From NCBI GenBank assembly GCA_025765595.1, contig JAIVFH010000021.1, positions 124,001-188,000 on the forward strand: 64,000 bases of DNA, written 5' to 3'. The notes beneath the pieces are model-generated. The model saw only the letters and a list, made by a program, of their open reading frames with translations. It was not told where the DNA came from and did no database searches. Shown here in pieces: positions 1-64,000 of this stretch. The translations under genes were made by a program, and so were the position numbers. Position 1 is the first letter of the stretch. Every line of letters starts with the position of its first letter. This stretch comes from Obelidium mucronatum (Eukaryota > Chytridiomycota > Chytridiomycetes > Chytridiales > Chytriomycetaceae).

Positions 1-321
1 GATTATCGGACACAACTTCTTTGACAATCTCGTACACAAGAAATCCATCGCCAGCTTTCCTTGATGGAGTTTCTGGATCAGTCGTAGGAATTATTGCAGT
101 CACAGCAGGTCAAGTTATTCCACAGTTCGGTTCTGAGTGCCGCCACGCCATTGCCAGGGACAACTCTGGATGCGACAACAGCAAGTGTGAATGCGGTTTC
201 ATCGCTCATGTTGTATTTTTTGACGTTGGCAGTTTTGTACAATTTCAAGGACAAGACAACGAATGCTGTTGTTGTGCTTGTGGGTGCCATTACTGGTCAA
301 TTCTTATTCCTGCAGAATTAA
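1..321 (+). CDS. Chromate transporter (ChrA/CHR family), C-terminal fragment with two frame breaks
   Basis: The gene starts outside the window; only the last roughly 105 codons are present, ending at the stop near 321. The segment FLDGVSGSVVGIIAVTAG matches the conserved Gly-Val-rich motif that opens the last transmembrane part of ChrA/CHR chromate-sulfate antiporters. It is followed by a hydrophobic stretch (LMLYFLTLAVLYNF) and a final helix (VVVLVGAITGQFLFL). The motifs lie in three successive frames: frame changes of +1 are needed near 61-66 and near 112-114, each explained by one extra base. No intron of plausible size fits either point. The family assignment comes from motif recall only. 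The breaks could be real decay or sequence error. Confidence 0.65.
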
Positions 322-403
322 TTATTGCGATTTACATGCTAACTAGAATAAAACAGCTTATAATAGAGAATTGTTGTTTTTTTCATTGATATTATATTTT
401 AGG

Positions 404-1888
404 ATGAAGAGGTTGCGGTCACCCTCGTTGACAACTCCAACGCCATCAAAACAGCTCAAATCTGTCAAATCAAACGCCGAATTAGAGCCGCCGCTCGTTA
501 TCGATGCTGCAGCTGGTCTGAGGCGTGTCGATCCTTACTGGTACACGTACAAGATCAATGCTAAGGGCCGCTGGTTCAAAAGACGTCTAATTGATGTCTT
601 CTCCGAAGAATTCAAAGATCAAACCAGAGAATATTACGTACGTGCGGAGGGGGGGTTGTGTTGGACTTTAAGCTGGAAATCTGACTCTCCAAAGAACCAC
701 AGAAACGAGCAATTGAAACAGGAAAGCTAAGCGTCAACAACGAAAAAAAGTCTTGTGATTACATTATAAAGAATGGAGATGTTGTCTCGCATTCAATGCA
801 TCGCCACGAACCTCCTGTGTCGTTCGATCCCATCAAGATTGTCTTTCAAAACGAGGATACACTCATTGTTGATAAGCCTGCGAGTATTCCGGTAATATTC
901 TAATAATATATATATTATATGTACCAAAGAACTTAGCTGAAATTGCAATAATTGGGTTTAAGGTACATGCCACTGGACGTTATCACCACAACACTGTTCT
1001 TGGCATCTTAAAGAGCAAGGAATACGGATTCACTAACTTATTCTGTTGAGTTAATGTATTATTTCAATTGCAGCGATATTCATGGAGTCTTTCAACAGCG
1101 GTGAATCGTTTGGATCGCCTGACATCTGGAATTCTCCTTCTGGCCCTCACAAAAGAAAAAGCCGCACAACTCTCATCACAGCTAACAGACCGCAGTGTCT
1201 CCAAAACTTATCTGTGTCGTGTTCGGGGGAAATTCCCAGAGTAAGTGTGTGTGTTTTTTTTGTGCTGTTCCAAAATTCGTTCTCTCAACAACAAGCCTTC
1301 TCAGTGAACCAGTTGTATGTACAGGAACCTATTCTAGTCACATCAAACAAACTAGGTGTCAACATTGTTTCTCGGGAAAAGGGACTACCTTGTGAAACGC
1401 ATTTTACAATACAATCCTACAACGCCGAAACCAACACATCCATCGTCCAAGTATTTCCAAAAACCGGTCGAATGCATCAAATCCGTGTCCACTTGCAGTA
1501 TCTGGGATATCCTATCGCGAATGATCCTATATATGCGAATCCAGAATTTTGGGGAGAGGGTTTGGGGAAGGGTGGCTTGGATGTGGACATGGAGACAGTT
1601 TCCCAACGAATCAAGGCCGCGAAAATACGTGGTGTTGCTATTTCAGATGATGAGGTTGGATTTCAGGGCGTGGAAACTGTGTCACAGTCCGAATCGTCGC
1701 TCACTCAGATTCCTTCGTCGATTGATGGGGAGCTGTTGAGTGCTCAGGAGTTTCCGTGTCCGCGTTGTGCGGTTCGATTGCCGGATCCAACGTATGACGA
1801 GTTGAGAATTTATTTACATTCTTGGAAGTATAGTGGTGATGGGTGGGCCTATGAAACTGATGTTCCGGAATGGGCGAGTAATCAATAA
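404..1888 (+). CDS. RNA pseudouridine synthase, RPUSD2/Rib2 (RluA) type
   Basis: Converts uridine to pseudouridine in RNA. The N-terminal region RRVDPYWYTYKINAKGRW followed by LIDVFSEEF is typical of the RPUSD2/Rib2/Pus9 branch and is followed by an S4-like stretch (IETGKLSVNN, then KNGDVVSHSMHRHEPPV). The catalytic motif RLDRLTSGILLLALT, with the conserved Asp, is read at about 1108-1155. The RluA signature GRMHQIRVHLQYLGYPIANDP is at about 1467-1530. Four introns are needed: about 637-705, 892-962, 1045-1073 and 1232-1300. The C-terminus carries a CPRC pair and ends EWASNQ. The start chosen is the ATG in MKRLRSPS; a TTTTAG just before it could be an acceptor, so a further 5' exon is possible. 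Whether the target is tRNA or mRNA cannot be told. Confidence 0.88.
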
Positions 1889-2004
1889 AAGTTGTTATGT
1901 ATTATTTATAACTGACGCAACCACGATAATATTTCGACGAAAGCACTCGATCTTATTTGCATTCATACTGCGCTCATAGAGTGACAGCAAAAGTCAAACT
2001 GCAA

Positions 2005-3175
2005 TTATTCATGTTTGACCAAAGTATACTCTGTAAACTTGAGAAATTCCTTTTTCCATGGGATCCAATGGAGAAACGCTATCGTATAAGCGATGCCAAT
2101 CAACATTGCGAACGAAAGAAAGCCAAGAGCTATGAGCCCCACATCAAAAATACCAACATAAAGCAATGTGGAAATAAACGACAGCAGTGGCCAAACAATA
2201 AACGCAGGAGCGACAAAGATTGCCAGATAAATGGACCCTGAGACGTGACTGAGAGGCGTGTAGGCAAGCATCCAAACGACGAACGGGAAGTTCCCAACCG
2301 CAAAAAAGACCACACCGAGAATGGTGAAAAACGTCTCATGTGAAGTCGACAATAGTGCCAATACTCGAACAGGCAAGCATACCCCCAAAGGAACAATGAG
2401 ACCAACCCAAATGTTGTAGCTGATTACCCACGGGACAATGTCGCCAAATATACGCTGCACCCAATAGTGATTTAAGTCCATCGCAAACCACAACCAAACA
2501 GCACAAATCATGCAAAGACCCAGACTTTGAGGAATCTCAGTAATGGGGATTTTGAAATATATCTTGTCTGGTTTGTAGCGATCGTAAAAGCAGTTAAGTG
2601 TGGTTCCAACCTTGTTGGATTCCATCACAACGGCGGCATTGGTCGTATTCTGGACCGCTATCCTTGATTGCCCGTTCAATCGAATTCCAGATGAAGTCTT
2701 TCCAGTGAAATTCACCACGACATCCATACAAGATTCACAGGTTAACGCACATTGAATCATCTTTGGTTTCACAGTCTTCCCGCTTTTGGTTAGACATTGA
2801 CCGGCAAAAGTGCTTTTGCAAATCAGGGATAACGGTCGAGGCGGAGGGCATGTGGAAACCGTCGAGTTGCACTGGAGGATAAAGTGAATTGAGAAGGAAG
2901 ATAGATGTTGAATGGGTACTCACCGTCATCGGATCATTTTGTTCAATCGAATCCTTTAGTTCAGAGCAGAGTTGAGTGTTTTCTGGGAACTTTGAGCATG
3001 ATATCGTATCGCAAAAGTGACTGCAGCAGTACTGGGGGGAGATCAACTCTGCCACTTCACACTCAGTGGAGTCATAGAAGCGGATATGAGGCACGTTGAA
3101 TGGAATGAAAACAGCAAGAAAGAGTGCCAAGCAGATGAAGAAGCCCAGGTGGGGACACTTCCAGTCTCTCGCCAT
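2005..3175 (-). CDS. Multipass membrane protein with Cys-rich exposed loop, unknown function
   Basis: Two exons: MARDWKCPHLGFF to about 2924, then from CNSTVSTCPPP at about 2873 to the stop at 2005. One N-terminal membrane segment (GFFICLALFLAVFIPF) is followed by a long Cys-rich, N-glycosylatable loop with about 15 cysteines. Five to six hydrophobic helices follow (LGLCMICAVWLWFAM, IWVGLIVPLGVCLPV, FFTILGVVFFAVGNFPFVV, IYLAIFVAPAFIVWPLL, GLIALGFLSFAMLIGIAYTI). This suggests a plasma-membrane or endomembrane protein with a folded lumenal or extracellular domain stabilised by disulfides. I do not recognise the family. It is convergent with the pseudouridine synthase, 116 bp between stops. Confidence 0.7.
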
Positions 3176-3559
3176 GATTGTTTTTGATTGTTTTGATATA
3201 TTTGATCTTCGCCCAATCAAAACATGGTATTCAATCAGCATGACTGCCCGTTAAACGAAGGAGAACAAAGCGGACTATTCGCGTCTTGCTTTATACAAAT
3301 GTAAGGTCACAAGTCCGCTGTTCTTGAGACCATATGCATTAAATGGAGACCGCATATTACAGAAATCAGCAACAGGATTAAATCAGAAAAAAGACCGAAT
3401 TAACAATCTGAATGAAATCAAACGTATTTTTTGTATTGATTCAAGCGAAAATACGTTTCCAGTGAAAAAGGGGTGGCTTTTGATCGCCTATCTGAAAGTT
3501 TGAACTTGTCAGGCAGTTATTCTGAATCTCACTAATTTTGAATTCATTTTAGAAAGGAC
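3176..3559. other. Intergenic stretch without a recognisable gene
   Basis: Lies between the start of the membrane-protein gene and the 3' end of the minus-strand LRR array. It presumably holds the membrane-protein promoter and the end of the LRR copy. No RNA gene or conserved coding segment was seen. Confidence 0.5.
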
Positions 3560-5711
3560 TTCAAACAATTGTAATTATCGTACATCAAATCCAAAGAAGT
3601 CAATTGCATGAGACTGTTAGGGACTTCGCCAAAAAGTTGGTTTGATGAGAGCCGTCTAATTTAAATAGTTTAGAATGACCAATAAAAAACGCATTTCACA
3701 ACATACAAAACTTTTAAGGAGCTAATATTTCCAATAGAGATGGGAATCATGCTCTTCAAATTAGATTAGAAGTCAAAGTCTGATTCAAAAAAGTAAAAAC
3801 ACGCCAAACTCAACAGCTTCTCCAAGTGCTCTAAATTTCCTATTGAGCTTGGGATTGCGCCTGATAGCTTATTGTGACCCAGATTACTATTTACCAATGG
3901 GGGAATAAGCAACATGAGCCATTTGCATAAAAAAAAAAAAACCAAGGCGTGACTGTACAGAATTTGAAGATTGCTCAAGCTCGTGATAGATCTAGGAATG
4001 GCTCCGGAAAGTTCATTTCGTTCCAGGTTTCTGTGTCCGTGTTAGAATACAAAAATCCTACTGAAAAATCAAATACTCAACAAATGAATCAAGTTCTTCA
4101 AACTGCCGACGCTTTTCGGAATGCGCCCGTAGAGTTTGTTTTTCGATAGGTTCCTGAATGAGACTTGTTAACCTTGGCTCCGATCTATAAAACCGCTTAC
4201 AGAATTTTCAAGTTTGATAAAAATCCAATGCAAGTGAGAAGTCTGCCATGTAACTGCGCATTCGTGATTATCCTTTTGTTTCGGAACGTAACTAAGCATA
4301 AAAACAGACAACAACGTGCCACTCACAGCTCGGTTAAACTTGTCAATCTTCCAAGAGATTCCGGAAGGCATACATTTTGAAAACTATGGACTACGTGCGC
4401 TGGACTTGGAACACTGTTCGCTATATATCTGGACATGTCGTTTATTTTCGCCATTGTTTTGGAATTCAACTCACATGCGACTTAAACGGGGAAGATTCGT
4501 GAAAGGCTCTGGAATAGTTTTCAAAGTGGTTTCCTCAAGAAATCTACAAAAAGATAAGTGACATGTGCTTCTGTCCAAGAAAGTCCTCACATTTCTTCCA
4601 TGTCAGTCAAATCCGCCAGATATTCAATTGCATCGCATCTGAAACAAAATCCGTGCGATCGGCTATCGGAAAAAAAGAAGAGTAAAGGATAAAAAGGAAT
4701 ATTCGGGAAAGAGGGGATTCTCACAAGGCAGTCATCACATTTTCAGTGGATTTCTTCCAATCATCTCCGCAGTTTCACCTCGTATACTAACGAAACTTTG
4801 GAAGGTCTTCATAGTGGCGACAGGTCCCCGTATCATCCCATAAGTCGCACAAGCGCCAGCAAGATCACACTCTCATGATGCAACTTGAACCAAGCTTGGT
4901 ACTCTGGTGATGTCACTGCAAGATAAGGAAGTACCTGCGACCTCAAAATGGAATAAGCACCGATTCCTTCGGTATGTGACCAATCGATATGATGCATCAA
5001 CGGAAGTGCGTCTTGACGTGCCATGATCCACGTCGAAACCTTTCGCGCCTCCTTCCACGGAAATATTGGCAAGTCCTTGACGACTCTTTAACCAACCAAT
5101 CAAAATTCTCCATTTTTGTTGGACGCTTGTGATTCCCTTGAGGCTGAACAACCTCTCCACATCTGCTACATCAGCATCAGCCAGAGTCGACCTCCCGGCC
5201 TGAATCACTTTCATCAACCACTTGATATCATCCGCTTCTTTGTATGCTTCTTCCAAAAACTCTGGGTGGTTGAGATCAAGACACAGCATCGTGAATAAAA
5301 GAGTGTTCTCGGTTTGAACATAGTGTTTCGCGTAATGTGCCAAACACTGTTGGACCAGGGACGGCAATGCAAGTTCATCGGCAAAGTAAGCGACTTGCTG
5401 CCAAAGAGTCGTCAGGAACAGTGATCTTGCCAAACTCAATGAATCCAAGCACAATCTTCACTGTAGCGCAGTCTGCATTGGGATGGGTCAAAACAGCTTT
5501 GATTGATTTGGTAGCCTGGGGATTTAATTTGACTCCGCGGGGAATGGTTGTTTCTTGGTGCCAAGTATGACTGAGAGCCTGCTTGTAGTAGTCACATCTG
5601 CGGGAAAGAAGAGACTGCATTGGCAAGGATTGGAGACTTGCTTTTGCCGATTAAGAGCAACACGTTCTTGGTGGTGGCATCCACCTCATACGGAGGGGTG
5701 GCCATGTCCAT
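3560..5711 (-). pseudogene. BTB-LRR protein, frame-broken inverted copy
   Basis: Reads on the minus strand as a close paralogue of the intact gene at 12979-15176: start MDMATPPYEVDATTKN, then the BTB core (KITVPDDSLA, QVAYFADELALPSLVQQCL), then WLKSRQGLANISVEGGAKG and SQVLPYLAVTSPEYQAWF. After that comes a run of single-LRR exons with short introns, including NLGHNKLSGAIPSSIGNLEH, SKNKLYGRIPKSVGSLKN, ERNELSGAIPRSITSLSN and SSNQLFGEVPNSLMQL. At least five frame breaks lie in the BTB part and its end (near 5605, 5395, 5030, 4880 and 4715). In alignment with the intact copy, each is one extra base. I see no stop codon in the homologous frame between breaks, so it could be a working gene with sequence errors. 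Function of the family is unknown; BTB domains usually mediate dimerisation or cullin binding. Confidence 0.75.
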
Positions 5712-5841
5712 GTGGCGATAACTATTTTTTGTCACACTTGATGTTCTACGACCAGATACGAACACGTCAAAATCAAACTTATATATATGGCAACATTATA
5801 AAACGAAGCGAAAACTGTGTATGAAAAAAAAGAAAAACAAA

Positions 5842-8610
5842 TCACGCCTTCTTGACCACTTCCTTCTCCAACTCAATCATGATTTCGTCACCAGCCACAC
5901 TTTGACCAGCCTTAACTGATACCTTGGCTACTTTACCCGCTCGTGGGGAACGCACAACGTTCTGCATCTTCATGGCTTCCAGAATTCCAAGCTCGGCACC
6001 CTCAGCAACGACGTCGCCTTCCTTGACAGCAACACTAACAACTGTTCCTGGCATCGGTGAGAGGATGACGCTAGTGAGATCCAGCTTTGGCTTTTCTTTC
6101 ATGTGTTTCGAGAGTTCGTGTTGGCGTGGGGATTGTACAGAGACTTCGAACTGTCAAAAGAGGTGAGTGACGAGACCAAACTCAAAGAGGTGACAAAAAC
6201 AAGCGAATTACCTTGGTACCAAGATATTGCAAGCGGTATCCAACTGGCAACGGGTCCAAGAATTGGACAACTACGTTTTCACCAGCAACAACGGCTTCTA
6301 CAAGTGGGGCATTCACTTCCCAATTCACGCGAGTGTTGACAGCATCGTGATCGCCAACCTTCACTGTCCAAGATCCATCCTTTTCAGAATTCAGGTGCAC
6401 AACCTCTTTTTCTCCAGTCTTGTTAAGGGACACGTGTAGTTCCCATGCTTCCTTCTTTGGGGCAAACTCGACCAAGCTACCACCACCAGAGATCCACTCT
6501 CGCTTCCTCAAATCCCGCATGGCGTGAACAACAGCACTCAAACTAAACAATTGAGTCTTTTTCTTGTCATCCAGGGCGGCACCTTTGAAACCCTTTGGAT
6601 ACTCCTGAGCGAGGAACTTTGTGCTGATTTTTCCAGATGCAAAACGCGGGTGAGAAATAACGTCTCTGAGAAGTGGCACGTTGTGGGTCACACCCTTGAT
6701 AACGTAACGGTCCAACGCGCTCTCCATACGGTGTCTTGCGACTTCACGAGTCTCACCATATGTACATAGTTTGCAAATCATTGGGTCGTAGTAAATTGAG
6801 ATTTCTGAGCCTTCAACGATTCCACTGTCGCAACGGACGTCGTGACCGTCGGCAGTGACTGGTTTTGGTTCAATGTACTTTGTGAGGCGACCAATGGATG
6901 GGAGGTACTTTTCTGGATCTTCAGCGTAGACACGGGACTCAAAGGCCCATCCTTTAGGTTTGGCGATTTCGGATTGGTCAAATTCGAGCTTTTGTTTCGC
7001 TGCGACTCGGATCATGAGTTCAACGAGATCAAGGTTGGTAATGTATTCGGTGATTGGGTGCTCGCTAGTTGAGAAACAAAAAATCAATAAATCGAGGGTG
7101 TGATTTTTTGAGTGTGCTTACACTTGAAGACGAGTGTTCATTTCCAAAAAGTAAAAGTTTCGTTGTGGGTCTACCAAGAATTCACAAGTACCAGCAGAGA
7201 AGTATCCGACATTCTTGGCAAGAGCGACGGCTTGTTCACCCATGGCTCTTCGTGTGGCTTCATCAATATGAACAGAATGGGGCTTCTTCAATGACCTTCT
7301 GGTTACGTCTTTGAATAGAGCATTCACGTTCTGGCAGATAGTACTATCATTGGAATAGAATGAGTCGCTTTTTTAATCAAAAGCATGAAAATGTCTCACA
7401 GTGTTTCCATGCTGATCACCAATCAATTGAATTTCAATATGTCTTGGATCTTCAATGAACTTTTCTACAAGCATTCTGTCAGTCACCGAAACTCGACTTT
7501 GCTTCAGCCTTTGACAAGCGGAAGGCTTCGCGGCATTCCTTGTCGTTGTAAGCGATACGCATTCCCTTACCACCTCCACCAGCAGAGGCTTTGACCATGA
7601 CAGGGTATCCAATGTCATTGGCTGTATTTTTCATGATAAGTATGAGTGTATCAATATGCATTCGGCAAAAGCTGGAGGTTGGCGACGCAGAATACGTTTT
7701 TTGGCGACATACGTTTCCAGTTGATGGGATGACGGAGAAATTAACTGATGTCTCATCCAAAGCAGAAAACTACACTCTTTGGCGCCAAGATAGGAAACGC
7801 CTTCGGCTTTAACCAACAAATTTCACCACAAACTCACCAACTTTAACGGCAGTCTCGACATCCTCAATCTCTCCATCATAACCAGGAATCGTATGAACAC
7901 CAGCAGCCTTCGCAATTTTTTTTGACTCAATTTTATCGCCCATCATAAACATGGCTCTGGAATTGGGACCAATGAACGTGACTCCGGCTTCATCAAGAGC
8001 TGAAACAAAATGAGAGTTTTCAGAAAGGAATCCGTATCCAGGGTGAACTGCTTGTGCGCCAGATTGCTTTACGGCTTTGATGATATTTTCAACGACCAAG
8101 TAGGATTGATTTGTGGGAGCAGGGCCCTAAAGGATAAAAAAAAGGCGGAAGTATGTTTTCAATATTACTTTTAAACTCGATGGGGGGACTTTTGTAACAT
8201 GATGGTGGCGGGAGGATTTGAAAAATGAGAATCGACTCCTTACAATATTCACGGCTTCATCCGCGAGACGAACGTGAAGTGAATTTGCATCGGCATCAGA
8301 ATAGACGGCAACCGTTTTGATGCCCATCTTTTTAGCTGCATTATTTTTATGTAAGTGTGTGCTTTGTTCCTGCTTTGAATGAATTCACGAACCAGTCTTG
8401 ATGACACGCACTGCAATTTCCCCTCGGTTTGCAATGAGGATCTTGTCAAAGGTCTTCAAGCAGAATGAGTCAGTATGAGAGACCCCCTTTGCCGAGTTGT
8501 CCCAACCTTTCCAAAGTCCTTCCAGTGGCCGTAGTGGCCATCAGCCGCGTTCGAAGGGCGATCGAAGGTGTCTTTAGCTGAAAGAGTCTTTGCGATTGTC
8601 GAGAAAACAT
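5842..8610 (-). CDS. PCCA: Propionyl-CoA carboxylase alpha subunit, mitochondrial
   Basis: Biotin carboxylase plus biotin-carrier subunit of the enzyme that turns propionyl-CoA into methylmalonyl-CoA in the mitochondrion. The N-terminus [16 protein letters not shown] is Arg-rich and acid-poor like a transit peptide. Then follow [16 protein letters not shown], the [10 protein letters not shown] motif, the ATP-grasp glycine loop [35 protein letters not shown], the PCC-specific linker region, and the C-terminal biotinyl domain with the AMKM lysine site (about 5965). The match to animal PCCA runs along the whole length, rather than to MCCA or ACC. About eight exons. Two single-base frame breaks lie at about 7280 (between EEAP and DEATRRAMG) and about 7487 (after SSFGD); both look like one extra base. 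The junction of the transit-peptide exon to the next exon is not resolved in frame. Divergent from PCCB. Confidence 0.93.
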
Positions 8611-8761
8611 AAGAGAGAATGAGTCTTTCTGTGTTAGTTTTTTAATATTTTTTAATTCGGATCAAAAAGCGAAAGTGGCTTTGGGCTTTTGTTCCGATTG
8701 TTTCCGAACACGAAACAAAGAGTCATTTTTTAATTCGTTAAAAAAACACACAAAACACGCA
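8611..8761. promoter_or_regulatory. Shared divergent PCCA/PCCB promoter region
   Basis: About 150 bp separates the two translation starts, so both 5' leaders and any promoter elements must fit here. The stretch is AT-rich with T/A runs around 8636-8652 and 8726-8750. I see no element I can name. Position implies joint control of the two subunits; this is inference from layout. Confidence 0.5.
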
Positions 8762-10915
8762 ATGTGAGTAACGGCCTGAAGTGCCCTGATGAAGCTAACA
8801 CTGAGCCTTGCTGCTTGTCAGGCATCGCGTCCGTTTGTCGCTAAGACTTAGCCAAGTGGCTCCTTCTTCAACCAAAGCACAGGGTCTCTACCGACCCGTG
8901 TCCCTTTTAGCTTCGCGATCTCTTGCTTCTGTTGCCTCAGTGAATGCGGCTTCGAAGGAAGGATCGTTGATTTCAAAGATTGAAGCAAAGAGAAAGGAAG
9001 CCCTGCTTGGTGGTGGTCAAAAGAGAATTGACACCCAACACTCAAAGGTGCCGTCTGACTCACCTTTATTCATCCCTTGTTTCCTTCTGAGTACTTATCA
9101 AAAGGGGAAACTGAATCTATACAGGGAAAACTCACAGCCAGAGAGAGAATTCACTTGCTCCTCGACAACAACTCATTCAGAGAATATGACGCTTTCGTTG
9201 AACACCAATGTGTCGATTTCGGAATGGAACAGCAGAAAATCACTGGTGATGGTGTTGTGACGGGTCACGGTACAATCAACGGCCGTCTAGTCTACTTTTT
9301 CTCTCAAGACTTCACTGCTTTCGGTGGTTCTCTCTCCAAAATGCATGCTCAAAAGATTTGTAAAATTATGGACCAGGCTCTGATGGTGGGGGCTCCTGTC
9401 ATTGGTCTGAACGACTCTGGTGGTGCTCGTATTCAAGAAGGTGTCGATTCTCTTGGAGGTTACGCCGATATTTTCCTGAAGAATGTCTTGTCGAGTGGAG
9501 TTATTCCTCAGATTTCAATGATTATGGGTCCTTGTGCTGGTGGGTTTTTCTGAATTTACTATTTTAAAAAACCGCCAAAGGTGGAGTTGAATGCTGTGCG
9601 CTGTCTTGGCGACTTTTGCCACCAAAGGCAGCGTTCCAGTGGATGTAATGCAGCCCAGTCGATTCGAGGAAAAAGTCCAACTGATCGACACCCTTTAATT
9701 ATTCTAGGAGGAGCTGTCTACTCTCCAGCCTTGACCGACTTCACATTCATGGTCCGAGACTCATCGTACCTCTTTGTAACGGGACCTGATGTCGTTAAGG
9801 CAGTCACCAACGAAGAAGTCACACAGGAAGAACTCGGTGGTGCGAAAGCGCACACCACAAAGTCTGGAGTGGCCCACTTGGCCTTTGACAATGATATTGA
9901 AGCACTTGCTCGTCTCAGAGACTTTGTCGATTTCTTGCCATTGAGTAACCGAGCTGAAGTTCCAGTCAAACCAACAAACGACCCAATGTATGCTGTTTGT
10001 TCCTTAGTCTTTTCCTAGTTTGTTATTTCTCATTTGTTTTTTCGTAGCTCTCGTATCGATCCTGTTTTGAACACAATTGTTCCAGCTGATTCCACGAAAG
10101 CATATGACATCAAAGACGTTATTGAACGTGTATGTACTTGGACAATGACATCTATTTCAAACTGCATTTCTAACTGGACAAAACAACAACAGATTGTTGA
10201 TGACGGCAACTTTTTTGAAATCATGCCAGACTATGCCAAAAACATTGTCATTGGTTTTGCCCGTTTGGGTGGCCAGACTGTTTCCATTGTGGCCAATCAG
10301 CCTCTTGTTTCCTCTGGAGTCTTGGACATCAACTCGTCCGTGAAGGCTGCCCGATGGGTCCGTTTCTGTGACGCCTTCAATATCCCATTAATTACGTTTG
10401 TGGATGTTCCCGGTTTCTTGCCTGGTACTCATCAGGAACATGGAGGTATTATTCGTAATGGTGCCAAGCTTTTGTATGCCTATGCTGAGGTACACTGAGA
10501 ATATTTGTTGGTATGATTTCATTTGTAGTTCTAAAAGGAAGCCATCAAAATATGACAGGCTACTGTTCCAAAAATCACAATCATCACACGTAAAGCTTAC
10601 GGAGGAGCATACGACGTCATGTCCTCAAAGCACTTGCGTGGAGACTTGAACTACTCATGGCCAACAGGAGAAATCGCTGTAATGGGAGCAAAGGGAGCCG
10701 TAGAAATCATTTTCCGTCAATCAAAAGACAAGAGCGCTGCTGAAGCCGATTACGTGTCGAAATTCGCAAACCCTCTTCCAGCTGCTCAACGTGGTTTCTT
10801 GGATGACATTATTCTTCCAGCGGAAACGAGGAAGATCATTATTCAAGATTTGCATGTGTTGAAGGGAAAGAAGAGGGAGAATCCATGGAAGAAGCATGGT
10901 AACGTGCCATTGTAA
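8762..10915 (+). CDS. PCCB: Propionyl-CoA carboxylase beta subunit, mitochondrial
   Basis: Carboxyltransferase subunit that moves carboxyl from biotin to propionyl-CoA. Recognisable blocks include [28 protein letters not shown], the acyl-CoA-binding loop [89 protein letters not shown] and the end [12 protein letters not shown]. Length and ends match PCCB. The leader [17 protein letters not shown] is Arg/Ser-rich and fits a transit peptide. It is read only if intron 8764-8821 is removed, which joins AT (8762-8763) to G (8822) to make the start codon. Further introns at about 9047-9123, 9540-9708, 9988-10047, 10130-10192 and 10489-10557. Confidence 0.92.
8764..8821 (+). other. Intron that splits the PCCB start codon
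   Basis: GTGAGT donor at 8764, a GCTAAC branch-like site at about 8794 and a TTGTCAG acceptor ending 8821, total 58 nt. The genomic ATG at 8762 is followed at once by TGA; splicing replaces the G and opens the transit-peptide frame. The other ATG nearby (8789) stops after about 18 codons and is in another frame. Confidence 0.7.
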
Positions 10916-11018
10916 ATGTTTTTCGTTCTCCAGTATTGGACCTTGGTCTTTCTTTTTTAAATATAAGCGATATACACCATTTACATGCCGCGTTATTATT
11001 CAATAATATTGTGAATGA

Positions 11019-11525
11019 CTAAGGTGCAGGCGGGACTCTTCCCATAAGCTTAAAAACTCCATTCCGCACTGGCAGCACTGTGGTTCTTGCAAACCAAGGA
11101 GTCAGCACCAACGAAAGTCCCAACCGCACAGGCATCAGCAGCTTCACTATAGCATACGATGTTGCCATATCCACAAGCATTCTAGTTTTTGAAGGTATTG
11201 CTGGTCCATCACCGACTGAGACTTCCGATTTCTCATCAAGCCATCCATACCGCCGCATCACCTTCTCCATCTTTTCTTCCGCTTGTATCATAACATCGGG
11301 AGGGATTGGTACTTGCAGCTGTGTTGCTTGCAGTGTGTAGTAGATCGCGGGTAGAGGGAGGATTGCTGTTAATTCATGCAGAATCAAGAAGGAAGTCAAG
11401 TGAGATGCTGGAGCTCTAGTAAAACAAACAACATGTAAAGCCATGCAATCAATGGATATATAGCGCAGGAGAGAGCCTCACGTTCGTCGCAGAAAGTCCT
11501 TGATTGAACTGAATCGATTCATCAT
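11019..11525 (-). CDS. DUF1279/FAM210-like small mitochondrial protein
   Basis: Two exons: MMNRFSSIKDFLRRT and, after an intron at about 11415-11481, APASHLTSFLILHELTAILP onward to the stop at 11019. The pattern of a hydrophobic stretch, a charged region (EEKMEKVMRRYGWLD) and the closing block YAIVKLLMPVRLGLSLVLTP WFAR matches the fungal DUF1279/FAM210 family, which in animals sits in the mitochondrial inner membrane and supports mitochondrial translation. Assignment rests on this C-terminal block. The start codon lies 17 bp from that of the divergent gene at 11543, so the 5' leaders must overlap or be very short. Confidence 0.65.
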
Positions 11526-11542
11526 AAAGAAAAAAGTTCTCG

Positions 11543-12172
11543 ATGACTGACACAACGCATCCATCAGCTTACTACCAAACCTTCCTTGTTCCGTGGTCCG
11601 AATCCCCATCTGCTTTGGAAACAATGTATCGCAATGCTGGATTCATCAGAACAATTGCCTCAGTCTTTCCAGCGCAACTTCTTGCTGACTTTGCCACTGG
11701 AGCCTTAAAACAGAAGCTGGTTACCGCTTTCGAATTACAAAGTGCTCCTAATTCATCTGCAAAGTTATCCGTTGGCGCGAAAGCCCTCTGCAAACATTAC
11801 GTCAGAACTGATCGGCTCAAAAAAGACAACAGTAAAGAGCTGGATCCAATGGAGGAAAAGAAGGAACGGGGCCATAACAATGATTTCGATCATCCGTTCT
11901 GGAAAAGACCGACGGGCTCTGATATCGCCAAAAACGAGATTGCGCTTGATCACTTGACGGAACTCCTGGCGGTGTTTCAAGAGACGGATGCGCAAGCGTG
12001 CTGGAAGAATGTACATCAAATACATCCGAATGATACAACAATCATCGAGATTCGAAATACTGTGAATTATTATGGGATGCGATGGACAGTTATTTTTGAG
12101 AATCCAAGGGAATCAAAGGAGGATGTTTCTGGGCCTTATCGATTGGAGTTTAGAGGCTTCTTGGAGCCATAA
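11543..12172 (+). CDS. Hypothetical protein, single exon, 209 aa
   Basis: An unbroken reading frame from MTDTTHPSAYYQTF to GFLEP. It is soluble in character, with a Lys/Glu/Asp-rich middle (about residues 95-118) and a closing stretch (NYYGMRWTVIFEN, then YRLEFRGFLEP) that reads like a folded beta-rich end. I vaguely recognise the YGxRW/FRGFxEP pattern from uncharacterised fungal proteins but can give no function. Divergent from the FAM210-like gene. Confidence 0.7.
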   Translation: MTDTTHPSAYYQTFLVPWSESPSALETMYRNAGFIRTIASVFPAQLLADFATGALKQKLVTAFELQSAPNSSAKLSVGAKALCKHYVRTDRLKKDNSKELDPMEEKKERGHNNDFDHPFWKRPTGSDIAKNEIALDHLTELLAVFQETDAQACWKNVHQIHPNDTTIIEIRNTVNYYGMRWTVIFENPRESKEDVSGPYRLEFRGFLEP

Positions 12173-12252
12173 ATATATGGGAATCCACCACCACTGATGC
12201 ATGATTGCTAATTTTTTTTTGACAACGAAAGGTTTATTTTAAAGCGTGTTCT

Positions 12253-12792
12253 TCAGAACCACCAGCCCTTCTTGCGTTGACTTCCCTGATTTTGCTCTTG
12301 TTGTCGATCAGAAATAAAACCATTCGTATTGTACGGCTGCTCAACCCGAACACCACCGCTGTACATGTGAGTGGCAATCGCCTCCCCAAGCGGCACAGTT
12401 TCAACAGAATATTCAACAGAGTGATTTTGCGGATTCCTTATCGCGTTTGTTGAAGCGCCAGGGAATCCATCAGTTGCGTATTGGGCAGTTGCTCGAGGCG
12501 GCAAGTTGTGTCTTTGAACGACAATCTGCGCTGTTCCGTTGCTGGTGTATACTGGGACTATTGGAAGACCCTGGGGTGAGTATATGACTGGATACTGTTG
12601 TTGCTGCTGTTGATACTGTTGCTGTTGAGACACTGAATACTCTGGCAGCTTCGAGGGAGGCGCTGCTACAGGTGCATAGTAAGGCAGACCCGGCTGCTGG
12701 TTTTGGTCTTGCTGTTGGCTCAACGCAATTGCCATCTGGCGGTCGCTTTCCTCTTGCGCCAATCGCTCTGCGTATTTCTGGTCGTTGCTCAT
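12253..12792 (-). CDS. Gln/Pro-rich protein with an N-terminal UIM-like motif
   Basis: A single-exon 179-aa protein. Residues about 8-28 (RLAQEESDRQMAIALSQQ) fit the ubiquitin-interacting motif pattern of acidic residues followed by A-I-A-L-S. Residues about 40-75 are a Gln/Tyr/Pro-rich low-complexity segment. The C-terminus ends in the basic-aromatic KKGWWF. The UIM call is by pattern only; the rest looks disordered. It could act as a ubiquitin-binding adaptor, but nothing in the context supports a pathway. Divergent from the BTB-LRR gene at 12979. Confidence 0.65.
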   Translation of the reverse strand: MSNDQKYAERLAQEESDRQMAIALSQQQDQNQQPGLPYYAPVAAPPSKLPEYSVSQQQQYQQQQQQYPVIYSPQGLPIVPVYTSNGTAQIVVQRHNLPPRATAQYATDGFPGASTNAIRNPQNHSVEYSVETVPLGEAIATHMYSGGVRVEQPYNTNGFISDRQQEQNQGSQRKKGWWF

Positions 12793-12978
12793 TTTTGCGT
12801 AATTTCTAAAACAAGGTTCGAGGCGCTTCCAATAGAGGAATTATAATAACACCAGTATTACTGTATCCGAATAAGAATAATCACGAATTAACGAAATGAA
12901 TAGAAATACATGCGGACATATAACCGTGAGAAAAGTTTCAAAAATGCGGACTGTGAAAAGGAAACAACCAAAAAAAAA

Positions 12979-15176
12979 ATGGCTACACCTTCACTTGACA
13001 CAAAGACCAAGAATGTACTGCTGGTCATTGGCAAAAGCAAGTCTCCAATCCTTGCCAATGCGGCCGTTCTCTCCCACGGATGCGCCTACTACAAGAATGC
13101 ACTCAACGACACTTGGCACCAAGAAGCAACAATCCCCCGAGGAGTTCAATTAAATCCCCAGGCTGCCAAATCAATCAAAGCCGTTTTGACCCATCCCAAT
13201 GCAGACTACGCTACAGTGAAGATCGTGCTTGGATTCATCGAGGTGGGCAAGATCACTGTTCCTGACGACTCTTTGGCGCAAGTCGCTTATTTCGCCGATG
13301 AACTTGCGTTGCCTTCCCTTGTTCAACAGTGTTTGGCACATTACGCGAAACACTATGTTAAAACCGAAAATACTCTTTTATTCACGATGCTGTGTCTTGA
13401 TCTCAACCACCCAGAGTTGTTGGAAGAAGCGTACAAGAAAGTAGGGGATATCAATTGGCTGGCGGAAGTGATTCAAGCTGGGAGGTTGACTTTGGCTGAT
13501 GCTGATGCGGCAGATGTGGAGAGGTTGTTCAGCCTCAAGGGAATCAGAACCGTCGAACAAAAATGGAGAATTGTGATTGGTTGGTTGAAAAGCCGTCAAG
13601 GGCTTTACGATATTTCCGTGGAAGGAGGAGCGAAAGGTTTTGACTTAGAACAAGCACACGAAGAGGCGACTCCCTTGATGCACCATATCGATTGGAAAAA
13701 CATCCAAACCGGTGCCTATTCTGTACTGCGGGCTCAAGTACTTCCATACCTTGCGGTGACTTCGCCGGAGTATCAAGCCTGGTTCAATGAACTTCACGGG
13801 AGCTTTGTTTTGTCTGCCGTTTTGAACTTTGGAGTTCTCCCAATGATGGAAAACTTCCAACGAACTGTCAGTATACAAGGTAGCCAAGTAAATATGATCG
13901 AGAGAAACAGGAATGGCACAGTTACAACATTGTAAGTTTTGGGATGGTAGAATACTTGCGCGCTTAAAAACTCTCACCGTCTTTTTCTCAGTCGTGCAGA
14001 CGGTTTCAACCTGGTTAAGTCTGGCGCAATTGATTATCTAGGAGATCTGACGGACTTGGAGGAATTGTGAGTTGTTATTTTTCGTCCCAATATTCAGGCA
14101 GCAACAGATTGAGGGTTTCACAATACAGAACATTTGAGTCGCCTCGTTGGGACCGCATTCCTGAATCCTTCATGAGTCTGCCTAATTTGAATCGACTGTA
14201 AGGCAGTCCTCAGCGTGTTGGCCCTGTCTCACTTTTTATTTGCTTTAATCAGATACGTGCGCAACAGCCTTAAAACTGCGCTGTTTCCAAAGAATATTGG
14301 AAATTTATCAAATTTGACTGAATTGTGAGAGCGCGATTTTCAGCACATTTACCATGATGCCTTACCACATTCAAAACACATAGAATCATCTCGCACAAGT
14401 CCCTGCACGGCCCGATTCCCGAATCCGTTGGATCATTATCCAACTTGAAATTACTGTCAGTTTTCATACTATTGTTTCTTGGTTAGCTTTCATGAATCTG
14501 AACATCTCTTTGATTTATTTTTAAGGAATCTGGAAAAAAACAGCCTTGATGGGGCGATTCCTCCATCCATTACCCGACTGAACAAGCTTGAAACACTGTA
14601 TCTATTTCGTTGTATTTATCATCTGCCTATCATTGTTCATTTCTAAAAACCACTCTGACGCAGTAATCTCGGGTGCAACAAGCTATCAGGCACAATTCCG
14701 AAATCGATTGGAGATTTAGTGAATTTAAAGCACTTGTTAGTTTTTCTCTGAATTGATCACTTGTCTTTTTTTGTATTTTAACGATTATGCTGTAAATAGA
14801 AGTCTAGAGAATAATGAATTGAGCGGTGTCATTCCAAGTTCGATCGTAAAAATCCCGGGGCTGGCTGAACTGTAAGCATCTTGCTTTTGTCAAAAATTGA
14901 CTTTGCGTTCCATTAAACAAATAAATCTAATAGTCGCCTGTTTGGAAACCAGCTCTATGGCGAAGTCCCCGAAAAACTCTTGAAGTCAGCTTCCTTGTAT
15001 TCACTGTACGTTTTTTTTTAATTTGTTGGAGTATGCAACTGAACGAGAAGAAAAATTCCAGTGACGTTCAGAATAATTGCTTGAGCGGTGCGCCATCACC
15101 CCCAAGTTCCGTGATGAATTTCCACTTCGGTACCCAAAAGCCGGCGCCGTCTCTCTTGAAGCGCATGTTTAAATAA
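12979..15176 (+). CDS. BTB domain plus leucine-rich-repeat protein
   Basis: The first exon (12979-13932) encodes a BTB/POZ-like domain (VLLVIGKSKSPILANAAVLS, IKAVLTHPN, KIVLGFIEVGKITVPDD, AYFADELALPSLVQQCL) and an alpha-helical region up to about residue 318. Nine further short exons follow, nearly all carrying one plant-type LRR of about 23-24 residues and ending in the repeat's last leucine, for example NLEKNSLDGAIPPSITRLNK and ENNELSGVIPSSIVKIPG. The last exon ends SLLKRMFK at 15174-15176. The ATG at 12979 is preferred over the upstream in-frame codon at 12910 because the paralogue at 5711 starts at the homologous place. Substrate-adaptor or protein-binding role is inferred from domain types only. 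Confidence 0.82.
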
Positions 15177-15339
15177 ATTGTTGAGTTGGGTCAAAGTTTT
15201 CTTATTTGGAAAACTTGCACAGTTTGTGCAACGGTTCGGCGTTGATTCCAGTCCATACGCTTCTGCATCCTTCCTTGCTTTCGGAAAAGTGAGAAACAAG
15301 AAAAGGGATCGAAAATAGGATCGTACACAGGAACCAGCC

Positions 15340-15411
15340 CTCCGAAACGGGGAATTGAACCCCGGTCGCCGCCGTGAGAGGGCGGAATCTTAGCCACTAG
15401 ACGATTTCGGA
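15340..15411 (-). tRNA. tRNA-Glu (anticodon CTC)
   Basis: A full cloverleaf on the minus strand: 7-bp acceptor stem TCCGAAA/TTTCGGA, anticodon stem CCGCC/GGCGG around the loop CTCTCAC (anticodon CTC), T-arm CCGGGGTTCAATTCCCCG, discriminator G. No intron. Length 72 nt. Confidence 0.95.
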
Positions 15412-15617
15412 TGCTACACGATTTTTACAATTTACTAATAGTACTTGAATTTGGTGCAGCCACGAAGTTTTGGCTTCAAGAGTTAAGGCTCTTCTTTCAA
15501 GCAACTCACGACATCTCCAAATTATGCAGTTATTCCACGAACCTGTTTAATCCATAAGTAGATGCAGAGCTTCAACAATACCTAATCCTAAATTTATCCG
15601 GAAAGGCTTTTCCCAAC

Positions 15618-17636
15618 ATGACCAATCGCCTTCGGGATTGTCTTCGATGCCGCCGGCAACGAGTTCCCTGTGATCAGCAGAAGCCAGCCTGTCAACTCTG
15701 TGTTGCTTTACATGTCTTTGACGAGTGCCATTACCCTGAAGACAATTCCGTTTCGAACCAGTTATCGCCCCACCTTGTCGACTATGCCCTCACGTCACGA
15801 ACTGATGTGCTCACTCAAGTGATGGCTGCATCCGAAACACCTCTCTTGGATGACATGTTGCCAAACAATGATTGGTCAATCCAAGACCCGGAACTGATTC
15901 CAACAACAAACGATTGGATCTTAGTGTACTCCTTCTTCACGGCAAATGAGCGGTCTGGTCAGATTAGGATGTCGATTGACGTTCGAAACTTTATAAACAA
16001 CTTTTACCATGAACCGCCGGCGCTGAGGTGACATACTTTGCCGCAAGTTAACTATTACTAATACTGAATCTTGATTACCAAAGACTAACATTATGTGCTA
16101 TTGCGGCTCATTACTCAAAATCGCCGCTACCTGAATCCGTGTCACTTTCGTATTATCAACGGGCGAGAAAGGCTTTGTTTCGTGCCGCAGACCATCCTTC
16201 GGTCAAGACAGCTCAGGCGTTTTATTGGATTTTCTGCTTCGCTTATTGTGCGTATTACTTATTTTCCTGAAGTAGTGGCATTAACATTGTAACATTTTAA
16301 CTTAAAAGGGAAGGGACAGCCTGAAATTGGAAGGCCCTTCTTTAAAGCTGCATTGGGAATGATTCTTGGGTTGAAACTTAATATTGACCCAGATGATTCC
16401 TCGTGGCTTCTGCCTCTGAACCTGACTGCCAGTGAGAAGGAAGAGCGAAGAAGACTGTTTTGGGGGTGTTATTATATATTAAAAGGTGGGTTGCCTTTGC
16501 TTTGAACATGCTTTATTAATACCCAAACAACAGTTGAGCAGAGTATGTCTGGAGAAACGCTTCCAATCCATATTTCTACCTCAAAGGTGAAACCTCCAGG
16601 TCCTGTTACTGAACCATATCCCTCATTTGCCAGTTTCGACTCATATGCTTCCGTTTGCGCGGTCCACGATTTGATTGTCGCAATTCGTCAACATCACGCA
16701 CAACCACCTCTCCAGATCCAGCATATTCTATCATCTGAATCAGGATCACAACTGAACGATTTATTTTTGCAAACCTATTCCAAGATCCCGCTTCGGTATC
16801 TCCTTCTTGCAGAACATGCCGAGACGTTAACTCCTTTGGACTATGATCGTTTTATTCAACAGCTGTTGGCAATCCCAAGACACGAATTCCGGTTCACGAT
16901 CGGCATGAATTTGAATCTGCTAACAGCGACATCAATCCTAAACAGACCCAAAATGTATCTTTCCGGAATCAAATCCCTTTCATCAACACCAGAAGCATTG
17001 ACCACAGAAGCTCGCTACATAATCTCCACAGCCATCAGCCAATCCCTCGAATCCGCCCATAGAATCGCATGTTTCCTTGTATTCCTCACAACCGTCACAG
17101 AAGGCCAAGAATACAAGACGCGAATCCAATCTGACTTGTTTGAATGGTACACATACATCCTGCACCCGCTTTTTGAAGCCATGATTGTGTTTTGGTTTGT
17201 TCAGTGTCGCATGGATCCGATTTGGTGGGCTTCAATTGAACGGGGGACGTGTTCACGGGATGTATTGCAGGAGCGGTTGAAGTTGATGGTGCAGGTTGCA
17301 CGCAAAGTGGGTGGGATTCAGAAGGGAATGGGAGAGCCGATTGTCCAGTGTATGGAGGCAATGTTGAAGGAAGTGGATGATATGGGAAGATGGAATCCTG
17401 TGATTAGAGGGCAGAATGGGGATGCAGGTACCGTCGATGATATTGTGTTGGGAATGAAAGTGGTGGCCCTTGGTGACAGTGGCCTTGGGGGTGAAGACGA
17501 GGTTCAAGAAGTTCCGCTTGTAACTAAAGAGCCATGGGCGTTTATGGGATTATTGGGTATGGAGGTTGGTGGTGGTATTCGATGGCGTGGTCGGTATGAG
17601 TTGGATTGGCGTCGGTTTTGGATACAGTTTAAGTAA
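15618..17636 (+). CDS. Zn2Cys6 fungal transcription factor
   Basis: The binuclear zinc cluster is at residues 8-35: cysteines spaced C-x2-C-x6-C-x6-C-x2-C-x8-C (CLRCRRQRVPC, then CQLC and C). A middle region resembling the fungal-specific regulatory domain follows (SLSYYQRARKALFRAADHPS, EIGRPFFKAALGMILGLKL, EERRRLFWGCYYI), then a helical C-terminal half. Introns at about 16028-16081, 16256-16308 and 16484-16535. The first and last exons set the ends; no frame break. The zinc cluster is N-terminal, as usual. Target genes cannot be told from the neighbours. Confidence 0.85.
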
Positions 17637-17763
17637 CTTGTCAGAGACTAATACCTCTGTCCCTGCGACGATCATTGTATTGCTGTAATTGAATAATGTG
17701 ATTATGGGAATTAAAACTGTGCCGATTTTGAAGTTTTGAAGCTGGAACTTGGCCACTCGGAAG

Positions 17764-20700
17764 ATGGGCGTCAAAGGGCTTTGGTCGCTGCTTGAGCAAT
17801 CAAGTGAAACAGTTACTTTGGAGCAACTGTCTGTAAGTTTCCTTGGCTCTGTGCAGTGCAGCCAAGAGGCTAACGACTTGATGGGTTTCGTGAAGGGCAA
17901 AAGAGTGGCTGTGGACGCATCCATCTGGCTCTTCCAGTTTCTCAAAGCTCTTCGAGACGGCGAAGGGAATGCAGTGGCTGGGGCTCATGTGAAGGGCTTC
18001 TTTGTGCGCATTTGCAAACTCATGTTTTACGGGATCAGACCAGGTGAGAAGTCTCTACTGGAAAGAAAGCAGAGGCTTCATTAAAAACACTCAAATCAGT
18101 GTTTGTGTTTGACGGAGCAACGCCGCCGTTGAAGAGAGTCACTGTTCGAAGGCGAAGGGAACGAAAGGCTGATGCATCGTCAAGTGTACAGCAAACTGCG
18201 GAGAAGCTTTTGCAGCAGCAGCTACGGCTTCACGCGATAAGGAATCTCGATCAAAATGCGGAAAACAGCGGTGGTCAGAAGAGGAAAGCATCAACTGGAC
18301 CGTCTTTGATTCCTGAGGATCCCGATGTGATCCCTACCACTCAAACCCAACCACAAAAGAAGCCAAAGCATCTATCTTCATCGGACGCGTATCTATTGCC
18401 TCCCCAAGTTCATCCATTACAAACATCTTCCTCCACCGACCAACGCCTTCTAGATCCAAACGACTTGTCCCACTTTATAGCACAACATCTTCCGTCTCTT
18501 GCGACTACTGTCGAAGATGATTCGTTGGCTTCTTTGAGTCAGGATCTGCAATACCAGATTATCCTAAATCTAAAAGTAAAGTCTCGCGAAGCCAGTGCAT
18601 CACGCGTTGCCGAATTATTAGAAGCTCAACGACGAGAAGGTTGGTTTTTTTTTTGTAATTTTACGACCTGTCTGCATTTCGTGGTTTTGATTCAATTGAA
18701 GGCGTTGGTGCATTCAGTCAAATGCAGATTGATGGGCTCGTTCGGAGAAACGCTTTGACTGAAAAGCTGTATAGCGTGGCAAAAGGAGAAGCTGCTGTCA
18801 CTGAAGGTTTGGGCAGGCGAATGGCTGGTGTTCGAGGGAAGGAATATGTCCTGGTAAAAGACGAGACTGTTGGAGCAGGTTATACAATGCGGCCTCTTGC
18901 TGGGAAGCTATCAAAGCCCGAGAGCGATGGAGTGAAAATTGAGATCGCCAACGAGAAGCAGCCTAAATCCGCGGTCGATTTGGGAGTCTATTTGCGATCG
19001 GCCCATTCAGAGCCCGTTTCCTTTCGTGAAATTGCTGGTGATGCATGCATTGATATCTCAGCTGACGATGACCAGGATGGTGGTTCTATATTTCGTACTG
19101 CTGGAGGAATCGACATTGAAGTACCTGCTGAATTATTGGACGCAAATCAACCTCTTTTCTCGGACGATGAACATGAGTACGAGAACATAACTACAATGAA
19201 GCCATCAAAATTCACCAGCTCTGCTACAATTCTGGATTCACAATCTGATGATGACGGTGAATTGTTCATTGAGATACCAGTAAGCCCTGAGAAAGCTCTG
19301 CATGACGAAGTTATTGTAATCGACGACGATGACCATGTTCCACCTGGTGATCAACCGTTGTTCAGCGACAGCGATGAATCTGACGTTTTCATAAGAAACT
19401 CGCGAAAAAGAGCCCAACCAACAAAAACAGTAATTTCATCTCCACCTTTGTCTCCTCGTCCCCGATTGCGTTCATTAAAACAACCGCCACGGAAAAAACC
19501 TAAAACCGTTCCAACGCTGGAAGAAGTGGTGGAGGAATGGGAGGATTTGGGGGTCGCGGATTCGAAACTTGAACCAATGGTCGGGGATGATGTGTCTGTG
19601 GATGATATCATGAAAATGTTTGCTGATAAGGAGAAGAAGAACGCCAGAGAGAGTTCTCCGGCCAAAACGTCAAAGAATGCTCCAGCGTCAGGAAAACCAA
19701 TCATACCTTTGGCGGCCGCTACTGCAGTCGCTGCGGTGTCCGACGAGTTATCTCCCAATGAAATAATGCTCTTATTCCAGAAAAATGAAGAGAAATCTCC
19801 AACAGCTTCGACTAAAACATCTGGATTGGATGTCCTTGCTCGGTCGGCCTCTGGGGCTGTCCCTGATGATGTGTCGCCATCTGAAGTAATGAAAATGTTT
19901 GCTCAGGCGACCCCTACTGAATCTGCCCAAACCCCCGCTGGCGAAGCAGCAACAGAGGCGCTAGCCCAGTACCACAATGCCTGTACCACTTATACTCTCC
20001 AAAACCGAAACTTTTGTGTCAGACCATACAACAGCGAATGAAGTCATGACAATGTTTAAAAAAGTCGATGCCGAACTGCTTGGCGGTCCGTCAAAAACAT
20101 TATTAACGGAAACAACCGTGACATCAGAAGTTCCAACAAATTCACCCGATGCTGAACTTATCAAAAACAAAACATGTTCCATTAATATTCTCGACTATGA
20201 CTCTCCAAATCTACTCATCCCCGCATGGGACGCTGTGTTACCGTCTGAAGTGTATCAGTACTATCCCGAATCGATTGAACTCATTGAAGGCTCATATATG
20301 CAAGAAATCCAAGCATTAGCAGTACAGCTTGATTCTTTAAAGCGCCGGAAGTCAAAAATACCTGATACCGGAATTGGGAATGAAAAAATACGTGCTGTAG
20401 ACTATCTCATTGGAATTATAGAAAGTGTTCTTTCGTACAAGGAAACTATGGCGTTGGTGGAAAAGCTCAAGGATGATGTTAACGATGTTACAGAGGAACT
20501 TGTGGAGGAGGGAGATATCATTGACGTCGGAGATGGCCAAAGAAGCGTCAGAGAACTCTGCGGGCAGAATACCTCGTAGTGATAAAGATTTGGTGCAGCA
20601 AAATCGGTCTCGGTCCCCGTCCCCGACAGGATCCGATGCATCCGATCATTCCCTCCATTCCCTTCAAGGTCGAATCAACCGTATCGAGCGTGGGCAGGCA

Positions 20701-22233
20701 GAGCCTGCAAGTCAAGAGGATGGCGACGACCAAGAAGCTATTGTGTATTTTGATAACGAGGAAGATTTAACAGACGTTCCATTAGCCCAAGCTAACGAAG
20801 ATCAAGACTTTCTTGAATTTATTGCGAAATCACGGCAGCTTGATCCTGTTGAAATGGAAACAGAAGTACAAACGAATATTGATAAATTGCTGGCACAAAA
20901 GCGGCGAGAAAAGCGGGATTCGGCTACTATTTCGGGTGATATGATTCGGGAGTGTCAGGTAACCATACAATGGCTCTCTTTTTCTCGTTGTTGTTGGGAT
21001 TAGTTGGCCAATCTTTCATCTGTTTAGGATCTGTTGCGATTGTTTGGAATTCCTTATATCACGGCACCTATGGAAGCCGAATCTCAATGTGCTTGGCTTA
21101 CAAATGCCAAACTTGTTGATGGAATCATCACAGATGACTCGGATGTCTTTTTATTCGGTGGATCCACGGTGTACAAGAATATGTTCAACTCAAACAAGTT
21201 TGTGCAGTGTTATCGGCAGGAACGGATACTCTCTCATTTGGGGTTAGAAAGAGAGCATTTGATCTTGCTTGCGTATCTATTAGGAAGTGATTACACGGAA
21301 GGAATTGACGGTGTCGGTGTTGTTTCAGGAATGGAAATCATGAATGAGTTTTGTAAAGTGGAAACTAAACCTGGAATGAAGAATGAAGATTATTTGAAGG
21401 GGTTGGAGGAATTCAAAGAATGGGTGATATTGGTGCAAAGAGGGTTGGACCGGAAGTTGGAGGCATCGCCTATGCGGAAAAAGTTTGTGAGCATCATGAG
21501 TGCCTTTTTTTTCAACCGTATTTTTTTTTTGTGTGTAACTCCTTTTTTTTTGGTTTTACAGAAATCCAAGGCAAAAAACTTGGAGCTTCCACAAGATTTC
21601 CCAGATCATCGAGTTTTTGGCGCATATATTCTCCCGGAAGTGAATGAAAGCATGGATGCATTTCAATGGGGATCACCTAATATTGAAGTAAGGTGTTATA
21701 TTTATTTGTTTTGGAAAGTTGAAGTCTGGCATTCGACAGGGTATTCGGAATTTTATGGAGGACAAGGCAGGGTACCCAACCAAAAAAACGAATGAAATTC
21801 TCGTTCCTGTTATCCATGAGATGGTATGTTTTTTTTTCCTCGCTTAACCTTACAAAACTGACTGCTTTGAAAAAAAAAACAGGACAAGAGACTGCGAGCA
21901 CCAGTTCAAACACGGTTGGATCAGTTTTTCTTGTTGGGAAATTCGCCAACAAAGATGTCTTCCAAAAGACTTCAGGTACATAACTTTTTTCTGATACTGA
22001 AAGTTTGAATATACGTTGATATTTTCGAGCAAAATAGGAAGCAGTGCACACATTCAAAAATGCGTCTTCATCCGCCTATTTCTATTGCGCCTCGGGGAGG
22101 AAAAAGCGGTCGTGGTTCGCGTCGAGGCGGAAAACAGCAAGTAAAGGCTAGAATCAAGTTGCCAGTCGCAAAGCGAGCTCCAAAGAAACCTATTCAAATC
22201 GATTCCGACTCATCATCGTCAGGAACTGATTGA
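17764..22233 (+). CDS. RAD2: XPG/Rad2 (ERCC5) structure-specific DNA-repair endonuclease
   Basis: Makes the 3' incision in nucleotide-excision repair. The N-region MGVKGLWSLLEQ, GKRVAVDASIWLFQFLKAL and VFVFDGATPPLKR is followed by a long spacer. GAFSQMQIDGLVRRN just after it is a Rad2/XPG-only motif, ruling out FEN1 and EXO1. The I-region is at 20900-21330: LLRLFGIPYITAPMEAESQC, IITDDSDVFLFGG and AYLLGSDYTEGIDGVG, with the catalytic acidic residues present. The C-terminus has a PIP-box QTRLDQFF and an Arg/Gly- and Lys-rich tail. The intron at about 17832-17897 is 66 nt and can be read through. A 40-nt intron at 19983-20022 restores one frame; another +1 shift near 20470-20560 is unexplained (one extra base). 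The acidic spacer holds four repeats of an E/D-I/V-M-x-M/L-F motif. Confidence 0.9.
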
Positions 22234-22431
22234 TATTACCAAAAAAAAAAAAAGAATCTTAATACTGCAGATATTTTGTGTTGTATTTTTTGGGTAAAAT
22301 AAATATAGACTCGCGCATTAAGAATTTTTTCCTTTCAAGCATTTACTGCTGGCCTTTTCCGCAGAGACTTCCCTAATAATATTTGAGCTTTGATATCTGG
22401 TTTATCTTCTGACGCTTCATCGGCTAGCTTT

Positions 22432-25400
22432 TCATCTGCGACTTGTTTGCCCTTGAGCGGCACGAAGGAGCTTCAATTCATTCGTTGTTGTGTCCGTGTA
22501 AACTTTAGCAGCAACCTAAAGAAAACATGGTTGAAGTTTTCAATATTTTGTCTTTGAGATTCAAATACTGGTTACCCCCCCCCCCCCCCCCCCCCTCTCA
22601 CATTGTTGAGAACTCCGTTTTGGGTTGCACTATAAACAGTTGGTTTCGAAGAAGGATCCCATTGCGTCTTGGCAGGCTCGCGATAGAGTTTCGCAAGAGC
22701 GAGACTAGCATCGTCCATCCGACGATAAAGGTTGGACTTGTTTCATTCGAATAATCAGTTGAAGGTTCGTGGAGCAGAATGTGATGGAAAATGAATACCT
22801 TTTGCCATGGTCCTGGCACAGTATCAACTTCTGGAGCATTGACCGAGTTGTATTGACCATTGGGTAGAATTCGAAAGTCTCCAGTTGCAAACGCTCTTGA
22901 AAGAGTCTTGAACTTGCGCAAGTATCTTAAAAAGACAGAGTGGTTTGAAAAAAAATTGACACATATGAAGAATGTAACTCACAGGTTTCCCCTTTCCAAT
23001 TCCAGTTTCCTGTCGCCCGCCTCCTCTGAAATAGTTGCGGATTTGTCCTGCATTTGTTTTGAAAGCAAGTCGTTAGCTATTTAGTGTTTGATGGCTCAAA
23101 AGGGTATTCTAATTGATTTTACATCTCTGTCTGGAATGACACTTTTCAAGAGACTTGGCTTGTACATACTCTTGGCAAGCAAAGCAGGCGGTGGTTCTGT
23201 TTTTTTTTGGCCTGGTTAGTTGTCGTTTATAATCTCGAAATAACAATTACTCTGGCTTTTTGTTTTTATCCACGCCATTGAAGGTCTGTATTGCCATGAA
23301 ATATTTTTAAAAAGAAACACGAAGAGTTCAAAAGCAGAAATAGAATATCACACCTTGTATCTTTGGAAGCTTTTTCGACCGATCTCTACGAGACTGCCTC
23401 GCCCGACTCAAAAGAAACTCTTCAAACGTATTCGTCATTGCCAAATACTCTTCTGTCCTCCGCGCCACTTCCTTCTCCATAAACTCTGCAAACTTTTCCC
23501 GTTCTTTCAATCGCTTCACAAGAACTTGATTCTCTCCAATCAAGGAATCGTATCGGATAGAGAGTTGTTCAAATTCAACGTGCAGGTCTGTTGTTTCGCG
23601 GGAGATTCTTTTGATCATGTTTTCAATCGAGTTCCCGCCCTCTCCCTTTGCGTTCAAGTTGAGGCGGATTACTTTGTGGCGGAGATGTTCTTTTTCGTGG
23701 CCGAGTGCTGTAATTTGAGCGTGGCATTCAGCGAGTTTCGACTAAATGTGTAGATTAATTAGAGAGGAAGGAAGAAGACGTCCAAAAATAAAATAAAAAG
23801 TAGCAAACCTCGTATTCAGCCTCCAATCGAATCTTTTGCTCTTCTCTATCATTTATAATCTTCATTTTCGTTTCAATCGTGCCCATCAGTTCTCTGATTC
23901 TCATTTCGAGAGTCTTTAAATGCGCTTGAAGTTTTTCGCATTTGGATTCCAATGAGACATTGTGACGCTGTAGCAGAGAAATGAGATTCTTTTGCTCTGA
24001 TTCTTGATCGGATTTGACCATTTCGATTTCTCGGGCGTGGTCTTTTCGAAGGTTTTCTGTGTCCTGAATACAAAAAGCAAGTCAGTGATAGTGCAAGTAT
24101 ACCACCAAAAGATAATTGCAGTAAGGACTCACCATTTCATGCTTCTGCATCAGCGTTTGTAAATCGGATCCTTCAATCAAGTTCATAATCTTTGCATCCT
24201 TGGACACCATCATGTCGGCATAGAATTTGTCCTTTGCTTGAATAACATACATGACTTCATGTTCAAACTTTAAGGATTGATGGGAAAGCTCTTCTTCCAG
24301 TTTTGCTATTTCTGAATTGAACATGTATTCTGTAGCTGTTCTGTATTCTTCGAATTGCGATTGCATTGAATGCAGTAAGCCCTTATTTTTTGGTTATTGC
24401 AAATTTCAATGAGACAGGAGTGAAATTGTGAAGTACAAATTGCTTTTACCGCGTATTCAGACGCGAGTCTCTTTTTTTCATCGAATTGAGCAAGTTTGAG
24501 AGCTTCAAAAGATGCTTTAAGTTCGTTATACTCATTCAATTGGTTGGTTCGGAATGATTCTGTTTCCAACTTGGTTACTTGAATAAACTCTTCATATTCT
24601 TTCCGAATCCCTTCAATCAGCTATAATGAACCGAAATTATTTTAAATTTGTTTTTGGTAATCACGCGATACTCACAGTTTCAACGCCCTGTAACTGATTT
24701 TGAAGTTCATTGTTTTTCCTATCGGCATCAGTCGCCATCTCAATCGCCTGCTTCTTCATGTTGCTGATGATTCCATCCTTGATTTCAATCTCTATTTTCA
24801 AATCAGTTGTATCGGCTTGAGGGGCTTCCTGTAATTCTGCAACAGAGAACAGATTATATAAAACTGAAAGATAGATAAAAAAAAATTGAATAAAACTTGA
24901 AACGAAACTAGAATGCAAGAGTTCGGATTCCTTGATTGCATTGGCTTTGAAGTTTTTGAGTTCGTTGATTTCGATTTTCATGTCGGCGATTTCTTTGCGA
25001 TAAGTCCCTTAAAAAGCGCTCCAGAATTAGTGATAATCACCTTCTAACGTTTGCGTATTGGCGTCTTACCCGCCATTGCCATTTGATCGTCCATGGCGCC
25101 TTTGATGGCATTGTAGTCTTCATTGAGGAGTTTCAGTTCCGCGTTTTTTCGCTCCAAGGAAAACAAAGCTTCCTGTAGCTCTTTTGCAGTTGGATGAGCT
25201 GCCACGGGAGCTGGCGCTGGTGGGGGCAAAGTCTATAATTTGTTGAGAATCACACAGAATATCACTTGCAACAGACCGAGTCCGGGGTCCCCTTCGGCCT
25301 CTTTGACGAAGCCGTTGTCTGCAAACAAAGCAAATAAGACTTGTCTTCTTACAGATTTCCCCCCAGTTTACCGTTGGCCTCGAAGCGCCACTGCCCAGTC

Positions 25401-25663
25401 CCGATGCCGCCGTTGACGCGCGATCTGGTGTGGCAGCCGCTGCGCCTGGATTGCCGCTGAGTTCCGCTTTGAGTTTCAGTTGTCGAATTTCTTCTTCGGC
25501 CGCTTCGTATTGCACAGTTTTGTTGTAAAGCTGCGAAAGTGTCAGGAGAGACTGCCAGTGGACTAAAGGGGCTGACCTCTCTCTGCCCCGCGTTGTACTT
25601 TAGGCGCAGCTCGTTGTTTTCTCGGAAGAGAATATGGAGAAAGTCAGCATCCTCCTTGTCCAT
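22432..25663 (-). CDS. Long coiled-coil protein, possibly centriolar or flagellar
   Basis: About a dozen exons read from MDKEDADFLHILFRENNELR to the end KLLRAAQGQTSRR at 22432. Nearly the whole protein is heptad-like coiled coil (for example ESKCEKLQAHLKTLEMRIRE and EFEQLSIRYDSLIGENQVLV). Two interruptions: an Ala/Gly/Ser-rich linker near residues 60-90 and a Pro/Ala segment (PPPAPAPVAAHP). The C-terminal non-coil part has DFRILPNGQYNSVNAPEVD and RMDDASLALAKLYREPAK. I do not recognise the family; coiled coils of this kind are common in basal-body and flagellar proteins, which would suit a zoosporic fungus. That is a guess. Exon edges are approximate. Confidence 0.65.
22575..22595 (+). repeat. 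21-nt poly-C tract (poly-G in the transcript)
   Basis: An unbroken run of C inside an intron of the minus-strand coiled-coil gene, starting 6 nt from the donor GTGAGA. Length is likely variable between clones and hard to sequence. Confidence 0.9.
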
Positions 25664-25726
25664 GTTGGTTCGATGTGGGTGGGGGTAAATCTGCACAATC
25701 AAATGAAGAATAACTCTCTATTAATT

Positions 25727-26885
25727 TTATACGCGCCAAGATAGCTTTAAAAAAAAAGGATAATCTTTATCCGGCTCGTATTCCTTTTCTTTTGCTTCGT
25801 TGGTGAGCATTCCCGAATTTTGTTGATGGAGAAACCACACACGATCATCATATCGTTCTTGACAGTCCACAACCAGCCCTTTTCCCGGAAAGCACAAAGA
25901 CGAATATGTCTCACACGCTAGGATAAACGAAGCCATTGAACCTCCACGACTTGGAACAAACAAAAACGCAAGTCCATGTGGAAAGCTCATTGCATTGAAC
26001 AAAGTCGAAATAAGATCCAAATGCATCCCACAATCGAAAGTACAATCGGCCCCTATCACTATGTCCACGGACGGTACAGCATCCCGACCCCATAAAAGCT
26101 GTCTCGATGTGACAGCTGGGGGATTAAGAACATGCAGATTTCTATCAATATTTAGATGAATAGACGCGACACTATCTGGATTTCCATCCGATATTATAAT
26201 TGATGCTCCAACTTGAGCGGCTCCTATCGTTAATCCCGCAAGCCCTGTCATCCCAGCTGCAATTTCAAGCACAGACTTATTTCTTAATGTTTACATCATT
26301 AGGTTCATATTCATGATGACTGTATTGATTTAAAAAGCACCTGAATAAATCCAAGTTTTTCGACGTCCACAAAGCCAAAGCAATCTCCGAGTTCCATATT
26401 CTCACATTGCCAGTATTCAAAAATCCAGAATATTCTGAAAAGAACGATGAAGCATCTGTGGACCGTTCAGGAAGGCTTGATTCAACAACATCAGATTGAA
26501 GGGAAAAAAGACAGAGCATTGGATTTCTTACCATAAGGATAGAGGCAGTGGGAAACGAATGTTGACAATTCGCAAGATTAAATTATCTGTTCCTTCGATT
26601 TTAAGGCATTCAGACTGTTCAAATGAAGCGTCAAGCAGTGTCATGAATGACGTTTTGCTACAATTTTGTGGCTCATTGACAGGGGCACCCAAGATGGCCG
26701 ATCGAAGGAGCTTCCAGCGCTTAGCAACCTTTAAAGAAGATCAGTCTGACTGCTCTGACATGAGAATGGGAATTGCTTGAAAAGATAACATCTTAACTTA
26801 CAGCTGCTTTCACTTTGATGCTCCCCCCGTTTGCGGAGCCTGTCGGATGTACCACATCGCCACTTGAAACAAATTCACGCTGCAT
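25727..26885 (-). CDS. CAMKMT: Calmodulin-lysine N-methyltransferase
   Basis: A class I SAM-dependent methyltransferase of the seven-beta-strand group that trimethylates a calmodulin lysine in animals and plants. Exons read MQREFVSSGDVVHP, then VAKRWKLLRSAIL, then LPERSTDASSFFSE running into NTGNVRIWNSEIALALW (family signature). The SAM-binding motif VLEIAAGMTGLAGL follows, then SDGNPDSV, IGADCTFD, FVPSRGGS and a C-terminus EPDKDYPFFLKLSW. The order and spacing match CAMKMT throughout, including the closing hydrophobic strand. Three introns. The start is divergent from the WD40 gene, 73 bp away. Confidence 0.85.
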
Positions 26886-26958
26886 TGTTTGTCTGCTGGA
26901 TTCGTTGAAACTCGTTTGCTGTTGGTTGTGAAAGACAATTCCACCAAAAAAAAAAACG

Positions 26959-29900
26959 ATGTACTTGGGAAGAAGAAACACTGCAGCTCCAACCCACAAT
27001 CCCTACGCCGATCCCGTTCAGAGTGTACACGGCAAGTTTTTTAATTATCGAATCACTCTGTCAATCAAAAGCTTTTAATTTTTAATTATTTTTCGTTTTT
27101 CAGCTGTTGATTCTTCTCTGGATGGAGAAAACGTGATCATCGCAAAGAGACGCGTTGTCAAAGTCCAATTAACTCAATGCCTCGCGATCGACGTTCCAAT
27201 TGCTGCTTTTCATATCCATAATAGACGCCGGCTCATGATCATTGCGAGTGGGAAAGTCATGTATCTGTGGAACTTGGAATCAATGAGCATGATGCAGAAA
27301 GTGAGAAGAGACCTTGTATATCAATAATGGATCAGAATACTGAACTTATCTTCGGATAGTTTGGAAGAACAAATGGGAGCATCCATAGAGGTACCTTTTT
27401 TCTGACACAGTTTGTATACTCGATTCCTTCTTAGCCCCCAAATAATTATCAGAAAACATTCTCGATTGCAAATTCGATTACTCTGGGCATCGTATTGTCT
27501 CTTGTGGAGAAGATAAACGCGTCGTGATTTGGAGTGTGAAGGATGTTCGTTCTGAAAAGTAAGCTCCATGCAGCTTCCCCAAATTTTTTAAAACCAAAAA
27601 TGCAGGATTCTTGAAGGCCATCAAGGAAAGATATTTCAAGTTGAATTCTCTCGGGACGGCGAAAATGTCGTCTCCTGTTCCGAAGACGGAAGAGTGATTG
27701 TATGGGAATGGATGACAGGCTCTGTTTTACTGTCTTATCTCAGACATCCTGCCGCCGTCCGATCGATTGCGTTTTTTCCAGACAGACCTGATAAAATTGT
27801 GGCGGGTCGAAGCGATGGAGCAATCTCCTTCTGGGATTTGACTGTGAGAGGGATAGTGGATAATATTATGCCCGATCCGGATTGGCTTCATGATGGGGAA
27901 GAACAGAGTTTGGTCGGTTGGCAAGGAATTGAAAAGAATCACAGCGGTATGCAGGGTCTTCTTGTACTATACTTCCTCGGGTCCTTAACTTGTAAATATT
28001 AGGTGCAATTATGGCGCTCGCGATCTCTCCAAATGGTAGATATATGGCATCGGCTGCAACAGATCACACAACAAAGCTCTGGAGTGTTGTGTCATATATG
28101 AAGGATGTCGATATCGTACAAGCCGAATTGCAGGATGCGAGTGCTAAGGCCCGACAACTGGATCAATATATAAACGTGCACGACCAAAAGTATGACATTC
28201 AAATCAAGATGAAAGAGTTTGTCGGGTTACGTATTGGAGAGGTCCGTGTAATTCTGTGAAACTCCCAATGCTGTCTCCTAATCCCTGAATAGGTCCCCAT
28301 TCCCACTGGATACCACTCAGACTTGGTATTTACATTCAGGCATGATTCGACAGTTCTATCAGTTGCATTTAACGCTGCTTCCGAGTAAATTTTCTCACTA
28401 TTTTTTTAAATATGAAAACGCTTCTTTTCTCATTTGTCAACTACCAGTATCTGCATTACCGGATCCATGGACTCAACATGCCGCTTATGGTCTTGCCGAA
28501 GAGGCGATTTACTTTTCCAGATTAATGTTCCCTGCTCCAGTCTCTGCAGTTTTTGCAAGCCCGGACTCTGATGAGATGTTTGTCGTTTGTCAAAACAGAG
28601 TTTTGGTACAGTCAGCTCATAGAGACATGCACAGGAAATTCCTTTTTAAAAAATTTCAAATTATTTTAGGCATTTGAGTATCAAGCGAGTGCTAAAGAGG
28701 AAGACTTGCCCCATACTTGGAGAATCCATGCAGATGCCTACTTTTCAGGAGATAATACTCGTGTCAAGAATGTAAATATTTTGAAATCTAGTCGAGCTCT
28801 TTTTATTGCTACTGATGAGCCTTTTTTTTTTGGAAGACGCCAAGAACAATCGAAGAGGACGATGAGGAAGAAATGGATCTCGAAACACTTGCATCCAAGA
28901 AAGCAGGTTTGTGTGACGACGATAAAACAAAACAAGATTCACGATCTAATCGCGTTAATCTTTTTTTTTTTTCCAAAGTGATGACTGTGGATGATTTGAA
29001 ACAATTGATTTCCCATGGTTTGGTGTTGCCGAGTTTCTTGGACACGTTACTGGCACAATTCAAAGGAGTTGATGCAGAAAAGTTGTTTTATAACATGAAA
29101 AAGGTATACAACTCGCCCTTTTTGGGCGTGATTAACCGTTGTTTTTTTTTCTGTTCTTTGCAGTACAAAATGCATCCGCAACAGTTGCTTCGACTTCTTG
29201 TAAACTCAAAGTTCCATCCACGGGATATTTTGACGGCTCTTTCAAGTAAAAATGACTCGGCAAAGTTGTTTACCAACGCACTTACCGTATGCACTTGCTT
29301 GTTTTTATTCCTTGTCTGGAATCTAAAGAATATTTTTACAGGGGAATCCAATCGGTCCAATCATGTCAAAAATGGGCTACAAGCCTTATGATGAGAACTC
29401 GGACGGTAAAGAGTTTTCTCTGAAGCGTTTCTTATTGTTCTTTTTTTTTTTTAACGTTGGCGATTTTTTCTTTTCCGAAGCTGGCATCTATTTGCATTAT
29501 CGCGATTTTAATCCAGAACTTTGTGAGTGCTTCAGTTTCAGAATATTTCAAACGTGAAAATGAACATTTCAACAGACGGATCGCCATTGGGTGAACCGCC
29601 ATCGATTACTGGCCGTGGTGGAATGACACCATTCACACCAAATAGTCCTGATCGCCGTAATTCTTATGATACTGATGAATACAGGCGACAGAAGCAACGA
29701 GAAATGGAATACTATTCCAATAAAAATGAGCGATACTATGGAGAAGTACAAGGTCCTGCGTGGCATCGTCCAACAGTCACGGGAGATTTGCTGCATTTCA
29801 TTCCCAGTATGCAGTTGAAATTACTGAAAGGTTAGGGGGAGGTCTTTGAATTTCTCTTTTTGTCCACGCTCTGCTTAACTGAGTTCTCTGGGGTTCATAG

Positions 29901-30794
29901 ATCTTCAAGGCCACCGTGATATCAAACCAATATTCTTGAAGCAAGTCCTTGTCGATGTACCCAAACAACCAAACTTTTCACCCGACGTGAAAATCAGAGA
30001 TAATACCGTGCGTATCAAAAAAAAAATTGGAAAATGGTTAACGTTGCTTTTTCAGCCATGGGTTCCTGGCCGCGGCCCGGTTTCACGAGGAGGCGTCCGA
30101 TTCAATGAAGCGTAAGTCGAAGAAGCTACAACTTCTCAGCTCGTCGATATTTATCTGTGGTTTCTGTTGTCAAAATTCTAGAGTGACTTCCGCCCGCCGC
30201 AATACAGGACAACTGCCTTTGAACAACTACGCACAAGAACTCATGAGTCAGCGGAATCAAGCCTACCGAGGAACAGCTCCAGTTCCATTGCATGGAAAGG
30301 GTGAGCTACAAGGCAACAGCTCGAAAACAATTTTCAACCCAGACAGGTATGAGTGACTCTCAGCGAAACAAAAAAAAGAGTTGATCTAATATTGGCGATT
30401 CAGATACCTGAAAACAATGGGTATGAATGTGAAATGGGGACTGCCTCAGGGACCAGCCGGGGACAGACGGGGAATGCATAACGGTGGATCCCATCACAAT
30501 AACACGCATAATAAAACCGGAGGAGGGTTTGTGCAGGGACAAGCGGAAGTGGGAATGATCAGTGGAAACTCTCTAATGATTGGACAGCGTCACAACAGAC
30601 AAGAACCACTAGTGAATCGCTTGGGGCACAATGGCGCCCGCAGAATGCAGGGACACGTTTATACAGAGCCAATTATAATCCGGCATGGAGGCCGCGGAAT
30701 GGATTTGAAGCAGCAGTTTATTGTTGGCAGTGGGATTCAACTGAAGGAATCAACATTTGATCCGCAAGCTTTCTTCCGTGGTGGGCACCAATAA
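26959..30794 (+). CDS. WD40-repeat protein with long basic/disordered C-terminus
   Basis: A multi-exon gene. WD40 repeats span about 27130-28670: AAFHIHNRRRLMIIASGKVM YLWNLE, SGHRIVSCGEDKRVVIWSV, GHQGKIFQVEFSRDGENVVS CSEDGRVIVWEW, IVAGRSDGAISFWDL and SPNGRYMASAATDHTTKLWS. A helical region follows (MTVDDLKQLISHGLVLPSFL, YKMHPQQLLRLLVNSKFHPR), then a Pro/Arg/Gly/Asn-rich tail with PFTPNSPDRRNS and PWVPGRGPVSRGG, ending DPQAFFRGGHQ. I cannot name the orthologue. The first intron appears to use a GC donor (GCAAGT at 27030), though a GT donor seven bases upstream also keeps the frame. Its stop is 14 bp from the stop of the next, convergent gene. Confidence 0.75.
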
Positions 30795-30808
30795 AAATAG
30801 GGCATGAA

Positions 30809-31304
30809 TTATTGCTTCTTTTCGTACTCCCACCCATTTGTAGGAGCTGTTTCTGTCGGGACTCTCAATCGTCGAGGAAATGTTTCGCCCTGATCAATAG
30901 CACTCGATGTGACTTGCCCAGTTCCTTCAAATAGATCAAAATGATTTTGCTTGAGATCTTCCATTGCTGCTCGCATGCGAATGTATTTTCTGGCTAGCCG
31001 TTCCTCAGTTTCTACAGCCTCTTTCATCTTACGTCCAAGTAAACGCCCAAATAAGCACAATAAATAGTCTTACATTAAAAGAGATATTAAGTACCTTGAT
31101 ATGGCACCACATTCGCTCAATGATCTCCCGCTGAGACAGTGATTCAGCTGTCACCTTGAGCGCATCTGGCAGTGCCTGAGCAACAGGAGCTGGATACAGA
31201 ATGTCTTTGACGACCTGAAACCGTTTGTCTGTGATTCCCTGAGAAGGTCTTCGCTTTGCGCCTGGCGTGGCGACTTTGGTTGCGTATGAACGAATGTGGA
31301 ACAT
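30809..31304 (-). CDS. Mitochondrial large-subunit ribosomal protein mL40-like
   Basis: Two exons. MFHIRSYATKVATPGAKRRP looks like a basic mitochondrial leader. The body has ITDKRFQVVKDILYPAP, SLSQREIIERMWCHIK and, after the intron at about 31029-31095, MKEAVETEERLARKYIRMRA AMEDLK. It ends FPRRLRVPTETAPTNGWEY. The pattern of a W, then a charged helix with MRxAM, then a Pro/Tyr-rich tail fits mL40 (MRPL40/yeast Mrpl28). Identification is by pattern memory, so moderate. Confidence 0.6.
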
Positions 31305-31582
31305 TTTTGCTTTTTCTATCTTTTCTTATTAGGAAACTTTATTGATAAGCAGTAAATACAATAAAAGAAACGGAATGTAGACTCTATTCAAATAGAAGCA
31401 AATAGGAGTATAAGACGCAAAACAATTTTGTTTTTTTTTTATCCTGGGGACATAGCTTGTTTTCGTTCTATAAATAAAAGACTCCTGACAGAATAGTCTC
31501 AAATTACGCTTTAATCACATTATGCAACATCTTATTGATGACAATTAGTTGACAATACATTTTCGTCTCATTTGTAAGGAAT

Positions 31583-32651
31583 ATGTCGTGGTCTATAAAT
31601 TTTCCGATTGAAAGAAAAACTGAAAAACTCAGCCGAAATATCACAGCTCCAGGGCATGTGTTCCTTGCGCAAGTCAAACTCGATGGATACCTTGATTGAA
31701 GACAAAGATTCCACGCATTCTCCAGGAAGTACACTGATTCGAAGTTTCAGTGGAAAGAAACGAAGTTCCTCTGACGAATCCACAAAGTCTGTTTCTTTTC
31801 ATTGCGCATATCGAGAAGGTTATATGCTCTATCAAGGAAAGATATACCTATCGTCAAGCAGTCTTCTCTTCAGGAGCCCATTGCATTCCGATGTATGAAA
31901 TTTCTATTCTGTCCCCACGAAGTGGATTTGTAACGGATTTGTAATACCCATCTAGATTTCAATTTTGATCAAGGACATAACTGATGCGAAAAAGACAAAG
32001 TTTGTTGGAGTCAATACATCTTTGGTCATTGAAACTCGGTTCAAGGAGGTGCGTTTCAATTTGTAATTGAATTTTGCTTCTCGCACTCATTTTGTCAACA
32101 GTATTTCTTCGCCTCCTTTTTGCACCGCGACACATGCCACGACGCTGTTCAAGATATTCTCGAAGCATTCAGATTATCCAACTCAACTTTGTCGTCAATA
32201 TCATCATCACCCACACAATCGCTTTCTCGTACGCCAAGTCACGGTGATTGTGAGCAGCCTGAACATCACTCTTTCACAAACTTGGCATTGAAGCGATTGG
32301 AAGAAAAAACCGCTGGCGGTTCAAGCACTTTATCACGCCGTCATACTGCAATAAGAGAGCCTTCTCTTTCGTCCGAGTCACCAAAACCCAAATCAAGATC
32401 CAATACCCTATTAGAATCTGTGCCCAGAAAACAGAGAGTTCCTTCCATCAAAGCATCTCATCCCACTATAGAATCAGCGCCGTCTGACCTCATTTACGTA
32501 GATCAGAATCTCTCTATAACTATCCTTGCAGCAGTTGCCATATGCATTTATTTTGGTGAATGTAGCGATATTCACCATGACTTCCTCGACTGTTTCTCGG
32601 CTGGATAGACTTGTGCTTGACTTGGGAGTACTGGCCGTTGCTTCTCCATAA
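31583..32651 (+). CDS. GRAM-domain membrane protein A
   Basis: The GRAM lipid-binding domain is at about 31785-32165: FHCAYREGYMLYQGKIYLSS, then VISILIKDITDAKKTKFVGV, then YFFASFLHRDTCHDAVQDIL. A Ser/Pro-rich linker with RKQRVPSIKASHP follows. The C-terminal membrane segment is spread over two frames (ITILAAVAICI and AFILVNVAIFTM) and ends STVSRLDRLVLDLGVLAVASP at 32651. Comparison with protein B suggests one extra base inside this segment; a 37-nt intron is the alternative. The N-terminus is uncertain: the ATG at 31583 is in a different frame from the GRAM domain. GRAM-TM proteins of this kind tether the ER to other membranes. Confidence 0.65.
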
Positions 32652-32782
32652 ATTTAATGCATGCATGACAGTATTATTTGAGAATAAAACGACGCGTTGT
32701 ATTTTACGATGGTTGTGAGTGGGTTGATGGCTTGGCAAGTTGGCAACAACCAATCAGACCACAAGAAAAAAGGAAATCGAAA

Positions 32783-33765
32783 ATGAGCAAACCAGCCTCG
32801 GATTCAGACAGCTCTCCCTCCAGCCCAAGGCAGATCATTTCAGCAACTCTGAAAGCGGCAACTTACCATTCCTGGACGACTATTGAGAACACCAGCTCCT
32901 CAAGTTGCTGAATGTTCAGCAATAGCCACAGAGCAGCAATGTAGAACTCAAATCAACAAAGCCAGGTTCTCAAATACTCATGTGCACTCAAATGGGGGTG
33001 GTTTTTGAGTCAGGGGCTTTTGCACCTGAATGAGAAAGAAGTGTCTTTCAAGAGTGTATTTCTCAAGCAAGAGGTTGTGAGTCTTTTTCAAATCCCCACA
33101 TATGACTTGTGATATTCAACAAACGTTGAAACGCAGATCACAATACCATTCTGCGATATTCAAACCGCTAAGAAAATATCTTATATGCTGTTCCCCACTG
33201 CAGTTAATCATCCAAACGAAAACAGAAGTAGTTGAGTACTTCGATGACAAATTCGAAAAGCAAACTAAAAACCGAATTTTCATCTTCAAACTAGTTTTGC
33301 TTTGCTTCATTCTTGGCTCGCGATGCTTGTTATGCTGCGCTGGAAAAGAGAAGGGCGTCTTGTAAACCCATTGAGTTCGATCGCGTTTTGGAGTTTGAGG
33401 GGGCAAGGATTTGCGACTCACCAATTGATTCGGGAGATAGGCATGGAATAACTTTTAAGCGCCAAGCTCATTCTAGCGACAAGAATCGAAGCCCATCAAC
33501 TTCGTCTGAGTCATATAAAAACGATATTCCGCATGAATCAAAGGAGCCTGATTTCAAAGAAAACAATTTGCAGAATGGGGGTTGGATGGCCAAACTCATT
33601 GGAAGCAATACTGCTGCCTCCTCATATCACGGCCTCCTCCTAATTGCCGTTTTGTTTATCGCTGTAAACATTGTTATGGCTATGATGGCAATGAGCACAA
33701 TGTACCGATTGTCTTTGGTTATGGAAGAGCTTTCTGGCTTTGAGGGTACCGTCGCAGAGGAATGA
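32783..33765 (+). CDS. GRAM-domain membrane protein B, tandem relative of A
   Basis: The second half of a GRAM domain is read in separate exons: ITIPFCDIQTAKKISYMLFP at about 33135-33195 and SFCFASFLARDACYAALEKR at about 33292-33350. The latter parallels YFFASFLHRDTCHDAVQDIL in protein A. A polar stretch (RLEFEGARICDSPIDS region, then SSDKNRSPSTSSESY) leads to a C-terminal membrane segment SSYHGLLLIAVLFIAVNIVM and the end EELSGFEGTVAEE. The 5' exons between 32783 and 33100 are not resolved; the ATG in MSKPASDSDSSP is only the best candidate start. Confidence 0.5.
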
Positions 33766-33853
33766 GAGAGCGGAATTGAAACGCAATTTAGAGATTTATA
33801 GTTTATACCCACGAACAGTTAAGTAAATAAATGTTAAAATTAAAGTGTTGTAA

Positions 33854-36800
33854 ATGACCCGTCTTTACCACAACGCCTTCTTTTCACATTTTGCGTCGTT
33901 TTCCAGCGAATTCTCTCTGCTTAAAAGCAATTATATTCGTGGCAACCGGCGCTGGATCCTTCTTGTTCCTTTGCAAACATCGTTGGTTGGCGTTGATGTG
34001 GAAAGTCCTGGATTTGTTTCGGCCCATATTTTGGTTCCCTGTGACGATGAAAGGAGCTACGAAGGCAGCAGAAGCCGATATCGATCTCTGGGAATGGGAA
34101 GCAGTAGAGTCGATGTGGTAGGCGGCTCAGTCGTTGTCTTGCATCGTGAGTGAGCCGCATTCACTCCACTAGAAGTTTCAATGATTTATCGCAATTGCGT
34201 CAGGCGAAGATCCAGAGGAAATATCTCATGAAGTTGAAATCGTCGACGAAGTTCTTCACTCTGAGGATGGGATAAGCTTCCCTGTGTTCTTAATCAGTGA
34301 ACCCATCGTGGCGGCAGATGTTCCACAGCAGAACGCGGTAGAATGGAAGAAAAGTAGAGAATGTACAAAACTGATTATCTTGCGCAGGACACACATCATT
34401 CGATTCTATCCGTTGCTAGAATACTTGGGAGTGTCAAGAATTCTCGAACGGGACTCACTGTTTTGGACGAAATAAACGCAGAGCTTGATAGATTTAACGA
34501 CCGCGTCCTTGAAATGGATGGACTGGCGCTAGTGCAGAACGAAATGAAGGTTCGTTTTTTTTATTCGAAACCTGTTTGATTTCTGACATTCGTTCACCTG
34601 TAACAGAACACTCTTGCTTTGTGTTTCAATGTAAGAACTATGGAAAAACTAAACCACCTTATTCACAGAATGCTTTTTTGCAGATCGTAAACAAAATCGA
34701 TAACAAATTGCTAAAATCAATACTTGAAGATGCCGACATTTCTATCGACACGTTATACCAATTGACCGAAACTTATGCGATGGAGAACACTTATGAATTC
34801 ATATTTTTTTTAATTTCAAGAGACTTCCGCGAGCAAGATGCTGAATTTGGTGCTGCCGTGGCATCCATTGACACTTTGGACTTTAAACAACTTGGTGTGT
34901 CGAGCCGTTTTGGAGAGTCTTTAACGCGCGCTGTAAAGGTGAATGGAGTCGGGATTCGGGAATCAATAGATTGAATCGCCTTAACTGCCGCGCTTTTCTC
35001 AGAAATTCTCCAAACTATCTGCTTTGCGTACCCCATTTGAAAAGATAAAATGTCTTATGCAAAGTATCCGTATGCTGAGTGCAGATACAACTCGTCGAAC
35101 TTCTTCACCAACGCGATCGAATGGTGATGGAATTCTCTCTTCAGATGTCCTCGTTCCGTTGCTTGTCCTCCTTGTCATCCGGTCAAACATCCAGAACATG
35201 CCATCAAGCTTGTATTATATGCAGAAATTTTCTTTCGAGCACGATGTGGATGGCGGGGAGTATGGTTATGGTAAGAGGCGCTTATTATTTTTTGTTTGTT
35301 AACCTTGTTCATGGCCATAGCTCTTTCTTCTCTTGAAGGAGTTATTTCATACATTCTTTCAAGTTCCGCTGAATTGTCGCGAATATGCGCGAGAAACAAT
35401 GATGTTTGGAAGGCCCTCATGTCAAGCGATTTGGAAAGCCTGGAGGCATTCTTTGAAAGCCCAGATGCAGAGAATATTCTAGGAATTCGAACGAAAACAG
35501 ACGGTGATGGTGTGTTGAATTTTGCATGCCGCCACTCGAATGTGAAAGTTGTTGAGTTGTGTATGTGCTACCAAGAATACTTGTACTTCTTCATTAAAAA
35601 AAAACACTTTATATAGTGCTGGAGAAAGGCAAAAGCCCCGACTTTCAAAATTACAACCTGGAAACGCCCCTTCACATAGCGGCAATACGAGGAAATATGG
35701 ATATTTTGAAAGCCCTTATTGAACATAACGCTCACTCGAAACAAGACATTCGGGGCAACTCTCCGTTCCTTCTCGCAACAGAGCACGGGAATATATCATC
35801 TATACCAATATTGTTCGATCATGATACTCAAATGAATTTCAGTAATGACGCGGGATGGACTCCTTTCCATTTCTGTCAGACGCCAGAAACATTATCAATT
35901 TTAATCAATATTATGGACGCGCGTCTCATCAACAAACGAAATTCCGAAGGTTTGACGCCTCTGCTTCTTCATTGCCAAAGAGGAAACATAAATCTAGTCG
36001 TCGCTCTGCTTCAACTCCCTCAAGTTGATCCAACAATCTGCGATTTTGCAGGACGCTCCGTGCTCCATATAGCTTCATTTAAAGGATTCAAGGAAGTTGT
36101 GGAAGTGGTAGTGGAGAGGCTCCAAAGCCTCGGCAGTCAGCAACAAGTGGAGTTTGTGAACTTGATGAGCGTTCGAGGAAATACTGCTCTCCATGCAGGT
36201 GTGGAACAATTGGAAATTGTGAAAGCTCTTGTTAAAGGCGGAGCTCGGGCGGGCGCCAAGAATCTGGAGGGGAAAGTCGCGGGTGATGTTGTGAGGGAGA
36301 ATGAGAATGTTAGGGAATACCTCGATAGCTTGTGTTTTTTTAGATCGGGTTCGAAAGGAGGGGGCAGCTGATGGTTCACCGTTTAAGTTTGCGGTAGTGA
36401 GTCGACTTCTCAACGCGGACGGCGCAGCTATGTTTGCAGTCAAGAGTTTGACGTTTGTGGCGTTTGAATCCGTCGCTACTGTGAAGAGGCCGTTGAGATC
36501 TTTCGAGTTCTTGCGATACCAAGTACAACAGTTTTTTTTCTTAACAAGGGGCAATATATGCTAACTTCTTTCAGCTTTTGGTTGAGTTTCCAGACACGTT
36601 CCTGTGAGTATCATAAATTTACTATCTTCAGATTCTCAAGCGTTTCACTTGTTTGGACTTAGACCGGCTATTACTGGAATTATAGCTCTGGATGCACCTA
36701 CGGCCAATCTTTTGCCTCGAGTTATTCGCCAGATGGTGAATAGATTGAATGATTTCTTGCGCTACTTGCTGTCGCATCCATTATTTGCTTCGCACACCCT

Positions 36801-37782
36801 TGTTTCTGATTTTTTGACACTGGAGAGTTTAGACGTGAGTTTTAGGGCTGTATGATATATGGACAAATATTCACCAACCAATAGTTCGATAAAATTACCC
36901 GCGAATCATCGGAAAGAGTTGCCGGAATCCATTCAACGATTTTAAAGTATCCAAGCACTGTTGGATCACTTGATGACGGCGAGAGATACTATTCATCTAC
37001 AATCACCGCACATCTGAATCCCCTTGCGAGAGCCCTTACAACCGCTTCTGAAGCTGGTGGAAAAGTCGCCAAAATGAAACGCGATCTGTGTGGCACTTTG
37101 CTTGCATACCGTTCGAATATCGGCAATACTGGATTTGAATTTCTTCCTAAAAGGGACGGGACTCGATTTATTTTGATGGATGTAGTTGCAAACTTGGAAG
37201 TGCTATATTTAAAAAACGTAAGAAGTATTTTCCCATGGTTTCATGGAATGAGTGTAAAGCCTAATGACTCTTTATATTTTGTAGATTGTACCAGCGGGAG
37301 TCAAGCTCGCCGAAGTCTTGTTTGATTCCGCACAAAGTATGGGTTGGGTTTCGAACACGCTTTCTCGATACTCCTTAATTGGTGCAGAATACACACGAGC
37401 ATCGAGGGAATCCACGCAGCTGAGTTTATCAGTTACCAGACTAGAAAGATTGGCCCAAGCGACAGACAATGATGATACCATCAACAAATTGAGTGAGGTG
37501 ACTGCTACATCTTGAATCTGCGTTTTGATTTGTTGTGAAACGCTTTCAAAAACAGGCTCACTTTCAATTCACCGAATCTTTGAAAGTCACTCAAGCAAAG
37601 GCTTGTAAATTGAACTATACTGATATGAACTTAAAGTCTGAGCTTGTGCATTTTCACAGTGTACGAGTTTCTTTTGACTGGCTCCTTTTGTGTGTGGTTC
37701 TAACACTCTTGATCTGCAGTATCGTGATTCTCAGTTACAAAGGGCACTGGATTCGTTACGTTTCTACGCATCTCAAATCTGA
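33854..37782 (+). CDS. VPS9-ankyrin-PX-helical fusion protein (Rab5-type GEF with sorting-nexin half)
   Basis: Domains in order. The N-terminal region starts MTRLYHNAFFSH and includes VDVESPGFVSAHILVPCDD. The VPS9 domain is at about 34680-35400 (IVNKIDNKLLKSILEDADIS, SSDVLVPLLVLLVIRSNIQ, ALSSLEGVISYILSSSAELS). Ankyrin repeats run 35400-36340 (NLETPLHIAAIRGNMDILKA, GRSVLHIASFKGFKEVVEVV, GNTALHAGVEQLEIVKALVK). A PX-like domain covers 36385-36830 (RSFEFLRYQ, PLFASHTLVSDFLTLESLD), and a long helical BAR-like segment runs 36880-37780 (ending YRDSQLQRALDSLRFYASQI). VPS9 domains exchange nucleotide on Rab5 GTPases and PX domains bind PI3P, so an endosomal role is inferred. About ten introns. Confidence 0.78.
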
Positions 37783-38375
37783 AAGAGATGGTCTTCATTT
37801 TATGGAGAAGTGTCTAAATGGAATCAAAACTTGAATATTATATCAAGAGTTCATGAGAATGATTGCTTGATTTTTATTGATGAGTTTTGATCATTTTTGG
37901 GTTTGTTCAGTAAAGAACGCCCTCATACTCTCGAGTTCCTTGTGTTTAAGAAACACTCTGAGTCTTTTTGCGAAACCCGATAGATCTCCATCGCGAAATC
38001 GCCCTTATTCCCAACAGATGCCTTATGTGATCAGTGTTGAGAACACTACCAGGTCTTTCAAAGACTCAAGGATTTGCTGTATGAAACGTATTCTGACTGT
38101 TTTCTATGAAGATGCAATGACTGTTAGCATCGTGAGTCGGCTCGAAAGGACGCCAGGCTGCGAACAGAGAATGTCTGGTTAGACACTTTTTGTTAAAAGG
38201 CGGGCAGTGCTTCAATATAAGCCACATGCAAACTGATGAAGAACAAAATTCAAGGCGCCGAAGCGGAAATAAAAGATGCATAGCTTCATTGACGACAAAA
38301 CAAAAAAAAAATAGAAGCCGTAAATTAGAGAAAACATGGGAGTACTATCCAAAAAGATTCGATGTTGAAAGATTA
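37783..38375. other. Intergenic stretch between convergent genes
   Basis: Holds the 3' ends of the VPS9 fusion gene (plus) and the GH5-type gene (minus). A 101-codon plus-strand frame at 37877 has no recognisable feature. No RNA gene seen. Confidence 0.5.
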
Positions 38376-41300
38376 TTACTGCGCGGCCTTGGCAAATCTC
38401 GACAAAACTTCCCAGGTGACAGTGTCAGACGGAGAAAACTCAAAGTCATCTGGAATTGTCACTGTAGAAACCTGCCATGGCATCCATGGGATACGGTAAA
38501 AGTTTGAGAGCTCAGCAGTGTGCTCAATGGTAGGGGCTTGGCCCTGCCCTTGAGCACCAAACTCTTCAAAAATGACAGTCTTGCTATAGTTTTGAGCCTT
38601 TCCCAAGACAGCAGGGATCAGTGGCGCAACATCAGAGAAGGCGTGAATCGCAACAACATCAATAGCCTTGCATTGGAAGTTTTGGTCAATCATAGCGTCA
38701 GTTGGGTATTGGGCACCACCCGTGGAAATCAGAATCCCATTCTGGGACAGCTGGTACTTGAGTTTTGTCGCGCGTTCGCACCACCAATTTGGATTGGGCA
38801 TTTTGAGCGTTGATTGTCCTTCGTTTTGAATTTCAAACGCGTAAATGGATTCAGAGATTTGAGCCCAAGGTCTCCAGCGCATGTACTTGTTTGAGTGGTT
38901 GACAATATGGTCCAAGCGCTTGTCAAAAAACTTCTTGGCTGTTGGGTCAGTGTAGAAGGTTCCCGCACCACCGGCGGATGTACAAGCCTTCTTGTCCTTG
39001 TCATACTTGCAAAACGCTTGGCAGTAAGCATCACAGGTGCCCCAAGTGCTATCAAGGTTCCAACGATCATGGAGTGCAATAATCAGCTTAATGCCATACT
39101 CTGGTACGAGGGACATGAGTTTATCGATCGCCAAAAGCGCGGTGTCGTCATATTTTCCGAGAGTTGTCATTTCCAAGTCAGGAGTAGCTGAAGCGTTGGT
39201 TCCCTTGCCACCTGCTCCGAATTGAGTAACAAAGATACGAACTTTTGTGACACCAGCTGCTTGCAGAGAAGACAAAAGGTAGCGTTGTTCCTTTTCGGGC
39301 AGATTGGCCATAAAGTAGCTGTTGACACCCGCCCACATGGGAGAGTCGTCACACTCTGTAAATCAAATTTAGCCGACTAGTGTTATATATTTTACGAACG
39401 CCAGAACTACGGTGGTTAGTATGAACCGAGCAAAAATATTATTTTTAAAAAACATTTTTGATTTTTTGAAGCACCCCCTCGGGTCTTTTTCGTCCACCTA
39501 CCAACAAAAGCAACCTGCTCTCGCCACCAGAGCAGGCACCAGTGCTTGTTATGCACAGCTGGTGTATGTGTCTTGAACCAATGCTAGATTGAACTTGCAG
39601 GGGTTTCGATGGCTCTGGGTATGTCTCGGAATCGATGCTGGACACGCAGCATGACGGGCGGGTTGTCTCACCGTCGCTGCTGGCACCAGCGCGTGCTAAG
39701 CACAGCTGGTGCTTAAGCCTTGAATCGATTCTGGAAATTTGGTCAAGTTTCGAAAGTTCTGGATTTGGAATCGATGCGGGGCACACAGCGCGACGGGCGG
39801 GTTGTCTCACCGTCGCTGCTGGCACCAGCGCATGCTAAGCACAGCTGGTGCTTAAGTCTTGAATCGATTCTGGAATTTTTAACTTGCTGGAGTTTTGAAA
39901 GTTCTGGAATTGACTTGTAATCGATACGGGGCAAACAGCGCGACGGGCGGGTTGTCTCAAGCGCTGGCACCAGCGCGTGCTAATCACAGCTGGTGCTTGA
40001 GCCTTGAATCGATTCTGGAATTTCGGTTATGTTTCGAAAGTTCTGGACGTGACTTGGAATCGATGCGGGGCAAACAGCGCGACGGGCGGGTTGTCTCACC
40101 GTCGCTGCTGGCACCAGCGCATGCTAATCACAGCTGGTGCTTAAGTCTTGAATCGATTCTGGAATTTTTAACTTGCTGGAGTTTCGAAAGTTCTGGAATT
40201 GACTTGGAATCGATACGGGGCACACAGCGCGAAGGGCGGGTTGTCTCACCGTCGCTGCTGGCTCCAGCGCGTGCTAAGCACAGCTGGTGCTTGAGCCTTG
40301 AATCGATTCTAGCATTGCCTACACTGTTAAAGTTGTTTGTCTGCGCATTACCCCGAAAGGAGGCCTCAAACTATACTGCCAGTATGCAAGACTAGTGTAT
40401 AGTTTTTTGCTGATGCAAACAGGTATAAAAGGCGTGCAAGGAATAAAAACCGAAAAACAAATGTTCTCATACCAAGCAGAAAGCTGCTACAACCCAAAGG
40501 CGGTAGTCAACGATGAGAGAGGTGTGATAATTTGGTTTTGGCAGGAAGTTCTCTGTTGACAGTTGAAGTGTTTTGCAGAGTCCCAGGCTATCTGGAAACC
40601 GCCTATGTCTGGAGCTTTTGGAACAATATGCACTCCAACAACAACCAGAAATGTGGGAGTTCAAACGGAATTCAATGTAACTGTTCTTGGTGATCGGTAT
40701 TTGATACTAGATCTAGACTCTGTACCAGGTTGGATTTCTCTTTTTTCGGCTAGGGATGTCCAACACTAACATATCCACACACAGGGCATCCAGGTCTCAG
40801 TTTGTATATTAACAACAAAGTTCCTGAGCAAGACACCACTTTGGTGGGTGAAAAAACTGTTGTCAACCAGGTGGACAAACTCGACCAACGTATTGATGGA
40901 AATTGCGTCGGAGACAATGACGCTGCAACGGCTGAAAATACTGTGTACAAAAGGACCAAGTCAAGTGTTCATGTGGCTCCAGCATCTCTACCTCAAACTC
41001 ACAATGTTGAACCAGGCGTTGAAGTTTTGGCCAAGTCAGCCAGTAGGGTTGGATGCACCGGCGACGACAAAATGGATGGAGAGGACGCAGGGGATTTCCT
41101 TTCGTTCATGGCTTCGAAGTCCCGTAGTGTTGCGGCATTTCGAAATTGGGAAACGACCGAAAATTTGCATTCAACCACTCCCCTGTTCTCGTCCTTCACT
41201 TTTGGTACCTCTGGCAAGGCCAATGTTCATCCAAAAACAGGGGGACTTGAAAAGCAATCGGTGACGCATGAAGTGTTTGCGGTGGTTGCTGATACGGCCA

Positions 41301-44300
41301 GGCCGTCGAAAAGAATCCGAGTCAAGAACCCATTGCCGCCGTTTTTTCCTGACAAACCATTACCATCACTTGGGATCGGATCAGATCCGTCGCTTGAAGT
41401 TGTTCCAGTTAACCAATTGAGGTGTAGCACCTGCAATACTCCAACAAAAGCGACTCACTGGTTTTTGGGGTTTGTGCCAGTGTGTTTTGCCCACTATAAA
41501 GGTGAGAATTTTATTTGTTGGAATATATATTACTATCTGATACAATTTTACTTACACAACCTCTTCTTAATAGAGCATAACTGGGAGCCGACCAGTTCGA
41601 ATGATGCAGACCTTTCTGTTGTGGCCCAGGCTTTGCCATCGTCGGAAGGCTGGACAGAAGACATGTTCTTTAAGACCAAGTTCGACAGTTTTTACCACTT
41701 TATTGGCTGCCACGGGGAATTTGCTATGTTGGAATTTGATATTCTGCTACTGGAAGCTTTGAACCAACCTGTTCCCAATGGCTCATATGTGGGCATGACA
41801 CATATCAATCAAGTCAAAAATTTGTTGTTGTACCCCGTTATATATGAAAGCGGCGCTGCTACTCGGTACATCTCAGCCGACCTTGCCAAGGAATTGGAAT
41901 CTTTTTGTCTAGACATAGAAGAAGAAAATCTGGAGTACTACAAGTTGGTATACACCACCCAACAGATGATGGGAGTTGTTGGGTTGGAATGTTGGAAAAA
42001 ACTGTTGCAAAGAATATGCGATAAAACAGTTGTCAAGAAACTGACTGACCAAATTACATCCAACTACTCTCACTTTGACTTGGATTCCCGTCTGCTGGTA
42101 TTACAAGAACATTGCTTGAAACAGGCATTGGAGTACTACAACTGTGACGACACACGGACATTGATGAACGCCCGCAAGATTTCCTTGCTCGAATGTGGGA
42201 AAAATCTTCCAGTATTCAACAGGTTGTACTCCAATGCTGTTTTGAAAGCCCTCTCCGACAAGCGTGTACGAATAGGATACTTGGACCACTCTGATCTTTG
42301 TTCCCTTCTTCACGTGAATGATCCACTGGTCCATGCTCATGGGGACATTTCCGGGGAAGTTATTGACGGTGTTGCCTCTCTTCTTGAAACCAGACGTCCC
42401 CTGTTTCGATACGTTCCAACTGGTTTCACTGATGGTTACAAGAAAGGGGATGGTTCTTTTTTCAAACGTGAAGCTGTGCGTCTGAGCATGAGTTTGCTCC
42501 CCAAAGACAACAAAGGGATTGCTATTCCATGTTCCTTCTTCACTCCTGTCCATATCGACATCCCCACCCGGAGGTCTTACGGAGGCCATTGGTTTTCAGT
42601 TTACTATCATCGAATCAATCATGCCATATACTACGTCAATTCTGCCCCTACTTATCTTGAAAAGGAAGTGCTCACTGCAGTGAGATATGTATCTTGTGTG
42701 GTTGCAAAAGCCTTTCAAACCACGCGCCCAGGAATATTTTTTCTAGAAAGTGCCACCCAAACAAACAGCCACGATTGTGGTCTCTTTGTTCTTTGGCATT
42801 TAAGGCAGTTGAGGCAATCTGTGGATGGGTGGATCAACGACTGGAACAATTGCCGAAGCAAAGTTCCGTTATCGAACACCTTGAGATCAAGGGAGCTGGA
42901 ATTTCTTGTTAGTAGCAAAGTTGAATTGGACCAAATGGCGGGACGAGGAAAAGGACTTGGATTTTTTAGGAAGTGTGTTTCCCAAAAAAACAAGTAATAA
43001 AGCAGTTCCAAAATTAGAAAAATTAGAATAATTGAATTCCAAATCTAGAAAGCATTGTTTCAATGTCAGCGACTGAAGAATGCGGGCTTTGCAGCCGATT
43101 CTTTGCTGTGAAGGACATGTTCATGGACGAAGAATCGGGGGTTTCCGTGTGCCAACCTTGTCATGACAAACTCCTGATTGAAGAAGATTGGGAATACTGC
43201 CTCCTTTGTGGGAAACAATGGCCGTCCTCTCAAATGGCACGAAATGAAGCGGATCCTTCAGAGTTTTGTTGTGCTCAATGTAACTCTGAGGAAGTGGAGA
43301 AGGCAACATGTGGCATATGTGGGGACGAACATCTAAAAGCTGAACTGCTTAAAGATACAGAGAGTTCCCTTCTGTGTTGTGAAGGCTGCAATGGAAGTGA
43401 GATTCAAGGCAAGTCTTTTCTCTGAGTAATAATTACCTTACATTTTACGAAGCAGAGTATATCTGCTGCTTTTGCGGGAATTCTGTTTCTAGTCCAGCCC
43501 CAATGGAATCGACAGTAATATGCGACCCATGCAAGAAATCTCCTCAATGTTATGGGTGTGGGGAAGTTTTTCCACTTGATGAACTTTTTGAAGTTTTGGT
43601 GCAAGAAGTAGCTGAAGATATCCCAGATGGCGATCCATTTCAAACTGCAGATGACCCTTTCGAGGACACTATCCGATTTGTGTGTAATGCTTGCAAAATT
43701 GAATGTCAGAGTTTGGACAATGATGCCGCTTTCAACAGCCACATCACCAAGCTACATTTGAGGCCACGGGAACAGGAAAAAACCCCAGATAGAGCATGTT
43801 GCATCCAAAACCCAAGTCACTCATTTATTGACCCAGTTGATGCTACGAGTACACCATGTTGCTTGTCCTGCCATGTGAAATTAATAGTGTTGCACTATTT
43901 TTGGGCAGGAGACCCGCACACAAAAATCAGGGAGAAGCTTCTTGAAGCTGGACATGTTTTTACGTAATCTTATTTTTAATATTTAAAATGGTTTTGGAGT
44001 GCCTCTAACACACTTCTTTTTGATAGGAAGCGGACGTTTCAGAAGTACATGGAAACACATAAATTACGCCGTCGAGGACACACTTTGGAGGAGATAGCTG
44101 AAATGGAGGAAAGCGCAAGAAGAGCTATTTTAACATACCGTCAAAACGTTGGGGAGCGCATGGGATACAGGCTAATGGCGCAGCATTTACATCTGGTGCA
44201 CAACATACCGATGCCCCGGTAAAATCTTCCCAAGTGGGGTTAAGCTGTACTAACTTCCTTAACATGTAGCGATAGCGTTCGTAAACTTTTGAGGGCCATG

Positions 44301-47300
44301 GAGGCATCCTTGGTTGACTCTCGAAAGTACCGAAAGCTTAAAAGAAACAATTTTGTGGGTAATGGCCCTTTTGAGACATATGCATACGACCAACACGACA
44401 AATTCAGTAAGGTCAAAATGGATGCAAATTTAATTATTTTTTTATTCATACCCGCCTTGTTTCAGGAAGATATGGTGTCTATGTCCATGGCGCTATTGAT
44501 TGCTTCAGCAGATTCCTTGTTAATCTCTGGGCACACAAAACAAATCGACAGGGCTCACTTATTGCCATTAAATATTTGGAGGCATGTCAGAAGTTTTCTC
44601 GTGAGATGCCTTCTTGTTGTTGGGTTTGATTTGGAGCTCAACTCAAACACATTCAGGAGTGTGGGACACTACTATTTCAGATAGAGGGACAGAAAACATA
44701 CTGCCAGGAAAAATTCAGTGCAAAATTGTTGGGGATCTGATTGAAGCATACTTGGAACTGCATCCAGAAGACAAAACTGTATTGGACCGAGATCCAGAAA
44801 AAAGCCACAGAACAGTATACGACTCAAGACTCAACCAAAAAATAGAATGTTTTTGGTCACATTTTTTACGCCAAATAGGATTTGACTTGTTGAATCGCCT
44901 GGAGGAGGGGGAACGGGGCATGCACTATGACGTTAAAGACATGGTTCACCGGTATGGCAGGCCACCACCCCAAAGTAAATCCTGATCTGCATTTTTACAG
45001 AACGGTTTTCCAGTATTTGGCGATCCCCTACTTGAATGGCATCTTTGATGAGTATCGTAGAAAGTTCAACTTGAGAGACAAGAGACTTCAGAGGAACCGG
45101 GTGCTGCCCAGTGGAGCTGGCAGCAAAGCAGTTAATTTAATGCATGATCCTCATCTTTACCAGGCGGAGAAGATGGGGATTCAAGTTGATCCAAAGGTTC
45201 TTCAACCTATTATTGATGGCCTACAAAGCGACAAGCACAGCCAACTCTTCCCAGACGAAATTAAACTGTACTTAATTGAGGCCCATCAAGCATGTGGAAA
45301 GTCAAAAGTAACCTCCATTGAGTCCATTTGGCCAGTGATGAAGCAAATGGTGACATACATCAACAACCAAGTCGGTTGGGCGGCCCTCATCCACAGATAC
45401 CAGGGAGCAACTTCACAGGACCTTGAAGAAGATGATCCCATAAAATGGTAGTCCCCAAATGATGCCGGGCATTCTTCAATTTCATAAACATTTTAAATAA
45501 ATATTGACCCTGGGCACACAGCCCGACAATTGATTCTGGAATTTTTAACTCTGGAATTGACTTGGAATCGATTCGGGGCAAACAGCGCGACGGGCGGGTT
45601 TTCTCACCATCGCTGCTGGCACCAGCGCGTGCTAAGCACGGCTGGTGCTTTAGTCTTGAATCGATTTTGGAATTTTTAACTTGCTGGAGTTTCGAAAGTT
45701 CTGGAATTGACTTGGAATCGATACGGGGCAAACAGCGCGACGGGCGGGTTTTCTCACCATCGCTGCTGGCACCAGCGCGTGCTAATCACAGCTGGTGCTT
45801 GAGCCTTGAATCGATTCTGGAATTTCGGTTATGTTTCGAAAGTTCTGGAATTGACTTGGAATCGATACGGGGCAAACAGCGCGACGGGCGGGTTTTCTCA
45901 CCATCGCTGCTGGCACCAGCGCGTGCTAAGCACAGCTGGTGCTTTAGTCTTGAATCGATTTTGGAATTTTTAACTTGCTGGAGTTTCGAAAGTTCTGGAA
46001 TTGACTTGGAATCGATGCGGGGCAAACAGCGCGACGGGCGGGTTGTCTCACCGTCGCTGCTGGCACCAGCGCGTGCTAAGCACGGCTGGTGCTTTAGTCT
46101 TGAATCGATTTTGGAATTTTTAACTTGCTGGAGTTTCGAAAGTTCTGGAATTGACTTGGAATCGATACGGGGCAAACAGCGCGACGGGCGGGTTTTCTCA
46201 CCATCGCTGCTGGCACCAGCGCGTGCTAAGCACAGCTGGTGCTTTAGTCTTGAATCGATTTTGGAATTTTTAACTTGCTGGAGTTTCGAAAGTTCTGGAA
46301 TTGACTTGGAATCGATGCGGGGCAAACAGCGCGACGGGCGGGTTGTCTCACCGTCGCTGCTGGCACCAGCGCGTGCTAATCACAGCTGGTGCTTAAGTCT
46401 TGAATCGATTTTGGAATTTTTAACTCTGGAACTGACTTGGAATCGATACGGCGGGTTGTCTCACCGTCGCTGCTGGCTCCAGCGGGTGCTGAGCACAACT
46501 GGTTTTGATTCTGAAAAACCTGTGGCCATTTGATATGCAAAGATGATATGCAAAGACAAATCTTCAACGTGTGAGGGCTGATAATTGGAAACAATTTATT
46601 TTTCTGAAAGCACATAGTCAGAATCAGAATCGGAACACACAATCCTCTTTCGTTTTTCGCCTATATTTGCAGTATGAGCCCTTCCTTTTACGATTTCCTC
46701 CTGGTCTTCCTCGTCGTCCTCATTGTCGAGGAACACCATGAGTTGGGTATCCACTTCGTTTTTCTCCACAACTCCTTCTTCCAGTCCATTTGCGTCCCCC
46801 ACTATCCCAGAGTTATATTCAGCCCACTCAGTCAATGACATTTGAGTGATGTTCTCCAACATGTCACTAACAATCGGCAAGCAGGAATCGTCGTATAAAT
46901 CAACCAATTGAGCTGCTCGCATATACCACATCAACTGCTGTGTAATCTCGTCGTCGTCAAGATAATTTATCATTGAAACGCCTAGAGCAACAAACTTAGT
47001 TCATAAATAGTTAAAACCTGACGATGCAATACCATCATATAAAACATTCCTGGCCAGCTCAACAAATCGCCTTGAGTGACTGTATCCGTCCAGAAAAGCA
47101 ACAGCGGCACTACTTCGAATCTGACCCTCTGAGGTGATGTTATTGTCAGGGTCCGCGTATATTTGGTCGAATGCTTTGTAGTCACAGGTTGTCGGGTCGA
47201 AATTCTGGGGCAAACGCGCAGGAGGGGAACATAACTGGCAACCGCAAAAGAGAACACCATGCATCTGGGCGTTCAGAGATGTTTGAATATAACTGGGCTT

Positions 47301-49976
47301 AGGAGTCAGGCCAGGATAGCAGGAACAGTCTGGAATACTTGGGGAATAGCAATCGTTACCCGCTCCGGCATGCTGTGCAAGGCCAAGAAACCCAACTTCG
47401 GACCCAGGAATAAATAGCGTGGGACTCCACTTGTCAGGGTCACGGTCCTTCAACGGTGAGTAGTTTTTTGTTGCGTAGATGACATCGGCTTCTTTCAGTG
47501 GAAGGCCATGACCGGTTTGACGAACAATCCCATGTCTCTCCCCAACAGACGGGGCTCTGATAAAAAACTGTTGAACGCAACAAATTATTTGGCTGTGCAA
47601 TTAACTGACCTCGGCTCGTACAAATCCAAAAAATTGTTTCGTTGTCTGAAAATAGTTGTCTTTGTCGTACGCCCTATGGAAAGCAGAGTAGAGTAAACTC
47701 CCATCACATGGGCGTCATAGTGGTCCATTTGCTGGTAAGTCAGTCCTGGTATGCTTAAAAGCAAAGCGATACCGGAGATTTTTATGTCCTCCTCTAACAC
47801 TGTCGCCCCGAAAAATTCCTTCATGTAGCGAACAAAGACGCTCGTTCTGTTCTGCTGCATTTTCTTCAACGATCTGTCCAAAACAGAAAGACGGTCCTTC
47901 GGCACATTGTTCGTTTCAGCCCAGTCAAATATATGCTTCCAACCTTCCAAGTAGAACTGGAAAGCATTTCCCGAAATACGCGAAACACCTTCTGGTAGTT
48001 TTGGTAACTGTCCTGACTGAAACTTTCGCCCAGCTTTGTGGTATTCTGTAAGCCAATATGTGGCCGATTTGTGAGGCGGCCAAAAAACAGACAGGGCCAT
48101 GGCCTCCAGCACTTCAGCCACTACTTTTGTTTCACAACGGTCAAGTGGATGGAAAATATGGCAGACGCCATGTGACCTGAAGCGCGCCAGGAGAGCCTCC
48201 ATGTCAGAGTAATCGGGGAGCGCTGATCAATTGTTATTAGTTTAATTGAAATTGATTCGTGACCACTATTTACTTGGAAAAGGGGGTATCGATTTGGCTG
48301 TAAACTCCAGTGCCTTGTGTATCATATCGGTGGTCACAGCCAGGGCATCAGATGGAATCTTGCCATCCAGTAGTGGCCAAATCTCCAAGTCAAGCACGGA
48401 CTTGGAGTCTATGGTTGAAATGCGCCAGCTGTACTTTCGACGGCCGCCGCCATGTCGCACCGAGTGCTTGTGCCTGAGGACAATATCCAGATTGTCAAGG
48501 AAAACCATGCGGCTGCTCTCAATCCAATCATGTGGCAGCTTTGCCTTGACGGACAGAACAAAAAACGGCGTTGGTCGGGGATAGATGTGGTCATGAACGT
48601 TGGATGGTTCCAATATAAACTCAGACACCAGCAACGGCCTGGTTTCAGGCAAGACAGGATGCATCCGCTGTTCTGGAGTATGTTGCACAGGACGAAGCTG
48701 CTCAGGGGCAGTCCCTGTTGCTTTCCTGCTCTGCCTGTTCTTGCTTTTGCGTTTGGGTGGCATTTTAAACTATTTTAAGGGACAGAAACAGTCTCAAAAC
48801 TCCAGCAAGTTAAAAATTCCAGAATCGATTCAAGGCTCAAGCACCAGCTGTGATTAGCACGCGCTGGTGCCAGCAACGACGGTGAGACAACCCGCCCGTC
48901 GCGCTGTTTGCCCCGTATCGATTCCAAGTCAATTCCAGAACTTTCGAAACATAACCGAAATTCCAGAATCGATTCAAGACTAAAGCACCAGCTGTGCTTA
49001 GCACGCGCTGGTGCCAGCAGCGACGGTGAGACAACCCGCCCGTCACGCTGTGTGCCCCGCATCGATTCCAAGCCAATTCCAGAACTTTTGAAACTTGACC
49101 AAATTTCCAGAATCGATTCAAGGCTCAAGCACCAGCTGTGCTTAGCACGCGCTGGAGCCAGCAGCGACGGTGAGACAACCCGCCCGTCGCGCCGTATGCC
49201 CCGTATCGATTCCAAGCAACAACTTGCATTCAAGACACAGACACCAGCTGTGCATAACAAGCACTGGTGCCTGCTCTGGTGGCGAGAGCAGGTTGCTTTT
49301 GTTGGTAGGTGGACGAAAAAGACCCGAGGGGGTGCTTCAAAAAATCAAAAATGTTTTTTAAAAATAATATTTTTGCTCGGTTCATACTAACCACCGTACA
49401 GAACCGACCTGCGGATTTACGACATTTGTGAGGGCCAGTCAAATCTTTTTTGGCACGACAGCATTTCGAACCAGAGGTTGAACAAGTATCCTTCATTTCA
49501 CACACAGAACCGTTTGGAAGAGGAGTATGGGTTGGCTTGGGGATCGAAGTGGTGGTTGGATCAAGGCAGTCCGACCCAGGACCCGTCAAACGACAGGTGT
49601 ATTTTTTCGGGATAGCATCCACTTTGGCAATGCAGCAAATAAAGTCTGATGAGGCGCATTTTGGTCCCAGCGGATTGCAGTCGGCCCAATTGGCGATGCC
49701 AGTCGGGGCTGGAAGTGTCCCTGTCGGAGTCGGGCCTGTCTTACAGTCTGCTCAAGAAGAGTAAATCGAAGCTTCAACAGCCTAAAAAGAAAAAAGGCAC
49801 CAACCGTAGGTTGGGCGACAAGTGGTTTTCGTTTCATCGCTCGGCGCAACGCAGCAGACAAAGCTGCTTGAGGCGCAAGTGTCGCCTGGAAAACAGCTCT
49901 GCCAGTCACCAATTACACCCGCTGTGGTCAGCGAGGCAAAGAGGACAAGGCTCAGTTTTCCGATGAGGGAGTGCAT
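38376..49976 (-). CDS. Secreted GH5-type endo-beta-mannanase-like enzyme, gene interrupted by a transposon in an intron
   Basis: The 5' part is at 49976-49409: signal peptide MHSLIGKLSLVLFASLTTAG, then two tandem Cys-rich modules (GDWQSCFPGDTCASSSFVCC and GIANWADCNPLGPKCASSDF) joined by a Thr/Pro linker, and a third Cys cluster (SVCEMKDTCSTSGSKCC). The 3' part is at 39355-38376, the catalytic domain: MWAGVNSYFMANLP, RIFVTQFGAGG, IALHDRWNLDSTWG, acid/base Glu in FEIQNEGQ, nucleophile Glu in IFEEFGAQG. This order fits GH5 subfamily 7 beta-mannanases. The halves join in frame as KSA-E-CDDSPMW if an intron runs from 49408 to 39356. The transposon lies wholly inside that intron. One other intron at about 49747-49803. 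Expression would need an approximately 10-kb intron to be spliced. Confidence 0.85.
39402..39407. repeat. Target-site duplication, left copy (CAGAAC)
   Basis: Directly abuts the TACGGTGG end of the left inverted repeat; the same six bases follow the right end. Confidence 0.9.
39408..39577 (+). repeat. Left terminal inverted repeat of the transposon
   Basis: 170 bp beginning TACGGTGGTTAGTATGAACC and ending CTTGAA. It is identical to the reverse complement of 49229-49398 except for A against C near 39566. It includes one copy of the palindromic CACCAG...CTGGTG motif also found in the subterminal repeats. Confidence 0.92.
39600..40320 (+). repeat. Left subterminal array, five copies of a ~150-bp unit
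   Basis: Each unit contains GACGGGCGGGTTGTCTCA, an imperfect palindrome GCACCAGCGCGTGCTAAGCA followed by CAGCTGGTGC, and TTGAATCGATTCTGGAA. Palindromes are centred near 39695, 39835, 39980, 40125 and 40275. Units differ by small gaps and substitutions. Confidence 0.88.
40605..42997 (+). CDS. Transposon gene 1: Ulp1/SENP-like cysteine protease protein
   Basis: Exons join MSGAFGTICTPTTTRN...LDSVP to the 731-codon frame starting at about 40787, with one more intron at about 41502-41572. Residues about 215-240 hold a small zinc-ribbon-like segment (CSTCNTPTKATHW). The C-terminal third is a C48-type protease: catalytic His in SYGGHWFSVYY, a YYVNSAP segment where Ulp1 enzymes usually have Asp (here Asn), oxyanion Gln in ATQTNSHDCGLFVLW and catalytic Cys in the same motif. 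C48 enzymes cut SUMO or similar tags; proteases of this type are known passengers in several eukaryotic DNA-transposon groups. The start is the first ATG in the exon; a further 5' exon cannot be excluded. Confidence 0.85.
43063..45451 (+). CDS. Transposon gene 2: zinc-ribbon array fused to integrase-type DDE transposase
   Basis: The N-terminal 300 or so residues contain about ten CxxC pairs (CGLCSRFF, CQPCHDK, CLLCGKQW, CGICGDEH, CCFCGN, CDPCKK, CYGCGEVF, CNACKIEC) and one HxxKLH, probably DNA-binding zinc ribbons. A helical part follows (RKRTFQKYMETHKLRRRGHT, RLMAQHLHLVHNIPMPR), then an integrase (rve) core: Asp in YAYDQHDKF at about 44388, GVYVHGAIDCFSRFLVNLWA, Asp in TTISDRGTEN at about 44680, and the NQKIECFWSHF block carrying the final acidic residue at about 44850. 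A C-terminal domain ends DLEEDDPIKW. Introns at about 43408-43455, 43966-44027, 44220-44269, 44407-44464 and 44627-44658, and one near 44950-45000. Confidence 0.85.
45525..46510 (+). repeat. Internal array, seven copies of the same ~150-bp unit
   Basis: Same unit and orientation as the left array, lying between the DDE gene and the minus-strand unknown gene. Spacing alternates around 144-150 bp. Some copies have GGTTTTCTCACCATCGC in place of GGTTGTCTCACCGTCGC, so two sub-variants alternate. Because the unit is near a multiple of three, long spurious open frames cross it on both strands. Confidence 0.88.
46596..48763 (-). CDS. Transposon gene 3: unrecognised multi-exon protein
   Basis: Starts MPPKRKSKNRQSRK, a basic and probably nuclear-targeting N-terminus, then SEFILEPSNVHDHIYPRPTP and LEIWPLLDGKIPSDALAVTT. 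The next exon (48202-47600) has MEALLARFRSHGVCHIFHPL and is largely helical. A third exon (about 47565-47020) carries a Cys/Pro cluster (CYSPSIPDCSCYPG, then CGCQLCSPPARLPQ). The last exon ends in an acidic tail and a basic patch (DEEDQEEIV, GEKRKRIVCSDSDSDY). No enzyme motif recognised. It faces the other two genes and is flanked by the internal and right repeat arrays. Likely an accessory factor for transposition or its control, by position only. Confidence 0.7.
48790..49228 (-). repeat. Right subterminal array, three copies in inverted orientation
   Basis: The same unit as at the left end, inverted, with palindromes near 48855, 49000 and 49145; a fourth lies in the inverted repeat itself. 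The array is shorter than at the left end. Confidence 0.88.
49229..49398 (-). repeat. Right terminal inverted repeat of the transposon
   Basis: 170-bp inverted partner of 39408-39577, with one mismatch. Confidence 0.92.
49399..49404. repeat. Target-site duplication, right copy (CAGAAC)
   Basis: Directly follows the CCACCGTA end of the right inverted repeat and matches 39402-39407. Confidence 0.9.
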
Positions 49977-50099
49977 AGCGGAGATGCTCTTAGAGACTGA
50001 GAGAATGTCATGGCATGTGGGCTTTTATCCTTTTCCAGCGTCAATGTGGCTGTGAGATGAACATCACAAAAATGAACAAAATGATTAAAAAGTGTTCTT

Positions 50100-51250
50100 T
50101 TAATCAGAATCACTCCGACTTTCACTGTCGCTGCTTCGGTCATCTGAATGAGAGCGACGTTTTCTGCTGTCTTTTGAGCTCTTCTTTTTGCTCTTTTTGC
50201 TCTTTTTCTTGGTACCGCTTCTTTTGGATTCCTTCTTCCTCTTTTTAGACCCGGATGACGGTGGAGGCGGTGCAACAGTATCTTCTTCGAAAACAAATCC
50301 GAATTCTTCGTTTGTCGAAGCAGGAATCGACGATGCTAGAGATGAAGATGAATATTGGCTTCCGAGAACATGTGGTGGTGCAGGAGGATTCTTTGAAGGA
50401 GCAGTCGCGTATGGATTAGCATTCATTAGTGACCTTGTGAGAGGGATTTTCCCACGAGGCATAGCATAGTCTACTGGCTAAATTAAGGTCATTAAGTTGC
50501 GTAAAACACTGCCAGAAATACCATAAGGAACGCTCCGTCTGCTGCACTCTGTTTTTCCGCTTCAATTTCCCTTTTTCGGGCAATACACTTTTGAAGATAA
50601 CGATGCGCATTTTCGTGAGTAGGTTGAATCTTTAAAGCATTAGAGTGGTCGTCAATGGCTTTTGAGAAATGCCCTTGATTGGCAAATCTGAACTTCTTGG
50701 AGTTAAGATTACAAGCGGAACGGAAAAGAACAAAGTACTCAACGCCGCCCCTCTCGCCACTAAAGCATCGACGCACTCAGGATCAATTTCAAGAGCCCGG
50801 GTGTATTTTGTTATCGCTTTCTCCAACTGTTTCTCTTGGGAACACGCAATTCCCTCAATGACCCTGCAGCAGACAAGTAAAAACGACTTATTGAAAATAT
50901 CCGAGATTTGTACATTTTATGGGCCCAGGAAGCATTCTGCCTTTTGCTGAGTGTTCTGAAAGTCTCTGGCGTTTCTCCCAGCAATCTGCCCATGGTCCAA
51001 CCAATATCTGCTCAGTGATTCAATGTCAAAAAATGAATTGAAGGAAAGCTCACGCTGTGACGCCACTGTGGGTGGTCCATTGGCTGAATGAGGCATCGAG
51101 GTCAATGCCTGTGTCTTTCGACCACTCGTCGAGCAAAGCCAAGTTCCCAAATCCAATGACTGAAACAGCTCCAACGGTGCTTTGGTCCTCGCGTAAAGCC
51201 GTCTTTGGCTTTGATGCATTGGCTGCGAGCCAACCTTCAATCTCAAACAT
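50100..51250 (-). CDS. TPR protein with Lys/Ser-rich tail, TTC14-like
   Basis: Exons read MFEIEGWLAANASKPKTA, then a central exon, then tetratricopeptide repeats (LEKAITKYTRALEIDPECVD ALVARGAAL and HFSKAIDDHSNALKIQPTHE NAHRYLQKCI), ending in a Pro/Ser region and a basic-acidic tail (KKKSKKSKKKSSKDSRKRR, then SDDRSSDSESRSDSD). TPR pairs followed by a Lys/Ser/Arg-rich tail resemble animal TTC14, but its S1 domain is not seen, so the name is only a likeness. Gene start and exons between 50830 and 51050 are uncertain. The start codon lies 6 bp from that of the divergent GDPD gene. Confidence 0.6.
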
Positions 51251-51256
51251 TTACAA

Positions 51257-52506
51257 ATGATCTCAAAACTATTTGCGCTGTTTACAAAACCAATCCGAGC
51301 AAAGAAGCTCCGGTTCTCATCAGAGATAATGAGTCATCGCGGAGGCTCTCTGGAAAGTATCGAGAATACACTTGCTGGATTCAGGAAGAGTGCAAACCTA
51401 GGTGTTGATCTGCTGGAGGTGCGTTTGTCTTGAAACGACTAAATATCAGGCAGTGCTAAGAAGTACCGATTAGATGGATATTTACATGACCAAGGATGGG
51501 AAATGCGTCGTGTTTCATGATCGCGACATGGGCCGACTCTGTGGACTGTCGGGAAAGAAGATTTCGGATTTCAACTACGACGAGTTACCGCCGCTGATTA
51601 TTCCGAGCGCTTTGAGCCATATTGCCGGAGAGCTGAATGCTGACAGTGATGCGCGCCGAATTCCTCTTTTTGAAGAGGTCTTGAGAGAGTTTCCACAGTT
51701 GAGTTCGAATGCGAGGAGAAGGCAATTCCTAAGCACAGTGCATCGATAGATATCCTATGCAAGTTGACGTAAAGGAGGGCTCGGAGGAGTTGGTGGTGAG
51801 AATTCTTAACTCGTTACCCGCCAATAGCTGGCGCCATTCTGAGTTCTTTACGGCAGATAACGGTTGGCAATCTAATCAGAAAATACAAGCGCGAAGATAA
51901 CACTGTAAACCTGGAACCAGCTTTTGTATTGTCCGCACATTCACTCTTTTTTTTTGTAGGTCTGGGGATCTTTCCGTGATAACGTCAATAATCACTGCTA
52001 CAATCACTTTTCCACGTCTATTCCTCTGTTTTTCAGTATGCGTCGCGCTGCTTTCTCGTATGTTTTGTCCTTCTTGGGTGTGCCCCACTGGATGAAGTAC
52101 CGAGAATCAGCTTTAATCTGCCCCAACATCCCATGGCTCATGAAACGCAGCTGGTTTGCAGATCTGAATCGATTGGGCATCAGTGTGATTGTTTGGTATG
52201 TTGCTATTGTATGAATTCAAAATTGGGAGGCAATGCTATAACGCAAAAAAAAAAAAAAACCAATGCGGTGTTATTAGGGGGAGAGGGAGAGACGGTGGTG
52301 GTCCAGGCGGTGGCGTCAATACTTCCAAGAATTTCGAACTGATCCGGAAGAGTGGTGCGAATGGAATCTGTACTGATCGACCCACATTCCTCAAGGTGAT
52401 GATACAGTTCGCGATAAATGTATTCGTTGATTAATTTATAAAATGACAGGCATGGCTACAAGAGCATGGTCCGTTGGAGAAGGTGGATAGATTTATTGAA
52501 AAGTAG
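51257..52506 (+). CDS. Glycerophosphodiester phosphodiesterase 1 (GDPD family), first of a tandem pair
   Basis: The catalytic His and Glu are in MSHRGGSLESIENTLAGFRK, Glu-x-Asp in LLEMDIYMTKDG and His in CVVFHDRDMGRLCGLSG. The C-terminal half has RESALICPNIPWLMKRSWFA and VNTSKNFELIRKSGANGICT DRP, ending DRFIEK. This is the GDPD1/4/7-like eukaryotic type, which hydrolyses glycerophosphodiesters or lysophospholipids. Five to six introns, including one near 52196-52276 with a poly-A tract. The start could be 51257 (MISKLFALFTKPIRA, hydrophobic/basic) or the ATG at 51332; the first is only 6 bp from the opposite gene. Confidence 0.83.
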
Positions 52507-52523
52507 AGTAATAAAACTGTCAG

Positions 52524-53653
52524 ATGCATGCACACAACCAAAGACTGGGCTTCCGAGTAAAGCTAATGAGTCACAGAGGCGGATCGCTCGAAAGAGTGGA
52601 AAACACACTGGCTGCGTTTCGACACAGCGCTTCTCTTGGTGTTGACATGCTTGAGGTTTGAAATGTGGCAGTGCTTTCTTCTACTGCCACCATTCACCAT
52701 GTGCTTACAGTTGGATATCTCTACTACCAAAGACGGTCAGATCGTGGTGTTCCACGATCACACTATTGAAAGGGTCTGTGGGATCAAGGAAAAAGCAGTT
52801 TCAGATTACAACTACACGGATTTGCCAAGGCTCTTGATTCCAGACTGCTTAAAGTCTATTGAAGCGACTTTGAATGATGATCCAGATGCAACCAGGATCC
52901 CATTGCTGGAAGAAGTTTTGGAGGAGCACCCCATGTGTGTTGTATGAATATTGGGCTTGTAGACGATACACTGACCAAACTACAAAGGATCCCTATCTCA
53001 ATTGACGTCAAAATCGCTAAAGAAGAAGATATTGTTGAGTTTGCAAAATGCCTGTCGCCTTTTTCACTAAACTCTCTGCCACATAGATTAAAGTCGGAAA
53101 CATGTTGCGAAAGTTCAACAGGACACATCTCACTGTATGGGGATCTTTTCACCAACATCAAACAAACCTTTGCTTCAAGAACTTCCCAGAAATTCCTCTT
53201 CACTTTTGCAAGCCACGTGTGATTCTGTCGTTTGTCTTGTCTTTGTTTGGCCTTGCTGACTGGATTCAATATCGTGAGAGCTTTATGGCTATACCTGATT
53301 ACTGGTTCCTAATGCGAAAGAGCTGGTTCAAAGTTTTGAATCAGAAGGGGATACAAGTAGTGGTCTGGTAAGGATATTTCCCAAACAAACCACAGCAAAA
53401 TGGCAGCCGTTAGCTAAAAAAAAAAAAAAAACTGCAGGGGAAGTGGAAAAGATGGCGGTGGCCCCGGAGGTGGTCTGAACACAGTTGAAAAGTTTGAATT
53501 TGTCAAGTAAGTTGTTGCCGATTATTCTTTGTACAAAATGCTTACTGCTATAATGTGTCCAGGAATGGTGGTGCTAATGGTATTTGTACTGATTCCCCAA
53601 CACTTCTCAAGTCATGGCTTTCAACAAATCAATTGACTGACTGTATGGATTAG
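52524..53653 (+). CDS. Glycerophosphodiester phosphodiesterase 2, tandem paralogue
   Basis: Same architecture as the gene upstream: MSHRGGSLERVENTLAAFRH, LELDISTTKDGQIVVFHDHT, IPISIDVKIAKEED, FMAIPDYWFLMRKSWFKVLN, VNTEKFEFVKN-type block (LNTVEKFEFVKNGGANGICT DSPTLL) and the end NQLTDCMD. Catalytic His, Glu, Asp and His are present. Exon-intron positions match the first copy, including the poly-A-containing intron near 53370-53438, so the pair arose by tandem duplication. With the in-frame ATG at 52524 the gap to the upstream stop is 17 bp; the ATG at 52566 is the alternative. Confidence 0.83.
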
Positions 53654-54076
53654 TTCTCTTTGCAAGTAATAAAAGCAGTACTTTTGAGTTTCTGTCATAC
53701 AAAATGTGATGTGGGATTTCACATGGTCATGTCTAGACTCAATGGGAAGCCAATAACTGTGGGTGATTGAATAAGTACACTAACCCTTAAAACAAGCAAA
53801 CAGCTCAACTTTGGTGCAGTTGTAAGCCATCCGCAAGGATCATTTGAGCATTGATTTTTTTTCACATACTATTTTAATACAACTGAATAATATTGTTTGA
53901 AGCAGGAATGTATAAGGAAGATATATTTTTATAATACGCGTTAATGCTTAGCTGTGTGGGATTGATACATTTAGTGATCCCACCAGTCAAGCCTTGTCAA
54001 GCTGGATGGTGTCCAATTTAGGACACTTTCCGCTTTTCCAAACCCCTCAGCCTACTCCCTTCCACTCCTGCTCCGT
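53654..54076. other. AT-rich intergenic stretch
   Basis: No coding or RNA feature recognised. It marks the change from the gene-dense part to the repeat-like right end. Confidence 0.5.
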
Positions 54077-54403
54077 ATGGCCGACGCCCGCCCAGCCCCC
54101 GCAAACACCAAAGTGTTGACCCTGTTGTTTGCTGCCTTCAGCCCCAACATGGTAGAAGCCATAGTCGACGCCATGGACCTACCAGTGGACACGCCAGACA
54201 AGGTCTTCCAGACCCTGGTGGACCAGGTAAATGCTAAAACCCACCCAGCTTGGGACGGACTGTTTGGACTTCCAGTCCCAGTCCAACCACCCATGCCAGA
54301 GAACCTGGAATGGGATGAGTACCCAGCCTTCTGTGTCAGCAACCTGGCCAACACCATTGACCCCACTAACCCACCGCCTCCAGGGCTTCTGCACGGCAGC
54401 TGA
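54077..54403 (+). CDS. Hypothetical Ala/Pro-rich protein, uncertain
   Basis: A 108-codon frame, MADARPAPANTKVLTLLFAA to PPPPGLLHGS, followed by a CAG/CAA-rich stretch (54415-54530) that would encode poly-Gln in another frame. The segment has normal amino-acid composition (VFQTLVDQVNAKTHPAWDGL) but no family I know. It may be an exon of a larger repeat-family gene or of a decayed element. Confidence 0.35.
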   Translation: MADARPAPANTKVLTLLFAAFSPNMVEAIVDAMDLPVDTPDKVFQTLVDQVNAKTHPAWDGLFGLPVPVQPPMPENLEWDEYPAFCVSNLANTIDPTNPPPPGLLHGS

Positions 54404-54414
54404 GGCTTTCCATG

Positions 54415-54530
54415 CTGCCCAGCACCAGCAGCAACTGCAGCGCTACCAACGGCAGCAGTAACAACAGCAGCTACAGCAGCAGCAGCCACAACATCAACAA
54501 CAACAACCAACACCACCACCACCCAACAAC
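54415..54530 (+). repeat. CAG/CAA-rich low-complexity stretch
   Basis: Imperfect CAG, CAA and CAC triplets for roughly 115 bp, readable as poly-Gln/His/Pro. One TAA interrupts the frame. Confidence 0.7.
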
Positions 54531-54599
54531 TTCGAAGGGATAGGGTAAGGGTCAGGGTTCAACCCTCAGTTTATCTACAGAGGCCCTTTAAAATGCTGG

Positions 54600-55088
54600 A
54601 CAAGTTGTTCTGCACGACGAACCCTAGGTTACACAAGTAACCCAGACATCCTTGCCGCCATCGCCACCATCACGGGAGCAGCATCCCATAGGGTTGCAGA
54701 CATCATGGCCGAATTCAACAAGGCGGCCCTCATTGCCGACGCAGCAGTGCAGAAGAACTGCACCCCGCAGGCCTTCCAGGCCGCAACGGATGCTCCCACT
54801 GGAAGGGTCCCACCATACCCAATTGTCATCATCTTCTCAGAGATCACTCACTTGAATCAAATAAGCATCTTCAAACAACGCAAAGGAACAGACACACAGA
54901 AACCCTTATTTTGGCATAGTTTATCTTCTGCACCAAAGGTGGCTGGAGATATTTTAGAGTCCATCATTGGGGCTATTGTTTTGGATTCTGGCTGTGATGT
55001 TCAAGTCACTGAGCACTTGATTCAAAGGGTTTTGGTACAACCTTGGAAATCTCATTTTATGCAGGCAGGGTATTCTTTGGTTTTGTAA
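54600..55088 (+). pseudogene. Fragment of a Dicer-like RNase III domain fused to an unknown segment
   Basis: Codons at about 54930-55060 read SAPKVAGDILESIIGAIVLD SGCDV. This is the second half of a Dicer class RNase III domain (PKxLGDIxESxxGAIxxDSG), with the metal-binding Asp and Glu of the GD-ES motif kept. The first half of the domain (ExLEFLGDAxLD), the helicase, PAZ and dsRBD parts are absent here. Upstream in the same frame is an Ala-rich segment (MAEFNKAALIADAAVQKN) that is not Dicer-like. The stop is at 55088. Best seen as a gene fragment; an exon of a much dispersed gene is less likely. Confidence 0.6.
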
Positions 55089-55148
55089 ACGTTGGGTTTT
55101 TAATGCCAATAAAAAAAAAGAGCAGCCCCAAGTAGCATTCTTAGGTTG

Positions 55149-55395
55149 GATTTCTTGCCTTAGAACCCTCAATAATATTCATTATTGACGCACACAAATA
55201 AAATCCAGGTTTGCATTTCTTGCTTTAGAACCCACAATAATATTTATCATACATCCACAAATAAAATCTCTTTTCCATCCAAGCCTGCTGATTGAAGCCA
55301 AAGCAATTGATCTTAAACATCATTACTATTTTGATTGAATTGGGCTCTTTCCCAGCCAAACCCACTGATTGAAGAAAAGCAATTGATCTTTAACA
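55149..55395 (+). repeat. Two pairs of degenerate direct repeats
   Basis: Pair one: 55149-55205 and 55212-55269, sharing TTAGAACCC, CAATAATATT and ACAAATAAAATC. Pair two: 55275-55320 and 55352-55395, sharing CTGATTGAAG and AAGCAATTGATCTT. They suggest old local duplication in non-coding DNA. Confidence 0.65.
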
Positions 55396-56189
55396 TATGG
55401 CATTTTGATATTCATTAATGTTTGTGGCAGAGCAAGATCTGTTACTCCATCAAGCTTCTTCCAATTGCTTAATGGTGGGCCACCGTTCTCCCCTTTTGGT
55501 TCAAGGCCACTTTATTTGGCACTGGCTCTAGCATGTAAGTGTCCCAAACTTTATTTGAATTCTGCTTCTGGATGGAAACCTCCCCTCTCTCCACTGTCAG
55601 AGTCCATCAAATTGGCAGTGGCAAGATCCTTCCAAGAATCAGTTGAATAGCTTCATCATCAATCTCCGACTGATTGTTCACTGAACTGTTGCAATCTCTT
55701 GCAGCTGCAAAAGAGCAGCCGCTTGGTGTTGACAGAAGGAATGGGAAGTTTGTGGCAACAATGAAGCTCAAGATGGCGCAGAATAAGCAGGGAAGAAACC
55801 CAATTTGACATTATGGCAGGAAAGTTGACTTTGCGACAAGGCTTGCACACATAGTATGAGGCTCAGACATTCACAGGAAGCAACACTATACGGCGCAAGT
55901 GAATTTTCTTGTGGTGGTTGGCACATTAGTCTGTGCATCTGAAACCCATAACCCTAACCCTAACCCTCAAAGGTTCAGTTAGGGTTTCATTCCACTCATA
56001 ATGACTATTCTCACCAGGAACCCCTTTTTCACCATATCCATACTCTCAACATGAAGAACATGAAGGAACTTGCCGCCAGGACCAGGATGCAAAACTTGTA
56101 ATAAGATTTTTCGGCAATGTGAGGTCATAAAGAAAAACCCAAATATTCCAACATTATTTCCTCCTTACTTGTTACATAAAAGCAGTATA
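55396..56189. other. Gene-poor stretch
   Basis: Open frames here (for example 55405-55650) are short and match nothing I recognise. It contains the CCCTAA array at 55948-55967. Confidence 0.45.
55948..55967 (+). repeat. Short interstitial telomere-like array (CCCTAA)n
   Basis: ATAACCCTAACCCTAACCCT: three consecutive C-strand telomere units, followed after a short gap by the sequence GTTAGGGTTT. Confidence 0.8.
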
Positions 56190-56271
56190 TGAGCAGAGTG
56201 GGATTCGAACCCACGCCTACGAATAGATCACGGCCTTAACGTGACGCCTTGGACCGCTCGGCCATCTGCCC
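56190..56271 (-). tRNA. tRNA-Leu (anticodon AAG)
   Basis: 82-nt class II tRNA on the minus strand: acceptor GGGCAGA/TCTGCTC (one G-T), anticodon stem TCACG/CGTGA around TTAAGGC (anticodon AAG, read as inosine), a long variable arm, and T-arm GTGGGTTCGAATCCCAC. Discriminator A. Confidence 0.93.
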
Positions 56272-56902
56272 TTGATGGTCTCCAACTCCACAGCTGCTCA
56301 TTGTATCATAGAGGCTGTTTGTTACTTAACCCTATGCATAATACTTTGATGTACAGGAAATGGCAGGGCGCATCACATTTGACCAAAATGGTCTGTATTG
56401 CGCAAGTTCTGCATAATCAGAACCACAAAAGAGAGTTTAGGAACAACAAACACCCAGACTCTAGGTCCCTATCACAGGCGCAACACTCCCACAGGATTTG
56501 TGTTATCCCTTCTGAGGAAAATGTGCTGCCTGAGTGCTGGTGAATTGAATTGCCAGTCAATAAAAGGTATATGCTTTTTTGGGGAGGAACCTGGCAGGTG
56601 GCACAAGTGGAGGTAATTTCAGTGTCTCAACAGACTAGCAAAGAAATGGCACAAATCAACTGTTCACTGAAATACAGGATTAAGTTTTTAGAAGTCCAAT
56701 TTCTCCCTAAGGTCACTAGAACTGCATCAGATAAGATTCACCAAAAGCCTGGTTCAATTGCACTGAAGTGGGAAACCAGAATTCCATTTCACTAAGGGTA
56801 TTACTTTTACTCTTATCTTTATTTCCCTTTTACTTATTAAATTATTTATATGTTAATTATTATTTGGAGGAATTGGGTTTTACTTACTTTGGTGGGTTGT
56901 GA

Positions 56903-56919
56903 TTAGGGTTAGGGTTAGG
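56903..56919 (+). repeat. Short interstitial telomere-like array (TTAGGG)n
   Basis: TTAGGGTTAGGGTTAGG, in opposite orientation to the CCCTAA array 0.95 kb to the left. Confidence 0.8.
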
Positions 56920-57630
56920 ACGCAATATAACAATAAGTATTTTCTGGGTGACCCATGGCGCGGGAGTGGCATGGTCTGAGTCAAACATTGGCGAGTTGCG
57001 AGACAAAGGTGGATGGCAGGAGTGAGGCAAGTGACATAAGAAGTGGGGACATGTGCATGTGTTGTTGTTCTCCTTATTTATGTTATTCCTTTATTCCTAT
57101 TTGTTCTTCTTTATTTGTTGCTGTTAACATTTGGAAAATGTTAGAGTCCAAGTTGCATAGTCAGTATCATGCGCCATCAGGCCGCTGAACTGTGAACTAC
57201 TGAACTTTCACACGCAGCAACATGTGGGAGTGAGAGATTGGAGATTGGGGGAGAGTGTTGAAAATGCGGTGGGTTGGTCTGTAACCCTGGAACCACCGCT
57301 ACCTACCTGAAGGAAGGGGGGAGGTAGGAATCCTGTGTGGCCATGTTACAACACAGTCAAAATTCTAGACCAAATGGATGTGTTGCATCTTCCAAACATG
57401 CATACTGGCAAGCTTTCAATAGTATGCAATTTAAGGCCCTTAGCAACTTCAAATGTGTTTAAGGGCAGTTGCTCAAGATGGGAAGTGTTCCAAAGAGCTC
57501 ATAAAGCTTATGTTTGATTTGTATGCACAAAACAATTTTCTCTGATGGCCCAAATCATTTATCTTGGCCCGACAAGAGCTGAGGGCTCCCAACAGCCTCA
57601 AGTCAGTATACACACATGGTTTCATTAGGG

Positions 57631-57671
57631 TTTAATCAATAGGTATACCGGTTTAATCGATGGGTATACCG
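57631..57671 (+). repeat. Short tandem repeat with palindrome GGTATACC
   Basis: TTTAATCAATAGGTATACCG and TTTAATCGATGGGTATACCG lie almost head to tail just upstream of tRNA-Phe. Confidence 0.75.
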
Positions 57672-57692
57672 TTACCAACTGAGAGGCTCAGA

Positions 57693-57765
57693 GCCGCCTT
57701 AGCTCATCTGGGAGAGCGTAAGACTGAAGATCTTAAGGTAGCGTGTTCGATCCACGCAGGCGGCA
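57693..57765 (+). tRNA. tRNA-Phe (anticodon GAA)
   Basis: A full cloverleaf: acceptor GCCGCCT/AGGCGGC, D-arm AGCTCATCTGGGAGAGC, anticodon stem AGA/TCT region with loop CTGAAGA, T-arm GCGTGTTCGATCCACGC, discriminator A. 73 nt, no intron. Confidence 0.95.
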
Positions 57766-57855
57766 AGAGTCTTTGATTGTGTTTTGGAAACTTGGAGGGT
57801 CTAAGGCATGTTAGGGTTTCTGTGGTCTGAAAGTCTTATACTAATAAGATAAAAG

Positions 57856-57927
57856 CACCCAAGGTGGGGATCGAACCCACGACCACTTGCTTAGAAGGCA
57901 AATGCGCTGCCGCTGCGCTACCCGGGC
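57856..57927 (-). tRNA. tRNA-Arg (anticodon TCT)
   Basis: 72 nt on the minus strand: acceptor GCCCGGG/CTTGGGT with G-T wobbles, D-arm GCGCAGCGGCAGCGC, anticodon stem TTGC/GCAA around CTTCTAA (anticodon TCT), T-arm GTGGGTTCGATCCCCAC. Confidence 0.92.
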
Positions 57928-58060
57928 CTTACCAGTACTAACACTTGCTTCATTATGAAGGGCAACCGCAAACTTCCCTGCTACAGTGCAGAGACGGGGG
58001 CATGCAAAAAAAAACATTTCAAACCCCGACGCGGTCAACCACAACAACAACACCCACTGC

Positions 58061-61000
58061 ATGCATCAAACAAACGAAGGCCCAGCCAACAAGGGCCTTC
58101 GCGCGTCTGTCGCTGCTGTCCACGGTGGGTGGGATGACGTGGCGGCAGCGGAGCGCGCGGGGGCTGGACGTTACACTGGATCTGGAACCACATTTGACAG
58201 GAGCGCGAACTGGACCGAGGATCTTGCAGCTACCTTACGCTGCAGGGAAAAAAACGACAGCATAAAAGGAAGCGCAGGACCGGGAGGGAACGCGGAAGGA
58301 ACTAGAGTAGAGGTCAGTATGATGTTTTTTATTTTAGGAGAGTCGGGCAGGCAGTTACTGCGCCCTGGACCACACACTGCATACAAGTGTGGTCCCTCCG
58401 AATGCTCAAACACCATGGTGTACGAGGATGGTTGTAGTCTGGGGCATGTTTACATGACAGACGAACCCAACCTTCGTCTGAGAGCATTTAAACTAATAAA
58501 GAGACAAAAAACGATGATGAGCAATATAAGAGAATCAAAAAGTAAAAGAGCTGATGAAGATTATAAAGTTGATAAAGACTATCTAGAAAAACGCGCTGAA
58601 ACAACGAAAAGTAAAAATACTAACACTTTATTGAAGAAAAAGAAACAACTACAAAAAAAACACAAAAAGAACAAAGAATCGAAAAGCTGCCCACACCAAA
58701 GGAAGCTTGAACATAGAGAGATCCAAAGTTTTAAAGCCAAAAAAAGAAATAAACAGAACTGCGGGCGGGGCGAAACCTCAACCCGCCAAACAAAAACCCC
58801 GCCCAGAAAACCAAAACAAGCCAACAGGGAAAAAACAGGAAACCAACGAACCAGACAAGAGAGACCAAACATGAACAACGCCGCCAGAGCCGTAATCGTG
58901 AAAATCCTGATAGAAGATGCCGAAACCATTTCCCGCATGACATCAGCCGACGTGTTCTCGAATACACTTACCGTACGCCTCCAGAAGGCACTTGCCGAGA
59001 TTGACGTCCACAACACAAGGATCGCGGCAGTTGGAGAATTCCTTCACATCACGTGCTCCCGCGGCGACTACCAGAAAATGTGGTCCGAGTTGTCCATTAC
59101 CAAGGGAGAAGAAGGGGTGGAGACGTTTCTACTGGAAGACGATGAGTTAGCATACGGCCACGAAGTTGTCATCCTCGGATACAACTCCCACATCCAACAA
59201 ACCAACACGGTCAGCCACAACACCAAAGCACTCTTTGAAGCAAAAGGTCGCTTCTGCAGCAGTATATCGTCTAAGAAGGATGAACATGGAAACTGGACAT
59301 CAATTGCCCACTGCAAAGACCAACAACAGAAAGCAGAATTCCTGAAGCCGGGTTGCTTTGTCATCATGGGATCCATGGCGGTCATTGCGTACGACAGGAT
59401 GATTGACAGAGAGCTCCGAGTGCAAGAGGGAGCAACCAGAACCCTGGAGATCCCCCAACTTCCAGCGTCTCTGCAGGACATGCGAATCTTAGAAACAGAA
59501 ACACACCAAATACCTGATATGATGCACTGGAGAGTGGTCTACAACGGGAAACACATCCCAAAGTCGCTGGAAGTGGTCATGAAGGACAGAACAGCGATGG
59601 AACGTCTCAAAGATAAAGTGGTAAACATTTTATTCAAATCACATAAACACAAGCAAAGTAACAAAAAATCCCAAAATAAACAGGTTACTATCCGAGGCCT
59701 CGAACTCAAGCTTTACACCATGTTCGTCCAAGAAGAAGGAAAGTTTGTCAGAAGAATATACTGCAAGCACTGCAACGGTAACCACTTACCGCAATTCTGC
59801 TCGCACGCTGACGACGCGCTGAAAGCACTGGTGAAGAAATTCCTGAACTGCGAAGCGGACAGGATGACCATGGCAAAACTGGGACTAATTAGCCAATGGA
59901 AAGCAACTACAGAAGCGTCAACAAACCCGTACCCAAAAGGCTTCGAGAAAGCGTGCGCCTTCTTCAAACTCACACCACCAAAACCGAGAGATGCCACAGT
60001 GAATCAGACGAATCCAGGAACTGCATTCAGAAAACAAACAGGCACAGCACCAGGACTTGCCGCTAAGAGCCTGGATAACGCAGCCGTCAACAACCCCAAA
60101 CCAAAGGAGTTGACAATCAAGAAGGTACTGGAGTCGGAAGACCTAAGGGAATTGGTTGAGCATGTGGTGGAGGGTATCACAAAAGAATCAACAGCCAGGT
60201 GGATGGAACGTATGACTGGACCACTCACCGAAATGGCAGAAAAGCTCCAAATGCTGGAAGTCGAGGTGCTGGTCAACGCCAAGGGAGCGCGCGAAAAGGG
60301 AAGCGACGGGACAACAGGCGAACCAACACTACGCAGAATTGTCGAAACAGCGGGCGAAAATTTTGACTGCTTGGATAAGGACGTTGACGAACTATTCAAA
60401 AGGGTGAGAGGCCTGGAAAAGTTTGTTGGAGTGAAGTGGCGGTCCGCCGAGGAGGCAAACAACAACGAAGAACCCACCTCCACCAAAAAAGAGCACCACT
60501 GGAGAGAAGGAGAGAAGGACAATGAAACGATGGTAGTCCCAAAGCATGAATGGAAGGCGGTCTTGGAGGCAGTGGAATCAATGAAAAAGAGAAGAAGAAG
60601 AGACAGCAACCAACCACAATACAGCAATAATCAGGACACCAGCAGAACTCCCACCAAGGGAACCGAAGGAGACGTCAGAGGAAGAGCAGGAGCTGCAAAA
60701 AACAAAGCTGTTAGCGAAAAAATGGACATTGCGGCAACAGCAGCGGAAGTCAGCACTCACCAGTCAGCACACAGGCCAGCGGCCCCGATCCCAGCGACCT
60801 CGATCAAGAAAGCCGAAATGGAGGATGTGGTGATGGAGGATCAAAAGGACGCAGGTAAAACAAAACCAACAAGTCAAATTAAGACTAAAGATAAAAACAG
60901 AAGTTATCTAAGAACCAACGCTCCCCACCAAAACCCTTCCAAGATAGTTGTAATATCCGTTGTAATATCCCCCTTCTGCTTTATCTTCCCTTGTCGCTCT

Positions 61001-61162
61001 AGTTATCCTTGGCGCCGTAGCGTCCTGACGCAGCAGCCGTATTTATTTCTTCTCCATTTCAAGTGGTCGCTAATAAAACTGCTGTACAAAAAAAACAAAA
61101 CAAACACAAAAACAAAAACAAAAACCACAACATGCGCTGAAATGCGCCGAACACATAAATGA
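58061..61162 (+). CDS. LINE ORF1 (Gag-like, with zinc knuckle and coiled-coil part)
   Basis: About 1,033 codons from the first in-frame ATG (MHQTNEGPANKGL); the frame is open upstream to about 57986. A low-complexity Lys/Asn/Thr-rich stretch (about 58500-58870) precedes a folded region (MNNAARAVIVKILIEDAETI to SLEVVMKDRTAMERL). A CCHC-type knuckle follows, CKHCNGNHLPQFC (C-x2-C-x3-H-x4-C) at about 59762-59800, then a charged, partly coiled-coil region. The stop TGA overlaps the ORF2 start as ATGA. ORF1 proteins of LINEs bind RNA and form the transposition particle. No frame break seen. Confidence 0.75.
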   Translation: MHQTNEGPANKGLRASVAAVHGGWDDVAAAERAGAGRYTGSGTTFDRSANWTEDLAATLRCREKNDSIKGSAGPGGNAEGTRVEVSMMFFILGESGRQLLRPGPHTAYKCGPSECSNTMVYEDGCSLGHVYMTDEPNLRLRAFKLIKRQKTMMSNIRESKSKRADEDYKVDKDYLEKRAETTKSKNTNTLLKKKKQLQKKHKKNKESKSCPHQRKLEHREIQSFKAKKRNKQNCGRGETSTRQTKTPPRKPKQANREKTGNQRTRQERPNMNNAARAVIVKILIEDAETISRMTSADVFSNTLTVRLQKALAEIDVHNTRIAAVGEFLHITCSRGDYQKMWSELSITKGEEGVETFLLEDDELAYGHEVVILGYNSHIQQTNTVSHNTKALFEAKGRFCSSISSKKDEHGNWTSIAHCKDQQQKAEFLKPGCFVIMGSMAVIAYDRMIDRELRVQEGATRTLEIPQLPASLQDMRILETETHQIPDMMHWRVVYNGKHIPKSLEVVMKDRTAMERLKDKVVNILFKSHKHKQSNKKSQNKQVTIRGLELKLYTMFVQEEGKFVRRIYCKHCNGNHLPQFCSHADDALKALVKKFLNCEADRMTMAKLGLISQWKATTEASTNPYPKGFEKACAFFKLTPPKPRDATVNQTNPGTAFRKQTGTAPGLAAKSLDNAAVNNPKPKELTIKKVLESEDLRELVEHVVEGITKESTARWMERMTGPLTEMAEKLQMLEVEVLVNAKGAREKGSDGTTGEPTLRRIVETAGENFDCLDKDVDELFKRVRGLEKFVGVKWRSAEEANNNEEPTSTKKEHHWREGEKDNETMVVPKHEWKAVLEAVESMKKRRRRDSNQPQYSNNQDTSRTPTKGTEGDVRGRAGAAKNKAVSEKMDIAATAAEVSTHQSAHRPAAPIPATSIKKAEMEDVVMEDQKDAGKTKPTSQIKTKDKNRSYLRTNAPHQNPSKIVVISVVISPFCFIFPCRSSYPWRRSVLTQQPYLFLLHFKWSLIKLLYKKNKTNTKTKTKTTTCAEMRRTHK

Positions 61163-64000
61163 GTAACAAAAGAAAAATCCAAGGCACAAACCAAGAGGAA
61201 GAGGTAACAAATTACGAGAACAATAACACAAAACGCAACAAAACGGAAATCACAGAAGAGGAAATGGAAAAAGCGATAGAAGAAATACAAGGAAAAGCAA
61301 ACGTACCCACAGAAATGGATGCGATAATCCGGAAGCTTGACACAGAAAACAATCCGTTCCCCCAGGCGGGAGGATCTAGTGCTGAACAACAAGAAATACT
61401 CAAACAAAAAAGGGTAACCTGGCTCCACGAGAAACTGTCCCAAATCAGAAGGAACAAAGGAACCACAAAACCCCAAGACGCAAAGCAGAGAACAAATGAG
61501 AAAATCAACAGGAAACTAGAAGAGCTAACGAAACCTATCAAAAACCAAAAACGTATAGGAGAAGTGCCCAAAAAAAGAAATAACAAACAACGGGGGGGCA
61601 CCAAGGCTAGTAAAACCAAAGAAGAGTCCCCAAAACAAAGAACAATCACATCTCTATGGGACAAAACAACCAAACCCAATCAGAAGGAAACAATACTAAT
61701 CACCACCAGAGATGACGAGGACAAAGAAAATAAAGTTGAAACCTGTAAAACACCCATAAAGAAAAGGAAAAGAGAACCCGCGCAGGAAAACACCGGAATA
61801 GAAACAGGAGTGGCAACACCTATAGGCAAAAATGAGGAAAGGAATAAACTGGCAAAATCACTAACAGGGAGTAAAGTGAACATGACAGAAAAACAAAAAG
61901 ACAAGAAAGAGGAGATGCCAATCACACCCCGAGGCAACGCCAACAAAAACGCAGAATAACAACGTAACCTATGAAGCAGATCAGCACAACCGAGAATATA
62001 CAGGAAAACTTAGCCAAATAAGAACCAAACCTGACGAAACCCTCCGCATAGCAACCTACAACTGCAGGGGACTCAATGACCCCACAATGATACAAATCAG
62101 CCAATTAGTAAAAAATCACAACATTGACATACTGCTAGTACAAGAAACAAAGTGCACCGAAAAACAGGCACAAAAACTAATGAGTGCATATAATAGCGAA
62201 TTCAAAGGATTGTCATACTGGACGAACGCAACAGGAACTACACATAAATCTGCGGGTGTGGGGATTCTAATCACGGAGAAATGGAATAGACACTACACAA
62301 AATGCGAAAAAATTAGCTCAAGTCTCATGTCAATAACACTTTCGTTTAAGAAAGGTACAATCAGAATTGTCAACACATACTGGCCGTCTGACGACAACGC
62401 GGAGAACACAAAGGACACAATGGTAGCACTCAACAGATGGCAGACCAGAGACAAGGAAAGTAACAGCCATATGGGTACAATAGTGTCTGGTGACCTTAAC
62501 GAGGCAGAAACCACAAAAGACTGGACATCAGAAAAAGCCAATGGCAGACCGACCAAAAAGAACAGCCTCATCAGATGGCTAAGGGAATCAAACTTTGAGG
62601 ACGCATATAGAATAATAAACGAAGAAGAAAGAAGATATACATACTTCAAAATGGAAACTGGGAGAATAATCCAAGCGAGCCGATTGGATGGAATCTGGCT
62701 CGAACACAACTTGGCCAGATTAACATCCCAGTGCGAATGTCTGACAGAAATGCTAGACTATAGATACTCTGACCACACTCCTGTCCTCGCTGACATAGAA
62801 ATAAAACATATACTCCAAACCTCAAATAAGCCCAAGAAGGAAGCTAGAACTGTGGTTGATACAGAAAAAGCAACAGAGGAGCAGTGGATCAAATTCCAAC
62901 AAACCCTCGACATAGCCATAACAAAAAACAACCTTATTGCTGACCTAATGGAAATCACAAACAAATGGCAACTCAGAAAAGGGAACACAGAAAGAATCCA
63001 GGCGCACACCAAAATAGCAGACAGCATAAAATGCAAAGAGCCATCTGAAACTGAAAACCTATATGACCCCAAGTGGGAAACAAGAAGTCATGGAAACAAT
63101 CAACAAAGTGGCCCAAACACACATGGACCTTATGAGCGAAATTGCACTAAAAACACTACCAACCAGGACTTGTGGCAAAGAACCAAAGAGGAGGCAAATG
63201 CACAACCAATGGATAGGCCTATTCAACAACCTAGAAACTTGCATCAAACAGGTTAAAAAATCGGAGGACAGCACAAAGGGAATTACCAGACAAAACAAGA
63301 AAAGACTGCAAAAGGCACTAGAAAAGACGGAACATGAATGGGCAAGACCACGGCCTGACAGCCAAAAAGACAACCTCCAAGAAGCAATGAGAGGAGAAAC
63401 AATACAATGGTTAGTTGAACAGCAAAATGAGGTTAGGAAGAAGATGGAAAGCGCAACAGCGCAAGCCATCACCCAAATGATTGAAGGAAACGTGGCAGCA
63501 AGGAACAATAGAATGAACAAAAACACAAAGAGATTCCTTAACAGTGTCCTTGACAGATTCCACAAAATAGACCTTGATAGAATTAAAGTCACTGACCAAG
63601 ACGGCAACAGCTATATTGAATTCGACAGTGAGGAAGTCAAAGTAGAAGTGGCGAAACAAATGAGGGAATGGTTCCACAGAAGACCAGATAAAGAATTCAA
63701 AGAGAACTCAATATTCCTCGATGCGTACAAACCATTGGAAAGTGTAAATGAGAGCATCTACGAGCCTATGAAAGCAACGGTCACAGAAGACGAAGTTGCC
63801 ACAGCACTGGAACAGCTTGGGACCAAAAAAGCCCCAGGAACCAGTGGAATAACCAAAGAATTAATCTCCAAGGGAGGAAGAGAAAGCTGGAAACTCGTAG
63901 TAAAAATGATTCAAACAAGTGAAGAATACATGGACTCCCCAACCAGTTGGCTGCAAGGAATCATAAACCCAATCCCAAAGAACCAAGACTGGGGTGCTGA
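61159..64000 (+). CDS. LINE ORF2: N-terminal basic extension, APE endonuclease, reverse transcriptase (incomplete)
   Basis: Starts MSNKRKIQGTNQ at the ATGA overlap. Residues 1-266 are a Lys/Glu/Asn/Thr-rich, probably disordered extension. The endonuclease follows: RIATYNCRGLND, DILLVQETKC, SAGVGILITEKW, SGDLNEAET, SRLDGIWLEHN and YRYSDHTPVLADI, with the catalytic residues in place. The RT begins at about 63770 (LGTKKAPGTSGITKELI, WLQGIINPIPK). The frame moves by +1 between 61886 and 61959 and again between 63063 and 63087. The first ATG in the endonuclease frame (62087) lies after its first catalytic motif, so it is not the true start. Both breaks fit one extra base each. The window ends inside the RT. 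Confidence 0.8.

Follow-up and report, generated by a model that had tools for sequence, protein, structure and literature searches.

Architecture of the element

The window, a stretch of 64,000 nucleotides on contig C21 of the Obelidium mucronatum genome (C-numbers denote contigs of this genome throughout), contains a mobile element of 9,991 bp at positions 39408–49398, both boundaries of which were located from its terminal inverted repeats (TIRs) and the flanking target-site duplication (TSD). The host belongs to the Chytridiomycota according to NCBI taxonomy. Three predicted genes, spliced and with unbroken frames, lie between the ends together with arrays of repeated units.

39402–39407, unstranded: left target-site duplication, CAGAAC
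39408–39577, plus strand: left TIR, 170 bp, starting TACGGTGGTTAGTATG
39589–40318, plus strand: left subterminal array, 5 units at a spacing of about 139–150 bp
40605–42997, plus strand: gene 1, Ulp1/C48-like cysteine protease, 754 aa; exons 40605–40728, 40785–41501, 41574–42997
43063–45451, plus strand: gene 2, zinc-ribbon DDE transposase, 687 aa; 7 exons, 43063–43408, 43456–43963, 44027–44218, 44270–44406, 44466–44600, 44657–44951, 45001–45451
45525–46503, plus strand: middle array, 6 units and a partial unit
46596–48763, minus strand: gene 3, orphan protein, 675 aa; exons 48763–48274, 48222–47606, 47567–47033, 46981–46596
48814–49245, minus strand: right subterminal array, 3 units of 144 bp
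49229–49398, minus strand: right TIR, 170 bp
49399–49404, unstranded: right target-site duplication, CAGAAC

The exon structures are predicted gene models; as a control of the splicing method, the transposase predicted for a second element, on C240, equals the public protein P0005 exactly. The two TIR arms differ by one mismatch, at TIR position 159, and on remeasurement the values in a preliminary description of this DNA (170-bp repeats with one mismatch, a 6-bp CAGAAC duplication and a length of 9,991 bp) were obtained again. The arrays comprise 14 units of about 139–150 bp with a palindromic core, 11 on the plus strand and 3 on the minus strand; each unit of the left array carries the palindrome GGCACCAGC...GCTGGTGC, and a single diverged palindrome of the array type is found toward the inner end of the left TIR. 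Joining the flanks of the element reconstitutes an intron, predicted at 56 bp, in a minus-strand host gene, with the CAGAAC target site starting 4 bp into the intron, and the exon after this intron gives a GH5 match slightly under the Pfam cut-off. The interrupted host gene (window positions 38379–39407 and 49405–49751) combines a Cys-rich stretch with a GH5-like domain.

Gene 1 matches the Peptidase_C48 profile (PF02902) at E = 1.4e-4 and 22.2 bits, little over the cut-off of 20.7, and contains the motifs HW...NSAP...QTNxxDCG. The active site of Ulp1/C48 proteases is composed of His, Asp, Gln and Cys. The His, Gln and Cys are present in the proteases of both the window element and the C240 element, and an Asn (within NSAP) occupies the position expected for the catalytic Asp. 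A PDB sequence search with gene 1 returned no match. The C48-type protease gene of the earlier description is retained here as a Ulp1-like gene, with a profile score just over the cut-off and an Asn at the Asp site.

The transposase and its superfamily

The Cys-rich N-terminal half of the gene 2 product contains 11 CxxC pairs (about ten had been counted before) and is followed by an integrase-type core, in which the catalytic residues are D389, D448 and E503 by alignment. The predicted first intron of the gene (43409–43455) has GC-AG ends. The protein matches the integrase core PF24764 at E = 2e-11, with rve far weaker (0.011), and among NCBIfam profiles it matches IS481 (5.5e-5) and IS3 (2.3e-4). 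PF24764 is the best Pfam profile, above its cut-off, for the window, C240 and Rhizoclosmatium proteins, the last being the one relative outside Obelidium in a protein search (36% identity, same fungal family).

Published IS3EU elements have TA..TA ends and usually a 6-bp TSD, in the consulted part of PMC10045372, and the TET+ IS3EU elements of rust fungi have TAYGG..CCRTA ends, in that of PMC12730594. The TACGG..CCGTA ends and 6-bp TSD of the window element match these features, and together with PF24764 they agree with the preliminary suggestion, drawn from the length of the duplication, of a link to IS3EU. We compared cores in an unrooted tree of 12 sequences and 162 columns with ultrafast bootstrap, IS3 and LTR integrases included. 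In this small tree, support of 91 separates the IS3 and LTR integrases from every PF24764 core, and support of 97 sets the cores of the window, C240 and Rhizoclosmatium proteins apart from all others; C240 and Rhizoclosmatium group at 65, and the node of the remaining PF24764 cores receives 39. Membership of the window transposon in IS3EU is therefore likely but not proven: PF24764 is the best profile, but the chytrid trio stands apart and the node that joins the remaining PF24764 cores has low support. Because the protein search gave a single relative outside Obelidium, the assignment rests on ends, TSD and profiles, with IS3EU families compared by their published features only.

The same tree bears on an improbable alternative, in which the element represents a separate, unnamed IS481/IS3-like superfamily confined to chytrids, whose IS3EU-like ends reflect shared mechanism only. 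The isolation of the three cores at 97 would fit such a lineage, as would the 11 CxxC pairs preceding the core and the narrow distribution of the transposase, whose profile matches only three proteins in the protein database, belonging to two genera within a single chytrid family; strongly scoring PF24764 genes on C2, C50, C57, C131 and C262 are just 26–28% identical. Against it, PF24764 exceeds its cut-off in all three proteins, PF24764 genes on C22 and C367 are intermediate at 41–43%, and the TAYGG..CCRTA ends, the 6-bp TSD and the layout of TET/JBP and alpha-kinase genes in related copies (see below) are those of published IS3EU. We consider a Ginger-type element, another integrase-like transposase associated with a Ulp1 protease, scarcely credible and reject it, since the consulted part of PMC2836005 describes Ginger1 as sharing the integrase-like DDE transposase, the Ulp1 domain and TIRs of about 40–270 bp but as having a 4-bp CCGG/CCGT TSD, TGTNR ends and a Ulp1 domain fused C-terminally to the transposase, whereas here the TSD is 6 bp and varies in sequence among copies, the ends are TACGG, the protease is a separate gene and rve scores far under PF24764.

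PF24764 genes that score more strongly occur elsewhere in the genome, on C101, C182, C313, C45, C15 (at 376741), C124, C57, C2, C50 and C262; these are possibly its ordinary IS3EU families.

Copies in the genome

The search for other copies of the inverted repeats that had been proposed as a check found the TIR at 11 places in the genome; identity is 99–100% in 8 of these, among which are the two ends of the window element itself; C13 holds a diverged match. The terminal 16-mer TACGGTGGTTAGTATG occurs exactly 31 times, versus 0 in a reversed control. Sixteen of these occurrences make 8 pairs spanning 1.1–15.3 kb. The 15 unpaired ones comprise those on C81 (inexact partner), C441 and C631 (both running off their contigs) and C41, which has no partner at up to 3 mismatches within 15 kb, and 11 that were left out. 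All nine two-ended elements examined carry TACGG..CCGTA termini at both ends, and eight have an exact 6-bp TSD, the duplication of C125 agreeing in 5 of 6 bases. The exact duplications are listed here, the last four belonging to short elements.

C21 (window copy): CAGAAC
C15: TAATAG
C81: ATTTCG
C240: CAAGGG
C7: CTGAAG
C8: CCTTCG
C161: CAATAG
C505: AGATAT

Two-ended copies of the window family are those on C21, C15 (15,292 bp) and C81 (12,077 bp, damaged); copies on C441 and C631 are interrupted by contig ends. The C15 copy is 97.4–97.5% identical to the window copy over 6,822 and 3,432 bp, and C441, at 99.86% over 1,421 bp, is its nearest relative. No larger duplicated block accounts for the repeats, as C15 and C81 lie elsewhere with TSDs of their own, and the three genes recur together in C15 and also in C81, where gene 3 is truncated. 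Gene 3 of C15 is 4 bases short of the window reading, and its public protein diverges at the C-terminus. Across the three genes, window and C15 differ by 13 synonymous and 14 nonsynonymous changes, counts too small for a selection test; relative to the damaged C81 copy the changes are likewise few (6 synonymous and 19 nonsynonymous in gene 1, 6 and 10 in gene 2). Five short elements (C7, C8, C125, C161 and C505) measure 1,075–1,279 bp, too short for a transposase gene; C505 resembles the window family and the other four resemble the C240 family.

A module missing from the window copy

The C15, C81 and C441 copies contain, past gene 3 and before the right end, about 3.9 kb that is absent from the window copy, and these are all three of the sister copies in which the right part is retained. 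The module carries gene 4 on the plus strand and gene 5 on the minus strand. Gene 5 of C15 encodes an alpha-kinase domain (PF02816, E = 6.3e-14). Gene 4 has no match in Pfam or NCBIfam and no meaningful match in the PDB; its assignment comes from profile comparison. When a first profile of 2 sequences was compared with 6 TET/JBP sequences of Obelidium, P was 0.08 and the HxD was in register. Enlarged by 5 relatives, the profile reached a score of 32.9 with the Obelidium TET set (P = 2.8e-4, HHalign probability 41%), with HxDxxN and a distal His in register; none of 100 column shuffles reached this score (maximum 26.3), and the reversed profile gave 23.5. The enlarged profile comprises C15, C280 and 5 of 8 other loci (L072, L074, L075, L077 and L079), and the TET set uses 6 of 9 genome matches. 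All eight gene-4-family loci read contain an HLD motif. Gene 4 is a probable, divergent TET/JBP-like gene. Its relatives genome-wide amount to 56 matches, many of them open frames near 171 aa at about 27% identity, and a TET/JBP-like open frame also lies on the window's own contig, outside the window (C21, 265684–266130).

The point at which the module is missing falls within an array unit.

48813–48950, unstranded: array unit with the deletion junction (3,870 bp lost relative to C15)

Within this one shared unit, the window copy switches from the flank preceding the module to the flank following it, which are 3,870 bp apart in C15. The window copy is an internally deleted version of an element of about 15 kb with alpha-kinase and probable TET/JBP-like genes. 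Loss of the module between direct repeats is the simpler reading, because C441 is nearest to the window copy yet retains the module, and the dioxygenase-like and kinase genes would have been lost by recombination between two array units. The reverse course, a three-gene ancestral form whose sister copies gained the module, appears very unlikely. The array repeats that flank the module could equally mark an insertion, but the module is found in every sister copy with the region, the 99.86% identical C441 included, and both a kinase and a TET/JBP gene follow the transposase in the C240 family, which has diverged to 45% transposase identity; we therefore rejected a gain.

The element on C240 (884–11737; 10,854 bp; TSD CAAGGG) shares its terminal 16 bp with the window element. 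Its genes are ordered as follows.

Ulp1-like, plus strand
Transposase, plus strand
TET/JBP, plus strand
Alpha-kinase, minus strand

The Ulp1-like piece has no Pfam match and is 36% identical to gene 1 over the matched stretch, and the transposase shares 290 of 638 aligned residues with gene 2. The TET/JBP protein matches PF12851 (1.1e-8) and Naegleria Tet (5cg8, E = 0.0019), and the kinase matches PF02816 (1.4e-11) and is 40% identical to that of C15. A genome search with gene 3 gave no match at this element. The TET/JBP gene of C240 thus stands between the transposase gene and an alpha-kinase gene of opposite orientation, a layout that the window copy lacks; C15 has it with gene 3 added, its dioxygenase recognized by profile comparison only. 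The C240 element is the published TET+ IS3EU layout of rust fungi plus a protease gene.

The ends, the 6-bp duplications, the multiple copies, the predicted gene content and the deletion-type junction are all read from the DNA itself. We read the window element, with a probability of roughly 0.83, as a young cut-and-paste DNA transposon of the chytrid O. mucronatum that has undergone an internal deletion and very probably belongs to the IS3EU superfamily. The preliminary picture, a young DNA transposon in which a Ulp1-like protease gene accompanies one for a zinc-ribbon/DDE transposase, is upheld; its description as complete applies to the ends but not to the gene set, as C15, C81 and C441 hold the extra 3.9-kb module.

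Relation to described transposons and proposed mechanism

In rust fungi, TET+ IS3EU elements carry a TET/JBP gene flanked by the transposase gene on one side and by an alpha-kinase gene in opposite orientation on the other, and a further TET+ family occurs in Tuber, according to the consulted part of Kojima 2025 (PMC12730594). The Obelidium elements resemble those of rusts in the 6-bp TSD, the TAYGG..CCRTA ends and the combination of TET/JBP with an opposite alpha-kinase (in C240, and in C15, where gene 3 is added and the dioxygenase is identified by profile only). They differ from the rust and Tuber elements as described there in their chytrid host, in encoding a Ulp1-like protease by a gene of its own, in the zinc ribbons arrayed along the transposase and in long TIRs accompanied by subterminal arrays, and the window copy itself is without kinase and dioxygenase. 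The words 'chytrid', 'Ulp1' and 'protease' are absent from the main text of that paper.

Styx is an element of Zymoseptoria, an ascomycete. We also compared the window element with the Ulp1-bearing Mutator elements, whose transposase superfamily differs from its own. Those elements are similar in placing a SUMO-protease-like domain in a DNA transposon, in the consulted part of PMC2836005. Styx is similar in its IS3EU-like DDE transposase and has four coding sequences, two of them lineage-specific, in the consulted part of PMC10853768; that study set the TSD length at 6 in its search, and its main text does not contain 'Ulp1'. In the open-licence PMC literature we found no paper joining IS3EU with Ulp1, IS3EU with chytrids, or Obelidium mucronatum with a transposon, and alpha-kinase and IS3EU appear together only in Kojima 2025 (PMC12730594). 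As far as open-licence papers, some consulted in part, indicate, the suggestion that the element may be undescribed stands as regards the chytrid lineage and the pairing with a protease but not as regards the combination of IS3EU, TET/JBP and alpha-kinase, which is published for rusts (PMC12730594).

Judging from the domains identified, the DDE core of the transposase would excise the element and join it to a target cut with a 6-bp stagger, and the zinc ribbons would bind the TIRs and perhaps also the subterminal palindrome arrays. The Ulp1-like protease would strip SUMO from the transposase or from host chromatin proteins. In full copies, the TET/JBP-type dioxygenase would oxidize methylcytosine and the alpha-kinase would phosphorylate some target, and the three enzymes together would help the element to evade silencing. 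The window copy has neither dioxygenase nor kinase gene and so would depend on sister copies for both. A more far-reaching proposal, which we regard as rather unlikely when taken as a whole, is that this is a chytrid IS3EU lineage with a counter-silencing kit of SUMO protease, kinase and DNA-oxidizing enzyme, and that gene 3 founds a new chromatin- or DNA-acting family that also travels in mobile-looking loci beside a cytosine methyltransferase gene and a gene for a histone H3 tail mimic.

That a chytrid carries the rust-type IS3EU set together with a SUMO-type protease gene suggests that the alliance is of great age or that the genes were captured more than once. The young copies offer material for testing the role of each accessory gene, the window copy, near-identical to its sisters but without kinase and dioxygenase, serving as a natural deletion.

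The orphan gene 3 and its paralogs

Gene 3, which the preliminary description could not place, remained without a family after profile searches, and Pfam gave nothing at E-values as high as 1; its matches in two protein searches, each scoring about 8,000 candidates, come from Obelidium only. A genome search with it gave 44 matched stretches, on C21, C15, C81 and C441 and on ten other contigs (C109, C274, C23, C149, C118, C67, C194, C476, C25 and C36). In C109 and C23 the gene adjoins arrays about 76–80% identical to those of the window, with no TACGG-type end at up to 3 mismatches (10 kb in C109, 8 kb in C23); at the C149 locus no window-type array was found. The carriers on C109, C274 and C23 share a common left boundary, and a fourth locus, on C20 and diverged (88%), begins at the same base; no matching right end was found for C109 and C23. 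Gene 3 is an accessory gene that is also present in loci without TACGG-type ends.

Paralogs covering the relevant part conserve an HxD motif and a later His. A gene-3 profile, built from 4 of the 5 rows of paralog alignment A3, aligned with TET/JBP over 21 columns that leave the HxD outside (P = 0.0087), and its score of 25.6 marginally exceeded the maximum of 60 shuffles (24.7, none reaching it); the same profile against gene 4 gave nothing. An AlphaFold2 model from two sequences has a pLDDT of 31. The reading of the gene 3 product as a 2OG dioxygenase, of the TET/JBP type or another, was set aside: Pfam, NCBIfam (one chance match), PDB and protein searches named no family, the marginal profile match left HxD unaligned, and the pLDDT is 31.

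Other genes share loci with gene-3 paralogs. On C149 (L053, 7506–6913), C118 (L083) and C67 (L084), a gene starting MARTKQNARKSTGGKAPRK lies in the same locus as a paralog; this start, which we take to be nearly the histone H3 tail, is identical in all three of the loci looked at, and the residue that follows differs in C67. The open frame after this gene on C149 appears Ulp1-like by eye and has no Pfam C48 match. On C476 (L060, 327–1355), a cytosine-5 DNA methyltransferase-like gene lies upstream of the gene-3 paralog and matches PF00145 at 7.2e-7 and 7.5e-4 for its two pieces.
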